From: Sulfurimonas sp. hsl 1-7
Lineage (GTDB): Bacteria; Campylobacterota; Campylobacteria; Campylobacterales; Sulfurimonadaceae
Length of the DNA stretch: 64,000 bases
Reading direction: 5' to 3'
Assembly: GCF_030577135.1 (NCBI RefSeq)
Contig: NZ_JAUIRR010000001.1
Location: 248,001 to 312,000 of the forward strand
Shown: positions 1 through 64,000 of the stretch, piece by piece
Position numbering within the stretch: the stretch's first letter is position 1
Layout of the letters: each line of letters opens with the position of its first letter
Notes under the pieces: model-generated
Databases searched by the model: none
What the model was told of the DNA's origin: nothing
The model's input: only the letters and a program-made list of their open reading frames with translations
Position numbers and translations under genes: made by a program

Positions 1-91
1 TCTTCTTATAATGTACACAGTTATTTTATCTAATTAATTGATTCAAAAATTGTCTACTTTATAGGAAGATTCCAAATTTCAAAATTTTTCA

Positions 92-730
92 TTATCTTTT
101 GTACTTTTCTAATAATGCATTATTTTCTATTTGAGTTTTTATCACTTCAAATAATGCAATAATATCATTATGAAATTCATTATACAGTTTTAAATCAACT
201 TGTAAATATTCACCGTGTGCAATATGATTTCGCATATCTACTAAATCATTAATTAAATCTTTTTTTGCACTAAAGGAAGATTCTTCCAAGTTTAAGATTA
301 ATAACATTTCTTGAAATACATCATATTTTAAATTAGATTTAGTATTAATGATTCCCTTTTTTGGTATATTAGATCTATTTGTATATTCATTAAATAATGT
401 TTCGACAACTTTTGTTTTATTGATAATACTATTTACTTCTAGATCTCCAATTTTATTTTGTAATGATAAAGCTAAAAAAGAATATTGTAGTTTATCATTT
501 GTAAGATGTTTACTTGATACATATTCTAGGTAGCAAGATAAAGTCACTTTTACAAAACCTTCCCAATGCGCATACAATAATGGAACTGCTGAACGTAAAA
601 AAACTGATTGCATAGCATTTTTAGTAGTAGGAATTTTATTTTGTATAATTGTTAATTCTTTTCTTCTCCATCCAAGCTCTTCAGCTAATTTATTTGTTAA
701 ACCATCAAAAGTACGTAAATCTTTTGCCAT
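92..730 (-). CDS. MAE_28990/MAE_18760-family HEPN-like nuclease
   Basis: A 212-residue protein that is probably a ribonuclease of the HEPN superfamily. The C-terminal part carries the R-X4-H signature as RNHIAH (R167, H172) on a predicted helix, and the N-terminal half has the HWEGFVK block (about 55-61) that I associate with the MAE_28990/MAE_18760 branch. It starts three bases after the stop of the DUF262 gene, and its Shine-Dalgarno (AAGGA) overlaps that stop, so the two are probably translationally coupled. Proteins of this branch are known beside DUF262 proteins and are suspected toxins or anti-phage effectors. RNase activity is inferred, not shown. The gene is visibly more AT-rich than the core genes downstream, which fits horizontal transfer. 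Confidence 0.8.
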   Translation of the reverse strand: MAKDLRTFDGLTNKLAEELGWRRKELTIIQNKIPTTKNAMQSVFLRSAVPLLYAHWEGFVKVTLSCYLEYVSSKHLTNDKLQYSFLALSLQNKIGDLEVNSIINKTKVVETLFNEYTNRSNIPKKGIINTKSNLKYDVFQEMLLILNLEESSFSAKKDLINDLVDMRNHIAHGEYLQVDLKLYNEFHNDIIALFEVIKTQIENNALLEKYKR

Positions 731-733
731 TCC

Positions 734-1825
734 TTATTTCCTAAAATAAGTCTTTATAAATGGTAATAAGTTTGGAATTCTAGTTCTTGCATTTGTACCA
801 GAACCTGTGTATTTTTTAAATTCGTCATCAGAATGTAAATTTTGAATTTTTTCTATAAGTAAATCATTATCTTGAGGGAATGAATAACTATCGATATTGT
901 AAGCTACTCCAATAGAAATTGCTTCAAATGCTGATTCTAAAAATTTACCTTTAAACTTTGTTCCATCATATCTCTTAAATGTATTGTCATCAAGTATTGA
1001 ATTTAGTATGCTAAAAGTACTAATAAACTTATCTTTAATCTTCTCATAGTCAAATTTATCTTCTAAAAGTATTTTTTCTGTAATATCATCAAAAAAATCT
1101 TTAATATCTTTTTTTGGAGTATATTCATAGTATAATAATGCAATATGCCGCAATACTAATTCTACATTATATTGTTCTTCATAAAGTCTATCACTGAGGG
1201 AGAGTGTATTTTGAAACTCTTTATTAGCAGCTAGTTCTATAAACCATTCATATGTTGGTTTATTAACCATTATCATAACACTATTTCTAACTTCCTGATC
1301 AGATGCATAAGAGCCACCTGTATTAAGTCTTTGAAAAACTTCAAACTTGGCATTTGCACCTGTATCTCCAATAATAATTGATAAGTTTAGTTTCACTCTT
1401 TTAAAATTCAATTTCACTGTATCAGGTATTTCATACTCTTTATCTTCTTCATTCTCCCATTTAAAATTTTCTAAATGTGGAAGATATTTTGTTGCTTGTA
1501 ATGTTAAAGGTTCTTTACCTTCCAAAACACCCATAAACTGTAAAATAGTAGAAACCCTTTGTAATCCATCGACAATTTCCCAAATTCCATCTTCGCGTTG
1601 AAATACAAAAATAGATGGTAAAGGAATTCTCAGCATTATTGATTCAATTAATCTAGTTTTTTGAAGAGGTGACCATCGAAAAAATCTTTGAAAGTCAGGA
1701 TTTATAACTACTTCCCCATTTATATATAAGTTTACAAGTTCTCCAATAGACATAGGGTAATTTTCATTTTTAAATTCTTCTCTTTTTACTTCAATTTCAC
1801 GTATTAATGTTTCACTTGTAGTCAT
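734..1825 (-). CDS. DUF262 (GmrSD N-terminal-like) domain protein
   Basis: A 363-residue protein with the DUF262 signatures: NPDFQRFFRWS (about 42-52) and IVDGLQR (84-90), the ParB/sulfiredoxin-like nucleotide-handling motif usually written DGQQR, here with Leu in the variable place. DUF262 is the N-terminal domain of type IV restriction enzymes GmrS/GmrSD and occurs alone in many defence loci, where it is thought to bind or hydrolyse nucleotides. This protein has no C-terminal DUF1524 HNH nuclease, so the nuclease role presumably falls to the HEPN protein encoded directly after it. First gene of a two-gene operon; the start follows a short AT-rich leader. Regulator, antitoxin and effector-partner roles are all possible. 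Confidence 0.82.
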   Translation of the reverse strand: MTTSETLIREIEVKREEFKNENYPMSIGELVNLYINGEVVINPDFQRFFRWSPLQKTRLIESIMLRIPLPSIFVFQREDGIWEIVDGLQRVSTILQFMGVLEGKEPLTLQATKYLPHLENFKWENEEDKEYEIPDTVKLNFKRVKLNLSIIIGDTGANAKFEVFQRLNTGGSYASDQEVRNSVMIMVNKPTYEWFIELAANKEFQNTLSLSDRLYEEQYNVELVLRHIALLYYEYTPKKDIKDFFDDITEKILLEDKFDYEKIKDKFISTFSILNSILDDNTFKRYDGTKFKGKFLESAFEAISIGVAYNIDSYSFPQDNDLLIEKIQNLHSDDEFKKYTGSGTNARTRIPNLLPFIKTYFRK

Positions 1826-1966
1826 AAAATTTTTCCTATAAATTTAAATTCAAACATAAGTTTATATTTTATATAAGTATACTTTAAATAAATAAATATT
1901 TAGTGAGTTATACGCTGTGATAATATAAGAATAGCTTAAAGAGATATAGAAAGATTTATTGAGAGA

Positions 1967-1997
1967 ACTGTTTTAGCTACTCAGTAGCTAAAATAGT
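1967..1997. repeat. Hairpin/palindrome, 14-bp stem
   Basis: The arms ACTGTTTTAGCTAC and GTAGCTAAAATAGT pair over 14 positions, with one G-T wobble and a 3-base loop. A third copy of the GTAGCT core follows at about 2005. There is no T-run after either arm, so it is not a typical intrinsic terminator; it could be an operator, a recombination-site arm or a terminator remnant. Confidence 0.6.
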
Positions 1998-2130
1998 GTT
2001 GTTGAGTAGCTTTTATTGATAGAAGAGAGAATTTAAAGTGGCTATTTTAAGGCTTTTTAGTTTATTTTAGACCCTCCAGTATTCGGAGCCTTTATAGTAA
2101 TGAAATTGAACTTTATTAAGAGTTGAAAAA

Positions 2131-2153
2131 GTGTCACCAATGTGTCACCAAAA
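2131..2153. repeat. Tandem GTGTCACCA repeats, possible integrase arm sites
   Basis: Two copies of GTGTCACCAA lie 11 bases apart, about 55 bases from the tRNA-derived repeat. Short direct repeats of this kind next to an att core are typical arm-type binding sites of tyrosine integrases. The repeat is seen; the integrase-site reading is inference. Confidence 0.4.
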
Positions 2154-2208
2154 TAGCAGAAATTATAGTTAATTGTAAGTGACTAAATCCATAAAATATC
2201 GTGTTTTA

Positions 2209-2270
2209 GGTACTTTAAAGCAGTCTCATAACGGAGTGGTCCCGTGTTCGAGTCACGGAGAACCCACCAC
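2209..2270 (+). repeat. tRNA-Met(CAT) 3'-half remnant, copy 1 of a ~60-bp direct repeat
   Basis: Bases 2224-2269 read as the 3' half of an elongator tRNA-Met: anticodon loop CTCATAA (anticodon CAT at 2227-2229), a 3' anticodon-stem strand, a 5-base variable region, a perfect T-stem (CCGTG/CACGG) with loop TTCGAGT, a 7-base acceptor strand, discriminator A and encoded CCA. The 5' half is absent: the preceding bases form neither a D-arm nor the matching anticodon-stem strand. It is therefore not a functional tRNA. It looks like the attachment-site duplicate left by an element that integrates into a tRNA gene. A degenerate second copy lies at 3518-3577, and the similarity extends upstream to a shared GGTACTTT at the same spacing. 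Confidence 0.75.
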
Positions 2271-2409
2271 TTTTAATTCCCAATACACGAACTTTTTATC
2301 AATTATAAGCTCTTTGAAATTACTTGATTCTCTTACTATTATTAAATAAAATTGTTTTATACATATTTTACACTGCAACACTATACTTCGATTTAAAAAA
2401 GTAAGTATT

Positions 2410-3474
2410 ATGGAAAATTATATAGAAGATTTAAGTATTATTAATCTATGTGCATTTGCACTAGGCTTAATGTATGGATTAGTGGCTCAATACACTCAAT
2501 TTTGTTTTAGCGGTGCAATAAAAGATTATATACAAATAAAATCTACAAGAAGAGCTAGTTCTATTTTAGTTGCTATTATTACAGCGGTAATCCTTTCTCA
2601 ATCAATAGCTATATTTTTTCAAGTTGATTTTTCTAACACTATTTATTTGAAGGAAGAGATCAATTACATCGCTATCATAATAGGAGGCATCGTATTTGGA
2701 GCAGGTATGATGTTGGCTGATGGATGCAGTAGCCGACAACTGATCAAATTCTCTCAAGGCAATATCTACTCCTTAGTAACGATATTATTTATTGCTATTT
2801 TTGCTTATATAACCTCAAAAGGATTGTTTTCATACTTTACAAACTTGCTGAATCACAACGAATTGCTATTAAAACTATCATCATATTTGCCTAATATGCA
2901 ATTGCCTATACTATTAGTTATTCCAGTTTTGTTATTTGTATTATGGAAAATGATACCAAACATAAAAAGCCTACTATTATGTTTAGATGGTGTAATTATT
3001 GGGATATTAGTCAGTTTAGCATGGGTAGTGACAGGAGTAATAAACGTAAATGAATTTGAAATATCAACTCTTGAAGGGTTGAGTTTTGTATATCCATCCG
3101 GCAAAGCTCTTGAATATCTGATGTTCTTTAGTGGAAGTACGTTGTCATTTGGTGTTAGTATAATATTTGGTCTATTGTTAGGTGGAACTGTTATGGCTTT
3201 TTTCAATAAAAAATATAGAGTAGTAAATTGTGCGTCAAATGATAAAGAGAATAAATTAAAAAACTCAATTATTGGTGGTAGTATGATGGGTGTTGGCGGC
3301 ATCTTGACTTTAGGGTGTACAGTCGGTCAAGGACTTACCGGGATATCAACTCTTGCTTTTGCTTCTTTTATTGCTATTATCTCTATCGCCGTATCGGCTT
3401 ACTTTACCGTTATATATCTGCATAAAAGAGATGCTTTAGCAAGTTGTTATCTTTTTGAATGGAATCAAAAATAA
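2410..3474 (+). CDS. YeeE/YedE-family (TsuA-like) sulfur-compound transporter
   Basis: A 354-residue polytopic membrane protein with about nine hydrophobic helices. It has the internal repeat typical of YeeE/YedE (DUF395) proteins and three Cys in the expected blocks: FCFSG (C32), ADGCSSRQ (C106) and LGCTVGQG (C303). In characterised YeeE (TsuA), three such cysteines relay thiosulfate through the pore, so thiosulfate or another sulfur species is the likely cargo. The usual TusA-like partner YeeD is not next to it. The gene stands alone between the two tRNA-derived repeats, as a one-gene cassette. The start has only a weak Shine-Dalgarno (AGTAAG). Substrate is inferred from the family. Confidence 0.85.
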   Translation: MENYIEDLSIINLCAFALGLMYGLVAQYTQFCFSGAIKDYIQIKSTRRASSILVAIITAVILSQSIAIFFQVDFSNTIYLKEEINYIAIIIGGIVFGAGMMLADGCSSRQLIKFSQGNIYSLVTILFIAIFAYITSKGLFSYFTNLLNHNELLLKLSSYLPNMQLPILLVIPVLLFVLWKMIPNIKSLLLCLDGVIIGILVSLAWVVTGVINVNEFEISTLEGLSFVYPSGKALEYLMFFSGSTLSFGVSIIFGLLLGGTVMAFFNKKYRVVNCASNDKENKLKNSIIGGSMMGVGGILTLGCTVGQGLTGISTLAFASFIAIISIAVSAYFTVIYLHKRDALASCYLFEWNQK

Positions 3475-3517
3475 GCAAGTAAGTTTCTTTGTAGAGGTTT
3501 TGTTATAAATAAAAGAT

Positions 3518-3577
3518 GGTACTTTGGATCTTCCTTAGAACGGAGTGCCCCCGTGTTCAAGTCACGGAACCTACCAC
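3518..3577 (+). repeat. tRNA-Met 3'-half remnant, degenerate copy 2
   Basis: Matches the repeat at 2209-2270: the same GGTACTTT, then 13 divergent bases, then AACGGAGTG and an intact T-arm (CCGTG / TTCAAGT / CACGG) and an acceptor-end segment ending ACCAC. Two acceptor-strand bases are missing and several others differ, so it cannot form a tRNA acceptor stem. It bounds the YeeE gene on the right. Confidence 0.7.
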
Positions 3578-3613
3578 TAAACTACGTTTTTAACCATTTT
3601 CAAAATTATCATA

Positions 3614-4321
3614 TTAATATATTCCAGGAATCAGTTTATAGTGTACCTGTTGTGTATATTCTTTATACCCTTTTAGTTCTTCTTGAAGTGCTTTGTCTTC
3701 CAGTTCAGTTCTTATTACTGCAATTATTATCGCCATACCTACCGGAATCAATGTCCACAGAGAGTCTAAAGCAAGAACAATCCCCAAAAGTGCAAAAAGA
3801 TTTCCTGCATAGCCTGGATGACGTACAATTCGATACGGACCGCTATTGCACACTTTATGTTCACCGTCTTTTAAGATACGTACCAAACTGAAAAAGAAAC
3901 GGTTCTCGATCAGGGCCCATGAAGCAAAGGCATAACCAAAGGCGATCAGAATAAAGCCGAGTAGATTTACCCAAATCGGGAAATGGGAAGACCATGTAAA
4001 ACGGTGATCAAGACCTGCTACTATCACAATGGGAAACGATATGCTCAACGCCATCAATGTTCCAAGCACTTTATCCCAGGACTTTACATCTTGGGCTTTA
4101 AAATATTTAGAGCGTTCAACCAGAATCCCAGGATGTCTTTGTTCTGCCAAAACACGACTCACTATGCCGGCTGTAACTATAAGCACTAAAAAGACCCACG
4201 CTTGCCACCAACTGAGATCCCATCCACAAACCAATAGAATGAGTGGTACAGAAAGGTAAGTTATGCTTACACCTAACCATTGTGAAGGTTGAAATTTATT
4301 GACAGATTTTTGGTTAATCAT
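3614..4321 (-). CDS. Isoprenylcysteine carboxyl methyltransferase-family (ICMT/PEMT-like) membrane protein
   Basis: A 235-residue integral membrane protein with five or six hydrophobic segments. The C-terminal block GPYRIVRHPGYAGNLF, followed about 35 residues later by the acidic RTELEDKAL stretch, is the SAM-binding signature of the ICMT/phospholipid N-methyltransferase superfamily. Bacterial members methylate small thiols, lipids or unknown acceptors; prenylated proteins are not expected here. It ends about 35 bases from the right-hand tRNA-derived repeat, so it may belong to the accessory region or mark the start of core DNA. The substrate cannot be told from sequence. Confidence 0.78.
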   Translation of the reverse strand: MINQKSVNKFQPSQWLGVSITYLSVPLILLVCGWDLSWWQAWVFLVLIVTAGIVSRVLAEQRHPGILVERSKYFKAQDVKSWDKVLGTLMALSISFPIVIVAGLDHRFTWSSHFPIWVNLLGFILIAFGYAFASWALIENRFFFSLVRILKDGEHKVCNSGPYRIVRHPGYAGNLFALLGIVLALDSLWTLIPVGMAIIIAVIRTELEDKALQEELKGYKEYTQQVHYKLIPGIY

Positions 4322-4591
4322 GGTCGATACCTCATTCTATTATTTATCTAACTAACATACTATCATCTATACATTTAAATTATATAAATAACAGATAGAT
4401 TACAAAGCGTATGATTGACGAAAATTTCATCAGTTTTTTATGAAAAGTTGTTTAAATTTAAATATAATTTTTATAAATAAAAATTAGAGAGATTGCTACT
4501 TGTCTATTCAATAACCGACAGTATTCCGTCAGGACAAGAGTATAATAATTTCAAAAAGTTGTTTGTGATTCACTAGGAGAAAGGGTATTCA

Positions 4592-7500
4592 TTGAAAGAA
4601 AAATATTTTGACGGTATTGAGTTAGATATTTATATACAAAGAAATGAACTCGATCTTCAAAAATTTTTATACATTGCCATAGAGTTATGTAAGGTTATAG
4701 AAAGTTCCCATAAACAAAATATTACTCTTAGAACTCTAAGCAGCTCTTCTATATTGATCGATGCTGAAAATGGTTTATCGGTTACGATAGTTCCTAACGA
4801 TAAAGAGAATCAGGATAAAAAGAACCGTATCTACAGAGCACCTGAACAAAATGAGAGGATAAGTCTTACGATAGACCATTCTGTAGATATTTACAGTCTC
4901 GGCGTTATCTTTTACGAAATACTTTCTGAAAAACTTGAAGATGAGAGTAAAAACTCTCAAGACTTTTTTTACGAACTTTTTACTAAAGAGTTTCCCTCTT
5001 TACATGAACTGGATGCTTCGATCCCTATAACCATATCCAATATTATCGACAAAATGATGGCAAAAAACCGTAATGAAAGATATAGTGACATACTCTCAGT
5101 ACATGTTGATCTTGCAAAATCTCTTCAACAACTGAAAGAAAACGGTAGTGTAGGTATTTTTCAACTCAATAGTTTTAAACCGTTTTTCAAATTTAACATG
5201 AATGGACTTATTTATGGCAGGGAAGTTCCTGAACAAGAGATCCAAAAGATCATCAGGGCAAGAGAACCGTTAAATACACTTATATCGGTTTATGGTAATT
5301 CAGGCGTAGGGAAATCCTTTTTTATGAATAAGGTGCTTCAAGATAATAAAGAATATTTTAGTCATATTCTTGAACTAAAACTAGAACGCTATCAACAAAA
5401 TGCCCCTTATGAGATCCTTTATGATGCTTTGCGAAATTTTACCAAACAGATCCTTTCAGAAGATGAGAAAGTAGTAGAAGCTTACAGAAAGCAGTTGCAA
5501 AATATTTTAGGCAACGAAGCGCAGATACTTATCGATGTTATACCGGAAATTGAAGTTATTATCGGTAAGCAACCGCAAATTACAGATATTAGTCCTGTAG
5601 ATAAAAAAGCGCGTTTTGATAGTATGTTATTTCATTTTATGGAACTTTTCTTTCAATCTGAAAAGCCGTTTTGTATCTATATTGATGACTTGCAGTGGGC
5701 AGATGAGGTCATTATCCAGTGGATACAAAACATCCTATTAAAGTTCAACAATCTTTTTGTATTTGTCACGTATCGTAATGAAGAGGTCAAAGAGGAACAT
5801 GAGATTAGACAGATGTTTAAGAGACTCTACTCTTATGATGTAAAAATAGAAGAGATCCACCTCAAAGGTCTTCAAAAAGAGGACATTAAAGAGCTCTTAT
5901 TTAACACGATGCAATTAGACCAAGTAGATGCAGTAGCAGAGATCATTGTACATAAAACGGATGGGAATGCTTTTTTTGTAAACCAGTATATTAAACAGCT
6001 CCAAGAAAACAATACGATCCGTTTTAGCCATGAGACTCTTGAGTGGTACTGTGACCTGCAAAAACTGCAGGAGATGCCTATCAGCGATAATGTGTTTGAG
6101 GTTTTGAGCAGAAGAATAGGACTGCTTGACGAGCATGTACGTAGTTTGTTGAATATCGCAGCCTGTTTAGGGAGCCATTTTACTTATACAGAATTGCAAA
6201 GCATCTATGCAGATGATACTTTATTTGAAGATGCCTTGGATGTAGCTGTAAAAGATGAGTGGATCATTTTACAGACAAACGCCGAGGAAAAAGGGTACAG
6301 TTTTTCTCATGACAAGATGCAAGAGGCAATCTACTCGAAACTTGATGATGAAACATTATCCCGTATCCATTATGAAATAGGGATCCAGATCCTTCAAAAG
6401 GAACATAAGCTTGAGAACAAGACGCTTATCTCTTGTGTAAATCATTTAAATATAGGCTATAAGCTGCTTCAAGATAGAGCTCCTCTTATAGACCTGAATG
6501 TCAAAGCCTCATTACATTCTAAAAAAAGCGGCGACTTTACAAATGCCTTGATTTATATTAAAAAAGCTATGGAATTTATCTTCAGCGAAACATCAAACAT
6601 AACAGATGTTTCTATCCTTAAAGAGAGGGGAGAGTGTGAACATCTTTGCCATAATAGTGACGAAGCTGTATATTACTATGAACAAGCACTGCAGCTGAGT
6701 GATTCGAAGATACAAAAAGCACAGATATATGAACTCTTAATCAAGTTCTATTCCGATATTTCCGATTTTCAAAAAGCGTATGAAACGGGCCGTAAAGCAA
6801 CGAAGCTTTTTGGATTTAATATGCCGAAAAGTTTTTTCCCGCCACAGTTCGTATTTGATTTTGTCCGTTTAAAAATAAAGCTTAAAGGGAAAAGTATCGA
6901 TACGCTTTGTCAGCTTAGAGATGCAGAAGATGAAGAGTTTATCTATCTTGTTAAGCTTGCGGCTAATTCTCTACAGGCAGCGTACCAGATAAGACCGGAA
7001 CTTTGTGTAGCCAATGCTATTAAAATTGTTACTCTTTGTTTGCAAAAAGGTTTGACAAAAGAGTCGGTGATCGCATTTACCGTTTTTGGTGTGATCTTTC
7101 AAGGCGGTATCTTGGGCAATCATACACTAGGGTTTGACTACTACCGTCTTTCGATCAATATGCTCCAAAGATTTGAAAATACTATACAGCATGCAGAGGT
7201 TAAGTTTGTCAGCGGTTACTTTGCAACTTCATGGAAACAACCTGCTTCTATGACGGAAAAGCTATGGGAAGAAGCTTATGAAAACGGTCTTGAGATCGGA
7301 GATTGGTTCCATACAGGGTGTGCAGCTGCGGGGATAACACAGAGTATGTTTATGCGGGGTGTCAACCTCTCTCTGATGTTGGAGAAGATAGAACATTTTT
7401 TAGTCGTACTCAAAAACATCGGAACCATGGAACAATATGGTGCAGTTTTGAGCGTTAAACAGGCAATACTCAATCTACAGGGAAAAACGGCTGAGTTTGA

Positions 7501-9160
7501 CGAGTCTGATTTCATTCAATCTCTTGAGAACTATCATTCAAAACATTTCGCTCATTATTATTACATAAACAAGTTGAGTGTGCTTTACATACAGAAAGAG
7601 TATAAAAAAGCATTGGATCTATCCAACGAAGGGAAAAAATTTGCATCTGATTCAAAAGGGATGCTACACAATACAGAGCATATTTTCTATGAAGCACTGA
7701 CAGTAGCCAAACTCTATGAATACGAAACCTTTGCCGTACAATTTAAGTATAAAAAAATTATTCAAAAAGCAAAGAAAAACTTTTACATGTGGTCTAAAGA
7801 GTGTGCAGAGAACTTTATGGCCAGAGCTTATCTTTTAGAAGCGGAACTCTATCGGCTTCAAGGAGATACAAACAAAGCTATAGAGCTTTATGAAGAAGCT
7901 TTAAATACTGCTATGATCTATATGCAGACAAACCTCATGGCAATTGCAAATAAGTTGACACAGGAGCTCTATGAAGAGCTCAATCAGAAAAAAGCTGCAC
8001 ATAGCTATGAAGAAGCATTTTTAGACAACCTAGTTGAATGGGGAATGGTAGAGAAAGGAGCTGAAGAAAGGATCGCAAAATTCGATATTGAAACGTTGAT
8101 GAAAGCTTCGGAAATTATCGTAAAAGAACAGCGTCTTTCAAATCTTTTACAGGCTCTTGTGAAAATTATTATTAAAAATTCCGGAGCGCAAAACGTTTTT
8201 CTACTCTTAAAAGAGGAGGAAGAACTTTTCATAGAGGCTCAATACTCTATTGATGATAATGATACTAAAGTGATGCAGCATCAGCCTTATATGGAGTCAC
8301 AAAAGATAGTACATCCGATAATTAACTATGTTTTACGCACGCAGAAATCTGTTGTTCTTGATAATCTCAATGAAAGCAAAATATTTTTTGATGTAAAAAA
8401 TTTCCATAAACAAATTAAGTCCCTTCTTTGTGCACCGTTGATCCTCAAAGGGGAGATAAAAGGGATGATTTATCTGGAAAACAATTTACTTCCGGGTGTG
8501 TTTACCGATGATAAAGTGGAACTTTTACAGTATCTCAGCGGACAAATAGCGATATCGATCGAGAATGCCGTTGTGTATCATAATCTGGAAAAAGCAGTTG
8601 CCTTACGGACAAAAGAGCTGGAGATTGCAAATAAACAGCTTGAAAAACTTTCAACTATCGATCCTCTTACAAAAATAGCTAACAGACGTCAGTTTGAAAC
8701 CCATATGCAAAACATCTGGAGCCTTGCGATACGTAAAGAGGTACCAACCTCTATTGTTATGTGTGATATAGACTATTTTAAAAAGATCAACGACACATAC
8801 GGACATATTGTCGGGGATCATGTTTTAAAGAATATTGCTGATATTATTCAAAACTCTTTAAAACGCACCTCAGACCTTGCTGCTAGATACGGTGGTGAGG
8901 AGTTTATTATTGCGTTGTACGATACTGACCTTGAAGGGGCTAAAAGAGTGTGTCAAAGTATTGCAGACATCCTTAAAAATGATCAAAATAACTTTGTTAT
9001 AGAGGGGGTTAAAATAGACCCATTTACCATCAGTTTCGGTGTATCTAGTCTCATACCTGAAAAAACACATAAATACCAACAGCTTGTAAAAAGTGCAGAT
9101 GAAGCTCTTTATGAAGCTAAACGTAACGGTAGGAATTGCATCGTTAGCTATGTAGTATAG
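4592..9160 (+). CDS. Pseudokinase - AAA ATPase - TPR - GAF - GGDEF hybrid signalling protein
   Basis: A 1522-residue cytoplasmic protein. Residues 1-185 match the C-lobe of a Ser/Thr kinase (YRAPEQ at 81-86, DIYSLG at 99-104), but the N-lobe, glycine loop and catalytic Lys are missing, and the HRD and DFG positions are not conserved, so it is probably a pseudokinase. An AAA_16-type NTPase follows, with Walker A GNSGVGKS (235-242) and Walker B YIDDLQ (363-368). Next come a long helical TPR-like region (about 600-1130), a GAF domain (about 1183-1330) and a GGDEF domain with intact GGEEF (about 1434-1438) and an RTSD inhibitory site five residues earlier. It should be an active, feedback-inhibited diguanylate cyclase. 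The TTG start is chosen because an in-frame TAG lies 18 bases upstream and overlaps the Shine-Dalgarno. Confidence 0.85.
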   Translation: MKEKYFDGIELDIYIQRNELDLQKFLYIAIELCKVIESSHKQNITLRTLSSSSILIDAENGLSVTIVPNDKENQDKKNRIYRAPEQNERISLTIDHSVDIYSLGVIFYEILSEKLEDESKNSQDFFYELFTKEFPSLHELDASIPITISNIIDKMMAKNRNERYSDILSVHVDLAKSLQQLKENGSVGIFQLNSFKPFFKFNMNGLIYGREVPEQEIQKIIRAREPLNTLISVYGNSGVGKSFFMNKVLQDNKEYFSHILELKLERYQQNAPYEILYDALRNFTKQILSEDEKVVEAYRKQLQNILGNEAQILIDVIPEIEVIIGKQPQITDISPVDKKARFDSMLFHFMELFFQSEKPFCIYIDDLQWADEVIIQWIQNILLKFNNLFVFVTYRNEEVKEEHEIRQMFKRLYSYDVKIEEIHLKGLQKEDIKELLFNTMQLDQVDAVAEIIVHKTDGNAFFVNQYIKQLQENNTIRFSHETLEWYCDLQKLQEMPISDNVFEVLSRRIGLLDEHVRSLLNIAACLGSHFTYTELQSIYADDTLFEDALDVAVKDEWIILQTNAEEKGYSFSHDKMQEAIYSKLDDETLSRIHYEIGIQILQKEHKLENKTLISCVNHLNIGYKLLQDRAPLIDLNVKASLHSKKSGDFTNALIYIKKAMEFIFSETSNITDVSILKERGECEHLCHNSDEAVYYYEQALQLSDSKIQKAQIYELLIKFYSDISDFQKAYETGRKATKLFGFNMPKSFFPPQFVFDFVRLKIKLKGKSIDTLCQLRDAEDEEFIYLVKLAANSLQAAYQIRPELCVANAIKIVTLCLQKGLTKESVIAFTVFGVIFQGGILGNHTLGFDYYRLSINMLQRFENTIQHAEVKFVSGYFATSWKQPASMTEKLWEEAYENGLEIGDWFHTGCAAAGITQSMFMRGVNLSLMLEKIEHFLVVLKNIGTMEQYGAVLSVKQAILNLQGKTAEFDESDFIQSLENYHSKHFAHYYYINKLSVLYIQKEYKKALDLSNEGKKFASDSKGMLHNTEHIFYEALTVAKLYEYETFAVQFKYKKIIQKAKKNFYMWSKECAENFMARAYLLEAELYRLQGDTNKAIELYEEALNTAMIYMQTNLMAIANKLTQELYEELNQKKAAHSYEEAFLDNLVEWGMVEKGAEERIAKFDIETLMKASEIIVKEQRLSNLLQALVKIIIKNSGAQNVFLLLKEEEELFIEAQYSIDDNDTKVMQHQPYMESQKIVHPIINYVLRTQKSVVLDNLNESKIFFDVKNFHKQIKSLLCAPLILKGEIKGMIYLENNLLPGVFTDDKVELLQYLSGQIAISIENAVVYHNLEKAVALRTKELEIANKQLEKLSTIDPLTKIANRRQFETHMQNIWSLAIRKEVPTSIVMCDIDYFKKINDTYGHIVGDHVLKNIADIIQNSLKRTSDLAARYGGEEFIIALYDTDLEGAKRVCQSIADILKNDQNNFVIEGVKIDPFTISFGVSSLIPEKTHKYQQLVKSADEALYEAKRNGRNCIVSYVV

Positions 9161-9269
9161 ATATTTTATTGAAAAGTTGAGGTGAATTATTTGTATCACA
9201 AAAGTAGAGCAACCTATAGTAACATTTGAGTTGAGAAATCTCCTTATTGGCTGTTTCTTTCGTGTAAAC

Positions 9270-9297
9270 TTGCAAAAATGATAAAATCTTGTATAAT
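9270..9297 (+). promoter_or_regulatory. Sigma70-type promoter of the PAS/GGDEF gene
   Basis: A consensus -10 TATAAT lies at 9292-9297, with TTGCAA at about 9270-9275 as a -35 candidate. The start codon is 40 bases downstream, after an AAGG ribosome site. Confidence 0.6.
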
Positions 9298-9336
9298 TTG
9301 ATATGTTTTTTTTAGTTTAATAAAGTAAGGATTGCT

Positions 9337-10173
9337 TTGAATAGTTCTGATAAATATCCCTTTGAAGAGACATCGTTAAAAATTATTGAATCTTTGATAG
9401 ATATGCAAAAAGATTTAGTATTTGTATATCATGATAACGAGCCGATACTCTTTAATAAAGCGAGTAGAAATTTCTTTGGGCTTGAGAGCCTTGAGCAATT
9501 TGCCAGAGAATACGGGACACTTGAAAATAGGTTTATGCCACATGATTTTTATTTCCATGCAGGCAAAATCGAAAATCAGCAAACTTGGCGAGAGGCAATT
9601 AAATCTTTAGATGAAGCTGACCGCATTGTGAGTATGTTAAATCATAAAATCAAACCGCATGCTTTTTCCGTAACTGTTGAAAATCCTTTAGACGGGTACG
9701 AATTGGTCTTTTTCCATGACATTACAACTGATTTGATCAAACGTATTATGACTGAAAACAAGACAAATCTCGACCCTGATACGGGAGCATATAATAGAAA
9801 CTATTTTGAACATATCTCTCCAAGGCTCATAAGTGCTGCAACATTTAACGAAAAGCTTCTGGGTATCTGTTTAATAGAACTTGCAAGTGATGAAACAAGT
9901 TTAGTTCAAAGTGTTTCCCAAACTATTAAAGATAATATACGCCATGATGATATGCTTGTACGTTGGAATAAAAAAAGTTTTATGGTGATTTTTTTAGTCG
10001 GATCTCCAGAACATGCACAATTAGTCGGCCGTAAAATTGTCAATAATCTTAATCTATCTCAACCGGTTCAAACGAGCATGAGTGTGCAAGGTGATGAAGA
10101 TAACATTCAAACAATTATACAACGTTGTGAAAATGCGCTCAGAGAGACAAACGATACCTTTTCAATTGTATAG
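9337..10173 (+). CDS. PAS domain protein with degenerate GGDEF domain
   Basis: A 278-residue soluble protein. The N-terminal ~130 residues look like a PAS sensor (FVYHDNEPILFNKASRNFFG at about 29-48; FFHDITTD at 125-132). The rest is a GGDEF fold recognisable from DPDTGAYNRNYFE (146-158), which matches the D-x-LTG-L-x-NRR entry motif. At the active site GGDEF is replaced by NKKSF (211-215), so no cyclase activity is expected; a GTP- or c-di-GMP-binding or scaffold role is more likely. TTG start with TAAGG six bases upstream. It lies between the cyclase hybrid and a convergent EAL gene, only six bases from the latter's stop. Confidence 0.7.
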   Translation: MNSSDKYPFEETSLKIIESLIDMQKDLVFVYHDNEPILFNKASRNFFGLESLEQFAREYGTLENRFMPHDFYFHAGKIENQQTWREAIKSLDEADRIVSMLNHKIKPHAFSVTVENPLDGYELVFFHDITTDLIKRIMTENKTNLDPDTGAYNRNYFEHISPRLISAATFNEKLLGICLIELASDETSLVQSVSQTIKDNIRHDDMLVRWNKKSFMVIFLVGSPEHAQLVGRKIVNNLNLSQPVQTSMSVQGDEDNIQTIIQRCENALRETNDTFSIV

Positions 10174-10179
10174 ACTTGT

Positions 10180-12477
10180 TTAGGCTACATCAAGATTGTA
10201 TCTAATGATAGAACTTGGTTTGCCTATATAATATCCTTGAGAGTAGTCAATCCCTAAATTTTTTAAATAATTAAATATCTCAATGTTTTCAACATATTCT
10301 GCGATTGTTTTGAGAGAAAGCTCCTCACATAATAACTTGATATTTTTAACGAGTTTTTGCGCTTTTGGATCAGTGAGTATATCTCTGATAAGTGAGCCGT
10401 CAAGCTTTATGTAGTCGATATAATCACTTAAAGCTATAATGTGTTGAAAGTTTGAATAACCGCTTCCAAAATCATCAATAGCTACTCGACATTTGGCCTC
10501 TTTGAGGTTTTTTATAAATTTATAAAAGAATTGATAATCATTAATATTTTCCGACTCAACAATCTCTACAACCAGTTTGTTATGAACTTTATATTCCTCA
10601 ATTTTGGAAAATAAAAAGGTTTGAAAAGTCTCATCTTGAACATCTTCAATACTTAAGTTGATCGAAAATTCAAACGGTTTATTTTGAAAATATGCAAATG
10701 ATTGTTCCACTAACATACGTGTTAAAGATTTATACTTTTTTAACTCTTTGGCGATAGGGATAAATGTATCTGGATAGAGTAACTGCTCGCCGTTTTTAAT
10801 TCTCATAAGTGTCTCATATTTTTCTATAATACCGGTTTCATTGTTGATAATAGGTTGGTAATGAAGTTCTAGTTTTTTATTGTCAATAGCTTGCTTTACA
10901 CTTTGAGCTACTTTGAGATTTTTTTTGTTTGTTTCAACACTATGTGGATGAAGATTCCTATAGATGTAATAATCATGTTTTTGATCGATGGCATGTTCAA
11001 GTGCAACTTCTGCTTCTTTGAGTTCATCAATGTTGTTATTAAGTTGTTCCGGAGTACTCGCACCGATAGTGATATCGAGTAAAACTTCAATATCGTCTTC
11101 TACCTGGAATGTATGAGCTTCTAAATAGTTATGAATTTTACGTAAAAATTTTTTCATCATATCTAAGTTGTGATAATTATATTTTAATGCAAATCCTTCG
11201 TTATTGTAACGATACACTTTTGCTAAATGCTCCTCGGTACATTCACTAAGTGTCTTAGCAACCATTTGCATTAATTTATTTGCGATCTCATGACCGTAAA
11301 TATTTTGAATTTTGATGTAATTATTGATATGTATCAACACGATCACAGATTGTTTAAATTCATGCTGTTGTAAATCAATAAAAAGGCAACGGCGATTTGG
11401 TATTTTTGTCAACTCATCAATATTTTTAGTATTGTTCATTCTTTTTTGCATAACTGCGGGGATTTTTGAGAAAAAATATACAACCGGTAAAAGAGCTATC
11501 GCTAAAAAAATTAAAAAATATATAAATTTATTTTGAATCGAATTGATATCTTGGCTTATCTGATCAAATTTTAAATCCATAATCATTTTTAGGTTTTGTC
11601 CGTTTTTTATATTGTCGATTTCAGCAGAATAAAATCTCTCTCCGTAATAGTAAGGTTGTGCAAGGAGTTCATCAGCTGTCTTTTTAGCAAAAGTATCAAA
11701 AATAGTTTTACTCTCAAACTGATCACCCTCTATACCCCCATGGTTATTATTATTAAGGATATAACGACCTTTATCATCTATGATATAGATATTATAGAAC
11801 GTAGCTTCATTGAGTTTTTTGAACAATGTGTGCAGGGAGATGTTGTAGATCAGCATTCCACGTTGTACACCCTGATTGTCATACAAAACTTTTCCAAGAC
11901 GTATTGTCGCTTTTTTAGGGAGTTCTATCTTATTGTGTTCTATATTTAAATCGATGTTCGATATCCCGATTTCACCTTGAGATAACCCTTTAAATTGTTC
12001 AAAATAATCTCTATGTGATTTATCTTGCAGTAAAGAGGTGGGAACAACATAATATTTGGTTTCTTTAGAGTTGGCATCACGGACTATACGTTCTATCCTT
12101 ACTTTTTCAACACCGTCCATATCTAAAAGACGTATTTGAAAAATATCCGGAAAAGATTTTTCTATAGTTAAAAAGAGGTTTTCTACAATCTCTTTGTCAT
12201 TTTGAGCATTAATGTATTTATTGAGATACACATTCTCAGAGAGAACATTTAAAGAGGAGATGTAAGAGTTGAAAAAATCGTTTATATACTCTTCTCTTTC
12301 AAGAAATTTGTTTTTGAAGTGCTGAATAGATACGGTTGAGACATCATTTTTATTTACTATGTTAAAGATACTTACCATGGCTACGATGAATATAAATGCA
12401 CCCAAGAGATAAGCTATGAGATAGATTTTAGTATTTGTAAGTTGTGAAAACCATCTGTCTAAAATTCGTTCCTGCAC
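10180..12477 (-). CDS. Membrane sensor with degenerate GGDEF and EAL phosphodiesterase domain
   Basis: A 765-residue protein. A first membrane helix (about 17-40), a large periplasmic Cache-like sensor region (about 42-310) and a second helix (about 320-342) lead to a GGDEF domain whose signature is broken (NNEGF) and a C-terminal EAL domain. The EAL domain keeps its metal and catalytic residues: ETL in place of EAL, the INLS Asn, the VEIVES Glu, DDFGSGYSN, the IKLDGS Lys and the TIAEYVEN Glu. It therefore probably hydrolyses c-di-GMP in response to a periplasmic ligand, with the GGDEF part regulatory. It is transcribed towards the cyclase genes and shares an upstream region with the divergent response-regulator gene. 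Confidence 0.85.
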   Translation of the reverse strand: MQERILDRWFSQLTNTKIYLIAYLLGAFIFIVAMVSIFNIVNKNDVSTVSIQHFKNKFLEREEYINDFFNSYISSLNVLSENVYLNKYINAQNDKEIVENLFLTIEKSFPDIFQIRLLDMDGVEKVRIERIVRDANSKETKYYVVPTSLLQDKSHRDYFEQFKGLSQGEIGISNIDLNIEHNKIELPKKATIRLGKVLYDNQGVQRGMLIYNISLHTLFKKLNEATFYNIYIIDDKGRYILNNNNHGGIEGDQFESKTIFDTFAKKTADELLAQPYYYGERFYSAEIDNIKNGQNLKMIMDLKFDQISQDINSIQNKFIYFLIFLAIALLPVVYFFSKIPAVMQKRMNNTKNIDELTKIPNRRCLFIDLQQHEFKQSVIVLIHINNYIKIQNIYGHEIANKLMQMVAKTLSECTEEHLAKVYRYNNEGFALKYNYHNLDMMKKFLRKIHNYLEAHTFQVEDDIEVLLDITIGASTPEQLNNNIDELKEAEVALEHAIDQKHDYYIYRNLHPHSVETNKKNLKVAQSVKQAIDNKKLELHYQPIINNETGIIEKYETLMRIKNGEQLLYPDTFIPIAKELKKYKSLTRMLVEQSFAYFQNKPFEFSINLSIEDVQDETFQTFLFSKIEEYKVHNKLVVEIVESENINDYQFFYKFIKNLKEAKCRVAIDDFGSGYSNFQHIIALSDYIDYIKLDGSLIRDILTDPKAQKLVKNIKLLCEELSLKTIAEYVENIEIFNYLKNLGIDYSQGYYIGKPSSIIRYNLDVA

Positions 12478-12578
12478 TGTAAACTCCTTTCTTGTTTAAT
12501 AAAAAAATTATTTTTAACTTTAAGTGCAATTTTAGTCTTTATAAATGGATTAAAAATGGATTTTTATCTTTTTTAGTG

Positions 12579-12584
12579 TAAAAT
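12579..12584 (+). promoter_or_regulatory. -10 box of the response-regulator gene
   Basis: TAAAAT preceded by an extended TG and a T-rich upstream stretch, the usual Campylobacterota sigma70 pattern. It lies about 22 bases before the start codon, which follows a GGAG ribosome site. Confidence 0.55.
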
Positions 12585-12605
12585 AGCTGAAATAACGGAG
12601 AGATA

Positions 12606-13265
12606 ATGAAAGTATTGATTGTTGATCGAGATAAAGAGCTTGCGAATGAATTACAAGAGTATTTCAGGAAGAAAAGTATTGAGATAGATCTATTATATTC
12701 ATACGATAAAATTCTTGAAGAGTATAACCAGGTGAATCTTCATGAATATGACAGCTTTATTTTTGAGATAGATAATGAAAACCAACAGGCGCTAGATATA
12801 CTGGATTATATGAATATTTTAGAGATAGACAAACCGGTGATCTTTATCTCTAAAGAGAAGGGGATAGATCTGCTATCTAAAGCATTTGCTATGGGTGGAG
12901 AAGATTTTATTACGAAGCCGTTTCATATAAAAGAGTTAGAGTTACGGATGCTCAAAGGTATTAGAAAAAAGATCTCAAAAGATGAGATTGAACTTCCCAA
13001 TGAATATACTTACATATACTCAGAATACGCAGTTGCCAAACATCACTCCTATATCGATATGACAATGAAACAAAAACAACTGTTATATCTGCTCATTACA
13101 AATAAAAACAATTTAGTGACATATTCAATGATCGCGGATTATGTATATAACGGAAAAGAGTTTAGCAACAATGCAATTGCAACCCATATTCGAGATATTA
13201 GAAAAAAACTGCCAGGGATCCCTATTAAAGCTATCAAAGGTCATGGATATATCTTAAAGGTATAG
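12606..13265 (+). CDS. OmpR-family response regulator with Glu at the phospho-acceptor site
   Basis: A 219-residue protein with an N-terminal receiver domain (1-112) and a C-terminal winged-helix DNA-binding domain ending in the typical IRDIRKKL...IKAIKGHGYIL recognition-helix and wing pattern. In the receiver the conserved Lys is present (K104 in FITKPF) and one acidic-pocket residue is kept (D7), but the next position is Arg (R8). The phospho-acceptor aligns with E54 (FIFEID) instead of Asp. Glu there often mimics phosphorylation, so the protein may be constitutively on and independent of a kinase. No histidine kinase gene is adjacent. It is divergent from the EAL gene, a possible target. 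Confidence 0.82.
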   Translation: MKVLIVDRDKELANELQEYFRKKSIEIDLLYSYDKILEEYNQVNLHEYDSFIFEIDNENQQALDILDYMNILEIDKPVIFISKEKGIDLLSKAFAMGGEDFITKPFHIKELELRMLKGIRKKISKDEIELPNEYTYIYSEYAVAKHHSYIDMTMKQKQLLYLLITNKNNLVTYSMIADYVYNGKEFSNNAIATHIRDIRKKLPGIPIKAIKGHGYILKV

Positions 13266-13298
13266 CTCAAATTTACTATAGACAAAACTCTATTATGA

Positions 13299-13304
13299 TA
13301 CAAT
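13299..13304 (+). promoter_or_regulatory. -10 box of the UbiD gene
   Basis: TACAAT, about 30 bases before the start codon and after the preceding gene's stop. It is T/A-rich upstream, without a clear -35, as is usual in this phylum. Confidence 0.45.
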
Positions 13305-13333
13305 TGCCTTAAAACTATTATAGAGATTTTAGA

Positions 13334-15151
13334 ATGAAAAATACTATTGCACTATTGCAAAAACATAATGAATTAAAAGTAATTGATACAGAATTAGATA
13401 TCTATTTGGAGATCCCACACCTCGCTTATGCTGAGGTGAAAAAAGACGAAGCAGGCAAAGCACTTCTTTTTACAAACGTGATCGATAAAAAAACAGGACA
13501 TAAGTTTGAAGAGCCTGTACTTATGAATGTATTTGGTTCATTTAAAAGATGTGAACTTCTTTTTGGTCGCAAGATCGAGAGCGTTGCTGATGAGATCACA
13601 AAACTGCTTCATATGAAACCACCTGCATCATTTCGTGAAAAACTTTCAATGGCAGGCGAACTGTTTCAATTAAAAAATATTTTTCCAAAACGTTTAAAAT
13701 CAAAAGGTGCATGTCAAGAGATCATCCATCTTGAAAATGATATAGATCTTACAAAACTGCCGGTACTTACAACATGGGAACAAGACGGTGGACCTTTTAT
13801 CACTATGGGGCAGGTTTATACACAGTCACTTGACGGCGAGATGGTAAATCTTGGAATGTATAGATTGCAAGTGTACGATAAGAACCATCTTGGGATGCAC
13901 TGGCAGATCCATAAAGACTCTTCACACTTCTTCGATCAGTACCAAAAAGCGGGGAAAAAGATGCCTGTATCTATTGGAATCGGTGGTGATCCACTCTATA
14001 CTTGGTGTGCAACTGCTCCGCTTCCTTACGGTGTAAATGAACTTTTAATGTACGGACTTATCAAGAAGCAACCGGCTGAGCTTGTAAAATCGATGACAAA
14101 TCCGCTTTATATTCCAAAAGATGTAGATTACGTGATCGAGGGGTGGGTAGATCCTTCTACGTTAAAAGTAGAGGGACCATTCGGTGATCATACGGGATAT
14201 TATACTTTAGAGGAACCGTATCCTGTTCTAGAAGTTTCTGCAATTACAATGAAGCGGGACAGAACTTTCCTGGCAACGGTTGTTGGTAAACCGCCGTTAG
14301 AAGATAAATATATGGGCTGGGCAACAGGAAAGATCTTTTTCCCGTTACTAAAAACTACAACACCTGATCTTATTGACTATCATATGCCTGAAAATGCAGG
14401 TTTTCACAATTTGATCTTGGCAAAGATGCAGCCGCTTTATAAAGGGCATGCAAAACAGTTTATGCACGCTTTTTGGGGAGCAGGGCAGATGAGTTTTGTG
14501 AAACATGCAATTTTTGTGGATGAAAATGCACCTTCGCTTGAAAACTATGAAGCGTTTGCAACATATGTGCTTAATCGTTTCACTCCAAAATCTATGTTTA
14601 TCACAGAAGGGATCTTAGATGCACTTGATCACTCTTCACCAGAAGCGTTAGTAGGTGGAAAACTTGGAATCGATGCAACATCGGCAAACAAAGTGGAACC
14701 GCCACAGCTTCTTGGTGATGCAGAGTTGTTGGAAAAAGTAAAAGAGCTTATTCCGGATGCTGTAGATCTGCATCAGTTTATGAGAAGAACAAACAATCCT
14801 ATAACAGTGATCAGTGTAAATAAAATGAAAAATGCCAAAGAGTATTTTGATGCCTTGTTACCGTTAAGTACAAATATCAGAATAGTAGTGTTTGTAGATG
14901 CTAAGAAAAATGATGTTCGTAATGCGTATATGCTTGTATGGAGAGTGACAAATAATATTGATGCACTTCGTGATATATACAAATCAGGGTTAATGGTAGG
15001 TATTGACGGAACAAACAAAAATGAACTTGACGGTTTTACAAGAGAATGGCCTGACGATGTTGATTGTACAATGTCGGTTGTGAATCATTTAAAAAATATT
15101 AGAGTTTGGGATCTTGATGAAGATTTATTCAAAAAGTTCCAATTGTTATAG
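13334..15151 (+). CDS. ubiD: UbiD-family decarboxylase, menaquinone (futalosine pathway) type
   Basis: A 605-residue UbiD-family enzyme, cytoplasmic and probably dependent on prenylated FMN made by a UbiX protein. Recognisable blocks are PVLTTWEQDGGPFITMG near residue 138, a GGDPLYTW segment near 220, and the EGPFGDHTGYY block near 280 that carries the catalytic acidic/Arg set. The length exceeds classical E. coli UbiD (497) and fits the menaquinone-type decarboxylases of bacteria using the futalosine route, the expected quinone pathway in Campylobacterota. Such proteins are also called MqnL or SCO4490-type; the symbol ubiD follows general usage. It stands in its own transcription unit. Confidence 0.88.
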   Translation: MKNTIALLQKHNELKVIDTELDIYLEIPHLAYAEVKKDEAGKALLFTNVIDKKTGHKFEEPVLMNVFGSFKRCELLFGRKIESVADEITKLLHMKPPASFREKLSMAGELFQLKNIFPKRLKSKGACQEIIHLENDIDLTKLPVLTTWEQDGGPFITMGQVYTQSLDGEMVNLGMYRLQVYDKNHLGMHWQIHKDSSHFFDQYQKAGKKMPVSIGIGGDPLYTWCATAPLPYGVNELLMYGLIKKQPAELVKSMTNPLYIPKDVDYVIEGWVDPSTLKVEGPFGDHTGYYTLEEPYPVLEVSAITMKRDRTFLATVVGKPPLEDKYMGWATGKIFFPLLKTTTPDLIDYHMPENAGFHNLILAKMQPLYKGHAKQFMHAFWGAGQMSFVKHAIFVDENAPSLENYEAFATYVLNRFTPKSMFITEGILDALDHSSPEALVGGKLGIDATSANKVEPPQLLGDAELLEKVKELIPDAVDLHQFMRRTNNPITVISVNKMKNAKEYFDALLPLSTNIRIVVFVDAKKNDVRNAYMLVWRVTNNIDALRDIYKSGLMVGIDGTNKNELDGFTREWPDDVDCTMSVVNHLKNIRVWDLDEDLFKKFQLL

Positions 15152-15194
15152 GATTGTGATAGTTTTTATTAAATTGATTCAAATCTAAGCTTCA

Positions 15195-15200
15195 TATAAT
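15195..15200 (+). promoter_or_regulatory. -10 box of the small cytochrome gene
   Basis: Consensus TATAAT, 47 bases before the preferred ATG. Confidence 0.5.
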
Positions 15201-15246
15201 AATTTCTAATGTAATATGACTTCTATTTATATTTTAAGGCTTGAAA

Positions 15247-15582
15247 ATGACTAAATTTGTATTTGCTGCGTCGGCAGCTTTAATACTATTATTCTCGTCA
15301 GCTGATGCAGCTATTTATAAAGGACAAAAAGAGTTTGTCAAGAATTGTGTAAAATGTCATGATAGTGGGCAAACATTTGTAGCCAGTCATAAAATGAGAT
15401 ATTGGAAGAAAATGATGGCTAAAAAAGGGAAGCTGTTAGCAGAACTGCATTTGGAAAATCCAAAAGCGAAAAAGTCATGGAAGTACTTTCAAAGCAAAAA
15501 ATATACAAAAAAGATTAAACATCTTAAACAGTTTCTAGTAGAGTATGCAAAAGATAGTGGAAACGTACCTGCTTGTAACTAA
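15247..15582 (+). CDS. Small periplasmic mono-haem cytochrome c-like protein
   Basis: A small exported protein of 111 residues from the preferred ATG. The signal peptide (TKFVFAASAALILLFSSADA) ends around residue 22, followed by a single haem-binding CVKCH motif. The C-terminal half is very Lys-rich and basic. The ATG at 15247 is preferred over the TTG six bases upstream because AAGG at 15236-15239 is then properly spaced. It is probably a periplasmic electron carrier or haem protein; no distal Met is obvious, and the partner is unknown. It is monocistronic, bounded by its own -10 box and a strong hairpin terminator. Confidence 0.75.
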   Translation: MTKFVFAASAALILLFSSADAAIYKGQKEFVKNCVKCHDSGQTFVASHKMRYWKKMMAKKGKLLAELHLENPKAKKSWKYFQSKKYTKKIKHLKQFLVEYAKDSGNVPACN

Positions 15583-15591
15583 AATAGTATA

Positions 15592-15624
15592 AAATATAGA
15601 CTTATAAAGCTTAAGTCTATATTT
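15592..15624 (+). terminator. Hairpin terminator after the small cytochrome gene
   Basis: A perfect 13-bp stem (AAATATAGACTTA / TAAGTCTATATTT) with a 7-base loop starts ten bases after the stop codon, and the 3' side ends in TTT-CCTCTTT. The stem is AT-rich but long and exact. Confidence 0.7.
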
Positions 15625-15651
15625 CCTCTTTGTAAAATCACCTAATTTCGG

Positions 15652-15657
15652 TAAAAT
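15652..15657 (+). promoter_or_regulatory. -10 box of argH
   Basis: TAAAAT (preceded by GG) 36 bases before the start codon; a second TAAAAT lies at 15632-15637. Either could serve argH. Confidence 0.45.
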
Positions 15658-15692
15658 ATCAAACTTTTTTAAAAAATTTCAAGGAAACTCTT

Positions 15693-17093
15693 ATGGATAA
15701 AATGTGGTCAGGTCGTTTTAGCGCAAGTGCATCAAGCTTATTAGACCAATTTAATGCTTCGATAATGTTTGATAGAAAACTATACTTAGAAGATATAGAA
15801 GGTTCATTAGCACATGCAACAATGCTAGAAAAACAAGGTATTTTAACAGAAGAAGAGTTAAAACAGATTACTGATGGTTTACATCAAGTAAGAGCTGAAA
15901 TAGAATCGGGTGAGTTTGAGTGGAAAATCTCTGATGAAGATCTTCATATGGGGATTGAAAAACGTTTAACAGCTCTTATTGGTGATGCAGGGAAAAAACT
16001 TCATACGGCACGTAGTAGAAATGACCAAGTTGCGGTTGATTTCAGACGCTGGACACTTAAGAAGAACCTTACTTTAGTAGAAGCTCTAAAAGCTCTTATG
16101 AAAGAGGTTCTAGTTGTAGCTGAACAACATACAGAGACTTTAATTCCTGGAATGACTCACCTACAACATGCACAACCGATTAACTTTGGTTTCCATTTAG
16201 GTGCATACCTTTCAATGTTTAAACGTGATATTGAAAGATTTGAAAGCTCGTATGAAAGAAATAACGTTTCACCACTGGGATGTGCAGCATTAGCTGGAAC
16301 TCCACATAATGTAAACCGTGAAACTACTGCTGATCTTCTTGGGTTTGACAGTGTAAGTGTAAACTGTTTAGATACGGTAAGTGACAGAGATTTTGCGTTA
16401 GAGATCTTATTTAATATCTCTACTATGATGATGCATATTTCACGTCTGAGTGAAGAGCTTATCATGTGGTCATCATACGAGTTCGGATTTGTTGAATTAA
16501 GCGATGAATACTCAACTGGTTCTTCAATTATGCCACAAAAGAAAAATCCTGACGTTCCTGAGCTTTTACGTGGAAAAACAGGGCGTGTATACGGATCACT
16601 TATGGGACTTTTAACAGTTATGAAAGGGCTTCCGTTAGCGTATAACAAAGATACTCAAGAGGATAAAGAGGGTGTTTTTGATGCAGTTGAAACTGCTGAA
16701 ATCTCTTTAGAGATCTTAAAAGAAGCTATCAAAACTATGACTGTAAAACCGCATAACATGGAAAAAGCATGTGCAATCGGTCACTTAAGTGCAACAGATT
16801 TAGCAGATTATCTTGTAGAGAAATGCGATATTCCATTCCGTGAAGCGCATTTTATTACAGGTCGTGCAGTAGCTAAAGGTGAAGAACTAGGTGTAGACCT
16901 TAGTGCAATGGAGTTTAAATATCTTAAAGAGATTGATGAGAGAATCAATGAAGATGTAATGCCGTATTTAGCACTTCGCCACTCTATGAATGCAAGAACA
17001 TCTCAGGGTGGAACTGCAACTGTAAGAACATTAGAGCAACTAGAGTTTTTTAGAGCTTATATAACAGAACAAAGTGAGGATTTAAACGTATGA
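15693..17093 (+). CDS. argH: Argininosuccinate lyase
   Basis: A 466-residue full-length enzyme of the fumarase/aspartase superfamily. It splits argininosuccinate into arginine and fumarate, the last step of arginine synthesis. The family signature [12 protein letters not shown] starts near residue 276 and holds the catalytic Ser; the N-terminal block MWSGRFSA and the THLQHAQP segment are typical of ArgH. AAGGAAAC provides the ribosome site. Its stop overlaps the start of the OsmC-family gene by four bases (ATGA), so the two are co-translated. Confidence 0.96.
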
Positions 17094-17557
17094 AAATAAC
17101 TGTATCACATCAAGATGCGATGAAGTTTGAAGCAAAGACTGAAAAGTCTAGCTTCATTATAGATTGTCCGACAATCTCACCAATTGAGTATTTTTTATCG
17201 GGAATTATTACATGTAGTGCGACGGATATCGTAATGATTCCGAAAAATCAAGGTAAAACTGTAACTGACTTGGTAGTTGACGGTGAAGTTGAACGTGCTG
17301 AGGATCATCCGAGAAAGTTCGTAAAACTGCATTTAACGTATAACTTTAACTCTGATGCAGATGACGATACTCAAGCTGCTCGCTGGGTAATGGCTTCGGT
17401 TGAGACATACTGTTCAACTATCAATACTATCCGTGATACAACTGAGATCTCTTACTCAATTACACACAATGGTAAACTTATCCGTGAAAATGAAAAAATG
17501 ATTAGCGGTGGCGGTAGTAAGATAGATATGGGCGATATTGACGCTTGTTGTAGTTAA
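17090..17557 (+). CDS. OsmC/Ohr-family protein
   Basis: A 155-residue OsmC-like protein. Two conserved cysteines sit in the expected contexts ([10 protein letters not shown] and VETYCST), the pair that reduces organic hydroperoxides in OsmC and Ohr. The C-terminus adds a Gly-rich stretch and an unusual adjacent Cys pair (DACCS). It is co-translated with argH through an ATGA overlap, although no metabolic link is obvious. Peroxidase activity is inferred from the family; many OsmC proteins have unknown substrates. Confidence 0.82.
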
Positions 17558-17579
17558 TAGCTAGGGTTTCACCTAGCTA
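17558..17579. terminator. Bidirectional hairpin between convergent genes
   Basis: TAGCTAGG and CCTAGCTA form a perfect 8-bp stem with a 6-base loop. It begins right after the OsmC stop and contains the stop codon of the minus-strand transglycosylase. There is no long U-run, so efficiency is uncertain. Confidence 0.6.
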
Positions 17580-18724
17580 CCCTGATAAACCTCTTCATAA
17601 ACTTTCATTCTTTTTGTAACTCTTTTTAAATAATGTTTCGGCTCATCATATTTTAGATCTCTGAGAAGTCTATTATATACCTCATTTGGTGTAAGCTTGT
17701 TTATCACTTTTGCAGCAGAAGGTACACTGTTTGAACGTACAAAAGCACGTGCCACATTTCCAGCTCCCGTGTTATATGCTGCAATAGTACAATAAAGTCT
17801 GCTTTGTGGATTTTTTATATGTTTGAGATATTGATAGTATAAGATGTGTAAGTAGGCACTTCCAAGTTCAATATTGTTTTGTGAATTATAAAGATAACTT
17901 CCCGATACAAGTCTTTTTTGTTTATAGAGATAATTGTATGCATCAATTCCGGCTGTTCTTGGTACAATCTGCATCAATCCGTAAGCAGGAACGTGTGAAC
18001 GTGCCATAGGGTTAAAGCTGCTTTCTGAGTGCATAATAGCGAATATTAAAGCAAGTGAAACATCTTGTCTTTTGGAATTTTTCACTACATCATTCAGGTA
18101 TGTTCTTGAGCGTTTGTATGTTGTGTTTTTTGGAAGTTTTACTTCAACAAAATAGACTTTTTTTTGCTTTTTTGAAGTTTTTACTTGAATGTTTTTTGTA
18201 TTTTTATCGACATAATCTACAACATCTTTTTTCTCCGGAGGCTTTGTAAAAACGATGTTTGCAAGTATTGGTTTTGCATCCGGTTTTGCACCTACAACGT
18301 TCTTCGGTTTAGCAATTTTTTCCAGTCTGTTTTGCAGAGGATCAAGCTCATATGCTTTTTTAGTATCGAGTGTTACAGCTTTTGCAAGGGCAACGTTAAT
18401 CTTGGCTTTCGCCTCTTTTTCTGAAGATGCTAAGGTTTCGATTTTAATAGTTTCATTTTTAAAGTCAACATCTGTACGTGTTTTTTTGTCTTTTGTATAG
18501 CTTATCCATTGGGTTTTATTTGAAAGTTTTGGGTCATCCCAAAAAACACCCAGCTCTTTTTTATAATCTTCAAAAGCTTTTTGTTGTGCAGCCTTGTATT
18601 GTTCAAAGGCACTCTCTTGGGATTGTTTGTATTGTTGAAACTGTTTTAACTGGTCTGTATATGATTGCTCAGCAACAAGAAGTGTTGCTGAAGTGATAAG
18701 GGGAATAAATAGTTTTTTTAACAT
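17573..18724 (-). CDS. mltC: MltC-like lytic murein transglycosylase
   Basis: A 383-residue periplasmic protein. The N-terminus is a signal peptide (MLKKLFIPLITSATLLVAEQ) without a lipobox Cys, unlike lipoprotein MltC of E. coli. An MltC-type N-terminal domain follows, rich in Gln/Lys near its start (residues 25-60), then an SLT domain with the catalytic Glu in AIMHSESSFNP and the downstream YGLMQIVPRTAG and AYNTGAGNV motifs. It cleaves peptidoglycan glycan strands to 1,6-anhydro ends. It ends inside a hairpin shared with the convergent OsmC gene and is preceded by the HIT gene, three bases upstream on the same strand. Confidence 0.85.
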   Translation of the reverse strand: MLKKLFIPLITSATLLVAEQSYTDQLKQFQQYKQSQESAFEQYKAAQQKAFEDYKKELGVFWDDPKLSNKTQWISYTKDKKTRTDVDFKNETIKIETLASSEKEAKAKINVALAKAVTLDTKKAYELDPLQNRLEKIAKPKNVVGAKPDAKPILANIVFTKPPEKKDVVDYVDKNTKNIQVKTSKKQKKVYFVEVKLPKNTTYKRSRTYLNDVVKNSKRQDVSLALIFAIMHSESSFNPMARSHVPAYGLMQIVPRTAGIDAYNYLYKQKRLVSGSYLYNSQNNIELGSAYLHILYYQYLKHIKNPQSRLYCTIAAYNTGAGNVARAFVRSNSVPSAAKVINKLTPNEVYNRLLRDLKYDEPKHYLKRVTKRMKVYEEVYQGS

Positions 18725-18728
18725 GAAT

Positions 18729-19085
18729 TTAGATCATATTTTTAGGATCTGAATCGCTAAAGTGCCCCCATTTTAGTTTTGATCCGCCTAAAATATGAAA
18801 ATGGAGATGTGCAACCTCTTGTCCACCGTTCTCGCCAACATTAGTAATTACTCTGTATCCACTTTTATCAATTCCAACTTTTTTAGCTACCTCTTGGATA
18901 AAAGCAGTCATTCCTGACATCATCTGTGGCGTTACTTCATTAAAACTGTCAACATGAAGTTTTGGAATAGCTAAAATATGAACAGGTGCCTTTGGATTGA
19001 TGTCGTGAAACGCTAAAAAATCATCATTTTCTAATTCAATATTTGAGGGGATTTCTTTATTTACAATTTTACAAAATATACACAT
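18729..19085 (-). CDS. HIT (histidine triad) nucleotide-binding protein
   Basis: A 118-residue HIT/HINT-type hydrolase with the triad HLHFH (H93, H95, H97) followed by ILGG, and the N-terminal CIFCKI zinc-type start. Such proteins hydrolyse purine nucleoside phosphoramidates. It is transcribed divergently from pheS and followed closely by the transglycosylase gene. Confidence 0.92.
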   Translation of the reverse strand: MCIFCKIVNKEIPSNIELENDDFLAFHDINPKAPVHILAIPKLHVDSFNEVTPQMMSGMTAFIQEVAKKVGIDKSGYRVITNVGENGGQEVAHLHFHILGGSKLKWGHFSDSDPKNMI

Positions 19086-19157
19086 ATATTATTCCTTATT
19101 TTTTAGTTATTGTAACACATAATTTGCCAAATGAAGCTATTTATAAATAATATTTGC

Positions 19158-19163
19158 TATAAT
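19158..19163 (+). promoter_or_regulatory. -10 box of the pheS-pheT-aroA operon
   Basis: TATAAT preceded by TTTGC, 34 bases before the preferred pheS start, in the divergent HIT/pheS intergenic region. Confidence 0.6.
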
Positions 19164-19196
19164 CACTTTAAAATTTTATAACTTTGGGTGAACATA

Positions 19197-20189
19197 TTGA
19201 AAGAGTGGTACGATAAGATAAACGAAGCACAGAATGTCGAGTCTCTTGAAGAGATCCGCATCGCTGTTTTTGGGAAAAAAGGTGTGTTGGCGCACGAGTT
19301 TGCAAAAATGAAATCGGCGTCTAATGAAGAAAAAGCACAGATAGCAAAAGATTTAAATACACACAAAGCAACACTTACAAATAATCTAAATGCGAAAAAA
19401 ATAGAACTACAGACAAAAGAGCTACAAGAGAAGATGGAAGCAGAGTCTATCGATGTATCTCTTTTTAGTCAAAAAAGTTCAGCAGGTGCCTTGCATCCTG
19501 TTATGCAGACGATGGATAGAATTGTAGAGTATTTTGCTTCTATGAACTTTGCAGTAAAAACGGGAAATATGGTTGAAGATGACTTTCATAACTTTGAAGC
19601 ATTAAACCTGCCAAAATACCACCCAGCTCGTGATATGCAAGATACTTTTTATTTTAAAGATGAGATGCTTCTTAGAACACATACATCTCCGGTTCAAATT
19701 AGAACTATGATGTCTACAAAACCGCCAATCCGTATGATCGCTCCGGGTGCGGTATTTAGACGTGACTATGACTTGACTCATACACCTATGTTCCATCAGA
19801 TTGAGGGACTTTTAGTAGATGAAGAGGGGAAAGTTTCATTCGCAAACCTAAAATTCATTTTAGAAGACTTTTTAAAATATATGTTCGGCGAGGTAGATGT
19901 ACGTTTCCGTCCATCATTCTTCCCGTTTACGGAACCTTCAGCTGAAGTTGATATCTCTTGTGTATTCTGTAAAGGTGACGGCTGTCGTGTATGTTCGCAC
20001 ACTGGATGGTTAGAAGTTCTTGGGTGTGGTATAGTTGATCCAAATGTATTTGAGGCGGTTGAGTACAAAGATGTAAGCGGATATGCATTTGGACTGGGTG
20101 TTGAGCGTTTTGCCATGCTTATACACCAAATTGGTGACCTACGTTCACTTTTTGAAGGCGATATAAAATTACTGGAGCAATTTCAATGA
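19197..20189 (+). CDS. pheS: Phenylalanyl-tRNA synthetase alpha subunit
   Basis: A 330-residue catalytic alpha subunit of the (alpha-beta)2 enzyme that charges tRNA-Phe. It has the N-terminal coiled arm (about 1-85), the [17 protein letters not shown] entry to the class II core, motif 2 ([21 protein letters not shown]) and motif 3 ([14 protein letters not shown]). A GTG at 19188 would give three more residues but has no ribosome site; the TTG at 19197 follows GGGTGA at good distance and is preferred. Its stop overlaps pheT by four bases. Confidence 0.96.
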
Positions 20190-22522
20190 TAGTTACAAGA
20201 TCTTGGTTAAACGAGTGGATAGATTTAGACGGTATTTCAACAGAAGATATCGCAAAAACATTTAACTCTATAGGTCTTGAAGTAGACAGAGTAGAAGAGT
20301 TCCGTGTTCCAAAAAAAGTTGTATTCGGTAAGGTACTTGAGTGTGAAAAACATCCTGATGCCGATAAGTTAAATATCTGTAAAGTAGATCTTGGAACGGC
20401 AACACGTCAGATCGTATGTGGTGCTAAAAACGTAAGAGCCGGTTTAGATGTAGTAGTTGCTACGATCGGTGCAGAGCTTCCTGGCGGTTTAGTAATCAAG
20501 CCTGTAAAACTTCGCGGTGTTGATTCTGAGGGGATGATTTGTTCACCGGGTGAGATAGGACTGCACAGTTTTTGTGACGGTATTATGGAACTTGATGAGA
20601 GTATCGGTGAGTTTACTCTTGGTGAAGATGTATGTGAGAACCCATACTTTAATGATGACCTTATCGAGATCGAGCTTACTGCAAACAGAGGTGACTGTTT
20701 AAGTATTCGCGGTGTAGCACGTGATCTAAGTGCAGCGTTTGATCGTCCTTTAAAAGAGTACAACGTTACAGATAATGACGATATGCGTGGAATTGGAAGA
20801 ATTTTATCTTTAGTACATGATAAAGATCTTGATGTAAATCTTCGCTATAAAGCTCTTGATTTAGACTCTTTAACTTTACCGTTTTTAGTAAAAATGAGAC
20901 TTGCTCAGATTGAAGAAAACAGAGAGAGTGATGTAGAGTCTATTATGCTTTATGCTACACACTCAACAGGTGTAATTATGAGAGCATATTCTCACGAGTT
21001 TTTCGGAACTGATGATGAGAAGATGGCAAAAGTACATCTAAGCGAAGATGATAAAGGTTTTGCATGTATCAAGTCTGATGAAGGCAATGTCGCTTCAACA
21101 GTCGGTATTATCCAAATGCAAGAGTCTAAAGTAGCAACTGCTAACGGGATGATCCTTATTGAAGCTAGTTATATTCCACCAGATATTATCTCTAAAAAGA
21201 TGGATGAAAACAAAGTTGAGTCTGGACCGATGTTTTACAGAACATCTCGCGGAAGTGAACCGGAATTAGAAGCTGGACTTTCATTTTGTATAGATATCAT
21301 AGAGAAGTATTCTAACTCATCTACTTTTGGTGGAACAATTGAACTTATCAACTCTGTAAAAGAGAAGATTATCACTGTGTCAAAACAAGAGATCGATGAG
21401 ATTATCGGTGCAAAAATAGATAAAGTTGTAATAACAAAGATCCTTAAAAATTTAGGTTTTAATACAGCAAAATCTACAGTAGATAATTTTGTTATCTCTG
21501 TACCGCAATATCGCCATGATATCTCAAACAAGCAAGATATCATCGAAGAGATTGTAAGAATGGTTGGGATTGATAATATCCCTGCAAAACCGTTTGTACT
21601 TACTGAAGATAATCGTTTAGAAGATAACTACTTCGAGTATAAAAAACGTACATATTTCAGACACCGTGCTGCACAAAGCGGATTTTTTGAGTCTGTACAT
21701 TTCGTTTTTGATGAGAAAAAAGTACTTAACTCTTACGGTTTTGAGACGACACAAGAGGAGTTAGAACTTTTAAATCCTATTGTACAAACTTTAGATACGT
21801 TAAGACCGACATTGCTTACTAATTTACTTAAAGCTGCATCTGCTAATAAGAAAAACGGTTACAGCTCTGTAAGACTTTTTGAAGTTGGTTCTGTATTCTC
21901 ACCTGATCGCAGTGAAACTCTGAAAATGGCATTCCTTTTCAGTGGTGCAAAAGAGGAGGAGTCTCTTCTAAACAGCGGTAGACCGGCAAAAGTTGATTTT
22001 GGAACTTTTGTACAGAAAATCTCTGACGTGATCGGCGATTTAGAACTTCGTAAATTTGAAACGACACATAAACTATCACACCCTTATCAGTGTGCAGAGG
22101 TTTTTGTAGAGGGCAAAAGAGTAGGGGAGCTTTTTAAAGTACATCCTGAAGTTGAGAACGATTATGACCTTGAAGATACTTATGTATGTGAATTAGATTT
22201 TACAGAACTTTCTCATGGACTAAAAATAGCTCAAAAAAGCTCTAAATATCAAGCTTCATTTAGAGATTTAAGTTTACTTGTTCCAAATGATGTTAGTTAT
22301 GACAAAATTAAAACAGTTATAGACGAAAATGCAACAGATGAGTTAGTAAGATTTTACCCTGTAGATAAGTACAGTGATGACTCTTTAGGGGATAACAGCA
22401 GTTTAAGTTTACGTTTTGTACTTCAGTCTAATGAAAAAACACTTGAAGAAGAAGATATAACAAATGCTATGGAATCTATTCTAGCAGCATTAAAAGAGCA
22501 ACTAGGAATAGGTCTGAGATGA
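20186..22522 (+). CDS. pheT: Phenylalanyl-tRNA synthetase beta subunit
   Basis: A 778-residue beta subunit. It shows the N-terminal B1 domain, a tRNA-binding OB-fold (about 40-150, [20 protein letters not shown]), the B3/B4 editing region, the B5 domain and the C-terminal anticodon-binding ferredoxin-like domain ([13 protein letters not shown] onwards). Length matches the bacterial family. It overlaps pheS and aroA by four bases each, so the three form one co-translated unit. Confidence 0.96.
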
Positions 22523-23799
22523 GTTTAGTTGAAGTTTTACCTGCAGAGTCATTTTCACTCAATATTTCGGAGATCGCTCCGGATAAATCTATTTCTCATA
22601 GAAGTGTAATGTTTGCAATGTTGGCAGAGGGTGTGAGTGTAATTGAAAACTTTTTACGAGCGGAAGATACACTTAATTCTTTAGAGATTGTAAAAAATCT
22701 TGGCGCCGATGTTGAAGATGACGGTAAAACGATTAAAATATCTTCAAACGGGATACAAGAGAGTTTTGAAGTACTGGATTGTGGAAATTCTGGAACCGGA
22801 ATGCGCCTTTTTTGTGGACTTTTAAGTTCGGCGGAAGGACATTTTGTTTTAACAGGAGATAAATATCTTCGTCGCCGTCCGATGAAAAGAGTTGCCGAGC
22901 CGTTAAAAAGTATCGGTGCAAAAATAGACGGACGTGACAATGGTAATTTAGCACCGCTTTCAATTCGTGGAGCTTCACTTAAAGCCTTTAATTATGAGAG
23001 TAAAATCGCATCGGCTCAAGTAAAATCTTGTATGATTTTAGCGGCATTAAGAGCTGATGGTGTATGTACATATAGTGAACCTGAACTCTCTCGTGATCAT
23101 ACGGAGAGAATGTTAAAGGGAATGGGTGCCGGTATCGAAGTTGACGGCTTAAAAACTACGATTAAACCGATGGAAAAACTTCTTTCACCACTCTCTATCA
23201 GAGTGCCTGCTGATCCGTCAAGTGCATTTTTCTTTGCCGTTGCTGCTGCTATTACAGAGGGAAGTGATGTTACGTTAGAAGGTGTTACACTTAACCCTAC
23301 ACGTATCGAAGCGTTTAAAGCGTTAGAAAAGATGGGTGCAAATATCACTTATACAATGACTGACAATAAGTATGAGCCGATAGGTGATATTAGAATAGAG
23401 TATGCTCCTTTACATGCTATAACAGTTGAAGATAATATCTCATGGCTAATTGATGAGCTTCCAGCTCTAAGCATTGCTATGGCTTGTGCTGAGGGTGAGA
23501 GCATTGTTAAAAATGCTGAAGAGTTACGTGTAAAAGAATCAGATCGTATATCTACTGTTGTAGAGGGACTTCGTGCTTGCGGTATTGAAGTAGATGAGTA
23601 TGAAGACGGTTATAAGATCAAAGGTGCAAAACTCCAATATGCAAAAGTTGACAGTGATGGTGATCACAGGATTGCTATGAGCTTTATTATTGCAGGACTT
23701 AAGTGTGGTATGGAAGTAACTGACCTTGATTGTATCAACACTTCATTTCCAAACTTTTTTGAGATACTTCAAAAAATTACAAAAGTAGAATTTAAATAA
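22519..23799 (+). CDS. aroA: 3-phosphoshikimate 1-carboxyvinyltransferase (EPSP synthase)
   Basis: A 426-residue enzyme of the shikimate pathway, joining PEP to shikimate-3-phosphate. Signatures are [14 protein letters not shown] near the N-terminus, [13 protein letters not shown] (about 88-100) and the C-terminal RVKESDRI and [10 protein letters not shown] blocks. ATGA overlap with pheT; ispH follows after 15 bases. Confidence 0.97.
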
Positions 23800-23814
23800 A
23801 AGAGACAGACAATT

Positions 23815-24645
23815 ATGAATATTGAGTTAGCGGAAAATTACGGTTTTTGTTTTGGTGTAAAACGTGCGATTAAAATTGCAGAAGAGAATCAAAATGCAGC
23901 AACTTACGGACCGCTAATTCATAATTCAAAAGAGATTGCTCGTCTTGAAAAAGATTTTAACGTTGGTTTAACGGATAATTATAAAATTTTTAAAGCCGGT
24001 GATAAAGCGATAGTTCGTACGCACGGTATCCAAAAACATGAGTTAGAAGACTTAGAAAAAAAAGGTGTTAATGTTGTAGATGCAACATGCCCTTACGTAA
24101 CAAAACCTCAAGAGATCGCACAAGAGATGAGTGAAAAAGGGTATAGTGTCGTGATCTTCGGAGATGATGAACACCCTGAGATCAAAGGTGTAAAATCGTA
24201 CGCTACAAAAGGTGCATTAGTTGTTACATCACCCGAAGAGTTAGAAGGTGTAAAACTTCACGAAAAAATTGCCCTTATAGCACAAACAACAAGAAAAGTT
24301 GAAGACTATATGAAAGTTGCAAATTATCTGATTCCTCGTTACAAAGAGGTTAGAGTATTTAATACTATATGTAATGCAACTTTTGAAAATCAAGATGCCG
24401 TGAGAAAACTTTCTAAAAAAGCTGATGTTATGCTAATTATCGGCGGGAAAAATTCATCAAATACAAAACAGCTTTTTAAAATTTCACAAGAAAACTGTCA
24501 GGATTCGTATCATATAGAGGATGAAAAAGACTTGGATTTTTCTTGGTTTGATAATAAAAACTTATGTGGTATATCTGCCGGTGCATCTACTCCAGATTGG
24601 ATTATACAAAACGTCATCGACAATATAAAATCAAAAAATTCATAA
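23815..24645 (+). CDS. ispH: 4-hydroxy-3-methylbut-2-enyl diphosphate reductase
   Basis: A 276-residue [4Fe-4S] enzyme, the last step of the MEP isoprenoid pathway. The three cluster cysteines are in GFCFGVK (C12), DATCPYV and NTICNATFENQ. The catalytic E-T region and the C-terminal GASTPDWII match the family. The protein lacks any C-terminal S1 fusion; rpsA is a separate gene 84 bases downstream. Confidence 0.97.
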   Translation: MNIELAENYGFCFGVKRAIKIAEENQNAATYGPLIHNSKEIARLEKDFNVGLTDNYKIFKAGDKAIVRTHGIQKHELEDLEKKGVNVVDATCPYVTKPQEIAQEMSEKGYSVVIFGDDEHPEIKGVKSYATKGALVVTSPEELEGVKLHEKIALIAQTTRKVEDYMKVANYLIPRYKEVRVFNTICNATFENQDAVRKLSKKADVMLIIGGKNSSNTKQLFKISQENCQDSYHIEDEKDLDFSWFDNKNLCGISAGASTPDWIIQNVIDNIKSKNS

Positions 24646-24692
24646 AACTTCAAAAACTTCAAATATTTATATAAAAATAACCATATTTTCGT

Positions 24693-24698
24693 TATAAT
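24693..24698 (+). promoter_or_regulatory. -10 box of rpsA
   Basis: TATAAT followed by TG in the 84-base ispH-rpsA gap, 32 bases before the rpsA start. It suggests rpsA has its own promoter in addition to read-through. Confidence 0.6.
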
Positions 24699-24729
24699 TG
24701 CACAATTTTTATGTAACAGAGGATAGGTA

Positions 24730-26388
24730 ATGGCGTTCGATAACGAATCATTCGAAGAAGAAGAAAGTTTTGCAGAATTATTTGCTGCAAGTGAAAGACA
24801 ACAAGAAACAAGTCGCATCGTAGAGGGTGAAATAGTTGAGATCCAAGCTGATGATAACAGAGCATTAGTTGGTGTTGGTGACAAGTTAGAAGGTATTATA
24901 AGCCTTGATGAAATTCGTGATACTGATGGTGAATTAAAATTCGGTACTGGCGATAAAATTAAAGTGATGATTACAGGATACTACAATGAGCGTCCTAAAA
25001 TCTCTTATAAAAAAGTACTTGAGCAAGAGAAAACTATTGAATTTATCGATGCACACAAAGATGACTTTGAAGATTTAGTTGTTGAGGGTGTAATTACTAA
25101 GAAAAATCGTGGTGGTTATGTAGTAGAAGCTAACGATGTTTCATTCTTTATGCCACGTTCATTAGCTGCATTTAAAGACACTGATGATGTAGTTGGTAAA
25201 AAAATTAAAGCACAAGTTGTAAAAGTTGACGCAGAAGATAACTCAATCGTACTTTCTCGTCGTAAACTTTTCAATGAAGAGCGTAAAAAGAAAAAAGAGA
25301 TCATCGACAAAATCATGGCTGACGACGTAATTGTTGACGGTGTTATCAAGAAAATCACAAGCTACGGTATGTTCGTAGATGTTGGTGGTGTTGACGGTCT
25401 AGTACACTACAACGAGATCTCTTATAAAGGTCCAGTTAATCCTGCTAAACTTTATAAAGAGGGTGATGTTGTAACTGTTAAAGCTATCGCTTACGATAAA
25501 GACAAACGTCATCTTTCACTTTCAATCAAAGCAGTTCAACCAGATCCATGGGCTGAAGTTGAGTCTGAATTAGATGAAGGTGATACAATCACTGTAACTG
25601 TTTCTAATATTGAAAACTACGGTGTATTCGTTGACCTTGGAAACGATATTGAAGGTTTCTTACATATTTCAGAAATCACTTGGGACAAAAACGTTAAAAA
25701 CCCGGCTGATTACTTAGAAGTTGGTCAAGAGATCGATGTTGAAGTTATCGAGATTAACCCTAAAACTCATAAACTTCGTGTATCACTAAAAAGACTTCTT
25801 CCAAAACCATTTGATGAGTTTATGAAAAACTACCGTGAAGGTGATGTTGTAACTGGTACTGTTACATCATTAACTGATTTCGGTGCATTCGTTCGTATCA
25901 ACGGTGTTGAAGGTTTACTTCACAATCAAGATATCTCTTGGGATAAAAACACTAAAGCGAAAGATGTTCTAAAATCTGGCGATGAAGTAGAAGTTAAAAT
26001 TGCTAAAATCAATGAAGATGACCAAAAAATCTCTTTAAATAGAAAAACACTTTTAGAGTCTCCTATCGATAAGTTTGCTACAACTAATAAAGTAAACTCT
26101 GTTGTAAACGGTACTATCCGTGATATTAAAGATTTCGGTGTATTCGTATCTTTAGGTGACGGTGTAGATGCACTTATCCGTGATGAAGATTTAGCTCCTT
26201 TAAATAAAGAAGAGTTAGAAATTGGTCAAGAGATTGAAGCAGCAGTTGCAAATATTGATACTCGTCGTGACCGTATCCGTTTATCTGTTAAAAAATTAGA
26301 CTACATTAAAAATCAAGAAATGTTAGAGGAGATCAATGATAATGAATCTCACTCACTTGGTGACTTGATAAAAGATCAAATTAAATAA
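24730..26388 (+). CDS. rpsA: 30S ribosomal protein S1
   Basis: A 552-residue protein with six consecutive S1 RNA-binding repeats, close to the E. coli length of 557. Repeats are visible from their G-x-F-V-x-L/I-x-G-x-x-G-L/F-x-H pattern, for example GMFVDVGGVDGLVHYNEI and GVFVDLGNDIEGFLHISEI. The N-terminal acidic stretch (FEEEESFAELF) precedes repeat 1. It binds mRNA on the 30S subunit and supports initiation. Strong ribosome site AGAGGATAGG; codon use fits a highly expressed gene. Confidence 0.97.
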   Translation: MAFDNESFEEEESFAELFAASERQQETSRIVEGEIVEIQADDNRALVGVGDKLEGIISLDEIRDTDGELKFGTGDKIKVMITGYYNERPKISYKKVLEQEKTIEFIDAHKDDFEDLVVEGVITKKNRGGYVVEANDVSFFMPRSLAAFKDTDDVVGKKIKAQVVKVDAEDNSIVLSRRKLFNEERKKKKEIIDKIMADDVIVDGVIKKITSYGMFVDVGGVDGLVHYNEISYKGPVNPAKLYKEGDVVTVKAIAYDKDKRHLSLSIKAVQPDPWAEVESELDEGDTITVTVSNIENYGVFVDLGNDIEGFLHISEITWDKNVKNPADYLEVGQEIDVEVIEINPKTHKLRVSLKRLLPKPFDEFMKNYREGDVVTGTVTSLTDFGAFVRINGVEGLLHNQDISWDKNTKAKDVLKSGDEVEVKIAKINEDDQKISLNRKTLLESPIDKFATTNKVNSVVNGTIRDIKDFGVFVSLGDGVDALIRDEDLAPLNKEELEIGQEIEAAVANIDTRRDRIRLSVKKLDYIKNQEMLEEINDNESHSLGDLIKDQIK

Positions 26389-26394
26389 TATTTG

Positions 26395-26874
26395 ATGCAA
26401 ACTGTTCTAAAATGGCTAACTCCTACAATTGCGTTGGGAGTTGCTATTTTTATACTATTTTTTTTAATCTCTATAAACTCACAAGAGCCTATAGTTGAGG
26501 GTGAACCTTTAGCATTAGAGACTAATCTTGTTCAAAAAAATCCTGAGAGGATGTGGCTAAATCACTTTTCTGAATCAGAAAGAAAAGGGTACAGTTATCC
26601 TGTAAACGAAGTTTACGTAAAACTAGATCTAGATGAAAAAATAACTAAAACTAAAACCTATAAGTTGTCTGCAAAAGTAAAAGATCCTTATCAACTATTT
26701 TGTTTAAAAGAGGAATTACGGGGACATCAACTGAAGTATTATCTTAAAAAAGATAAGCAAGGGATAGATTTACTTATTTATTCACAAAATGTTGATAAAT
26801 TAAATAACTTGGTAAAAGTTTTAAAAAATTATAAAATTCAAGCTCAAATAGGGCTATTTAAAGAGGAATATTAA
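26395..26874 (+). CDS. Small membrane-anchored protein between rpsA and serA
   Basis: About 159 residues, unrecognised. A single N-terminal membrane helix (PTIALGVAIFILFFLISI) is followed by a hydrophilic, Lys-rich domain of about 130 residues, probably in the periplasm. The C-terminal half could be a small mixed alpha/beta fold, possibly SPOR-like, but I cannot establish this. It starts 6 bases after rpsA and ends one base before serA, so it is inside the operon. An in-frame TTG lies three bases upstream of the ATG. From memory C. jejuni carries a small hypothetical gene at the same place. Confidence 0.75.
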   Translation: MQTVLKWLTPTIALGVAIFILFFLISINSQEPIVEGEPLALETNLVQKNPERMWLNHFSESERKGYSYPVNEVYVKLDLDEKITKTKTYKLSAKVKDPYQLFCLKEELRGHQLKYYLKKDKQGIDLLIYSQNVDKLNNLVKVLKNYKIQAQIGLFKEEY

Positions 26875-26875
26875 A

Positions 26876-28462
26876 ATGCAAAAATATACAATTGTAGTTT
26901 GTGACCATATCCATACAGCTGGTTTGGAGATGCTTCAAAACGATGAAAATATTAATTTTATTATGGCGGCTGATGAGCCGAAAGATAAACTTGTAAAAGA
27001 GATTATTCCACAAGCTGATGTTGCAATTACAAGAAGTTCTACAGATGTTGATGCATTCTTTTTAGAGAATGCAAAAAATATGAAAGCTCTTGTTCGTGCA
27101 GGTGTTGGTGTTGATAATGTTGATATTCCTGGATGTTCTAAACAAGGTATTATTGTAATGAACGTACCTACTGCAAACACAATTGCTGCAGTTGAGTTAA
27201 CTATGGCTCATATGCTTTCTTGTATGAGAATGTTCCCATACTCTCATGATCACCTTAAAAACCAACGTATCTGGAAACGTGAAAAATGGTACGGGTATGA
27301 GCTTAAGGGTAAAAAACTTGGTGTAATCGGTTTTGGTAACATCGGTAGCCGTGTTGCAAAACGTGCAAAAGCTTTTGAAATGGATATTGTTGCATACGAT
27401 CCGTACATCCACCCATCTAAAGTAACTGACCTTGATATGAAATATACTAAAAACTTTGAAGATATTTTAGCGTGTGACGTAATTACAATCCACACACCTA
27501 AAAACAAAGAGACTATCGGTATCATCGGTGCAGAAGAGATCGCTAAAATGAAAGACGGTGTAGTTTTAGTTAACTGTGCTCGTGGTGATCTTTATAACGA
27601 AGATGCATTATATGACGGACTGAAATCTGGAAAAATCCGTTTTGCTGGTATTGATGTATTTGGTAAAGAACCGGCAACTGATAACAAATTACTTGATTTA
27701 GATAATATTGTTGTTTCTCCACACTTAGGTGCAAATACATATGAGTCTCAGTACAATATCGGTACGCAAGCTGCTGAGAATGCTATTGCAGCTGCTAAAG
27801 GGATCTCTTATCCAAATGCACTTAACTTACCGATCGATGAGTCTAAAATACCATCATTTGTAAAACCATTCTTAGAGATGGGACAAAAAATCGGTTTCTT
27901 AGCATCTCAGATTAACAAATCTCAAATCGTATCTATCAAAGTTACTGGTAACGGTGAGATTGGTGAGTATGTAGATTCATTATCTACTTTCGTTACGGTT
28001 GGTGCTATGAGCCAAAGTTCTGACAAAATTAACTATGTAAATGCTGACTTTATTGCAAAAGAAAAAGGTATTAAGATAGAAGCTGAGAACTTAGGTGACT
28101 CTAACGTATATAAAAACCTTATCACTGCTAAATTAACAACTGCAGAGGGTACAACTACTATTAGTGCAACTATCTTTGATGACGGTGTTCAACGTATGGT
28201 AGCTATTGACGGTTTTGAGATCGAAGTAGCTCTAAAAGGTCATATGGTACTGTTTAAAAACTCTGATGTTCCTGGTGTTATCGGTAACGTTGGTATGACT
28301 TTAGCAAAAAACAATGTAAATATTTCTGACTTCTCTCTTGCTCGTAACGCAAATAAAGAAGCTCTTGCTGTTATCTTAGTTGATGATGCAGTAAATGAAA
28401 CTACATTAAAAGAGTTAGCTTCATTAGACGCTTGTCTAAATGTTAGTTACGCTAGCATCTAA
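26876..28462 (+). CDS. serA: D-3-phosphoglycerate dehydrogenase
   Basis: A 528-residue long-form enzyme, the first step of serine synthesis. It has the D-isomer dehydrogenase core with the NAD-binding GFGNIGSRVAK motif (about residue 148), the catalytic Arg in NCARGD and the His in SPHLGANTYE. An intervening ASB-type domain (about 320-450) and a C-terminal ACT domain (about 455-528, VPGVIGNVGMTLAKNNVNIS) suggest serine feedback. GAGG ribosome site. Last gene of the pheS-to-serA block. Confidence 0.96.
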   Translation: MQKYTIVVCDHIHTAGLEMLQNDENINFIMAADEPKDKLVKEIIPQADVAITRSSTDVDAFFLENAKNMKALVRAGVGVDNVDIPGCSKQGIIVMNVPTANTIAAVELTMAHMLSCMRMFPYSHDHLKNQRIWKREKWYGYELKGKKLGVIGFGNIGSRVAKRAKAFEMDIVAYDPYIHPSKVTDLDMKYTKNFEDILACDVITIHTPKNKETIGIIGAEEIAKMKDGVVLVNCARGDLYNEDALYDGLKSGKIRFAGIDVFGKEPATDNKLLDLDNIVVSPHLGANTYESQYNIGTQAAENAIAAAKGISYPNALNLPIDESKIPSFVKPFLEMGQKIGFLASQINKSQIVSIKVTGNGEIGEYVDSLSTFVTVGAMSQSSDKINYVNADFIAKEKGIKIEAENLGDSNVYKNLITAKLTTAEGTTTISATIFDDGVQRMVAIDGFEIEVALKGHMVLFKNSDVPGVIGNVGMTLAKNNVNISDFSLARNANKEALAVILVDDAVNETTLKELASLDACLNVSYASI

Positions 28463-28502
28463 GCACTACATAGAATAAACTTTCCTCTTAAATTCTCAAG
28501 TG

Positions 28503-28517
28503 GAGCCTTTTAGGCTC
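28503..28517 (+). terminator. Short hairpin after serA
   Basis: GAGCCT-TTT-AGGCTC forms a 6-bp stem 40 bases after the serA stop, followed by an AT-rich but interrupted T stretch. A weak intrinsic terminator at best. Confidence 0.45.
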
Positions 28518-28662
28518 TGCTTGATTTATTTATCAATCCCTTTCTTATAAACTCTAAAAGATTATTTCGTACAGAACTTACAGTTATAGTATAAAAAAGT
28601 GTAGAAAGTAGTTGGTAGTAGAAGTATATGTCTGAACATGAGCTTTGTTCATACACATGAAG

Positions 28663-28685
28663 AGCTATCTAAGGATTAGATAGCT
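28663..28685. terminator. Hairpin at the end of the efflux operon
   Basis: AGCTATCT and AGATAGCT form an 8-bp stem with a 7-base loop that includes the stop of the minus-strand permease gene. It is followed by TTTT only on the plus strand, so it may also stop leftover serA transcripts. Confidence 0.45.
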
Positions 28686-30370
28686 TTTGTATTGTCCATA
28701 AGGACTGGAACGAAGATAAGCGATACGATAACGGCTACTACAGTTCCAGAAATGAGTGCAACTCCAAGGCCTCCAAAAACAGGATCGCTAGCAAGCAGTG
28801 AAGAACCTAAGATGATGGCAATCGCCGTAAGTAAAATAGGTTTGAGTCTTGTAGCACTTGCAATTGCAATAGCACGTTGTTTTTCAATACCGTTGTTCTT
28901 GATGAGATCTTTTGTAAAATCAACAAGCAATAAAGAGTTTCTTGAACTAATACCGATAAGTGCAATAAACCCAATCAAGCTTGTAGCTGTTAAGAAGAAT
29001 ACATCCTCAGTAAATAGATTAGCTACCCAGTGCCCTAAAATAACACCAATGATAGATAAGAAACTACCACCTAAGATAATACCGCTAATAGCATATGATT
29101 TATAATAGATAACCATAAGTAAAAAGATTAGTATCAGTGCAGCGATAAAAGCAGCTCCCAGGTCTCTAAAAGTATCAAGTGTTACTTTCATTTCTCCATC
29201 CCAACGAAGCAAGTACTCTTCGCCTGTCTTTTTATCTACTAGAGTTAAATCAAACATATATGTAGAGATACCAGGCTCTTTATTAACATCATATCCCTTT
29301 TGTGAAAAGTATTCGATCATCTTGTCTCTAGCATCTAAAAGAGGGTAGACCTGACTTTGGTTGTCTGTCTCTGCCGTAACATTGATCATCGTTTTTAAGT
29401 CTTTATGATAGATCGTTCTGTCCGATTTTACCTCTTTGATATCAACTACTTCTGTTAAAGGAATCATCATCCCTTTTGTATTCATAAGGTATAGTGAGCT
29501 TAATTTTGTTCGGAGAGATGCAAGTGAATTTTCATTAATATCTTTTGTCTCATTGCTCAGTGATACAAATATACCAACTTGATCATTAAGTTCAATTGTG
29601 TTTTTAACTGCAACTACCATCCCTTTAAATGCAAGGTAAAGGATCTGATTTACCTGTTCAACACTTAAACCGCTTCTAGCGATTTTTTCAGAGATAGGCA
29701 TAAGTTTATACTTCTCATAAGGTGTTTCACTCATTACGTCAACATCTACAATCTTATCTGTTTGTTTTAAGACTTTTGATACTTCATTTGCAACACCTGC
29801 AACTTTTGTATTTGAGTCTCCATACACTTCTACAACTATAGAAGCCATTGTAGGCGGACCTGCAGGCATCTCAATCATTTGGAGTACAGTACCTTCTATT
29901 TTAGACTCACAACTGTTTTTAATAACAGGTCTAAGGCGTTGCACCATAATAAAAGATTTTTCATCACGATGGTGTTTATCGGTAAGGTTAACTACGATTT
30001 CAGCAAATCTTTCACCTTGTTTCATACCGCTTCCTTTTACAAGTCCGGCATAATCGAGAGGTGCACCTTCACCTATAAAGCTTTCAATATCAGTAACTTC
30101 TTTTTCAGGTTTCAATATATCTTCAACACATTGAACAACCTCTTTAGTCTGAGAGATAGAACTTCCATCAGGTGTTTTAACATAGATGCTGAATGTATTA
30201 GAACTTTTTCCAGGTAACATTCTGGCAAGTACAACTTCTGTCGGAAGCATTAAAATTGTTCCAAAAAGAGATAAAAAGATAAGTGCCGTAACTAAAAGTT
30301 TTTTTGAGCGATGTTGCAAAATATCATAAATAAAGTTTTCAAACTTTTTTCCCTGATGTTGATGTGACAT
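28676..30370 (-). CDS. RND efflux permease, C-terminal half (TM7-TM12)
   Basis: A 564-residue protein matching the second half of an RND permease. It begins with a short His-rich leader (MSHQHQGKK), the linker helix and TM7 (LLVTALIFLSLFGTILML), then a periplasmic domain of about 330 residues, then TM8-TM12 in one block (about 400-560). Its ATG overlaps the TAA of the N-terminal half (TAATG) and has its own Shine-Dalgarno (AAGGGAG), so the two halves are made separately and must assemble. An intact RND permease would be a single chain of about 1020-1100 residues; the two halves sum to 1101. Substrate unknown; see the partner half for metal-type features. Confidence 0.85.
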   Translation of the reverse strand: MSHQHQGKKFENFIYDILQHRSKKLLVTALIFLSLFGTILMLPTEVVLARMLPGKSSNTFSIYVKTPDGSSISQTKEVVQCVEDILKPEKEVTDIESFIGEGAPLDYAGLVKGSGMKQGERFAEIVVNLTDKHHRDEKSFIMVQRLRPVIKNSCESKIEGTVLQMIEMPAGPPTMASIVVEVYGDSNTKVAGVANEVSKVLKQTDKIVDVDVMSETPYEKYKLMPISEKIARSGLSVEQVNQILYLAFKGMVVAVKNTIELNDQVGIFVSLSNETKDINENSLASLRTKLSSLYLMNTKGMMIPLTEVVDIKEVKSDRTIYHKDLKTMINVTAETDNQSQVYPLLDARDKMIEYFSQKGYDVNKEPGISTYMFDLTLVDKKTGEEYLLRWDGEMKVTLDTFRDLGAAFIAALILIFLLMVIYYKSYAISGIILGGSFLSIIGVILGHWVANLFTEDVFFLTATSLIGFIALIGISSRNSLLLVDFTKDLIKNNGIEKQRAIAIASATRLKPILLTAIAIILGSSLLASDPVFGGLGVALISGTVVAVIVSLIFVPVLMDNTKAI

Positions 30371-31983
30371 TAAAGGCTCCCTTTATTGTTTTCTTTCGGA
30401 TGGTGTGCACCATCATCTTTGATTTTTAAGAGTTTTTTACTTAAATACGGTGTAAAGATATACGCAACGATCAGTGATGCTATAAGTGCAACAGGAACAT
30501 TAAGCGGAATAGGTTTCATAAATGCACCCATCATACCCCCTACAAATGCCATAGGTACCATTGTTAAGATGATCGCTAGTGTAGCAACATTTGTCGGTGC
30601 ACCAATCTCATCAGTCGCTTTTACAACTAAAGTATCGATATCCTTATGTTCACTATCATGTGCATGTAAATGTCTGTGGATATTTTCAATTACGATGATT
30701 GCTGCATCAACAAGAAGTCCCAGAGAGAGTAAGAATGCAAACAGCGTCATTCTATTGATCGTTTGTCCACTTAAATAAGCTACAAAGAGTGTAGCTGCTA
30801 AAATAGCCGGTACTGTAAACATTACGATCATACTCTCTTTATATCCAAGGAAAAAGACGAGCATTACAGTAATGATAACGATTGTAATAATAAGGTGTTC
30901 AACAAGTTCGTTAACCGCTTCATTTGCACGCTGTCCATAATCTCTAGTGATCTTATATCCGATCCCCTTAGCTTTTAACTCTTCATCATATTTCTCAAGA
31001 AGTGCTTTAACATCATCTGCAACAAATACGGCATTAGAACCTGCAAGTTTTGAGATGCTGAGAGTTATTTGCGAGAATGTACTTTTCTCTTTCGTCTCAT
31101 TGAGTGTTATTCTTGCTGAGAGTTTATCATTTGTATTGATCCCGTCCTCTACCTTTGCAACATCTTTAAGATAGATTGGAGAGCCCATATATTGTGCGAT
31201 CATTATATTCTGAACATCTTCAACTCTCTCTATAACATTTTGTACACCAAACACAACAAGTTTTTCATCTTGCGTATTTGTATTAACATCCGGTGCTTTG
31301 ATGGAGATCGCTTTAATCGCTTGAACTATTTGCCCTAAAGAGAGGTGATAGCCTTTGAGTTTACCCAGATCAACATCTACATTAAACTGTTGTTTATGCT
31401 CACCTTTTAGATCAGTTTTTGAAACATTGTCTATTTGTGCGATCTTGATTTTAAGGTCTTGGATTGTTTTTAAAAAATCAGAATATACAAGAGAGTTATT
31501 CGTTTGATAAAACGCGATATTTACAATGGGGATATCGATGTCAATATCAAAAGGTTTTACTAACGGCTGCATCACCTCTTTTGGCATAAGATCCATATTC
31601 TGCATAACTTTATCGTAAAGTTTGAGGTTTGATGCCTCTCTGTTTTGCCCGATATAGTACATTACATTGATAATACCTACATTTTCCATACTCATAGAGT
31701 AGATATGCTCAACACCGCTAATCTCGCGAATCTTTTGCTCCAGCGGTTGCACAACAATTTTTTCAACCTCTTTTGGAGAGAGTCCCGGTGCAGCGACAAC
31801 TATACTACCGCCACTTAGTGCTATTTGCGGATCTTCTTCACGGGGCATAACCTCTAAAGAGATATATCCGATCGCCAGTAAAAAGACTGCTAAAATAGCT
31901 GTTAGTGGATTGTATAAAAACGATTTTGCAAGTTTCCCTGCAGTATCGGTAACTACTATGTTCCTTATATCCTTTTCACTCAT
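30370..31983 (-). CDS. RND efflux permease, N-terminal half (TM1-TM6)
   Basis: A 537-residue protein matching the first half of an RND permease: TM1 (LTAILAVFLLAIGYISLEVM), the porter domain with EEDPQIALSG, then TM2-TM6. The TM4 block reads GLLVDAAIIVIEN, with a single Asp as in heavy-metal (CzcA/CusA-type) permeases rather than the Asp pair of drug exporters. The following loop is His-rich (HRHLHAHDSEH), and so is the C-terminal tail (GAHHPKENN). It stops cleanly in the linker before TM7. The adaptor gene lies two bases upstream. Function as half of a proton-driven exporter is inferred; metal export is a guess from the residues named. Confidence 0.85.
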   Translation of the reverse strand: MSEKDIRNIVVTDTAGKLAKSFLYNPLTAILAVFLLAIGYISLEVMPREEDPQIALSGGSIVVAAPGLSPKEVEKIVVQPLEQKIREISGVEHIYSMSMENVGIINVMYYIGQNREASNLKLYDKVMQNMDLMPKEVMQPLVKPFDIDIDIPIVNIAFYQTNNSLVYSDFLKTIQDLKIKIAQIDNVSKTDLKGEHKQQFNVDVDLGKLKGYHLSLGQIVQAIKAISIKAPDVNTNTQDEKLVVFGVQNVIERVEDVQNIMIAQYMGSPIYLKDVAKVEDGINTNDKLSARITLNETKEKSTFSQITLSISKLAGSNAVFVADDVKALLEKYDEELKAKGIGYKITRDYGQRANEAVNELVEHLIITIVIITVMLVFFLGYKESMIVMFTVPAILAATLFVAYLSGQTINRMTLFAFLLSLGLLVDAAIIVIENIHRHLHAHDSEHKDIDTLVVKATDEIGAPTNVATLAIILTMVPMAFVGGMMGAFMKPIPLNVPVALIASLIVAYIFTPYLSKKLLKIKDDGAHHPKENNKGSL

Positions 31984-31985
31984 AA

Positions 31986-32738
31986 TTATTTTACCTCAAT
32001 GCCGATTGTTGTATACATACCAGGATAGATGTTTTTATTTTTCTTATCTATAGAGATTTTGATCTTGAATGTATGTGTCATAGGGTTTGAACTTGGGATG
32101 ATAGCTGATATTTTACCTGTTGTTTGAATCTCTAAAGATGGGATGCTGATAGTTACTTTTTTCCCGATAAAGATACTTTTCATATCTTGTTCTGCAACTT
32201 CGATTTCAATTTTCAGATCACTTAGATCAGATAATACGATTGCTGGCATACCCGGTATTGCCATCTCGCCCACTTTAATATTTTTAGAGATGATCACACC
32301 TGAATTCGGTGCTTTAATAATAAGGTATTGGTATTGGTTCTCTACCTCTTGAAGTCTTGCTTTTGCAATATTGATCATATCTTTGAGGTTTTTTTCTGCA
32401 AGTTCCAGCTCTTCAACTTTGTACTTTGCCACCATATCTTTTTCAAAAAGTCTTTTATGACGCTCAAGGTTCATAACAACGTTTGAGTATTGGTTTTCAT
32501 ACATTTGCAGTGCTGATTCCGCTTGACGTTTCGCAGAGTCTATTTCACGTGAGTCGATAGTGTAAAGCACCTGACCTCTGTTTACTCTATCACCTTCACT
32601 TACATTAACATTTGTAACAAATCCCATAAAACGACTTGTGATCATCTTTTGGTTATCTGATATCACCGTACCAGACAGTGTTAATGTTTCAGCAACAAGA
32701 GATGTTGCCAGTGCGATTAAAGCGAGTAGTTTTTTCAT
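31986..32738 (-). CDS. RND efflux adaptor (membrane fusion protein, HlyD/AcrA type)
   Basis: A 250-residue periplasmic adaptor with a signal peptide (MKKLLALIALATSLVAETL), the lipoyl-like half motifs (GFVTNVNVSEGDRVNRGQVL and APNSGVIISKNIKVGEM), an alpha-hairpin between them (about 70-135) and a beta-barrel C-terminus. It is short for the family (usually 350-400), lacking much of the membrane-proximal domain. It links the RND halves to the TolC-type channel; its start overlaps the channel gene's stop by one base. Confidence 0.88.
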   Translation of the reverse strand: MKKLLALIALATSLVAETLTLSGTVISDNQKMITSRFMGFVTNVNVSEGDRVNRGQVLYTIDSREIDSAKRQAESALQMYENQYSNVVMNLERHKRLFEKDMVAKYKVEELELAEKNLKDMINIAKARLQEVENQYQYLIIKAPNSGVIISKNIKVGEMAIPGMPAIVLSDLSDLKIEIEVAEQDMKSIFIGKKVTISIPSLEIQTTGKISAIIPSSNPMTHTFKIKISIDKKNKNIYPGMYTTIGIEVK

Positions 32739-34084
32739 TATTTTTCTCCGTTTGCTAGTTTTTCAAGTTCAAATATTTTTTCATTTCTCTTATTTTTTGC
32801 TACTAAAAGTTGTAGTATTTTTTCTATTTGAGAAGATTGTTTTATTATAACATCATTCATAGATACAAGCTTCTCTTTATATCTTGCTTCATAGTTTTCA
32901 TAGATCGCATTTGCCAACTCTAATTCTTTTGTAAGAGAGTTGATCTCTTGGTTGGCACTTTTAATCTCTGTTTTTATTTTTGCAAGCTGTAAAGAGATCC
33001 CTTTTTTTGCAAGTTGTACCTGTGACTGCATTTTCAGTTGTTCAATCTTCGCTTTTTCAACTTTCGCACCGTCAATACCACCGTTAAAGATATTCCATGT
33101 AAGTCTTGCACCGACCGTATATGCTTTATGGTCATTTGCTTCGCCCAGGAATGTATTGTCTGCAGTTGCTACTTCTGCAAATGCACCTACAGTTGGATAA
33201 TAAGCAGCTTGACTGGCATCTAACATACTTGCTTTTACATCTAAAGCAGTAGTTGCTTTTTTGATATCTAAGTTTCTTGTAAGTACGTCATCATCAGTGA
33301 AGTTTGGTTCAGCTATTTCACTTGTCGGAACTTCGATGTCGTCCACTTTTTCATTTAATAAAAAGCTGATGTAGTGGTAAAGGAGTTCCTCATTTGCTTT
33401 CATCTGCACAAGAAGTCTCTCAACATTCCCTTTTTTCGCTTTTACTTCCAAAAGGTCAACTTTCTTTGCATAACCAACTTCGATCATAGTTTGCGTCGTA
33501 TTTTCAAGTGCATTGATATTGCTTAGAATCTTTTCCATGTTTTTAATAGATGATTCCAAAAGAGCCATATCGTAGTAACTTTTTTTAAGTTGAAACACTT
33601 TTTCACTAAGTACTTTCTCTTTATCAAGTGCCTTGATATTTTTTACACTCTCCATTACACTTGTATAACTTGAGATTGCAAAGCCTGTAAAAAGAGGCAC
33701 TTCATATTTTAGTTTTGACTGGAAAAAGTTTCTGTCTTGCGGATAGTTTAGATCGTGTGGTTCTACAGTTAGGATGTTAGGATTTGTCATACTAAAGTCA
33801 GAAAATCCAAAATCTCCAAAATTTGCTTCACGAGACGTCAGTTTAAAACCGAAAACATTCCCCGCATCGTTTGACCTGGCAAAATCTTGAGTAAAATCAA
33901 GTTTACCCCAATGCAGACCGCTTGTTTGGTCTATATCTTCCTCGGCACTTTTTACCTCTAAAGAAGCTGCTTTTATCTCTAAATTTTTATTTTTTAATAT
34001 TTCGAGTGCTTCGCTTAATGGCAGCGAATTACTAGATGCAGATAAAAACAATGGTAAAAAAAGTGCACTTACTACTTTTTTCAT
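32738..34084 (-). CDS. TolC-family outer membrane efflux channel
   Basis: A 448-residue outer membrane channel protein with a signal peptide (MKKVVSALFLPLFLSASS) and two OEP repeats of long alpha-helices (about 160-250 and 340-440) around beta-strand segments. First gene of the operon channel - adaptor - RND N-half - RND C-half. All junctions overlap or are within two bases, which predicts co-translation. The promoter should lie in the 207-base divergent region that also holds a perfect 14-base palindrome. Confidence 0.88.
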   Translation of the reverse strand: MKKVVSALFLPLFLSASSNSLPLSEALEILKNKNLEIKAASLEVKSAEEDIDQTSGLHWGKLDFTQDFARSNDAGNVFGFKLTSREANFGDFGFSDFSMTNPNILTVEPHDLNYPQDRNFFQSKLKYEVPLFTGFAISSYTSVMESVKNIKALDKEKVLSEKVFQLKKSYYDMALLESSIKNMEKILSNINALENTTQTMIEVGYAKKVDLLEVKAKKGNVERLLVQMKANEELLYHYISFLLNEKVDDIEVPTSEIAEPNFTDDDVLTRNLDIKKATTALDVKASMLDASQAAYYPTVGAFAEVATADNTFLGEANDHKAYTVGARLTWNIFNGGIDGAKVEKAKIEQLKMQSQVQLAKKGISLQLAKIKTEIKSANQEINSLTKELELANAIYENYEARYKEKLVSMNDVIIKQSSQIEKILQLLVAKNKRNEKIFELEKLANGEK

Positions 34085-34174
34085 TTGTTGTCCTTTGTTG
34101 TCATTAGTTTATAAATATAGGTGTGATTTAACTCTAGATTATAACATATATTTCATTAGATTATATCGTAAAGT

Positions 34175-34188
34175 TATCAAATTTGATA
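34175..34188. promoter_or_regulatory. Perfect palindrome, possible operator
   Basis: TATCAAATTTGATA is an exact 14-base palindrome about 90 bases upstream of the efflux operon start, in the divergent region shared with the DUF4395 gene. Size and position fit a TetR- or MarR-type operator, but no such regulator gene is adjacent. Confidence 0.4.
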
Positions 34189-34291
34189 GTATAGAAAAAA
34201 ATTCTGGGGATTCAATTATAAGAAAAAAATATAGTTAAACTTTAAGGAAATGTGATTAAAATTTGATAATCATTTTAAAGAAAGGTATTTT

Positions 34292-34741
34292 ATGTCAAGT
34301 GCATGTCCATTAAACTTTGAGAGAGTTGACTCCAATGTAACAAGGTTTTCAGCTTTATTGGTCGCGTCATTAGTAGGACTTTATTTATATACGAACAGTG
34401 TTTATATCTTATACTTTTTAGCTTTTGATTTTATTATGAAACTTTTTATAAACAGAGGAATATCTCCTGTCAGTATGTTTGCAGAATTTTTAAAAGGGAT
34501 GTTCAAAATAAAAGATAATTTAGTAGACGGCGGAGCAAAAAGATTAGCTGGAATTTTTGGTTTTTTATTTGTTGTTTTACTGATCGTTGCACACTATTTT
34601 GATATATGGAGTTTTTCTTTAGGCGTAGCAGCCGTTTTTTTAGCATGTTCTTTACTTGATGTGTTCTTTGGTTTTTGCATCGCGTGTAAAATATACTTTA
34701 TAATTAAAAAAATCTATCCAAATTTTATGAATAACCTTTAA
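34292..34741 (+). CDS. DUF4395 family membrane protein
   Basis: A 149-residue membrane protein recognisable as DUF4395 by its start CPLNFERVDSNVTRF and its C-terminal FGFCIACKIY, which supplies a C-x-x-C pair near the membrane. Three or four hydrophobic segments are predicted. The function of the family is unknown; the Cys pair and the N-terminal Cys suggest a redox or thiol-related role. It is divergent from the efflux operon. Ribosome site AAAGAAAGG. Confidence 0.8.
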   Translation: MSSACPLNFERVDSNVTRFSALLVASLVGLYLYTNSVYILYFLAFDFIMKLFINRGISPVSMFAEFLKGMFKIKDNLVDGGAKRLAGIFGFLFVVLLIVAHYFDIWSFSLGVAAVFLACSLLDVFFGFCIACKIYFIIKKIYPNFMNNL

Positions 34742-34796
34742 TTTTTATCATTGTCGTAGTACAATAGCTTAAGACAATTTGATTAAAGGATATATA

Positions 34797-35006
34797 ATGG
34801 ATGCTGTCATCAAAGATCTACTCTCCAGAAAAGATGAAATACAATCGGAAATTGAAACAATTTTCAAAGCAAATATGAAATTTACCGATTGGAATGTTCC
34901 CGAAGCCGATGATAAAGAGGCTGCAAAGGTAATTCTTGATATGATTCAAGAAAAATTAGATAAAATCAAAGCTGATGTTGCAGCCGGGCAATACGACTAT
35001 TATTAA
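34797..35006 (+). CDS. Small conserved-looking acidic protein, function unknown
   Basis: 69 residues from the ATG preceded by AAGGA; an upstream in-frame TTG is rejected for lack of a ribosome site. Mostly helical and acidic, ending AAGQYDYY, with no membrane segment or known motif. First of three small genes (with 35018 and 35240) directly upstream of coaX, with close spacing that suggests one operon. Confidence 0.65.
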   Translation: MDAVIKDLLSRKDEIQSEIETIFKANMKFTDWNVPEADDKEAAKVILDMIQEKLDKIKADVAAGQYDYY

Positions 35007-35017
35007 GGATAATTATT

Positions 35018-35224
35018 ATGAGTCATAAATTAAAAGATCATTTAGAAAAGATTAAAGAGGAAGTTTCAAAAACAGATCTTCTTAATGAGAGTCAAAAAAC
35101 TGACAGTGTGAAAAGAATAGAGGAGTGGGTTTTAGAAGATAAAGCTTTTGGAACTCTAAAAAACGAACTGACAGAGATGAGTATCTTCTTTGAAAAACTT
35201 TTTGCCGAGCTCGGTATTGAGTAA
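35018..35224 (+). CDS. Small helical protein, function unknown
   Basis: 68 residues, charged, predicted to be all helical with heptad-like spacing. It starts 11 bases after the previous gene with AAGGATAATT as ribosome site. No recognisable motif. Probably cytoplasmic. Confidence 0.65.
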   Translation: MSHKLKDHLEKIKEEVSKTDLLNESQKTDSVKRIEEWVLEDKAFGTLKNELTEMSIFFEKLFAELGIE

Positions 35225-35239
35225 GGATTTAGTATAGAT

Positions 35240-35560
35240 ATGCAGATGGTTGTAGATTCTCTTAGACATAAGGGGAAGATATTCAAAAAGATGCAAGAGG
35301 TAAATCCTAAAGATTTAAAGATCAGAAATAAGATCAAAATGTTTGTTGCAACCGATATGAACGGTTACTATTGGGCTATCTTTGCAGTAAGCCAAAAAAG
35401 TAGACTCCTTATGAAAGATGTCCATAAATTTGAAGAGATTTATGCGAAACTTACACTTTTTTGCGATCATAACTTTAAACAAAAGGTACTTTTTATAGAC
35501 GCACCTCTTTGTTCGAAAGCGCAAAAAGCATTTAAAGAAGTTGGCTGGAAGATCCAGTAA
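35240..35560 (+). CDS. Small basic protein upstream of coaX, function unknown
   Basis: 106 residues, Lys-rich, with mixed alpha/beta character (KMFVATDMNGYYWAIFAVSQ and KQKVLFIDAPLCSKAQ). No signal peptide or membrane helix. Its stop overlaps the coaX start by one base (TAATG), so translation is coupled. An in-frame ATG two codons later (35246) could also be the start. Confidence 0.65.
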   Translation: MQMVVDSLRHKGKIFKKMQEVNPKDLKIRNKIKMFVATDMNGYYWAIFAVSQKSRLLMKDVHKFEEIYAKLTLFCDHNFKQKVLFIDAPLCSKAQKAFKEVGWKIQ

Positions 35561-36177
35561 TGCTTCTTTGTGATATTGGTAATACCTCGTACCATTTTAA
35601 CGAAGGTACAAAAGATTTTAAAGAGTTTGCGGACTCTTTTGAACCCCAAACGATAAAACAGCCCACTTATTATATCTCTGTAAATCAAAACGTAAAAGAA
35701 AAGCTAAATGATCTAGATAACTGGATTGATCTTGAAACTTTTGTAGAGAGGGAAGATTATTATGCAACTATGGGGATAGATCGCATAGTAGCACTAGCGA
35801 CAATTACTGATGCAGTGGTTATAGATGCAGGAAGTGCCATAACAGTAGATGTAGTTAGAAACGGCGTTTTTGAAGGGGGATTTATATATCCAGGTATCAA
35901 AGCTATGCAGGAATGTTATAGAAATATCTCCAATGCACTTGATTACTCATTTAACTTTGAGGTAGATTTGGGTAAAATGGCGAAAAATTCTCCAGATGCG
36001 ATCAGTTACGGGTATCTTAAACCATTTGTTGATGAGATTAAGAGTAAAAATTTACCTATTATTTTAACTGGTGGTGATGCGTCAGAGTTTAAAAAACTAT
36101 TTCCTGATGCAAGGCTCGATCAAGAGTTGATTTTTACGGGAATGAAAAAGATTATGAAAAAGGCTGGTTTATGCTAA
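35560..36177 (+). CDS. coaX: Type III pantothenate kinase
   Basis: A 205-residue enzyme for the first step of coenzyme A synthesis. ASKHA-fold motifs are visible: CDIGNT (4-9, phosphate 1), GIDRIVALA and DAGSAITVD (phosphate 2), and GGDASEF near the C-terminus. It is shorter than many CoaX proteins (about 250) but consistent with Campylobacterota forms. It overlaps hisG by seven bases. Confidence 0.92.
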   Translation: MLLCDIGNTSYHFNEGTKDFKEFADSFEPQTIKQPTYYISVNQNVKEKLNDLDNWIDLETFVEREDYYATMGIDRIVALATITDAVVIDAGSAITVDVVRNGVFEGGFIYPGIKAMQECYRNISNALDYSFNFEVDLGKMAKNSPDAISYGYLKPFVDEIKSKNLPIILTGGDASEFKKLFPDARLDQELIFTGMKKIMKKAGLC

Positions 36178-36797
36178 CAGTTGCACTTCCAAAAGGGCGT
36201 ATAGCAAAAGAAACACTAGAAATATTTGAAACTATTTTTGGAGACAGTTTCAAATTTGACGACAGAAAACTTATTTTAGAGACTCCAAAATTCCGTTTTT
36301 TACTTGTAAGAAACCAAGACGTAGCAACTTATGTATATCATCAAGCAGCAGATATCGGTGTAGTTGGACTTGATACTTTAGAAGAGCAGGGGCTTGACGT
36401 TGTGCGCCTGCTAGATCTTAAACGCGGCGTATGTAAAGTAGCTATCGGGATGAAAAAGGGTGAGAAGCTAGACCTTAGTAAGCCTGAGCTAAAAGTAGCA
36501 TCAAAGATGGTAAACATCACAAAAAAATATTTTGAAGAGCGTGCTGTAAGTGTTGAGATCATTAAGCTTTACGGTTCTATTGAACTTGCACCTCTAATCG
36601 GTCTTGCAGATATGATCGTAGATATCGTTGAAACTGGTACGACAATGAAGCAAAACGGTTTAGAAGTTGTTCAGGATATTATGACAAGTTCGACATATCT
36701 TATCGCAAATAAAAACTCATACATCTCTAAAAAAGATGAAGTTTTAGATATCTACGAGAAGATCAATAAAGTTATTAAAGCTGAGCAAGAGGCTTAA
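36171..36797 (+). CDS. hisG: ATP phosphoribosyltransferase, short form
   Basis: A 208-residue catalytic subunit for the first step of histidine synthesis. The motifs LPKGRIAKETLEIF and the PRPP-binding DIVETGTTMKQNGL are clear. The short form lacks the C-terminal regulatory domain and normally needs HisZ; no hisZ is in the window. It overlaps coaX upstream and the methyltransferase gene by one base downstream. Confidence 0.94.
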   Translation: MLTVALPKGRIAKETLEIFETIFGDSFKFDDRKLILETPKFRFLLVRNQDVATYVYHQAADIGVVGLDTLEEQGLDVVRLLDLKRGVCKVAIGMKKGEKLDLSKPELKVASKMVNITKKYFEERAVSVEIIKLYGSIELAPLIGLADMIVDIVETGTTMKQNGLEVVQDIMTSSTYLIANKNSYISKKDEVLDIYEKINKVIKAEQEA

Positions 36798-37480
36798 TGA
36801 CAAACCTAGACTTATATGCAAAAGCGGAACACCTTTTAGGGATCGAAGATGCGACAGAAGCGCTTTACGATCTTTACCGTTCAGAGTTGGAAGATTATAA
36901 AGTAAAAACTTTACTTGACGTGGGTTGCGGACGCGGCGGTTTTATGCGTCGTATGATAAGCGACGGAGTAAAGTGTAAAGGTGTAGATCTCAGTTCTGTG
37001 ATGGTGCAGGAGTGTCAAGAGATTGGTCTTGATGCAGAGTGTAAAGACCTTAGTGAAGTTGAAGGGACATATGATGCTATTGTGAGTATCTTTGATGTAC
37101 TTAACTTTATGGATAAAGACTCCCTTACTAAGTTTTTAGATGCTGCAGCTCAAAAACTAAATGATGACGGGATATTTATAGCAGATATCAATACTATCTA
37201 CGGCTTTAAAGATGTAGCTGAGGGGAGTATGAGTAACGATACCGATGAAGAGTTTTTAAGTGTAGATGCTATATTTGAAAACGATGAACTTCATACAAAG
37301 TTTACACTCTTTGAAAAAAATGATGACGGAAGATATACAAAGTACCAAGATACTATTGTTCAGTACTTTCATAAGATCAAGTTTTTTCAAAATCTTAGTT
37401 CACTAAAACTGGTAGATAAACAAACGTTTTCTCTCTACGATACAGAGGATAAGACGCTTTTAATATTTAAAAAGCGTTAA
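36797..37480 (+). CDS. Class I SAM-dependent methyltransferase
   Basis: A 227-residue Rossmann-fold methyltransferase with motif I LLDVGCGRGGFMRR (about 38-51), an acidic residue after strand 2 (GVDLS) and motif post-II ADINTIYGF. The substrate is unknown; it resembles small-molecule methyltransferases. TAATG-type overlap with hisG indicates co-translation. Confidence 0.82.
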   Translation: MTNLDLYAKAEHLLGIEDATEALYDLYRSELEDYKVKTLLDVGCGRGGFMRRMISDGVKCKGVDLSSVMVQECQEIGLDAECKDLSEVEGTYDAIVSIFDVLNFMDKDSLTKFLDAAAQKLNDDGIFIADINTIYGFKDVAEGSMSNDTDEEFLSVDAIFENDELHTKFTLFEKNDDGRYTKYQDTIVQYFHKIKFFQNLSSLKLVDKQTFSLYDTEDKTLLIFKKR

Positions 37481-37503
37481 TTTAAATTTAAAAAAGGAAT
37501 AAA

Positions 37504-37764
37504 ATGAGTAAACACAAAACAAAATTAGCAAAAATCTTCGAGCATCCAATCTCTGGAAACATCGATATTACAAAATTAACGCATGCGTTAGAGCACTACG
37601 GAGTGGAAGTTGATGTTTCTAAAAAACATCGTTTATTATTACATTTTGCAGGTAAAGAGCATTCTGTATCTTTATCACATAACAATGAATTACATAAAGA
37701 TGCTGTAGTAGCATTACGCCACTTTTTAGAAGAAGTTAATTTAACTCCTGAAAAATTAGACTAA
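37504..37764 (+). CDS. HicA-like (YcfA-type) small protein without antitoxin partner
   Basis: An 86-residue protein whose layout matches the HicA mRNA-interferase family: FEHPISGNIDITKLTHALEH (helix 1 with the first strand), a VDVSKKHRLLLHFAGKEHSV hairpin, then SLSHNNELHKDAVVALRHFLEE with a His at the place of the catalytic His. The canonical G-S/T-H-x-x-F motif is not intact, and no hicB follows, so toxicity is doubtful. AAAAAAGGAAT ribosome site. Last gene before a strong terminator. Confidence 0.65.
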   Translation: MSKHKTKLAKIFEHPISGNIDITKLTHALEHYGVEVDVSKKHRLLLHFAGKEHSVSLSHNNELHKDAVVALRHFLEEVNLTPEKLD

Positions 37765-37788
37765 AAGAGCATCGCTCTTTTAGTTTTT
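37761..37788. terminator. Strong bidirectional intrinsic terminator
   Basis: CTAAAAGAGC-ATC-GCTCTTTTAG is a perfect 10-bp stem with a 3-base loop, followed by TTTTT on the plus strand. It overlaps the stop of the HicA-like gene and reaches the stop of the convergent peroxidase gene. Confidence 0.9.
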
Positions 37789-38803
37789 AGTTGATATCCG
37801 GTAATGGAGTTTTATCAGTCGAAGCTGGTAAAATCGGCATTGTGATATCTGGTTTTCTACCATCTAAAGCTTTTAAGAAAGTTTCAATCTCCTGAACTTG
37901 TTTGTCTGAAAGATCTGCACCTAATTGTACACGTCCCATCTCTTTAATAGCAGCCGGAAGCGTTTTCATCATACCGTTATGGAAGTATGGTCCTGTTTGA
38001 TCAATGTTTCTTAGTGTCGGTACTCTAACCATACCGTTTGCATCACCTTTGAAATCACCTACATCGTTATATTTGTATTTATTTACTACGTTAAATACAT
38101 TAAGCTCACCACCAAGTGCTACACCATTATGACATGTTGTACAACCAACTTGGATAAATGTTTTAAGACCTTGCTGCTCTGCTGCTGTAAGTGCTTTATT
38201 ATCACCGTTTAAGAAGTCATCGTATCTTGATGGAGTTACAAGAGTTCTCTCAAATACTGCAATAGTATCTGCTACTTTTGCTAAAGTGATTTTTACATCG
38301 TTACCGTAGATCTTTTTAAAAGCATCTACGTAAGCAGGCATAGATGATACTACCGCTGCAACATGCTCTTTTGTAGCTGCCATTTCTGGTGCCGCTTGCA
38401 TAGGGCCTTGCGCTTGATCTTCTAAGTGTGGACTTCTTCCGTCCCAGAATTGAATAGAGTTAAAAACAGAGTTATATACTGTCGGTGAGTTTAAGTGGTG
38501 TGGATTTACCGTCCATTTATGACCTATTGCAGCCTCTAAGCCGTCATCACCGCCTTCACTTAAGTTGTGACAAGAGTTACAAGAGATAAAACCGCTTTTA
38601 GAAAGTCTTGGGTCAAAGTAAAGTTTTTTACCAAGTTCAACTTTTGCGTCTGTAATAGGATTCTTTGGATTGTCGATTAGTTTCATTAACTCTTTTTGAG
38701 AGTTTGGGATAGGTTTTAAACCAGCTTCTTCAGCTTGTTTAGCTACGCTACTTGCCATTAAAGAAGTAGTGACAGCGATAGATAACAACATAGTCTTTTT
38801 CAT
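37787..38803 (-). CDS. Di-haem cytochrome c peroxidase
   Basis: About 338 residues from the preferred ATG. Signal peptide MKKTMLLSIAVTTSLMASS, then two haem sites, CNSCH (N-terminal high-potential or peroxidatic domain) and CTTCH. Other family blocks are LGKKLYFDPRLS, GRSPHLEDQAQGP and TLRNIDQTGPYFHNG. It reduces hydrogen peroxide in the periplasm with electrons from small cytochromes. The in-frame TTG 12 bases upstream is rejected: it coincides with the ribosome site GGAG that serves the ATG at 38803. Confidence 0.93.
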   Translation of the reverse strand: MKKTMLLSIAVTTSLMASSVAKQAEEAGLKPIPNSQKELMKLIDNPKNPITDAKVELGKKLYFDPRLSKSGFISCNSCHNLSEGGDDGLEAAIGHKWTVNPHHLNSPTVYNSVFNSIQFWDGRSPHLEDQAQGPMQAAPEMAATKEHVAAVVSSMPAYVDAFKKIYGNDVKITLAKVADTIAVFERTLVTPSRYDDFLNGDNKALTAAEQQGLKTFIQVGCTTCHNGVALGGELNVFNVVNKYKYNDVGDFKGDANGMVRVPTLRNIDQTGPYFHNGMMKTLPAAIKEMGRVQLGADLSDKQVQEIETFLKALDGRKPDITMPILPASTDKTPLPDIN

Positions 38804-38897
38804 TTTAAACTCCAAGAAAAAATATTAAAGGAAAAAAATTATCCTTTATAGATGGCAAAATTATAACCTCTAATTCTTAAGTATATCTTGTAGTTAT

Positions 38898-39815
38898 TTA
38901 ATTATTTATAAAACTTAATGCAGATTTTATTCCGTTGAGATAGCTAAGGGTATTTGCCTTGTTCTTATATGCGATATCAAATGCTGTACCGTGGTCAACA
39001 GAGGTTCTGATAATAGGAAGATTTAAAGAGATATTTACACTCTCGTCAAAATGAAGAGCTTTAAGTGGTGCTAATCCCTGATCGTGGTACATTGCAACAT
39101 AATAGTTGAAGTTTTTTCGAAACGAAGGTGTAAAAGCTATATCCGGAACTACAGGACCGCTAAACTGCTCAAAACCTATTTTTTTGTTTGCACTTTTAAT
39201 CGCTTTTGTAATAATAAGTTCTTCATTACCCAATACACCATTGTCTCCAGCATGAGGATTTAGTCCTAGTACTGCGATTTTTTCTTTTTCTATTGAGTTG
39301 TGAAGATCTAGAAAAAATTGTTTGAGTTTTTTGTATTTGATAGAGGATGCTACTTCTTTAAGCGGTATATGTTCAGTAAAAAGTGCGACAAACATCTCAG
39401 GACATCCAAGCATCATAATAGCTTCTTTATTGAAATGTTTACGAAGTAGATCAGTATGTCCTACAAAATGAAGATCTGCTAGTTTCCATGCTTCTTTATG
39501 GATAGGCATTGTAACAACAGCATCAGCCTTTTTTGTTTCACATAATGCAATTGCATCCATAAATGAATTGTAAGAGTATAGACCGCTCTCTTTACTTACA
39601 ACACCCGGTTCTATTGCAAATTCACCTTCAACTTCGTGTAGTTCTAAATCTTCGGGAAGGGTAACATCTAAAAGTTTAGCCGCCTGTGCTAACATTGTAT
39701 GGTTTATACAATATACAGGTGTACAGATTTTAGAGATTGTTTCGTGAGATTTTAGTGCGATCTCAATCCCTACGCCGTTTAGATCACCGACGCTGATGGC
39801 AATTTTCGGTTTCAT
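38898..39815 (-). CDS. pdxA: 4-hydroxythreonine-4-phosphate dehydrogenase
   Basis: A 305-residue enzyme of the DXP-dependent vitamin B6 pathway. It has AISVGDLNGVGIEIALK at the start, the metal-binding His blocks FVGHTDLL and AMYHDQGLAPLK, and the VDHGTAFD signature. It starts four bases inside the end of pdxJ, and the two enzymes act in sequence. Confidence 0.95.
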   Translation of the reverse strand: MKPKIAISVGDLNGVGIEIALKSHETISKICTPVYCINHTMLAQAAKLLDVTLPEDLELHEVEGEFAIEPGVVSKESGLYSYNSFMDAIALCETKKADAVVTMPIHKEAWKLADLHFVGHTDLLRKHFNKEAIMMLGCPEMFVALFTEHIPLKEVASSIKYKKLKQFFLDLHNSIEKEKIAVLGLNPHAGDNGVLGNEELIITKAIKSANKKIGFEQFSGPVVPDIAFTPSFRKNFNYYVAMYHDQGLAPLKALHFDESVNISLNLPIIRTSVDHGTAFDIAYKNKANTLSYLNGIKSALSFINN

Positions 39816-40594
39816 CTTTGTGTGAGTCTTTTCATCTCTTTAACAGCATTGTCTAAACCGCTAAAAACACTTCTGGCGATGATACTTTGTCCAATGTTTA
39901 ACTCAGTAATCTCATCAATAGCTACCATCTCATTAACGTTATGGTAATTAAGACCGTGTCCTGCAGCAACTTCAAGTCCCAGTTCAACGGCAGCTTTTGC
40001 AGCTTTTTTAAGTTCTTCAATCGAAACTTGGAGTTGTTGCGTTAACTCTGCACGTGAAAGCTCCAGCTCTTTTACCGAGTGGTTAGAGTAGGGGAGTGAA
40101 GAGTTGAGCATTGCAAATAGGTTTGCAAAGTGTCCGGTATGGAGTTCAACCATCTGTGCACCGAGTTCTTTTGATTTTTTCATAGCTTCAAGTGTAGGAT
40201 CGACAAAAAGTGAGACAGGGATCTCTGCATCATTGAGTTTTTTGATAGCCGACTCTATCGCATCACTGTTTGAAAACAGATCAAGCCCGCCCTCTGTAGT
40301 AACTTCTTGACGTTTCTCAGGTACCAAAGTCGCACGGTGGGGTTTGTTCTTACATACGATATCTATAATGCCCGGTTCAATTGCACACTCCAAGTTTACA
40401 GGTACTTTTGAGAAGCTGATGATGTTTGTAACGTCAATATCTTGTATGTGGCGTCTGTCTTCTCTTAAATGGATAGTTATCTGATCTGCACCATTTTGAC
40501 ACGCTACATATAAAGCTTGTAAGATATCTGGATCGTTGATCTCTCTCGCTTCACGCAGTACCGCTACGTGGTCAATATTTACACCGAGTTTCAT
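39812..40594 (-). CDS. pdxJ: Pyridoxine 5'-phosphate synthase
   Basis: A 260-residue TIM-barrel enzyme that closes the pyridoxine ring. It shows NIDHVAVLREAR at the start, HLREDRRHI (about 42-50), a catalytic Glu in NLECAIEPG, and VAAGHGLNYHNV near the end. One-base overlap with the acyltransferase gene upstream and four-base overlap with pdxA downstream. Confidence 0.95.
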   Translation of the reverse strand: MKLGVNIDHVAVLREAREINDPDILQALYVACQNGADQITIHLREDRRHIQDIDVTNIISFSKVPVNLECAIEPGIIDIVCKNKPHRATLVPEKRQEVTTEGGLDLFSNSDAIESAIKKLNDAEIPVSLFVDPTLEAMKKSKELGAQMVELHTGHFANLFAMLNSSLPYSNHSVKELELSRAELTQQLQVSIEELKKAAKAAVELGLEVAAGHGLNYHNVNEMVAIDEITELNIGQSIIARSVFSGLDNAVKEMKRLTQR

Positions 40595-41301
40595 TAGTTT
40601 TTACCCTTTTGAAGAGATTGTTTGTAGTGAGTGATATATTTTTCTTCCAAGTTTGTATAATCAACAATATCACCGATGTGTACTTTTACTTTGTATTGCT
40701 CTTTAAAAGGGGAAGCTTTAAACACTTTTTCAAGTTCATCATTGATAAAAACAGGTACTACTTTTAGGTTATTTGCTTTTGCAATTTTCTCTGCACCGCT
40801 TTGGAACTCTTTGATACCTGCTGCTTTATGTCTTTCACCTTCAGGAAAGATATAGAGATTCATATTGTCAACTTTAGAGAAAGTTTTTTTGATAGTTTTA
40901 AAAAAGCTTACAAGTCCTCTTTTTGTTTCGAGATCAACACTGATACAGCCGCTGTACTCAAAAAATTTTCCGTAAAAACTGTCAAAAAGCTCTTGTTTTG
41001 CTATCCATGTACCGTTTTTATTGTGCTGGGAAAATATATGCTCCATAACGATAATGTCTAAAAGTGATCTGTGGTTGATAGCATAAAGGATTTTATCCTC
41101 TTTAGGAAGCTCTCCGTCAACTTCTACCTCTATATTTAAACGTTTAAGTACTTTGTTAGAGTAGGCTTGACGAGCTTTTGAAAGCTCTTCGTAAGCATGT
41201 TGCAGAGAGATATAAGGGTGAAAGAAAATCTTTTTGAAAATATAGATATATCTATATCCAAGTCTAATCATAAATGCATATTTTCTAAGATCTTTTACCA
41301 T
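40594..41301 (-). CDS. PlsC-like 1-acyl-glycerol-3-phosphate acyltransferase
   Basis: About 235 residues. The PlsC motifs are present: NHRSLLD (H-X4-D, about 77-83) and FPEGER (about 155-160). It probably transfers an acyl chain to lysophosphatidate or a related glycerolipid at the inner membrane. The ATG at 41301 is preferred over the GTG two codons earlier because GAGG sits five bases before it. It heads the unit with pdxJ and pdxA. Confidence 0.85.
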   Translation of the reverse strand: MVKDLRKYAFMIRLGYRYIYIFKKIFFHPYISLQHAYEELSKARQAYSNKVLKRLNIEVEVDGELPKEDKILYAINHRSLLDIIVMEHIFSQHNKNGTWIAKQELFDSFYGKFFEYSGCISVDLETKRGLVSFFKTIKKTFSKVDNMNLYIFPEGERHKAAGIKEFQSGAEKIAKANNLKVVPVFINDELEKVFKASPFKEQYKVKVHIGDIVDYTNLEEKYITHYKQSLQKGKN

Positions 41302-41344
41302 AATCACCTCATAAATTTTAAAAGGAGATTATAGCTAAAAAAAA

Positions 41345-42277
41345 TTAATTTGATGACTCTCTTATCGTCATTTCATTCTCCATTGTTTTGATCTCTTCCC
41401 CCGCTGGGATTGTGATTGTATTATCTGCAATGAAATGTTCTTTTTTTATTTTATTCGGATATTCAAAGTTGCTAAGGATGTGTTTGATGGTATTTATCCT
41501 TGCTTGTTTTTTATTATTTGAGCGAATAATTGTCCATGGAGCATGTTGGGTATGTGACGCAAGAAGCATAGAATACTTTGCAAGGGTATATTTATCCCAC
41601 AGCTCCTGAGATTTTTGATCGACAGGAGAGAGTTTATACTGTTTGAGAGGATCGGTCCTTCTTTTTTCAAAACGTTGTTCCTGTTTCTCTTTTGAAACGG
41701 AAAAGTAAAATTTAAACAGTTTTATATCGGAATTGATAAGCATCTTCTCAAATTCTGGAACCTCCTGCAAAAACTCTTTATGTTCCCTCGGCGTACAAAA
41801 TCCCATAACCGGTTCAACTCCTGCACGGTTGTACCAGCTTCTATCAAACAGAACTATTTCGCCGGCAGCGGGAAGGTGGTGAACATAGCGTTGAAAATAC
41901 CATTGAGTCTTTTCAATGTCACTCGGTTTATTCAGTGCAACTACGCGGGCTCCACGGGGATTGAGATGTTCAATAATTCTTTTTATCGTTCCACCTTTTC
42001 CTGCAGCATCGCGCCCTTCAAAGATCATTAAAACCTTCTCACCTGTATCTTTGATATGGTTTTGCATCTTTAAAAGTTCGATTTGGAGTTTTTTGAGTTC
42101 ACTTTCATATTGAAGTACCTCTTTTTTTACCCAAACAGGAACTCTCTTTTTCTTCCCTTTTCTGCGCTCTTCTTTTAGATTTTCCTCTTTAGTTTTTCGT
42201 CGATCGTTGTGAACTATCTCTTCTAAAACACTTCCGTCAAGTATCTCGTCGGCTACCATATTTCTTTTTCTGCTCAT
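41345..42277 (-). CDS. ppk2: Polyphosphate kinase 2
   Basis: A 310-residue PPK2-family kinase with Walker A FEGRDAAGKGGTIKR, the FDRSWYNRAGVEPVMGF block and the RRTDPLKQYKLSP lid region. It moves phosphate between polyphosphate and nucleotides. A basic N-terminal extension (about 1-60, rich in Lys/Arg/Glu) precedes the core. Eleven bases separate it from the upstream YyaL-type gene. Confidence 0.93.
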   Translation of the reverse strand: MSRKRNMVADEILDGSVLEEIVHNDRRKTKEENLKEERRKGKKKRVPVWVKKEVLQYESELKKLQIELLKMQNHIKDTGEKVLMIFEGRDAAGKGGTIKRIIEHLNPRGARVVALNKPSDIEKTQWYFQRYVHHLPAAGEIVLFDRSWYNRAGVEPVMGFCTPREHKEFLQEVPEFEKMLINSDIKLFKFYFSVSKEKQEQRFEKRRTDPLKQYKLSPVDQKSQELWDKYTLAKYSMLLASHTQHAPWTIIRSNNKKQARINTIKHILSNFEYPNKIKKEHFIADNTITIPAGEEIKTMENEMTIRESSN

Positions 42278-42288
42278 AAAACCACCTT

Positions 42289-44220
42289 TTAAATAGTGTC
42301 TAAAATAAGTTGTCCAAGCTTGTTTACATCATCTGTATTGGCAAAACAACTTTTCTCTCCACATACCATAAACCCTTGATCTTCACTTGCTTTTAAAAGT
42401 GTAAAAGGATATTCGATACCTTTTAGTGTAGCGCTATTTTCTTTTAGGTTTGTTAAATTCGATTTAATTACACGATCCCCTTTGATATATCTGAGTGCCT
42501 GTGAAAGCAGGTACGGATAGTAGATCGGGCGTCGTCCAAGATCATAAGAGTTGTATTCCATTGTTTTAAAAGCAAAGTGTGTGTACTTTTCATCTTCTAG
42601 TAACATCCCCAGAGTTAAAAGCACATCTACCATAATGCTTACACTGCTTGTATAAGTGTTGTCGGTTACTTCCGCTTTTGTTTGAAACTCACCTACGCTG
42701 AAGTTCCATAACCCTTTGTCATAGAAGTTTTCTAGTGCTTTATTTGCCATTCTTTGCGCCTGAATGAGATAAAGGTCATCTTGTGTAGCTTTGTAGCCGC
42801 TAAGAAGAGCTTTTGCTAAAAATGCATAGTCCTCTAAAAATGCTTCAACTTTCGGTGTTTTATCTACAAGTGCTGAATGGTAGAGTGTATCGTTAACGTA
42901 CATTTTATTTAAAAGTGCCTCAAGTGCATCTACGGCTTTGCCTAAATATACGTTGTCTATCATCCCCAGTTGAAAAAGGGAATGGATCATCATTGCAGAC
43001 CAAGAAGTTTGCACTTTTCTATCTATAAACGGATATGTTCGTTTTGCACGAAGTCCTTGGAGTAAGATTTTAACATCGCTGAACCAGTCAGGAACTTTTT
43101 CATCAAAACGGATGATGTTTTTCCCCTCAAAGTTTCCATCCGGTGTTACATTCATCTCTTGACACATCTTCCCAATGTTCTCATAAGCGTTTTGTTCTAA
43201 AAGGGCATAAACCTCTTCGTATGTGTATGTAAAGTAAGTTCCCTCTTCACCCTCGCTGTCAGCATCGCTTGCACTATAGAAAAGATTGTCTTCAGACATG
43301 AAGTTAAACCAAAAATCGGCAATCTCTTTTGCAGTTTGTAAGTAGTTTTCATCTTTATAGGCAAGGTATCCATCAAGATAGTTTTCACAAAGCAGGGCGT
43401 TATCGTACAACATCTTTTCAAAGTGGGGCACTAACCATTTCTCATCAACCGAGTAGCGGCAAAATCCGCCGTCAATAAGATCGTACATTCCACCTTTTTT
43501 CATCTGATCGAGCGTATTTGTAAGCATCGCCGTGATTGCTTTGTCGTGATAGAGATTATCGATCACTTGAAGTGTTTTTAGAGTAGAAGCATGGGGAAAC
43601 TTTGGTTTTACAGAGAAACCGCCGTAATTTGGTTGATAATTGCTTTTAGCTTGATTCACAAATGTAAGGTGAAATTCCTCTTTTAAAACAGTTGCTTCTT
43701 TAGGGTGCTCAACATGGTTGATAAACCCCTCGACTTCATCGGCGTTTTTGTAAAGTTGGGGATCATTCTCTTCAACTTTTGTAGCTATAAGAGATGTCAG
43801 TTCTTTAAAACCCATCCCTTCAACACTACCTTCATTAGATTCAGGAGCAATGTAAGTTCCCGCAAAAAACGGTTTGTTTTGCGGTGTACAGAAGATAGAT
43901 GTCGGCCATCCGCCTGCACGACGGTTAAGCAGTTGATACACCTCTTGGTAGTGTTTATCGATGTCGGGACGCTCTTCACGATCTACTTTGATCGCAATAA
44001 AGTTTTTGTTTAAAATCTCTGCACATTCATCATTTTCAAAAACCTGTTCCTCCATCACATGGCACCAATGACATGATGAATAACCGATGCTTATAAAAAT
44101 AGCTTTATTCTCTTTTTCGGCTTTCTCGAATGCTTCATCACACCACGGCCACCAATCAACAGGGTTGTTTTTATGTTGTTGTAGATAAGGTGAATCCTCT
44201 TTTTCTAATCTATTCGCCAT
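42289..44220 (-). CDS. YyaL-type thioredoxin-domain protein (DUF255)
   Basis: About 643 residues from the ATG that begins [16 protein letters not shown]; a start 40 residues upstream is possible but does not match the family and lacks a ribosome site. The N-terminal DUF255 thioredoxin fold has the C-x-x-C pair in [11 protein letters not shown]. The rest is an (alpha/alpha)6-barrel-like domain with [13 protein letters not shown]. The family (human SSP411 relatives) has no firm function; a redox or sugar-related role is discussed. Confidence 0.9.
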
Positions 44221-44314
44221 AAAATCTCTCTTATTATTTTTTCTGTAGGGTATGATAAAGAGGCTAATTTTGTCCTTAAAGAAATAGACTTCTTTCATCA
44301 CTATATAAAGTATG

Positions 44315-44518
44315 AGCAAAAAGCGAAGCAATTTAATCAAGGCAGATGTTCCTAAGCGTAGCTGTAGCTACGGTTAGGGTTATCTAACGCAGAGTAAAGC
44401 AGCTTATCTTTTTGCCCTTTGGGAAGAATAAAAAGAGGCAATCTAGCACAAAAAAATTATTTCACCTTAACTGCGGTTAGGCTGAAAAATTTGTTTTGCA
44501 CTATTTTACCTCTTTTTA
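44315..44518. other. Highly structured non-coding element with nested hairpins
   Basis: A non-coding stretch between divergent genes. The first structure is a hairpin at 44351-44378: CCTAA-G-CGTAGC, loop TGTA, GCTACG-G-TTAGG. It is extended by AGAT/ATCT across a GTT/GTT internal loop (44344-44385) and possibly enclosed by GCAAAAAG/CTTTTTGC. The second is a ~90-base hairpin whose base is the perfect 10-bp stem TAAAAAGAGG (44429-44438) / CCTCTTTTTA (44509-44518) and whose tip is CCT-t-AAC TGCG GTT-AGG. Both tips share a CCTnA...GTTAGG theme. It fits no riboswitch or known small RNA I recognise. A short plus-strand reading frame through it (44419-44631) looks spurious. Confidence 0.6.
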
Positions 44519-44602
44519 TACTTCTCATATCTTTGTATAGTTATGAAAGAAGTCTAATAAATGCTACAATAATAAAAAAAATATTTAAAAATGGGAAATT
44601 TT

Positions 44603-45097
44603 ATGAAAAAGATCTATATTGCCGGACCTGATGTTTTTGAAAAAGACTCGATAGAGAGAGGAAAAAAACTTGTGGAAATATGCGGAAAATACGGATTTGA
44701 AGGGTTGTACCCTTTAGATAATGTAGTAGATTTTTCTCAAGAAAAACATAAAATAGCCCGAGACATATACGAAGCAAATGTGACAATGATACAAAAAGCA
44801 GACATCGTGATAGCAAATCTAAACACCTTTAGAGGTAAAGAAGCAGATAGCGGTACCGTATGGGAGTGTGGCTATGCAAGCGGTCTGGGTAAAGAGGTAT
44901 ATGGTTATATGGATACAAAGAGTAACTATATTCAAAACTTTGGGGATGATGAAAAGTTTGCACGTGAGGGATATTATGTTGATAGTAAAGAGCGAATGAT
45001 CGAAGATTTTGATCATCCAATCAACCTTATGATAGCGTGCTCGGTAAAAAAGATTATAGCCGGAGAGTTCGAAGATGTTTTAAAGGCAATCGCATAA
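44603..45097 (+). CDS. Nucleoside 2-deoxyribosyltransferase
   Basis: About 164 residues. It has the family start KKIYIAGPDVF, a DIVIANLNTFRG segment and the catalytic Glu in SGTVWECGYA. The enzyme exchanges bases on 2'-deoxyribonucleosides or hydrolyses them (salvage or clean-up). The ATG at 44603 is preferred over 44591 because GGGA then lies upstream as a ribosome site. The stop overlaps the following kinase start by one base. Confidence 0.87.
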   Translation: MKKIYIAGPDVFEKDSIERGKKLVEICGKYGFEGLYPLDNVVDFSQEKHKIARDIYEANVTMIQKADIVIANLNTFRGKEADSGTVWECGYASGLGKEVYGYMDTKSNYIQNFGDDEKFAREGYYVDSKERMIEDFDHPINLMIACSVKKIIAGEFEDVLKAIA

Positions 45098-47685
45098 TGA
45101 TAAAAGCTTTATTGATTTTGTGTTTGTTTGTACTCTCTTTATACGGATATCCTACGGAGGATAAAGATCTTGAAAAAGTCTCTTTACAGTTACACTGGAA
45201 ATATCAGTTTGAATTTGCCGGCTTTATTGCTGCAAAAGAGAAGGGATTTTATAAAGATGTAGGATTAGATGTTGAGTTTAGAGAGTATAGTAGAGGTCTT
45301 AATATTGAAGAGAAAGTATTAAATGGAGATGCAACATACGGTATTTACAACTCATCAACCTTGATCGATTATCTCAGAGGGGAACCAATAAAATTAGTAG
45401 CATCATTTTTTAAGCGTGCCGCCTTGGTAATGATCACAAAACCGGATATTAAAACTCCCCAAGATTTAAAAGGCAAAACAATTATGGGTGCATCAAAAGA
45501 GGATTTTATACTCAATTTTAAACCCTTTTTAGATCTTTACGGTGTAAGTGTTGACGATATAAACTTGGTACCCCATACATACTCTTTAGATGATTTTATA
45601 AATTCCAAAGTGGACGGGATAAGTGCTTTTGTATCTGATCAGGTGTATAAACTAGATAAAAGAGGGGTTAAGTATAATATTTTAGACCCGAGTAATGATA
45701 ATCTCTATGTTTTACAAATGGAGCTTTTTACTTCGGATAATGAGGTGAAAAACCATTCAAAAAGAGTGATCGACTTTAGAAATGCGACGATCAAAGGGTG
45801 GCAGTATGCTTTAAAACACAAACAAGAGTTAGCGGAGATTATTCATACAAAATATGCTCCCCATATATCAAAAAGCGATCTTCTTGATGAGGCAAAAGGG
45901 ATAGAGAAACTTATATTGCCATATACATACGATATAGGCTCTATAGATAAAAACTTTTTAAACAAGCAGATGGAGTTTTTTAAAAAACAATATCAACTCG
46001 ATCCCTCTAAAGAGCTTTCAAATTTTATTTTTAACTATGAATATATAGATAAGAGTTTATGTTTAACTAGCGAGGAAAGGAACTATATAAAAAAACATCC
46101 TGTTATTGATGTATGTATTCATAATGAACAGTTTCCAATCGATGGAGTCGATAAAGGGAAAATGACGGGTGTTATGTCCGATATTTTCAATGATATCTCT
46201 CAGACAACATCTCTTAGTTTTCGAGCAATTGTTAGTGGTTCGCATAAGGAGTTAAATCAAAAACTCAGCAGCGGTGAATGTCAAGTTTTATCAATCTACG
46301 CAACAAACAGTAAAGATCATGCAAGTGTAGAGCCGACTAGCCCTTTTATGAATATCCATTTTACCTTGCTTGGCAGACTCGATAAATCATTTGTATTGCA
46401 TCCTGATAATCTTCAGGGAAAAAAGATTGTTGTACAGATGGACTCGTATAAAAACTATCTGCTCTCTTTATACCCGCATCTTGATATTATTGTAGAAAAC
46501 GATAAAAATAAGATGGTAAAGATGGTACTCTCATCAAAGGTGTATGCTCTTGGAGCTTTAGATTTTCAAGCAGATTACCTGATCGATAAATATGGGTACG
46601 GAAAGTTGAAAATTACCGGATTTTTAGCTAAAAATCATCCAATCTCAACAAGTATAGGTGTACAAAAAAATGAGCCTGTTTTAGCCTCTATTATTGAAAA
46701 AGGTTTAGCGCAAATCTCTAAAGACAGGATAGACAACATACTTAACGAATGGAGAATTACAAGATACCATAAAAGTATAGACTATACCCTTGTTTTTGCA
46801 ACTATTGTTATTATGGGACTCATCTTACTGGTGATGATCTATTATCAAAGAAAGCTGAAATATTTTAACAGAGAGCTTGAAAATCAAGTGGCTGAGCAGA
46901 CAAAACTATTAAGGGAATATAACCATTCATTAGAGGAGACCGTTGAAGAAAAAGCGCAGGAGTTGATTAAAAAAGACGAGCTTTTAACAAGACAGTCTAA
47001 GCAGGCTGTTATGGGTGAGATGATCTCTATGATCGCTCATCAGTGGAGACAACCGCTTAACACTATTACACTGCAGATCTCAAATATACAGCTGAAATAC
47101 CTTATGGAAGATAAACTCGATAAAGATGAGGTGATGAAAACATTTGAAACTATCAACTCTACTATTCTCTACCTCTCTGAAACTATAGATGATTTTAAAA
47201 CATATTTTCGAAAAGATAAAGAGTTGGTTGAGGTGAGTCTAAAAGAGTTGATTGAAAAGGCTCTGAATCTTATTCGTCCTAGATTAAAAGATGTGCAGGT
47301 ACATCTGTATATTGCAGATGAGATACACGCAAAAGTATACTTTAATGAACTGGTACAAGTTATACTTAACATCTTAAATAATGCCATAGATGCATATGAG
47401 ACGTGTCAAACATGTTCAAAAGAGATACATATCTCGGTAAAACAAAAAGAGAATATGAATGTGATCCATATTGAAGATAATGCAGGGGGAATAAAGCCGG
47501 CGCATTTAGAAAAACTTTTTGAGCCTTATTTTAGTACAAAAGGGAAAAACGGGACGGGGCTGGGACTCTATATGTCCCAGATGATTATAGAAAAACAGTT
47601 TGGAGGTTTTTTAAAAGTTGAGACCTATGATGACAGAACAAATTTTAAAATTTATCTGCCTATAACTTACCCTGTTTTACCATAG
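45097..47685 (+). CDS. Sensor histidine kinase with SsuA/THI5-like and SBP-family-3 sensor domains
   Basis: 862 residues from the ATG after the preceding stop; a longer form from 45037 would add 20 basic residues without a ribosome site and hide the signal peptide (MIKALLILCLFVLSLYGYP). Residues ~25-260 are an NMT1/THI5/SsuA-type binding protein (LHWKYQFEFAGFIAAKEKGF). Residues ~325-560 are an SBP family 3 domain. A membrane helix (~568-588), a coiled coil, a HisKA domain with H648 (IAHQWRQPLNTI) and an HATPase domain (NNAIDAYE, DNAGGI, GTGLGLYMS) follow. It probably senses a small molecule in the periplasm; ligand unknown. No response regulator is adjacent. Confidence 0.88.
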   Translation: MIKALLILCLFVLSLYGYPTEDKDLEKVSLQLHWKYQFEFAGFIAAKEKGFYKDVGLDVEFREYSRGLNIEEKVLNGDATYGIYNSSTLIDYLRGEPIKLVASFFKRAALVMITKPDIKTPQDLKGKTIMGASKEDFILNFKPFLDLYGVSVDDINLVPHTYSLDDFINSKVDGISAFVSDQVYKLDKRGVKYNILDPSNDNLYVLQMELFTSDNEVKNHSKRVIDFRNATIKGWQYALKHKQELAEIIHTKYAPHISKSDLLDEAKGIEKLILPYTYDIGSIDKNFLNKQMEFFKKQYQLDPSKELSNFIFNYEYIDKSLCLTSEERNYIKKHPVIDVCIHNEQFPIDGVDKGKMTGVMSDIFNDISQTTSLSFRAIVSGSHKELNQKLSSGECQVLSIYATNSKDHASVEPTSPFMNIHFTLLGRLDKSFVLHPDNLQGKKIVVQMDSYKNYLLSLYPHLDIIVENDKNKMVKMVLSSKVYALGALDFQADYLIDKYGYGKLKITGFLAKNHPISTSIGVQKNEPVLASIIEKGLAQISKDRIDNILNEWRITRYHKSIDYTLVFATIVIMGLILLVMIYYQRKLKYFNRELENQVAEQTKLLREYNHSLEETVEEKAQELIKKDELLTRQSKQAVMGEMISMIAHQWRQPLNTITLQISNIQLKYLMEDKLDKDEVMKTFETINSTILYLSETIDDFKTYFRKDKELVEVSLKELIEKALNLIRPRLKDVQVHLYIADEIHAKVYFNELVQVILNILNNAIDAYETCQTCSKEIHISVKQKENMNVIHIEDNAGGIKPAHLEKLFEPYFSTKGKNGTGLGLYMSQMIIEKQFGGFLKVETYDDRTNFKIYLPITYPVLP

Positions 47686-47881
47686 ACAATACCAATGGAA
47701 TGTTGATTCCATCGTTATTGAATCCTTCATCGTGGCAAGACTCACACTTGTCACCCATTGGACAATCTTGATTGTCTAAAATCTCTTGGAATGTTTGAAA
47801 ATTGTTTTTTTTAATACACTCTGCAATATCTTTAGCAGTTAAAGAGTTACATATACAAACTTCAGTATTTGGATCGATCAT
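47660..47881 (-). CDS. Bfd-like [2Fe-2S]-binding protein
   Basis: A 73-residue protein with the BFD pattern: EVCICNSLTAKDI (C9, C11) and DCPMGDKCESC (C40, C46, C49), enough to hold one [2Fe-2S] cluster. Such proteins move electrons in iron release or accompany redox enzymes. It is encoded eight bases after dsbD on the same strand and overlaps the convergent kinase gene by 26 bases. The role is inferred only from the cysteines. Confidence 0.78.
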   Translation of the reverse strand: MIDPNTEVCICNSLTAKDIAECIKKNNFQTFQEILDNQDCPMGDKCESCHDEGFNNDGINIPLVLSMVKQGKL

Positions 47882-47889
47882 TTAATTTC

Positions 47890-49629
47890 CTAGTAAACAG
47901 TTTTAAGATGTGTTAAAAATTTTTGAGGCTCAGTAAAACCTACGATAGTTTTCGCATTTATAGGGTTGAGCTCTTTGTCAAAAAAGATGAGTACCGGAGG
48001 ACCGAATACTCCATATTTTTTATTTAATGCTTTTGTATTATCATCGTTTGCCGTTACATCTGCGCGTACTAAAACAAAATCTTTGAGTGCATCCATAACT
48101 GCAGGGTCTCTAAAAGTTATTTCATCAAACTCTTTACACGCTACACACCACTCAGCCGAGAAGTCCAGCATGATTTTTTTCCCTTTGTTTTGTTCTAAAA
48201 CAGCATCTAATTCATCTAATGATGTAACAACCTCAAAGTGAAGCTCTTCGCTTTGAACCGTTTGAGCAACTACACCGTTTCCGGCTAAAAATGAAAGGGG
48301 TTGTGTCATATTTGCTTTTCCGGCTAAAAAGCTTAAAAAGAGTGAGAGTGAATAGATAAAAAGGATAACGGAAACACTACGTTTAAAGATATGACCCTCA
48401 TTGTTAAACGCACCCAGATACAGAGCAAAACTAAGACCTAAAAGTCCATATAGAAGAATAGCTACTTCTGCAGGAATCACTTTCTCAAGCATCCATATAG
48501 CAACCCCTAGCATGATTACGCCGAAAGTAGCGTTGACCATAGTCATCCAAGCACCAGGTTTTGGCATAAACTTACCTGCACTTACACCTACTAAAATAAG
48601 TGGAAGTCCCATACCGATACTCATACTAAACAGTGCTGCCGCACCTAAGAATGCATCTCCCGTTTGCCCAATATATACAAGAGCACCGGCTAATGGAGCA
48701 GCTACACAAGGACCAACGATAAGAGCTGATAAAAATCCCATAATTGCTACACCGACAAAACCTGTTTTAGATGAGTTTTGGCTTACTCTTGAAACGATAG
48801 CATCTGGAAGTTTTAATTCGTAAAATCCAAACATAGACATTGCAAGGGCTACAAAAACACCCGCAAACGAATATACTACCCATGGAGTTTGCAGTGCAGC
48901 TTGAAGGTTTGATCCAAACAGACCTGCTAAAACACCTGCGATTGTATATGCTATAGCCATTGCAAGTACATATACCACAGAGAGCACAAACGCTTTTTTT
49001 GTTGTTAAACCTTCACCTTGAGAGATGATAACACCGGAAATGATAGGAATCATAGGAAATACACACGGTGTCAAAGAGAGAAGGATTCCAAATACAAAAA
49101 ATGTTGCAAGTATTACAAAAAATCCGCTGTTTTTGATAGTGTCTGAGATTAGATCTGTTTCAGACTTTGCAGTTGTTTCAGCTTTTGTTTCTTCTTGTCC
49201 TGAAAGTTTAGATGTATCAACTTGCAAGTCAAACTCTTTAGTATAAGGCTCATAACATAAACCCTGTTCTGAACACCCTTGGTAAGAGATTTTTAGTTTT
49301 ATATCTTTTACCCCGAGATCTGTTGAACTGTCTTGAAGCGTGAGGATATATTTCGGTGACTCCAGATATACTGCATCACCGTGATGATCTACCGGTGTCG
49401 GTTTGTGAATCTTTGTAATTGAAAGCTCTTTTGTATCAAGAAGTTCCATCTTTAGTTGTTTTTCATAAAGATAGATATCTTCGCCGAGTGTAATACCTGC
49501 TTCTATCTCCATTTTCTCATTAACTTTTGCATACGGTTGAAATGCCTGATCGGGCATTAAAAACCCTGCAGCGTTTATAAAGCTGGAAAATGAGAGAAAA
49601 ACAAGTATAAGTTTTAGAAAAAATTTCAT
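47890..49629 (-). CDS. dsbD: Thiol:disulfide interchange protein DsbD
   Basis: A 579-residue protein with all three parts. After a signal peptide comes the periplasmic alpha domain with GCSEQGLCYEP. The central domain has eight membrane helices with paired Cys in SLTPCVFPMIPII and VGPCVAAPL. The C-terminal thioredoxin-like gamma domain has WCVACK. It passes electrons from cytoplasmic thioredoxin to periplasmic thiol proteins, which matters for cytochrome c maturation, consistent with the many cytochromes here. Confidence 0.95.
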   Translation of the reverse strand: MKFFLKLILVFLSFSSFINAAGFLMPDQAFQPYAKVNEKMEIEAGITLGEDIYLYEKQLKMELLDTKELSITKIHKPTPVDHHGDAVYLESPKYILTLQDSSTDLGVKDIKLKISYQGCSEQGLCYEPYTKEFDLQVDTSKLSGQEETKAETTAKSETDLISDTIKNSGFFVILATFFVFGILLSLTPCVFPMIPIISGVIISQGEGLTTKKAFVLSVVYVLAMAIAYTIAGVLAGLFGSNLQAALQTPWVVYSFAGVFVALAMSMFGFYELKLPDAIVSRVSQNSSKTGFVGVAIMGFLSALIVGPCVAAPLAGALVYIGQTGDAFLGAAALFSMSIGMGLPLILVGVSAGKFMPKPGAWMTMVNATFGVIMLGVAIWMLEKVIPAEVAILLYGLLGLSFALYLGAFNNEGHIFKRSVSVILFIYSLSLFLSFLAGKANMTQPLSFLAGNGVVAQTVQSEELHFEVVTSLDELDAVLEQNKGKKIMLDFSAEWCVACKEFDEITFRDPAVMDALKDFVLVRADVTANDDNTKALNKKYGVFGPPVLIFFDKELNPINAKTIVGFTEPQKFLTHLKTVY

Positions 49630-49707
49630 ATTGTCCCTATTGTTATTGAAATGATAAAAAAGTATAACATAGAATTGTATACCTAAAGCGTAAAGTTCTA
49701 CTTTATG

Positions 49708-50751
49708 TTATTGTTTTATGATTTGTGCTACTCTTTTGGAAGAACCATGTTGGAGATACTCCCGTAATAGTTTAGAGTTTTGTAGAAAATTATCTCTTTT
49801 ATAGTTATGAAAACTTGTCAGTAAATTCTCTTTTGTCACATCATCTTGTAAAAATTCAGGATGCAGAGAAGTGTTATTGTACTTTTGCAGTAAAATATTG
49901 CCTAGTCCTACATAGTCAAGTTTTACAAGTCTGCTCCCTATGAAATAATCAAGTGCTTTTGCTTTATAGACGAGTACAAACGGAGTTCCGATCAAAGATG
50001 CTTCAAGTGTAGCGGTTCCGCTGCATACAAATGCAAAGTCAGCATTGTAAAGCGTTTCATGCGTATCGTGTGAGACAGTTATATGGCTGAGATCACCGTA
50101 AAGTTCTTCTACCTCTTCTTGTGAAAAATGTTTTGGAATCACAAGTGTCGCAGGGATATCTAACTCTTTGATGAGTTCACGAAAAATCGGCATCAACCTT
50201 CTGATCTCACTCTTTCTGCTTCCCGGAAGATAAGCAATGGAGTTTACTTCCACAGAGAGCTCATCTTTAAAGCAGGTGATCTGATCGAGCAGGGGATGTC
50301 CTACGTACTCTATGTTTGCCTCTTTTGGATAATAAGAAGGCTCAAAAGGTAAGATAGATGCCAGTTTATCTATTGTTTTAGCCAAGACGGGAATTCTTTT
50401 TTTCTTCCATGCCCAAGCTTGCGGAAGGATGTAGTAGATGATCTCTTTATCGGGATATCTCTTTTTGATCTTTTTTGCAAGGGGGAGATGAAAACCGGAA
50501 GAGTCGATCAAAAGTACCTTATCGGCATCAGCTGAGAGTTCAACCATCTGATCTGCAAGTTTAAAGAAAAAGCGCAGTTTTTTTAGTGCATCAACGATCC
50601 CCATAATAGCGAGTGATTGTAGGTCTATGATCGGGTTACCCAGTTTTTTGTCAAATATACCAATAAACTCGACATCATCGCCAAGTTCCTTTTTTAGTGA
50701 TGCCAGATGCACGTTTGCTGAGTGCTCAAGTGCCGATACAAGTAGTTTCAT
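49708..50751 (-). CDS. lpxB: Lipid-A-disaccharide synthase
   Basis: About 347 residues from MKLLVSALEHSANVHL; an in-frame start six codons upstream is less likely. GT19 glycosyltransferase joining UDP-2,3-diacylglucosamine and lipid X on the inner membrane. Family blocks: QAWAWKKKRIP, YVGHPLLDQ, LPGSRKSEI and CSGTATLEASLIGTPFVLVYK. It overlaps the cytochrome gene upstream by four bases (ATGA). Confidence 0.93.
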   Translation of the reverse strand: MKLLVSALEHSANVHLASLKKELGDDVEFIGIFDKKLGNPIIDLQSLAIMGIVDALKKLRFFFKLADQMVELSADADKVLLIDSSGFHLPLAKKIKKRYPDKEIIYYILPQAWAWKKKRIPVLAKTIDKLASILPFEPSYYPKEANIEYVGHPLLDQITCFKDELSVEVNSIAYLPGSRKSEIRRLMPIFRELIKELDIPATLVIPKHFSQEEVEELYGDLSHITVSHDTHETLYNADFAFVCSGTATLEASLIGTPFVLVYKAKALDYFIGSRLVKLDYVGLGNILLQKYNNTSLHPEFLQDDVTKENLLTSFHNYKRDNFLQNSKLLREYLQHGSSKRVAQIIKQ

Positions 50752-51110
50752 GAACCGCCGTCTCCCCATGTTTGATAACTGTCGTCATAACGTTCACCAT
50801 TTGCTTCGTCATGATAGTTTTCGAAAAAATTTGTTAAGTTGTCTATATCTTTATCGCTGAGATCACTTGTAAAACTGATCATAATCTCTTGTGCCTGGGT
50901 ATCTGCTTTTCCACTTCTGAAGCGTTTGAGTTTGTAGGTTAAAAAACCTTTTGAACGGTTTGCAAGAAACGGAGCGCGTTGTATCCCTTCGGCTTTGTGA
51001 CCATGGCAGGTAAAACAACCTTTTTGCATATAAAGCTCTTTTCCTTTTTCATAAGAAGTTTTCCCAAAAAGAAAAGAAGAAAGTAAAAAAATTAATAGTA
51101 TAAAACGCAA
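50748..51110 (-). CDS. Small c-type cytochrome
   Basis: A 120-residue exported protein. Signal peptide MRFILLIFLLSSFLFG, one haem site CFTCHG (about 32-37) and an axial Met candidate in EIMISFTSDL. It resembles mono-haem class I cytochromes that act as periplasmic electron carriers. The ATGA overlap ties its translation to lpxB, an unusual pairing. Confidence 0.87.
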   Translation of the reverse strand: MRFILLIFLLSSFLFGKTSYEKGKELYMQKGCFTCHGHKAEGIQRAPFLANRSKGFLTYKLKRFRSGKADTQAQEIMISFTSDLSDKDIDNLTNFFENYHDEANGERYDDSYQTWGDGGS

Positions 51111-51170
51111 CTCTTAAGCCTTTTTTCTTTATAATACCGTAATTATATCAGAATCAGAGGTGGTGTAAGA

Positions 51171-52334
51171 ATGGTTATTACAAATGCAATAGTTTGTGAT
51201 GTTGAGGGTTGTAAAGAGTTAGATGTAAAGATTGAAGAGGGCAAGATAGTTGAACTTGGAACATCTTTAACAGATGAAGAGGTTATTGATGCCAAAGGTG
51301 CATATCTTCTTCCTGCATTAGTAGATAAAAACGTAAGTCTGCTTGATGCTACACTCAATGCAAAAAATATTAATGCAATAGCGGCAGAAGCGAAAAAAGG
51401 TGGGATAGGAAGAGTTGTGCTCAATCCCCATTCAACACCGGCAATTGATAATGAAATTGTTTTAGAATATGCAAAAAACAGTATTAAAGATATCGACGAT
51501 GTACGTATTGACCTTATGCTCAATACTTTACAAGATGACTTAAGTCTTTCAAACATCGCTATTCTTTTGAAAAAAGGTGCATCATCACCATATATGAGCA
51601 CTATCGCAAAAAACAATATTGCAATTAAAATTGCAGAGTATGTGAAGATGTACGACACTACACTCTATTGTAAAGCTGAAGACAATTCATTGATCCACTC
51701 AGGTGTGATGTTTGATGGAGACGTAAGTTCAAACTTAGGTCTTTCAGGTATTCCAGAACTTAGTGAAGTATTACACGTTTCTAGAATGATCGAGATCGCA
51801 AGATATTTTGATATCAAGATCCTTTTTAAATCTATTGCATCACCTAGAAGTATAGAGCTTATCTCAAAAGCAAAACAAGAGGGTGTACAGGTTTCTTGTG
51901 AAGTGTCTATCCATCACCTTATGCGTTGTGACGAATCGTGTAGAGATTTCAATACAATTGCAAAGATTAACCCGCCGCTTGCTTCAAAAGATGATATGCA
52001 TAAACTGCAAGAACTACTTAGAAACGGTGAGATCGACAGACTTACAACATTGCACCAGCCAAATTCACCTGTAAACAAAGAGGTTGCTTTTGACGATGCA
52101 GCGTATGGATGTTCTGCACTTGCAGATGCCTTACCTCTGTACTACACAAAACTTGTAAAAAGTGAAATGATCGACATCTCTACACTTTTACAGCTGACTA
52201 CTGACAATGCTAAGATCGAAGTAGGGGCTTCAGCAGAGCTTGTGTTATTTGACCCGACACAAAGCTATACTGTAAACAATGTAGACTCTCTATATAACTT
52301 CGAAGAGCTTTTTGGAATCGTTACGCCGCTTTAA
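51171..52334 (+). CDS. Dihydroorotase-like protein lacking metal ligands (PyrC' type)
   Basis: A 387-residue amidohydrolase-fold protein of the dihydroorotase family. Where catalytic enzymes have D-x-H-x-H, it reads LVDKNVSLLD, so both zinc histidines are replaced (N54, S56). The carboxylated-Lys and late Asp regions are also not conserved (TLHQPNSP instead of a TDHAPH-type block). It is therefore probably non-catalytic. Known inactive PyrC' proteins support assembly of aspartate transcarbamoylase, a plausible role here. pyrB is not in the window. Its stop overlaps the convergent EAL gene by four bases. Confidence 0.8.
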   Translation: MVITNAIVCDVEGCKELDVKIEEGKIVELGTSLTDEEVIDAKGAYLLPALVDKNVSLLDATLNAKNINAIAAEAKKGGIGRVVLNPHSTPAIDNEIVLEYAKNSIKDIDDVRIDLMLNTLQDDLSLSNIAILLKKGASSPYMSTIAKNNIAIKIAEYVKMYDTTLYCKAEDNSLIHSGVMFDGDVSSNLGLSGIPELSEVLHVSRMIEIARYFDIKILFKSIASPRSIELISKAKQEGVQVSCEVSIHHLMRCDESCRDFNTIAKINPPLASKDDMHKLQELLRNGEIDRLTTLHQPNSPVNKEVAFDDAAYGCSALADALPLYYTKLVKSEMIDISTLLQLTTDNAKIEVGASAELVLFDPTQSYTVNNVDSLYNFEELFGIVTPL

Positions 52335-54679
52335 ATAGTGGGTGACGGTTCAAAAAACAGATACCCCTGAAACTCATCTATACCTAACGCTTTACAAACT
52401 TCAAACACATCTTGAGAGTGTACAAACTCGGCAATTGTAGTTATATTTGACTCTTTTGCAAAAGTTATGATCGATTTTACAACTTGTTGTGCTCGCAGAT
52501 CGGTATCTATATTTTTAATAAGGGAACCGTCTATTTTTAGAAAATTAGGTTCAATGTTTAGAAGCTGGGAAAAGTTAGAGTAGCCCGTTCCAAAATCATC
52601 AATGGCAATTTTTGCCCCTAAGAGTTTTATCTCTTGAAGGAATTTTTGAACCTCTTGTAGACTATATATCTCTTCAGATTCTAAGATCTCAAAAACGGCA
52701 TGATGAGCATTGTGAGAGTTTCTCAACTGCTCTTTGATAAATTTGTTTGTTTCTTCATGGAGAATATCACTTGCACTTAAGTTGATAGAGAATAAAGACT
52801 CTTTGCCTTCAAACTGTTCAAATGTTTTCGTAATTACCGCTTTTGTAATACTTGGATAGTACTTCGTTTTTTGAGCAATTTCCAGGAAGAAGTACGGAGA
52901 TAAAACCGTATCACCGTCTTGGAGTCTTACAAGTGCTTCATATTTTTTGACCTTTTGATTTTTATCGACAATACCTTGAAAATAAACAAGTATGTTGTCA
53001 GTTTCAACGGCCGTTTTTATTTTATTGATCGTATTGAGGTTTTGTGTATGGAGAGTTTTCTCCGTATCGTTTTCGTTGTAAACTACATAGTCTTTATTTT
53101 GGCGTTTTGCTTTTGTGAGCGCCATCTCAGCTTTGGCAAGCTTACTCTCTTTATCAAAACAGATACCCGCATACATCTCTACTGAGACACTTATGTCATT
53201 ATCTGTATGAATCGTATCGGTCTCTATGCAGTGCATGATTTTTTGAATGAAACTAATGAACTCCTCTTGCTCCATCAGAACATTGTTTTTGATAATGAAC
53301 CTGTCACTGCCGATACGGTAAATATTATAGTAATACCCTGTAATCTCTGAGAGTGATGTTTTTGTGACCTGTTGTAAAACCAAGTTTCCGATCTCAAAAC
53401 CAAAAACATCATTGATCTGTTTAAAGTCTTTAATATCAAGAAGGGCAATAAAGCTTCTCGGATCAAATTTCAGATCTTCAAAAAGTTTATTTCTATTTGG
53501 CAGTTTTGTTAGTGTATCGTAATAGAACTGCTTGAAAAGCTTTTGATCTTTCTCTTTGTTCTCCTCTTTTAGAAGGTTGTAGCTTTTTTCAAGTTCCAGT
53601 CCCATAGTAATGACATTGTTTTGCAGTTCCCATAACGAGTTGTCATTTTTTGCAAGCGGAATCTCATGCAACTTTGTAAAATCTTTATTTTTGATCTTAT
53701 TAGTAAGTTGTTTTATGAAACTAATCTTTTTTAAGATAGTCATGGTTCTTCGTCTTGTAAGATAAAAGATAATGAACGCGGTTGTAAAGATAAGAAGAAA
53801 ACTTTTTACAAGATCGATCTCAAATTTTTCAAAAAACTGATCCAGAGTTGAGAGTGTACATACATATCCCATCGTGTTTTTATTGAAATCTACGATAGGG
53901 TAAATGTTGAGAAAATATGTTTTTTCATTGATCTCTATCTCTTGAATTTTCTTTGTAAAGTCTATCTCTTGAATCTTTTTTGCAGGAAAGTTGATCGTTC
54001 GATCGCCTAAGATGTAGTTGCCAACGATCTCTTTATCTTCTATAAAACTGTTGTAGTACTTACTGACTAGAGTATTTGTTGCATTTTTTTCATAAACTAA
54101 AAAACTGTCATGGTGTGAGTTCTCTTTTAAAACACCGGGAATCCAGTCTATCTTTTTACCTAACGACAATCCACCGAGAATATTTCCGTAGTTGTCAAAA
54201 ATAGGTTCAGTTGCACGAAGCCCGGCATACGATTTACACATTAACAGATGGGTGCTCGGTTTAAATGAAGATGTTACCCATTGGATGTCTGATCTGACAT
54301 CGGAAACATCGGTTCCGATGGTATTAAAGTTTGAGAAATTGACAAAAGAGACGGCAGGGGGTTTGAAAAAGTGGATCTCATATGTCAATTTTTCATGACG
54401 CACTTTATTCCAGATAGGTGCAATATGTCTTTTTATTATCTCAGGATTATTCTCTTTATAGCCCTTGATTACGAACTCATTCGCAGATAACAGATCAGAT
54501 AAGATCTTTACATTTTCAAGTTGAGCTTTCATCAGGTTGTCCAAGATAATTTTATCTTTTTGATAGATAGCCTGCTTCTCTTTTTCTATCCCGAACCATA
54601 AGGATGAGAGTTCATTAAGTATGAAAAAAGTGATTGCCGTAATTGCAATCAAATAGAGTGATTTATTTAAGTTCGTCAT
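52331..54679 (-). CDS. Membrane sensor with degenerate GGDEF and EAL phosphodiesterase domain
   Basis: A 782-residue protein. A first helix (about 7-25), a periplasmic Cache-like sensor (about 30-290), a second helix (about 293-312), a GGDEF domain with altered signature (GSDRF) and a full EAL domain: YEALVRL, INLSAS, EILESEE, IAIDDFGTGYSNF, FLKIDGS and TIAEF. It should degrade c-di-GMP when its periplasmic domain is engaged. It has the same architecture as the protein at 10180-12477 and is probably a paralogue with a different ligand. Confidence 0.87.
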   Translation of the reverse strand: MTNLNKSLYLIAITAITFFILNELSSLWFGIEKEKQAIYQKDKIILDNLMKAQLENVKILSDLLSANEFVIKGYKENNPEIIKRHIAPIWNKVRHEKLTYEIHFFKPPAVSFVNFSNFNTIGTDVSDVRSDIQWVTSSFKPSTHLLMCKSYAGLRATEPIFDNYGNILGGLSLGKKIDWIPGVLKENSHHDSFLVYEKNATNTLVSKYYNSFIEDKEIVGNYILGDRTINFPAKKIQEIDFTKKIQEIEINEKTYFLNIYPIVDFNKNTMGYVCTLSTLDQFFEKFEIDLVKSFLLIFTTAFIIFYLTRRRTMTILKKISFIKQLTNKIKNKDFTKLHEIPLAKNDNSLWELQNNVITMGLELEKSYNLLKEENKEKDQKLFKQFYYDTLTKLPNRNKLFEDLKFDPRSFIALLDIKDFKQINDVFGFEIGNLVLQQVTKTSLSEITGYYYNIYRIGSDRFIIKNNVLMEQEEFISFIQKIMHCIETDTIHTDNDISVSVEMYAGICFDKESKLAKAEMALTKAKRQNKDYVVYNENDTEKTLHTQNLNTINKIKTAVETDNILVYFQGIVDKNQKVKKYEALVRLQDGDTVLSPYFFLEIAQKTKYYPSITKAVITKTFEQFEGKESLFSINLSASDILHEETNKFIKEQLRNSHNAHHAVFEILESEEIYSLQEVQKFLQEIKLLGAKIAIDDFGTGYSNFSQLLNIEPNFLKIDGSLIKNIDTDLRAQQVVKSIITFAKESNITTIAEFVHSQDVFEVCKALGIDEFQGYLFFEPSPTI

Positions 54680-54727
54680 AAAAAAATTTTATCTTTTTAT
54701 CACGAAAGAATTACTTAAAAATGTTTT

Positions 54728-55906
<1,179 letters not shown>

Positions 55907-55985
55907 CTAAAGTAGCAAAAAAAAATTTATTTACTTGCAATAATACTGTTCTAAAAAACATAAATTCGCATATAAGGAGTTAGTC

Positions 55986-56411
55986 ATGTATTTAACTGCG
56001 TTTGATCCGTATAGGGATTTTAGAGCTTTAGAAAAAAGAATGATGCAACCATTCAATGTGAAAGAAAAAGAGGGTGGCATCAGTTCATTTACACCGAGTG
56101 TAAACACGCGTGAAGGTGAGTTTGCCTACCATGTTGACGTTGACCTGCCGGGTGTTAAAAAAGAGGACATCAAGGTAGATGTTAAAGACGGAGCTATTAC
56201 GATCTCGGGTGAGCGTAACTTCAAAGAGGAAGTAAAAGAGGAAGATTACTACAAAGTTGAAACAAGCTTTGGAAAATTTTCAAGAAGTTTTTCTCTTCCT
56301 GATGATGTAGATACTGAAAATATCACTGCAACTGCCGAAAACGGTGTACTGGAAGTTGTGATCCCAAAAGTTGATGCATCGGTAAAAACGAAAAGCATCG
56401 AAGTTAAGTAA
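55986..56411 (+). CDS. Small heat shock protein Hsp20 (alpha-crystallin family)
   Basis: A 141-residue chaperone with an alpha-crystallin domain (about 35-130): VDLPGVKKEDIKVDVKDG and ENGVLEVVIPK, plus a short C-terminal tail. It holds unfolding proteins in the cytoplasm. AAGGAG ribosome site six bases before the ATG. A 9-base A-run lies upstream; no CIRCE or other heat-shock operator was recognised. Confidence 0.93.
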   Translation: MYLTAFDPYRDFRALEKRMMQPFNVKEKEGGISSFTPSVNTREGEFAYHVDVDLPGVKKEDIKVDVKDGAITISGERNFKEEVKEEDYYKVETSFGKFSRSFSLPDDVDTENITATAENGVLEVVIPKVDASVKTKSIEVK

Positions 56412-56441
56412 CAACCTTTTTCCCCTTTTCCCAATTCTCCT

Positions 56442-56473
56442 TGACATTCCCATTTCCCCTAATGGGAATGTCA
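56442..56473 (+). terminator. Intrinsic terminator after hsp20
   Basis: A perfect 12-bp stem (TGACATTCCCAT / ATGGGAATGTCA) with an 8-base loop, then GTTTCTATTTAT. It lies 30 bases after the hsp20 stop. Confidence 0.75.
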
Positions 56474-56572
56474 GTTTCTATTTATATCTTTTCAAAATCC
56501 CTCTTCATTTAGATAAATTTCAAGCTTAGTCAATATATAATGCATAATAAAAGCAAATTAACGGAGTATTTT

Positions 56573-56971
56573 ATGAAAAATATAATCCTAAAAAAAGCTT
56601 TGACATACTTCGCAATTGTCTTCGGCATGGGTTTTATTCTTGGGACTATCAGGGTTTTATGGTTGGAGCCGATGCTTGGTACCAGAATGGCAGAACTCAG
56701 TGAGATGCCTATCATGCTTGTTACAATGATCCTTGCGGCAAATTTCATTATGAAACGGGGGCAGCAGCTCACTAAAAGTGTAGATGCACTAGGTGTCGGT
56801 GTGATCGCTTTGCTTCTTCTTTTGAGCATCGAGTTTAGCGTAGTGTTATGGCTGCAAAATATCTCATTTCAGCAATATCTTGACTCCAGAGACAGTGTCG
56901 CATTTACGGCATACATAATCTCACTGCTACTTTTTATGTTGATGCCGTATTTAATAAACAAGCGATCTTAA
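56573..56971 (+). CDS. Small four-helix membrane protein, function unknown
   Basis: 132 residues from the ATG that follows CGGAG; an upstream in-frame ATG (56540) lacks a ribosome site. Four hydrophobic segments fill most of the protein (for example ALTYFAIVFGMGFILGTI and TAYIISLLLFMLMPYLI). A conserved-looking RVLWLEPMLG turn lies between helices 1 and 2. No family recognised with certainty. Confidence 0.7.
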   Translation: MKNIILKKALTYFAIVFGMGFILGTIRVLWLEPMLGTRMAELSEMPIMLVTMILAANFIMKRGQQLTKSVDALGVGVIALLLLLSIEFSVVLWLQNISFQQYLDSRDSVAFTAYIISLLLFMLMPYLINKRS

Positions 56972-57088
56972 AATCGTTTGGAAACTACACACTAAAAAAC
57001 TACAACTAATATAAAAAATCATTATAACTTCTTTAGCTTTTTAGATTAAAAAAAACTGCAGACCGTTTTTTAGAAAAACTTGTTCTAT

Positions 57089-57106
57089 AACTCCGCCTCA
57101 GGAGTT
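57089..57106 (+). promoter_or_regulatory. Hairpin sequestering the endA ribosome site
   Basis: AACTCC pairs with GGAGTT across a 6-base loop, and GGAG at 57101-57104 is the only good Shine-Dalgarno for the endonuclease start at 57110. The fold would hide the ribosome site. Confidence 0.4.
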
Positions 57107-57109
57107 TAG

Positions 57110-57850
57110 ATGATAAAAAAGATACTTTTACTTACACTTTTTGCCACACTTGTTTTTGGGGCTAACGAGTCATTTAGCAAATCAAAAAAGATGTTAAAGC
57201 AGATCTACAAAGGGCATCAGTTTACAATCTACTGTGAGTGCAAATACAACTATAAAAACAAAAACAATATGATAGAGAGAGACTCATGCGGATATATTCC
57301 CCGCAACGAGTACACAAAAAAAGGAAAACGCAATGAAAGAGCCAGACGTATAGAGTGGGAGCATCTCATACCTGCGGAAAACTTCGGACGTCAGTTTGCT
57401 TGTTGGCGTGAAGGCAATGCTGAGTGTGTAGGGAAAAACTCTAAAGGTTACAAGGGGAGAAAATGTTGTGAGAAAGTGAATCAGCAGTACAGAATTATGC
57501 AGGCTGATATGCATAACCTTTTTCCCGCCGTTGGAGAGCTAAACGGTGACAGAAAAAACTTCCGTTTTGATTTTGAAGAAGCGAGCGGGGGACAATACGG
57601 AGCGTGCAAGTTTGATGTCCTTTTTAAAGAAAAAAGAGCTAAAGTAAGAGAGGAACTAAGAGGGGTTATAGCCAGAGATTATCTTTATTTTAACAAGCGT
57701 TACGGGATGAAACTCTCAAAACAGGAACTCAAAAAGTTCACTGCATGGAACAAACTCTATCCTCCGAATGAGTGGGAAAAAGAGAGAAATGAAAAGATTG
57801 AAAAGATGCAGGGTAATGGCAACCCGTTTATACTTAAACTTTTACATTAG
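57110..57850 (+). CDS. endA: Endonuclease I (EndA/Dns family)
   Basis: A 246-residue secreted or periplasmic nuclease. Signal peptide MIKKILLLTLFATLVFG, then the His-Me finger core RRIEWEHLIPAENFGRQF with its catalytic His, and NLFPAVGELNGDRKNFRF with the metal-binding Asn. Several Cys (CECKYNY, DSCGYI, FACWREGNAECV, RKCCEK) suggest disulfides. It degrades double-stranded DNA outside the cytoplasm. The ribosome site is inside a small hairpin. Confidence 0.92.
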   Translation: MIKKILLLTLFATLVFGANESFSKSKKMLKQIYKGHQFTIYCECKYNYKNKNNMIERDSCGYIPRNEYTKKGKRNERARRIEWEHLIPAENFGRQFACWREGNAECVGKNSKGYKGRKCCEKVNQQYRIMQADMHNLFPAVGELNGDRKNFRFDFEEASGGQYGACKFDVLFKEKRAKVREELRGVIARDYLYFNKRYGMKLSKQELKKFTAWNKLYPPNEWEKERNEKIEKMQGNGNPFILKLLH

Positions 57851-57924
57851 CTTTTAAAAACTGCCAAGCTTTAAAGCAATAGGTGGTATAAAAGGTACTT
57901 ATATCCTTGTAGAAAGGAGCTATC

Positions 57925-58785
57925 ATGAAAAGAGTTATTAAGATGTATACTGAACATAAAAACAGTATACAGTTTTATATTCGCAATGTTTTACAAAATT
58001 TCCAACCCCCTAGTAAAGACATAGATGCTTTACGCCATTTTTTTGACTCTGAAAAATCTGCTGAATTTATCTATAGTGTCGATCAAAGTTTTACGCAACA
58101 AACACCAACTATCGCCAGAAAAGAGATCTATGAAGATCGGGACGGGACAGATAAATCGTTTTATTTTAAATGGATAAGTTTCAAAGAAGAGAGTATCCAT
58201 GTTAGTAATCCCTATCTTCACCATAAAACAGGTCAACCCATGCTTACAGCTGCAAAACAGCTTGGTGATGAGTATCTCGTAATTGATTTTGATATCTTAA
58301 AGCTTTTAAGTGAGTTGCGATTAATTGAATACAATAGCGCGTTTAATAAAATAAATACTGTCATTATGGCCGGCGGGGCATTACTCTTAGGGATAGTTTC
58401 CGTGTTTTTGATTTTGTATGGCGGGTATATATTTGTAGATATGTTATTTTCCGGTGCTAAAGGGGAGGATGTGATGCATGAGATCTTTACATCGATCATC
58501 TCGATCACTATCGGACTGGCTATTTACGACTTGGCTAAAACGATCATAGAAAATGATGTGCTGTTTAAAACATTGAGTTTTGAGAGTGATTTACAAAACA
58601 AAACGCTAATAAAATTTTTAACATCGATCATCGTAGCACTTTCAATCGAATCGTTGATGGCAGTATTTAAAATAGTTTTAGACGATTACAATAAACTGAT
58701 AAATGCTTTTTACCTGGTAGTTGCGGTGACGTTTTTCATCATTGGGACAGCCATATTCAATAAGTTGTCATCTCATAAAAACTGA
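57925..58785 (+). CDS. Cache/PDC-like sensor domain with four C-terminal membrane helices
   Basis: 286 residues. The N-terminal ~135 residues resemble a Cache (PDC) sensor: VSNPYLHHKTGQPMLTAAK followed by YLVIDFDI is the usual late part of that fold. Unlike typical Cache proteins there is no N-terminal membrane helix or signal peptide. Four helices follow (about 143-175, 190-212, 233-255, 258-280). There is no kinase, methyl-accepting or GGDEF output. Function unknown; a sensor coupled to a membrane module is inferred. AAAGGAG ribosome site is strong. Confidence 0.65.
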   Translation: MKRVIKMYTEHKNSIQFYIRNVLQNFQPPSKDIDALRHFFDSEKSAEFIYSVDQSFTQQTPTIARKEIYEDRDGTDKSFYFKWISFKEESIHVSNPYLHHKTGQPMLTAAKQLGDEYLVIDFDILKLLSELRLIEYNSAFNKINTVIMAGGALLLGIVSVFLILYGGYIFVDMLFSGAKGEDVMHEIFTSIISITIGLAIYDLAKTIIENDVLFKTLSFESDLQNKTLIKFLTSIIVALSIESLMAVFKIVLDDYNKLINAFYLVVAVTFFIIGTAIFNKLSSHKN

Positions 58786-58803
58786 CCCATATAGTTGTGT
58801 ATA

Positions 58804-59622
58804 TTAATAAGTTACAATACTTTTACGAGAGTATGAATTAAAAGCTCTGTTTTGCTCAATAACTTCTAAAACACCGTCCCAAAACTTGATTCGAGCCTTG
58901 ATCGCATCGATCGCAGCTTGTTTTGCTTCTTCGATCTTTTTTGGATCATCCTCGCACAGTATCTCCAACATCTTCAGCGACATTGGTCCATGATGGTCAC
59001 TGTCTAGTTCTATATGACGTTCAAGATAGTAGTGAAACACTTGGGTGTCTTCACGTTTGATCGCCATTTTTTCTAAAAGAGCGCGAAACATTTTAGGGAT
59101 GATGTGTTCACGTCCGAGCGCAAATGCCGCTGCGATAAGGTGCGGTTTGTCGCTGTTTATAAAACCGAAAGTTGTTTGCATAAATTCACAAGAAGCCAGA
59201 GGTGCTATCTCTGTTTGAAGAGTCGTCTCTACAGATGTTCGTTGAACATTTTCTAAAAAGGCATATACGTTCTGAGAACTTCCTATGCTTACCTCTTCCA
59301 TCGCCTGAGTATAGAGTTCAAAATGACTTGAGTATGTTTGTGTGCCGTCGGCAAGCGGTAGACCGAGGTCTGTTTCCTCTTCTAAGATGATATCGTTTAT
59401 AAATCTTTGTACGTCGGTATTGGCTCGTGGCATCCAAGGTGTTTGTGAGGGTGCGAAACAGTTTTGCAGGTACTTTGCCAAAGACATAAAGTCCCAAACG
59501 GAATAGACATGATGCTGCATAAATACAGTTAAATCATCCATGTTTTGTACAGCTGCATAGACGGGATGCTGTGCTAGTTTTTCTCTATATTCTGCGATTT
59601 CTTCTAGTGGAAAAGTTGACAT
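58804..59622 (-). CDS. DUF3050 family protein (haem-oxygenase-like fold)
   Basis: About 272 residues starting MSTFPLEEIAEYREKL; four residues more are possible. Blocks typical of DUF3050 are FMQHHVYSVWDFMSL, DIILEEETDLG, ALGREHIIPKMF and RHIELDSDHHGPMS. The repeated His/Glu positions resemble the di-iron ligands of the haem-oxygenase-like oxidase superfamily, so an oxidase role is possible but unproven. It stands alone on the minus strand. Confidence 0.83.
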   Translation of the reverse strand: MSTFPLEEIAEYREKLAQHPVYAAVQNMDDLTVFMQHHVYSVWDFMSLAKYLQNCFAPSQTPWMPRANTDVQRFINDIILEEETDLGLPLADGTQTYSSHFELYTQAMEEVSIGSSQNVYAFLENVQRTSVETTLQTEIAPLASCEFMQTTFGFINSDKPHLIAAAFALGREHIIPKMFRALLEKMAIKREDTQVFHYYLERHIELDSDHHGPMSLKMLEILCEDDPKKIEEAKQAAIDAIKARIKFWDGVLEVIEQNRAFNSYSRKSIVTY

Positions 59623-59745
59623 TATAATTCTCATTCAAATTTTTGATGTTATTGTAGCAAAACTATTTAAAAACTTTATCTCTTTTCTCAGCACTTCACT
59701 CTATGCTACAATTCTGGAAACAAATAAATGAGAAAGTGTGAGCAA

Positions 59746-60195
59746 ATGTATAAAAAAGTTTTATTTTTAAGTGCAGTGTTTCTAGGTTTTAGCGGGTGTT
59801 CCATGCCGGAGACTCAGACACATAAAGAGCAAGGGCCTCAGTTGCAGTTTATAATGCGTGATCTAAATACCATAGTCGGGAACAATCAAAAAAGTGAGCT
59901 TGAACGTGAGGATGAACGCAGACGTTATGCACTGAACCTTGTTGATGCTATTAAAAATTTTTCAGCCAAAGCACATGACAAAACAACGAAGTTTAGAACT
60001 AAGTACATAAATGAAAATAACATTGGGGCATTTAACACACATCTAGAAGAGATAGAAAAGAAATCTCAAGAGATAGAGGTAATCGCAAAAAACTATGAAC
60101 TAGAACAGCTTGATGATAAGATCGCAGAGTTGGGTGCCATTTGTGCATCGTGCCATAAAGATTTGGGAGTGACACATGTTCAAAAGCTGTTCTAG
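59746..60195 (+). CDS. Cytochrome c'-like lipoprotein
   Basis: About 149 residues from MYKKVLFLSAVFLGFSGC, a lipoprotein signal with the lipobox Cys at residue 18; an ATG six codons earlier is also possible. The body is helical, and the single haem motif CASCH lies near the C-terminus, as in class II (c') cytochromes with a four-helix bundle. Probably anchored in the outer or inner membrane, facing the periplasm. Its 3' end overlaps the following porin gene by 20 bases. Confidence 0.75.
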   Translation: MYKKVLFLSAVFLGFSGCSMPETQTHKEQGPQLQFIMRDLNTIVGNNQKSELEREDERRRYALNLVDAIKNFSAKAHDKTTKFRTKYINENNIGAFNTHLEEIEKKSQEIEVIAKNYELEQLDDKIAELGAICASCHKDLGVTHVQKLF

Positions 60196-61366
60196 AGTTG
60201 CATTGGCAGCCCTGATCTCTACGCAACTTTTTGCCGAAGCATCACAAGAGGATGTTGAAAAACGTTTGGCAAACTTAGAGAGCTGGATGCAGGAGAGCAA
60301 ACAACAAAAAGGCTCTTTGGAGTTAAAAACAGAAAAAACTGTTTTGAGTGTCGGCGGTAGGGTTGAACTTTTAGTTCGCGGTGCTGCTCCTACATCTAAA
60401 AATATTGCAGGCAGTATTTTAAAGGCGGATAGCGAAGAGAACATGCATCTTAATTTCGATGCTACAAACAGCAGGGTGTGGGTAAAAACAAAAACACCTT
60501 CAAACTACGGGATGATAAGAACCTTGATCGAGACAGATTTTGCAGGTTCGGTAACAGGTACACAGGCAAATACTAATTCAAGCGGTTTACGACTGCGTCA
60601 CGCTTACGTGCAGGTTGGAAACTGGACGGTTGGGCAGACCAACTCCGCATTTAACAGTGTTGTGACACTCGACATTATAGAGCTACCGATCAACGATATG
60701 CTCGTAAGACAGCCCCTGATCAGATACACGATCGAGGATAAACTTCTAAGTTACGATATCTCGTTTGAGCAGCCTGAAACAACTTTGCGTGATCAAAACG
60801 GTACTATGATCGCTCCCGGGGATGACATACTCCCAGACCTTGTGCTTCGCGCACGTTACTATCCGACATGGGGAGAGGCTGGAATCGCTTTTCTTGGAAG
60901 ATACATCAACCAAGAGGAGATAGGAAAAGATAGTGCCTTTGGATGGGGTGCAAACATCTCCGCAAAGTTGAATGTAGGTTCTGACGATATCCGCATCGGG
61001 GGACAATACGGTGTGGGTCTTGGAAGATACATAGCATACAACTCTTATGCTGCGGGTTCAATGGATGCAGCAGGGAACATTAAACTCCAAGCTACATACG
61101 GAGGGGATATAGGGTATCGCCATTGGTGGACGCGTGAGTTGCGCTCTACGATCTCATTTGCATTCAGCGGTACGCAAAACAACGCTGAAGTACAAAAGCT
61201 CGATACAAATACAAAAGAGGCATACACTTCAACTGCAAACCTTTTATGGAGTCCTGTTTTAAACTCTTTAGTGGGTCTTGAATATACAAAAACAAAACTC
61301 AAAGCACAAAGTGGATTAAAAAGCGATCTCGATGCTCTGTTGCTTTGCTTACGCTATGATTTTTAA
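60176..61366 (+). CDS. DcaP-like outer membrane porin
   Basis: A 396-residue outer membrane protein. Signal peptide MFKSCSRVALAALISTQLFA, a short coiled-coil segment (EDVEKRLANLESWMQESKQQ), then a beta-barrel ending in the C-terminal Phe of LRYDF. The pattern of coiled coil plus barrel, and the LRHAYVQVGNWTVGQT block, match DcaP-type trimeric porins, which take up dicarboxylic acids or similar solutes. The start lies inside the end of the cytochrome gene. Confidence 0.82.
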   Translation: MFKSCSRVALAALISTQLFAEASQEDVEKRLANLESWMQESKQQKGSLELKTEKTVLSVGGRVELLVRGAAPTSKNIAGSILKADSEENMHLNFDATNSRVWVKTKTPSNYGMIRTLIETDFAGSVTGTQANTNSSGLRLRHAYVQVGNWTVGQTNSAFNSVVTLDIIELPINDMLVRQPLIRYTIEDKLLSYDISFEQPETTLRDQNGTMIAPGDDILPDLVLRARYYPTWGEAGIAFLGRYINQEEIGKDSAFGWGANISAKLNVGSDDIRIGGQYGVGLGRYIAYNSYAAGSMDAAGNIKLQATYGGDIGYRHWWTRELRSTISFAFSGTQNNAEVQKLDTNTKEAYTSTANLLWSPVLNSLVGLEYTKTKLKAQSGLKSDLDALLLCLRYDF

Positions 61367-61381
61367 TCTAAAGGTTATAAT

Positions 61382-62374
61382 ATGAAAGAGCTTCAAACAC
61401 TCTCTAAAAAAATGGATCTTACTATCGACGCTCCCCTGACAGTTGAACTTATAGAATCGTATTTCAAGCAACTTCTTGAATCAAAAAAAACGGATGGGCT
61501 TCTTCTTGGTTTAAGTGGAGGAATAGATTCTTCTGTTTTGATTACACTGGCTGTTAGAGCAGTTGGAAAGGAAAAGGTTCATGCCTCTTTTCTGTTTGAT
61601 CGAGACAGTGAAAAAAGTTCCCAAAGAAAAGCAGCTCTTATGGCTAACTGGCTGGGTGTAAAGCTTGAGAGTACCGATATCTCTCCAGAGATGAAGAAGA
61701 GAAATATTTATGCACCTTTGATTATGAAACTGATACCGTATTCAGCACTATTTAACCGTATGATTCAATACACATATAAGCTTCTGACAGGAGAAGTGCC
61801 GTTTAAAACAACTCTCAAAATAGGAAGCGGTGAAGAGGAGTGTTCATGGTTTAAGTATTTTTTGTATAACTTTACAATTCGACATATCGAGAGAGGGTTT
61901 TCAGAACGTCATAAATATAGAAGAGAGGTATTGGAACAAAAAGCCAAAGAGGAAAATTTAACTCTCATAGGTGCTGCAAACCGTTCCGAATCTGAAATAG
62001 GATGGTTTGTTAAAGATGGAATTGATGATTTGCCGATTCAACCCATGACAGGGCTTTATAAAACACAGGTATGGCAGCTTGCGTCTTATTTGAAATTGCC
62101 GGATGAAATTCAGGGACAGACAGCTTCTCCAGATATGATGTTTGGGATCAACGATGAGTTTGGAATTGGTCACAACTATCGACGCTTAGATGTTATTCTC
62201 AATATGATAGAGCAAAAGTTGACAGACGAAGAAATTATAGAAGCGGGGATTAGTCAAACTGAACTCGACGATGTCCGTGAACTCAAAAGAGTTTCTGAGT
62301 GGAAACGTGCATCTGAACATAAGTTACCGCCAGTAGACGGTGGAATTGAAGGGAATGTTCGTTTGATAAATTGA
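61382..62374 (+). CDS. NAD synthase-like protein
   Basis: A 330-residue PP-loop ATP pyrophosphatase related to NAD(+) synthase. It has the LGLSGGIDSS motif (about 41-50), GAANRSESEIGWF, DLPIQPMTGLYKTQVWQLA and the late INDEFGIGHNYRRLD. It is longer than usual ammonia-dependent NadE (about 250-275), mainly through a segment at about 110-180 with many aromatic and basic residues. This may be a divergent paralogue rather than the housekeeping enzyme. No amidase domain. A hairpin follows the gene. Confidence 0.75.
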   Translation: MKELQTLSKKMDLTIDAPLTVELIESYFKQLLESKKTDGLLLGLSGGIDSSVLITLAVRAVGKEKVHASFLFDRDSEKSSQRKAALMANWLGVKLESTDISPEMKKRNIYAPLIMKLIPYSALFNRMIQYTYKLLTGEVPFKTTLKIGSGEEECSWFKYFLYNFTIRHIERGFSERHKYRREVLEQKAKEENLTLIGAANRSESEIGWFVKDGIDDLPIQPMTGLYKTQVWQLASYLKLPDEIQGQTASPDMMFGINDEFGIGHNYRRLDVILNMIEQKLTDEEIIEAGISQTELDDVRELKRVSEWKRASEHKLPPVDGGIEGNVRLIN

Positions 62375-62380
62375 TTACTT

Positions 62381-62422
62381 GCATCACTTTAATAATTTCT
62401 TTTATCAAAGTGGTGCTATAAT
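62381..62422 (+). promoter_or_regulatory. Hairpin overlapping the promoter of the RimK operon
   Basis: GCATCACTTT (62381-62390) and AAAGTGGTGC (62407-62416) pair over 10 positions, one G-T. The second arm runs directly into TATAAT (62417-62422), the -10 box of the next operon. It may serve as terminator of the NAD-synthase-like gene, as an operator, or both. Confidence 0.5.
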
Positions 62423-62453
62423 TTCTATAAAGACGTATATATGGATGGTTTAA

Positions 62454-62864
62454 ATGGATAAAAAAATAATTGGGCGTAGGGAAAAAATTTCAATACTTGA
62501 TTTGGAACTGTTTGATCTTGATGCAAAAGTAGACACGGGGGCGGATTCCAGTGCTTTGCATTGTGATCATATAGTTGTAGAGGATGAGACGGTAAGTTTT
62601 ACTCTATTAGACGATGTTCATGAAGCATATAACAATAAACGTTTCTCTTTGCCTATTTATAAAATAAAAAAAGTAAAAAGTTCAAATGGTGAGTTACAAA
62701 TTAGACCATCTATAAAAGTACAAGTAGATTTTTTCGGGAAAAAATATACGAGTGTTATATCTTTAACAGATAGAAAAGATATGAAGTTTCCAATGCTTAT
62801 CGGCAGAAAGTTTTTAAAAGATAAATTTTTAGTAGATGTAGCACAAGAGTACATAGCAAAATAA
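62454..62864 (+). CDS. Putative ATP-dependent Zn-protease family protein (RimB-like)
   Basis: A 136-residue protein of the family named ATP-dependent zinc protease (PF05618). It keeps [10 protein letters not shown] and [12 protein letters not shown], where DTGA (27-30) is an aspartic-protease-like motif, and the late PMLIGRKFL block, also pepsin-like. In Pseudomonas a homologue (RimB) acts with RimK and controls glutamate tailing of ribosomal protein S6. Here it lies 11 bases before rimK. Actual catalysis is inferred. Confidence 0.83.
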
Positions 62865-62875
62865 GAAAGGGCAGT

Positions 62876-63805
62876 ATGAGAGTATATATTTTATCGAGAA
62901 ATGCGGATTTGTATTCAACAAAAAGACTTGTTGAAGCGGCAGAACAAAAGGGGTGGGAAGTTAAAGTTATCGATTACCTCAAATGTTCTATTGAAATTAT
63001 GAAAGGTGAACTAAAGATCAACTATCAAGGTAAAACACTTCCTGTTCCCGATGCTATCATCCCACGTATAGGGGCAAGCCGTACATTTTACGGAACTGCA
63101 ATGGTAAGACACTTTGAGATGATGGAGGTGTTTTCTACATCAGGTTCTCTTGCTATTAAAAGAAGTAGGGATAAACTTCGTTCGCTTCAGATACTCTCAA
63201 AAAACGGCGTAGATATGCCTAAAACTGTTTTTGCATCAAATAAATCGAGTGCAAAAGACGTTATCGCACTCAGCGGCGGTGCTCCTTTAGTACTTAAGAT
63301 CTTAGAAGGTACTCAAGGGGTCGGAGTGGTTCTTGTAGATAGTGAAAAAGCTGCAAAATCGGTTCTTGATGCATTCTACGGTATGGATGTAAACTTGCTT
63401 GTTCAAGAGTACATTGAAGAAGCGGGCGGTGCAGACATTAGAGCATTTGTAGTTAACGGTGAAGTGGTCGGTGCTATGCGTCGTCAAGGTGCAGAGGGTG
63501 ACTTTAGATCAAACCTGCATCAAGGTGGAAGTGCAGTAGCACACAAACTTTCACGTAAAGAGCGTGCAACAGCTCTTGCAGCTGCAAAACATATGGGACT
63601 TGGTATCTGTGGTGTTGATATGATCCCATCAGCTCGCGGTCCACTTGTAATGGAAGTGAACTCTTCACCGGGACTTGAAGGGATAGAAAAGTCCACGGGG
63701 ATAGATATTGCCACAAAAATTATGGAATATATTGAAGGCAACGTAACGCCTGATCCAAGTAGTATGAAAAAGAAACGATTCAAAAAAGACAACATTGGAG
63801 CGTAG
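62876..63805 (+). CDS. rimK: RimK-type alpha-L-glutamate ligase
   Basis: A 309-residue ATP-grasp enzyme. It shows [20 protein letters not shown] at the start of the ATP-grasp fold, the Lys in [17 protein letters not shown], the VQEYIEEA hinge and the metal site [14 protein letters not shown]. Family members add glutamates to the C-terminus of ribosomal protein S6 or make oligoglutamate. The C-terminal tail is basic. Operon partners are the Zn-protease-family gene and an AstE/AspA-type gene. Confidence 0.92.
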
Positions 63806-63809
63806 ATAG

Positions 63810-64000
63810 TTGGAAAATGAATATTTGAAAATTGGCGGTGTTGAGATAAGAAAAGGGACTACTACAACTATAAACATCCCTTTGCCAAAACTCTATAACA
63901 CTCCGACAAATCTTCTTTTAAATGTAATTCGCGGAAAAAAAGACGGACCGGTAGTTTTTATAAGTGCAGCTATTCACGGTGACGAGCTAAACGGGATAGA
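63810..64000 (+). CDS. AstE/AspA-type succinylglutamate desuccinylase/aspartoacylase, 5' part
   Basis: An open frame that runs off the window end and begins with a TTG (MENEYLKIGGVEIRKG), four bases after the rimK stop. After 50 residues it reaches the zinc motif AIHGDELNG (H56, E59), diagnostic for M14-type succinylglutamate desuccinylases and aspartoacylases. Only about 63 residues are visible. Its place after RimK fits the frequent trio of Zn-protease, RimK and AstE-like proteins, where it may remove or recycle an acyl or glutamyl group. Confidence 0.8.
   Translation, partial: MENEYLKIGGVEIRKGTTTTINIPLPKLYNTPTNLLLNVIRGKKDGPVVFISAAIHGDELNGI

Follow-up and report, generated by a model that had tools for sequence, protein, structure and literature searches.

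A TA-flanked MITE with a covarying, strand-polar hairpin core lies between divergent genes of Sulfurimonas and probably exchanges its ends

The window analysed here is a stretch of 64,000 nucleotides from Sulfurimonas sp. hsl 1-7, in which a gene for a nucleoside 2-deoxyribosyltransferase-like protein and a gene for a DUF255/thioredoxin-domain protein diverge from one another, as the original prediction had described. Between these genes, and upstream of both, lies a strongly folded element whose parts are listed in Table 1. No transposase gene is found inside it, and the list of open reading frames contains no long frame confined to its 268 bp. The mechanically called frame of the DUF255 gene (42289-44340, minus strand) crosses the left TIR to a TTG within the element, and the true start of this gene is probably an ATG near 44221.

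Table 1. Parts of the element and of its insertion site, in positions of the window.
Feature	Position	Strand	Evidence
TA target duplication, left copy	44285..44286	.	empty site in G031
Whole MITE, 268 bp	44287..44554	+ (hairpin 1 first)	copies aligned with flanks, empty site, folding z
Left TIR and closing stem 5' arm (GACTTCTTTCATCACTA...)	44287..44314	+	aligned copies; equal ends on L112 IS
Hairpin 1	44315..44416	+	covariance model R1, 73.9 bits
CAAGGC, conserved internal loop, 5' side	44338..44343	+	
Hairpin 1, 28-base tip with conserved G.G mismatch	44351..44378	+	
AACGCAG, conserved internal loop, 3' side	44386..44392	+	
Mini-stem CCCTTTGGG between the hairpins	44415..44423	.	
Hairpin 2, related to hairpin 1 with polarity reversed	44421..44526	-	R1 on minus strand, 31.1 bits, E 1e-5
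Hairpin 2 tip CCTTAACTGCGGTTAGG	44465..44481	+	
Right TIR and closing stem 3' arm (...TTATGAAAGAAGTC)	44527..44554	+	aligned copies
TA target duplication, right copy	44555..44556	.	empty site in G031

The two hairpins that had been read from the letters are present as described, including the sequence shared by their tips. The 28-base tip of hairpin 1 (CCTAA-G-CGTAGC-TGTA-GCTACG-G-TTAGG) forms 11 of 12 pairs around one G.G mismatch and is extended outward by GTT/GTT and then GAT/ATC, and hairpin 2 stands on a perfect base, ATAAAAAGAGG/CCTCTTTTTAT. Folding z-scores for 44300-44530 were -7.4 and -8.6 on the two strands, and those for the whole element were -10.7 as RNA and -10.9 as DNA, with none of 200 shuffles as stable. 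The interior is a four-way structure in which hairpins 1 and 2, with a CCCnnnGGG mini-stem between them, are enclosed by a stem that the TIRs form. In agreement with the expectation that this was neither a terminator nor a known riboswitch, no terminator-like site was found at the element and no Rfam 15 family matched the window at gathering score; relaxed thresholds returned eukaryotic microRNA and snoRNA models and similar noise, plus a neighbouring tRNA, and nothing relevant.

A BLAST search with the reported interval identified copies in 15 of 60 related genomes; many of these genomes contain more than one, and the insertion sites are unrelated. When these copies were aligned with their flanks, the conserved part proved to be bounded on either side by an inverted repeat (TAGACTTCTT(G/T)CA... 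with its complement), and the flanks outside it were unrelated. The structure described for the interval stands, but its coordinates were too narrow: the true unit, with its TA copies, is 44285-44556. Joining the flanks without the element gave one unbroken block of 799 bases with 88% identity in a related Sulfurimonas genome (G031), where the junction alignment resolved the empty site to within 1-2 bases; less similar continuous blocks were found in three further genomes (G022, G033 and G014). Since the joined flanks match an empty site, the window copy arrived by transposition in the line leading to the window's genome and is not a conserved leader of its neighbours. That genome contains a single copy of the element.

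A search by TIR pattern only located a candidate helper in another genome of the genus Sulfurimonas. At this locus (L112), a 907-bp IS has the same ends as the MITE and TA on each side, and its two overlapping frames carry HTH_Tnp_4 and DDE_Tnp_4 domains, the transposase being split over two frames. We take this organisation, a frameshifted transposase with a TA duplication, to be that of the IS5 family and presumably of its IS427-like subgroup; the family's DDE domain, the TA duplication and the two overlapping transposase frames are all found in L112. A search for helpers with PF01609, which can miss a split enzyme, gave nothing useful in seven genomes, and in the window's own genome PF01609 found no DDE transposase with the ends of the MITE; it was the TIR pattern that supplied the helper. 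The most likely course is that the transposase of an L112-type IS, supplied in trans, moved the MITE to its site in the window. With TIRs, a TA duplication and a matching empty site, no transposase gene, an IS with equal TIRs and copies that are dispersed and multiple in many relatives though single in its own genome, 44287-44554 is a DDE-type non-autonomous transposon (MITE) inserted at TA, which bears out the MITE-like repeat offered among the original readings.

The recurrence in Sulfurimonas that had been suspected, along with one in Arcobacter, is confirmed for Sulfurimonas, and the element extends to other families of the Campylobacterota. After a search for the loop pattern in 298 Campylobacterota genomes, 397 were screened with R1, a covariance model built on hairpin 1; the hairpin was present in 71, which belong to 24 of the 68 genera and to eight or more families. 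The Sulfurimonas loci that show recurrence were selected by the loop motif, and the copies found by BLAST and by TIR are free of it. A weak third R1 match in the window (38261-38354; 21 bits, E 0.005) has no TIRs, apparently lies in coding sequence and was taken as chance. At least seven TIR groups surround the core, and the ends observed include A (TAGACTTCTTGCA), B (GGGCACCTCTAAAAACC, with many variants), C (ATTACCGCACCGACAAATAAAC), D (TAAGTAATAGGGCATAAATAAC), E (ATACCAATCCCAGCTAAAAGG), H (AAGTACCTAACCATAGTTAATAGCACC), I (TGACCTTACGCA), J (AAGCACCTAGTCAAAAGTAAGACC) and K (TAGAACCTATCTCAAAAATC). The variants AGGGCGACTC and GGGCACATTT, an earlier class F, were counted within B, and the sets used for length and polarity cover six groups. 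A distant relationship between A and B is possible, which leaves some doubt about how many end types are independent.

Length is nearly fixed, almost every copy falling between 266 and 272 bp. The quartiles were 266-269 bp among 54 elements selected between 240 and 300 bp. Of 30 copies found with R1, to whose construction some of them had contributed, 28 measured 267-275 bp; the others measured 278 bp and 246 bp, the latter apparently through an error in calling boundaries. All 44 copies with an assignable context lie between open reading frames (19 divergent, 19 tandem and 6 convergent). Of the 19 tandem cases, a small sample of related copies, 15 have the element antisense to its flanking genes. 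In viral contigs the loop pattern occurred only near chance level, with stem pairing as in random sequence, and distant blastn found no copies in plasmids.

Evidence of a recent end exchange comes from a pair of loci, L067 with A ends and L028 with B ends, whose cores are 95.8% identical over 215 bp and whose ends are unrelated on both sides, with the transition at the equivalent point in the closing stem (CTCAG/CTGAG). A genome that carries B-type elements (G096) also contains a 1252-bp IS (L404) with B-like ends and a 342-residue DUF772/DDE_Tnp_1 transposase, which by BLASTP shares only one stretch of 24 residues with the A-type enzyme. From the L067/L028 pair and the dissimilarity of these enzymes it follows that one core has been combined with the ends of two distinct helpers; it is also combined with end types for which no helper was found. 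A-type TIRs also enclose short unrelated fillers in elements of about 88-153 bp (L114, L115, L116, L120 and L128), several of them REP-like (CCCTTCGACAGGCTCAGGGCGAACGG; CCCGCCTTCGCGGGAATGAC; GTTCAGGATGACGG), and shells and contents therefore combine many-to-many.

A search with the B end only, made in 228 genomes and free of the loop motif, led to 20 fetched TIR pairs, many of them picked for a spacing of about 266 bp and therefore informative about contents rather than frequency: 17 enclosed the full core, two a core without hairpin 1, and one was an empty shell of 48 bp. This shell (L358) and two other B-type TIR pairs (G067:C23:26306-26357 and G070:C122:4157-4211) span 48-55 bp with almost nothing between the repeats, and are possible intermediates of content exchange. 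Taken together, we consider it highly probable, leaving aside any step that involves RNA, that the element is a MITE with exchangeable ends. The core would then be the persistent lineage, switching helper transposases by gaining new ends, which would be swapped en bloc at the closing stem.

The internal loop of hairpin 1 is conserved on both of its sides, with (A)ATCAAGGC facing AACGCAGAG(T), while the stems that flank it differ wholly in sequence between copies and keep their pairing. Among 28 divergent hairpin 1 sequences, compensatory double changes occurred at 27 of 30 pairs. Double-changed cells numbered 272, whereas shuffles gave 86 (0/500), and the covariation score was 0.852, compared with at most 0.26 when partners were slid. 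Because CAAGGC helped to select these 28 hairpins, its invariance among them follows from the selection; in the TIR-only set it was exact in 12 of 17 copies and varied in the remainder. The TIR stem likewise covaries, and covariation in inverted repeats can also come from template-switch correction. With its conserved, covarying four-way fold, the interior does not look like the remnant of an IS. Two other identities were considered for the core. A GCAAGG motif prompted the idea of a self-cleaving ribozyme such as twister-sister, and no Rfam match supports it. An integron attC site has RYYYAAC and GTTRRRY core sites at opposite ends and is used by an integrase; by eye, the CAAGGC end has no AAC core.

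R1 matched the window copy in hairpin 1 on the plus strand and in hairpin 2 on the minus strand (44526-44421), so that hairpin 2 is an other-strand relative of hairpin 1. In 28 non-redundant elements, RNA energies favoured the top strand for hairpin 1 and the bottom strand for hairpin 2 (p 3e-6 and 7e-9, values made too small by kinship among copies). After correction by dinucleotide shuffling, this polarity was seen in 25 of 28 for hairpin 1 and 27 of 28 for hairpin 2, and with DNA parameters it held for each hairpin in 28/28 and in every TIR class. That all the classes agree is difficult to account for in another way, even allowing for kinship. At fixed positions, 52 inner stems, a few of them chance matches, contained 55 G-T against 17 A-C. 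An initial comparison of G.U with A.C over whole hairpins of closely related copies had given little bias, and the strand effect is clear only with diverse elements and with the two hairpins taken separately.

These observations suggest that the hairpins may have a polar single-stranded function, in RNA or ssDNA, with polarity running inward from each end; a single-stranded form is indicated because a cruciform in dsDNA would not be expected to give a strand bias. Each hairpin would work as a folded single strand read inward, most likely in RNA, although this step is less certain. On transcription of either strand, the first hairpin made would have the preferred polarity and, because the element is dyad-symmetric, the same folding would result in either orientation. 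The folded transcript might lower the cost of insertion or bind a host factor at CAAGGC//AACGCAG. We place the chance that the hairpins act as RNA close to even but short of it. The covarying stems and the strand-polar folding are compatible with the structured RNA put forward originally, and would fit ssDNA as well. More tentative, and leaning somewhat towards doubt, is the fullest reading, in which a phylum-wide parasitic DNA lineage of near-fixed length (about 268 bp), with a strand-polar core and exchangeable ends served by several unrelated transposases, would have its core selected as RNA or ssDNA through CAAGGC//AACGCAG.

Two alternatives, which we treat as serious competitors, accept the same MITE and differ in what the core does. 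The hairpins could act as ssDNA in replication or transposition, each end extruding its hairpin during lagging-strand replication or transposition to be recognised by a host factor or transposase, in the way that subterminal hairpins are recognised in IS200/IS605. An inward polarity would let both ends present the same structure, and DNA parameters gave the cleanest polarity of all; still, DDE transposition needs no ssDNA ends, and the presence of the same hairpins within TIRs of different transposases makes transposase-specific recognition unlikely. We regard this alternative as rather unlikely. The core could also be functionless, a diverged inverted duplication whose pairing is kept by quasipalindrome template-switch correction, as the covariation of the TIR stem would allow; stable folds are common to MITEs generally (PMC10969869). 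This explanation, which we judge unlikely, is at odds with the conservation of unpaired loop positions while the stems on both sides change, a pattern also present in copies found without the loop motif, and with the strand polarity and the near-fixed length across families.

Two further alternatives dispute the MITE itself. A structured RNA gene or a regulatory leader of a neighbouring gene, conserved at this place in the window, would account for the strong covarying fold and for an intergenic position upstream of two divergent genes, but the orthologous sites in G031, G022, G033 and G014 lack the element, copies with TIRs are dispersed elsewhere and no Rfam family matches. The empty sites refute a conserved local element, the leader proposed originally is unsupported, since the corresponding locus of G031 lacks the element, and the explanation as a whole is very improbable. 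The two inverted hairpins also resemble a BIME, and Y1 transposases occur in some relatives, so that mobilisation of a REP/BIME pair by a RAYT, a transposase of the Y1 type, was weighed. This we find scarcely credible: the window's genome has no Y1 transposase, 27 Y1 loci elsewhere yielded one clear core match only, itself partial (L146), with other hairpins at several, and the ends are DDE-type TIRs with a TA duplication. Five Y1 loci (L140, L141, L148, L157 and L158) carry repeated TTCCCAnnn-loop-nnnTGGGAA hairpins, a separate REP-like family.

By its defining features the element is a MITE. The usual view of bacterial MITEs is that each is a degenerate insertion sequence dependent on a single parent, whereas in this family a structured core appears to be what persists, lasting longer than any particular helper and taking on new ends. 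Correia-type repeats and ERIC sequences are likewise dispersed, intergenic and palindromic, fold as RNA and are MITE-like. ERIC/RU and Correia-type repeats differ in sequence and size from the Campylobacterota element, and neither an exchange of ends nor a pairing of hairpins with opposite polarity has, to our knowledge, been described in them. The ERIC-like RU (PMC2759123) have the same general likeness. IS-derived MITEs of the IS5 type (PMC10969869) are also short, intergenic and transposase-less, with a TA duplication, TIRs shared with an IS and a stable fold, whereas the present element has an interior that is not IS-derived and is conserved across genera with covarying stems, a near-fixed length and several unrelated TIR sets. 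TIMEs, whose contents are replaceable within one set of ends and among which hybrid elements have been described (PMC4133298), are similarly modular, one kind of end surrounding different cores; however, they belong to another transposase family, have 5-bp duplications and keep their ends while contents change, whereas here one structured core occurs in many kinds of end. REP/BIME repeats associated with RAYT, of which GTAG and CGTC repeats are both listed in Sulfurovum NBC37-1 (PMC3733652), resemble the element in their paired inverted hairpins and conserved unpaired positions, and differ in that it is much longer, has DDE-type ends with a TA duplication and showed no association with RAYT. 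In the open-access literature (subscription journals lay outside the scope) we found no description of the element in Sulfurimonas or Campylobacterota, nor of one structured core within several sets of ends. The recent swap between L067 and L028 makes the mechanism of swapping directly testable, and the polar covarying hairpin, its two-strand loop and the near-fixed length constitute a concrete candidate for function inside a MITE. The element also accounts for many structured intergenic regions in Campylobacterota that are otherwise without annotation.

Variant forms of the core were observed as well. Single CAAGGC//AACGCAG hairpins without TIRs adjoin tRNA genes (L203, L204, L214; L208), apparently at the same place in three Sulfurimonas genomes, and possibly represent a fixed or domesticated copy. 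In other loci (L100, L101:5800-6150, L350-L352 and L356), hairpin 2 contains an additional hairpin-like insert of 24-60 bases, beginning AAGCGAAGCGGTCGGC... or GACCAAAGGAAATGCCC..., which brings these elements above 268 bp.
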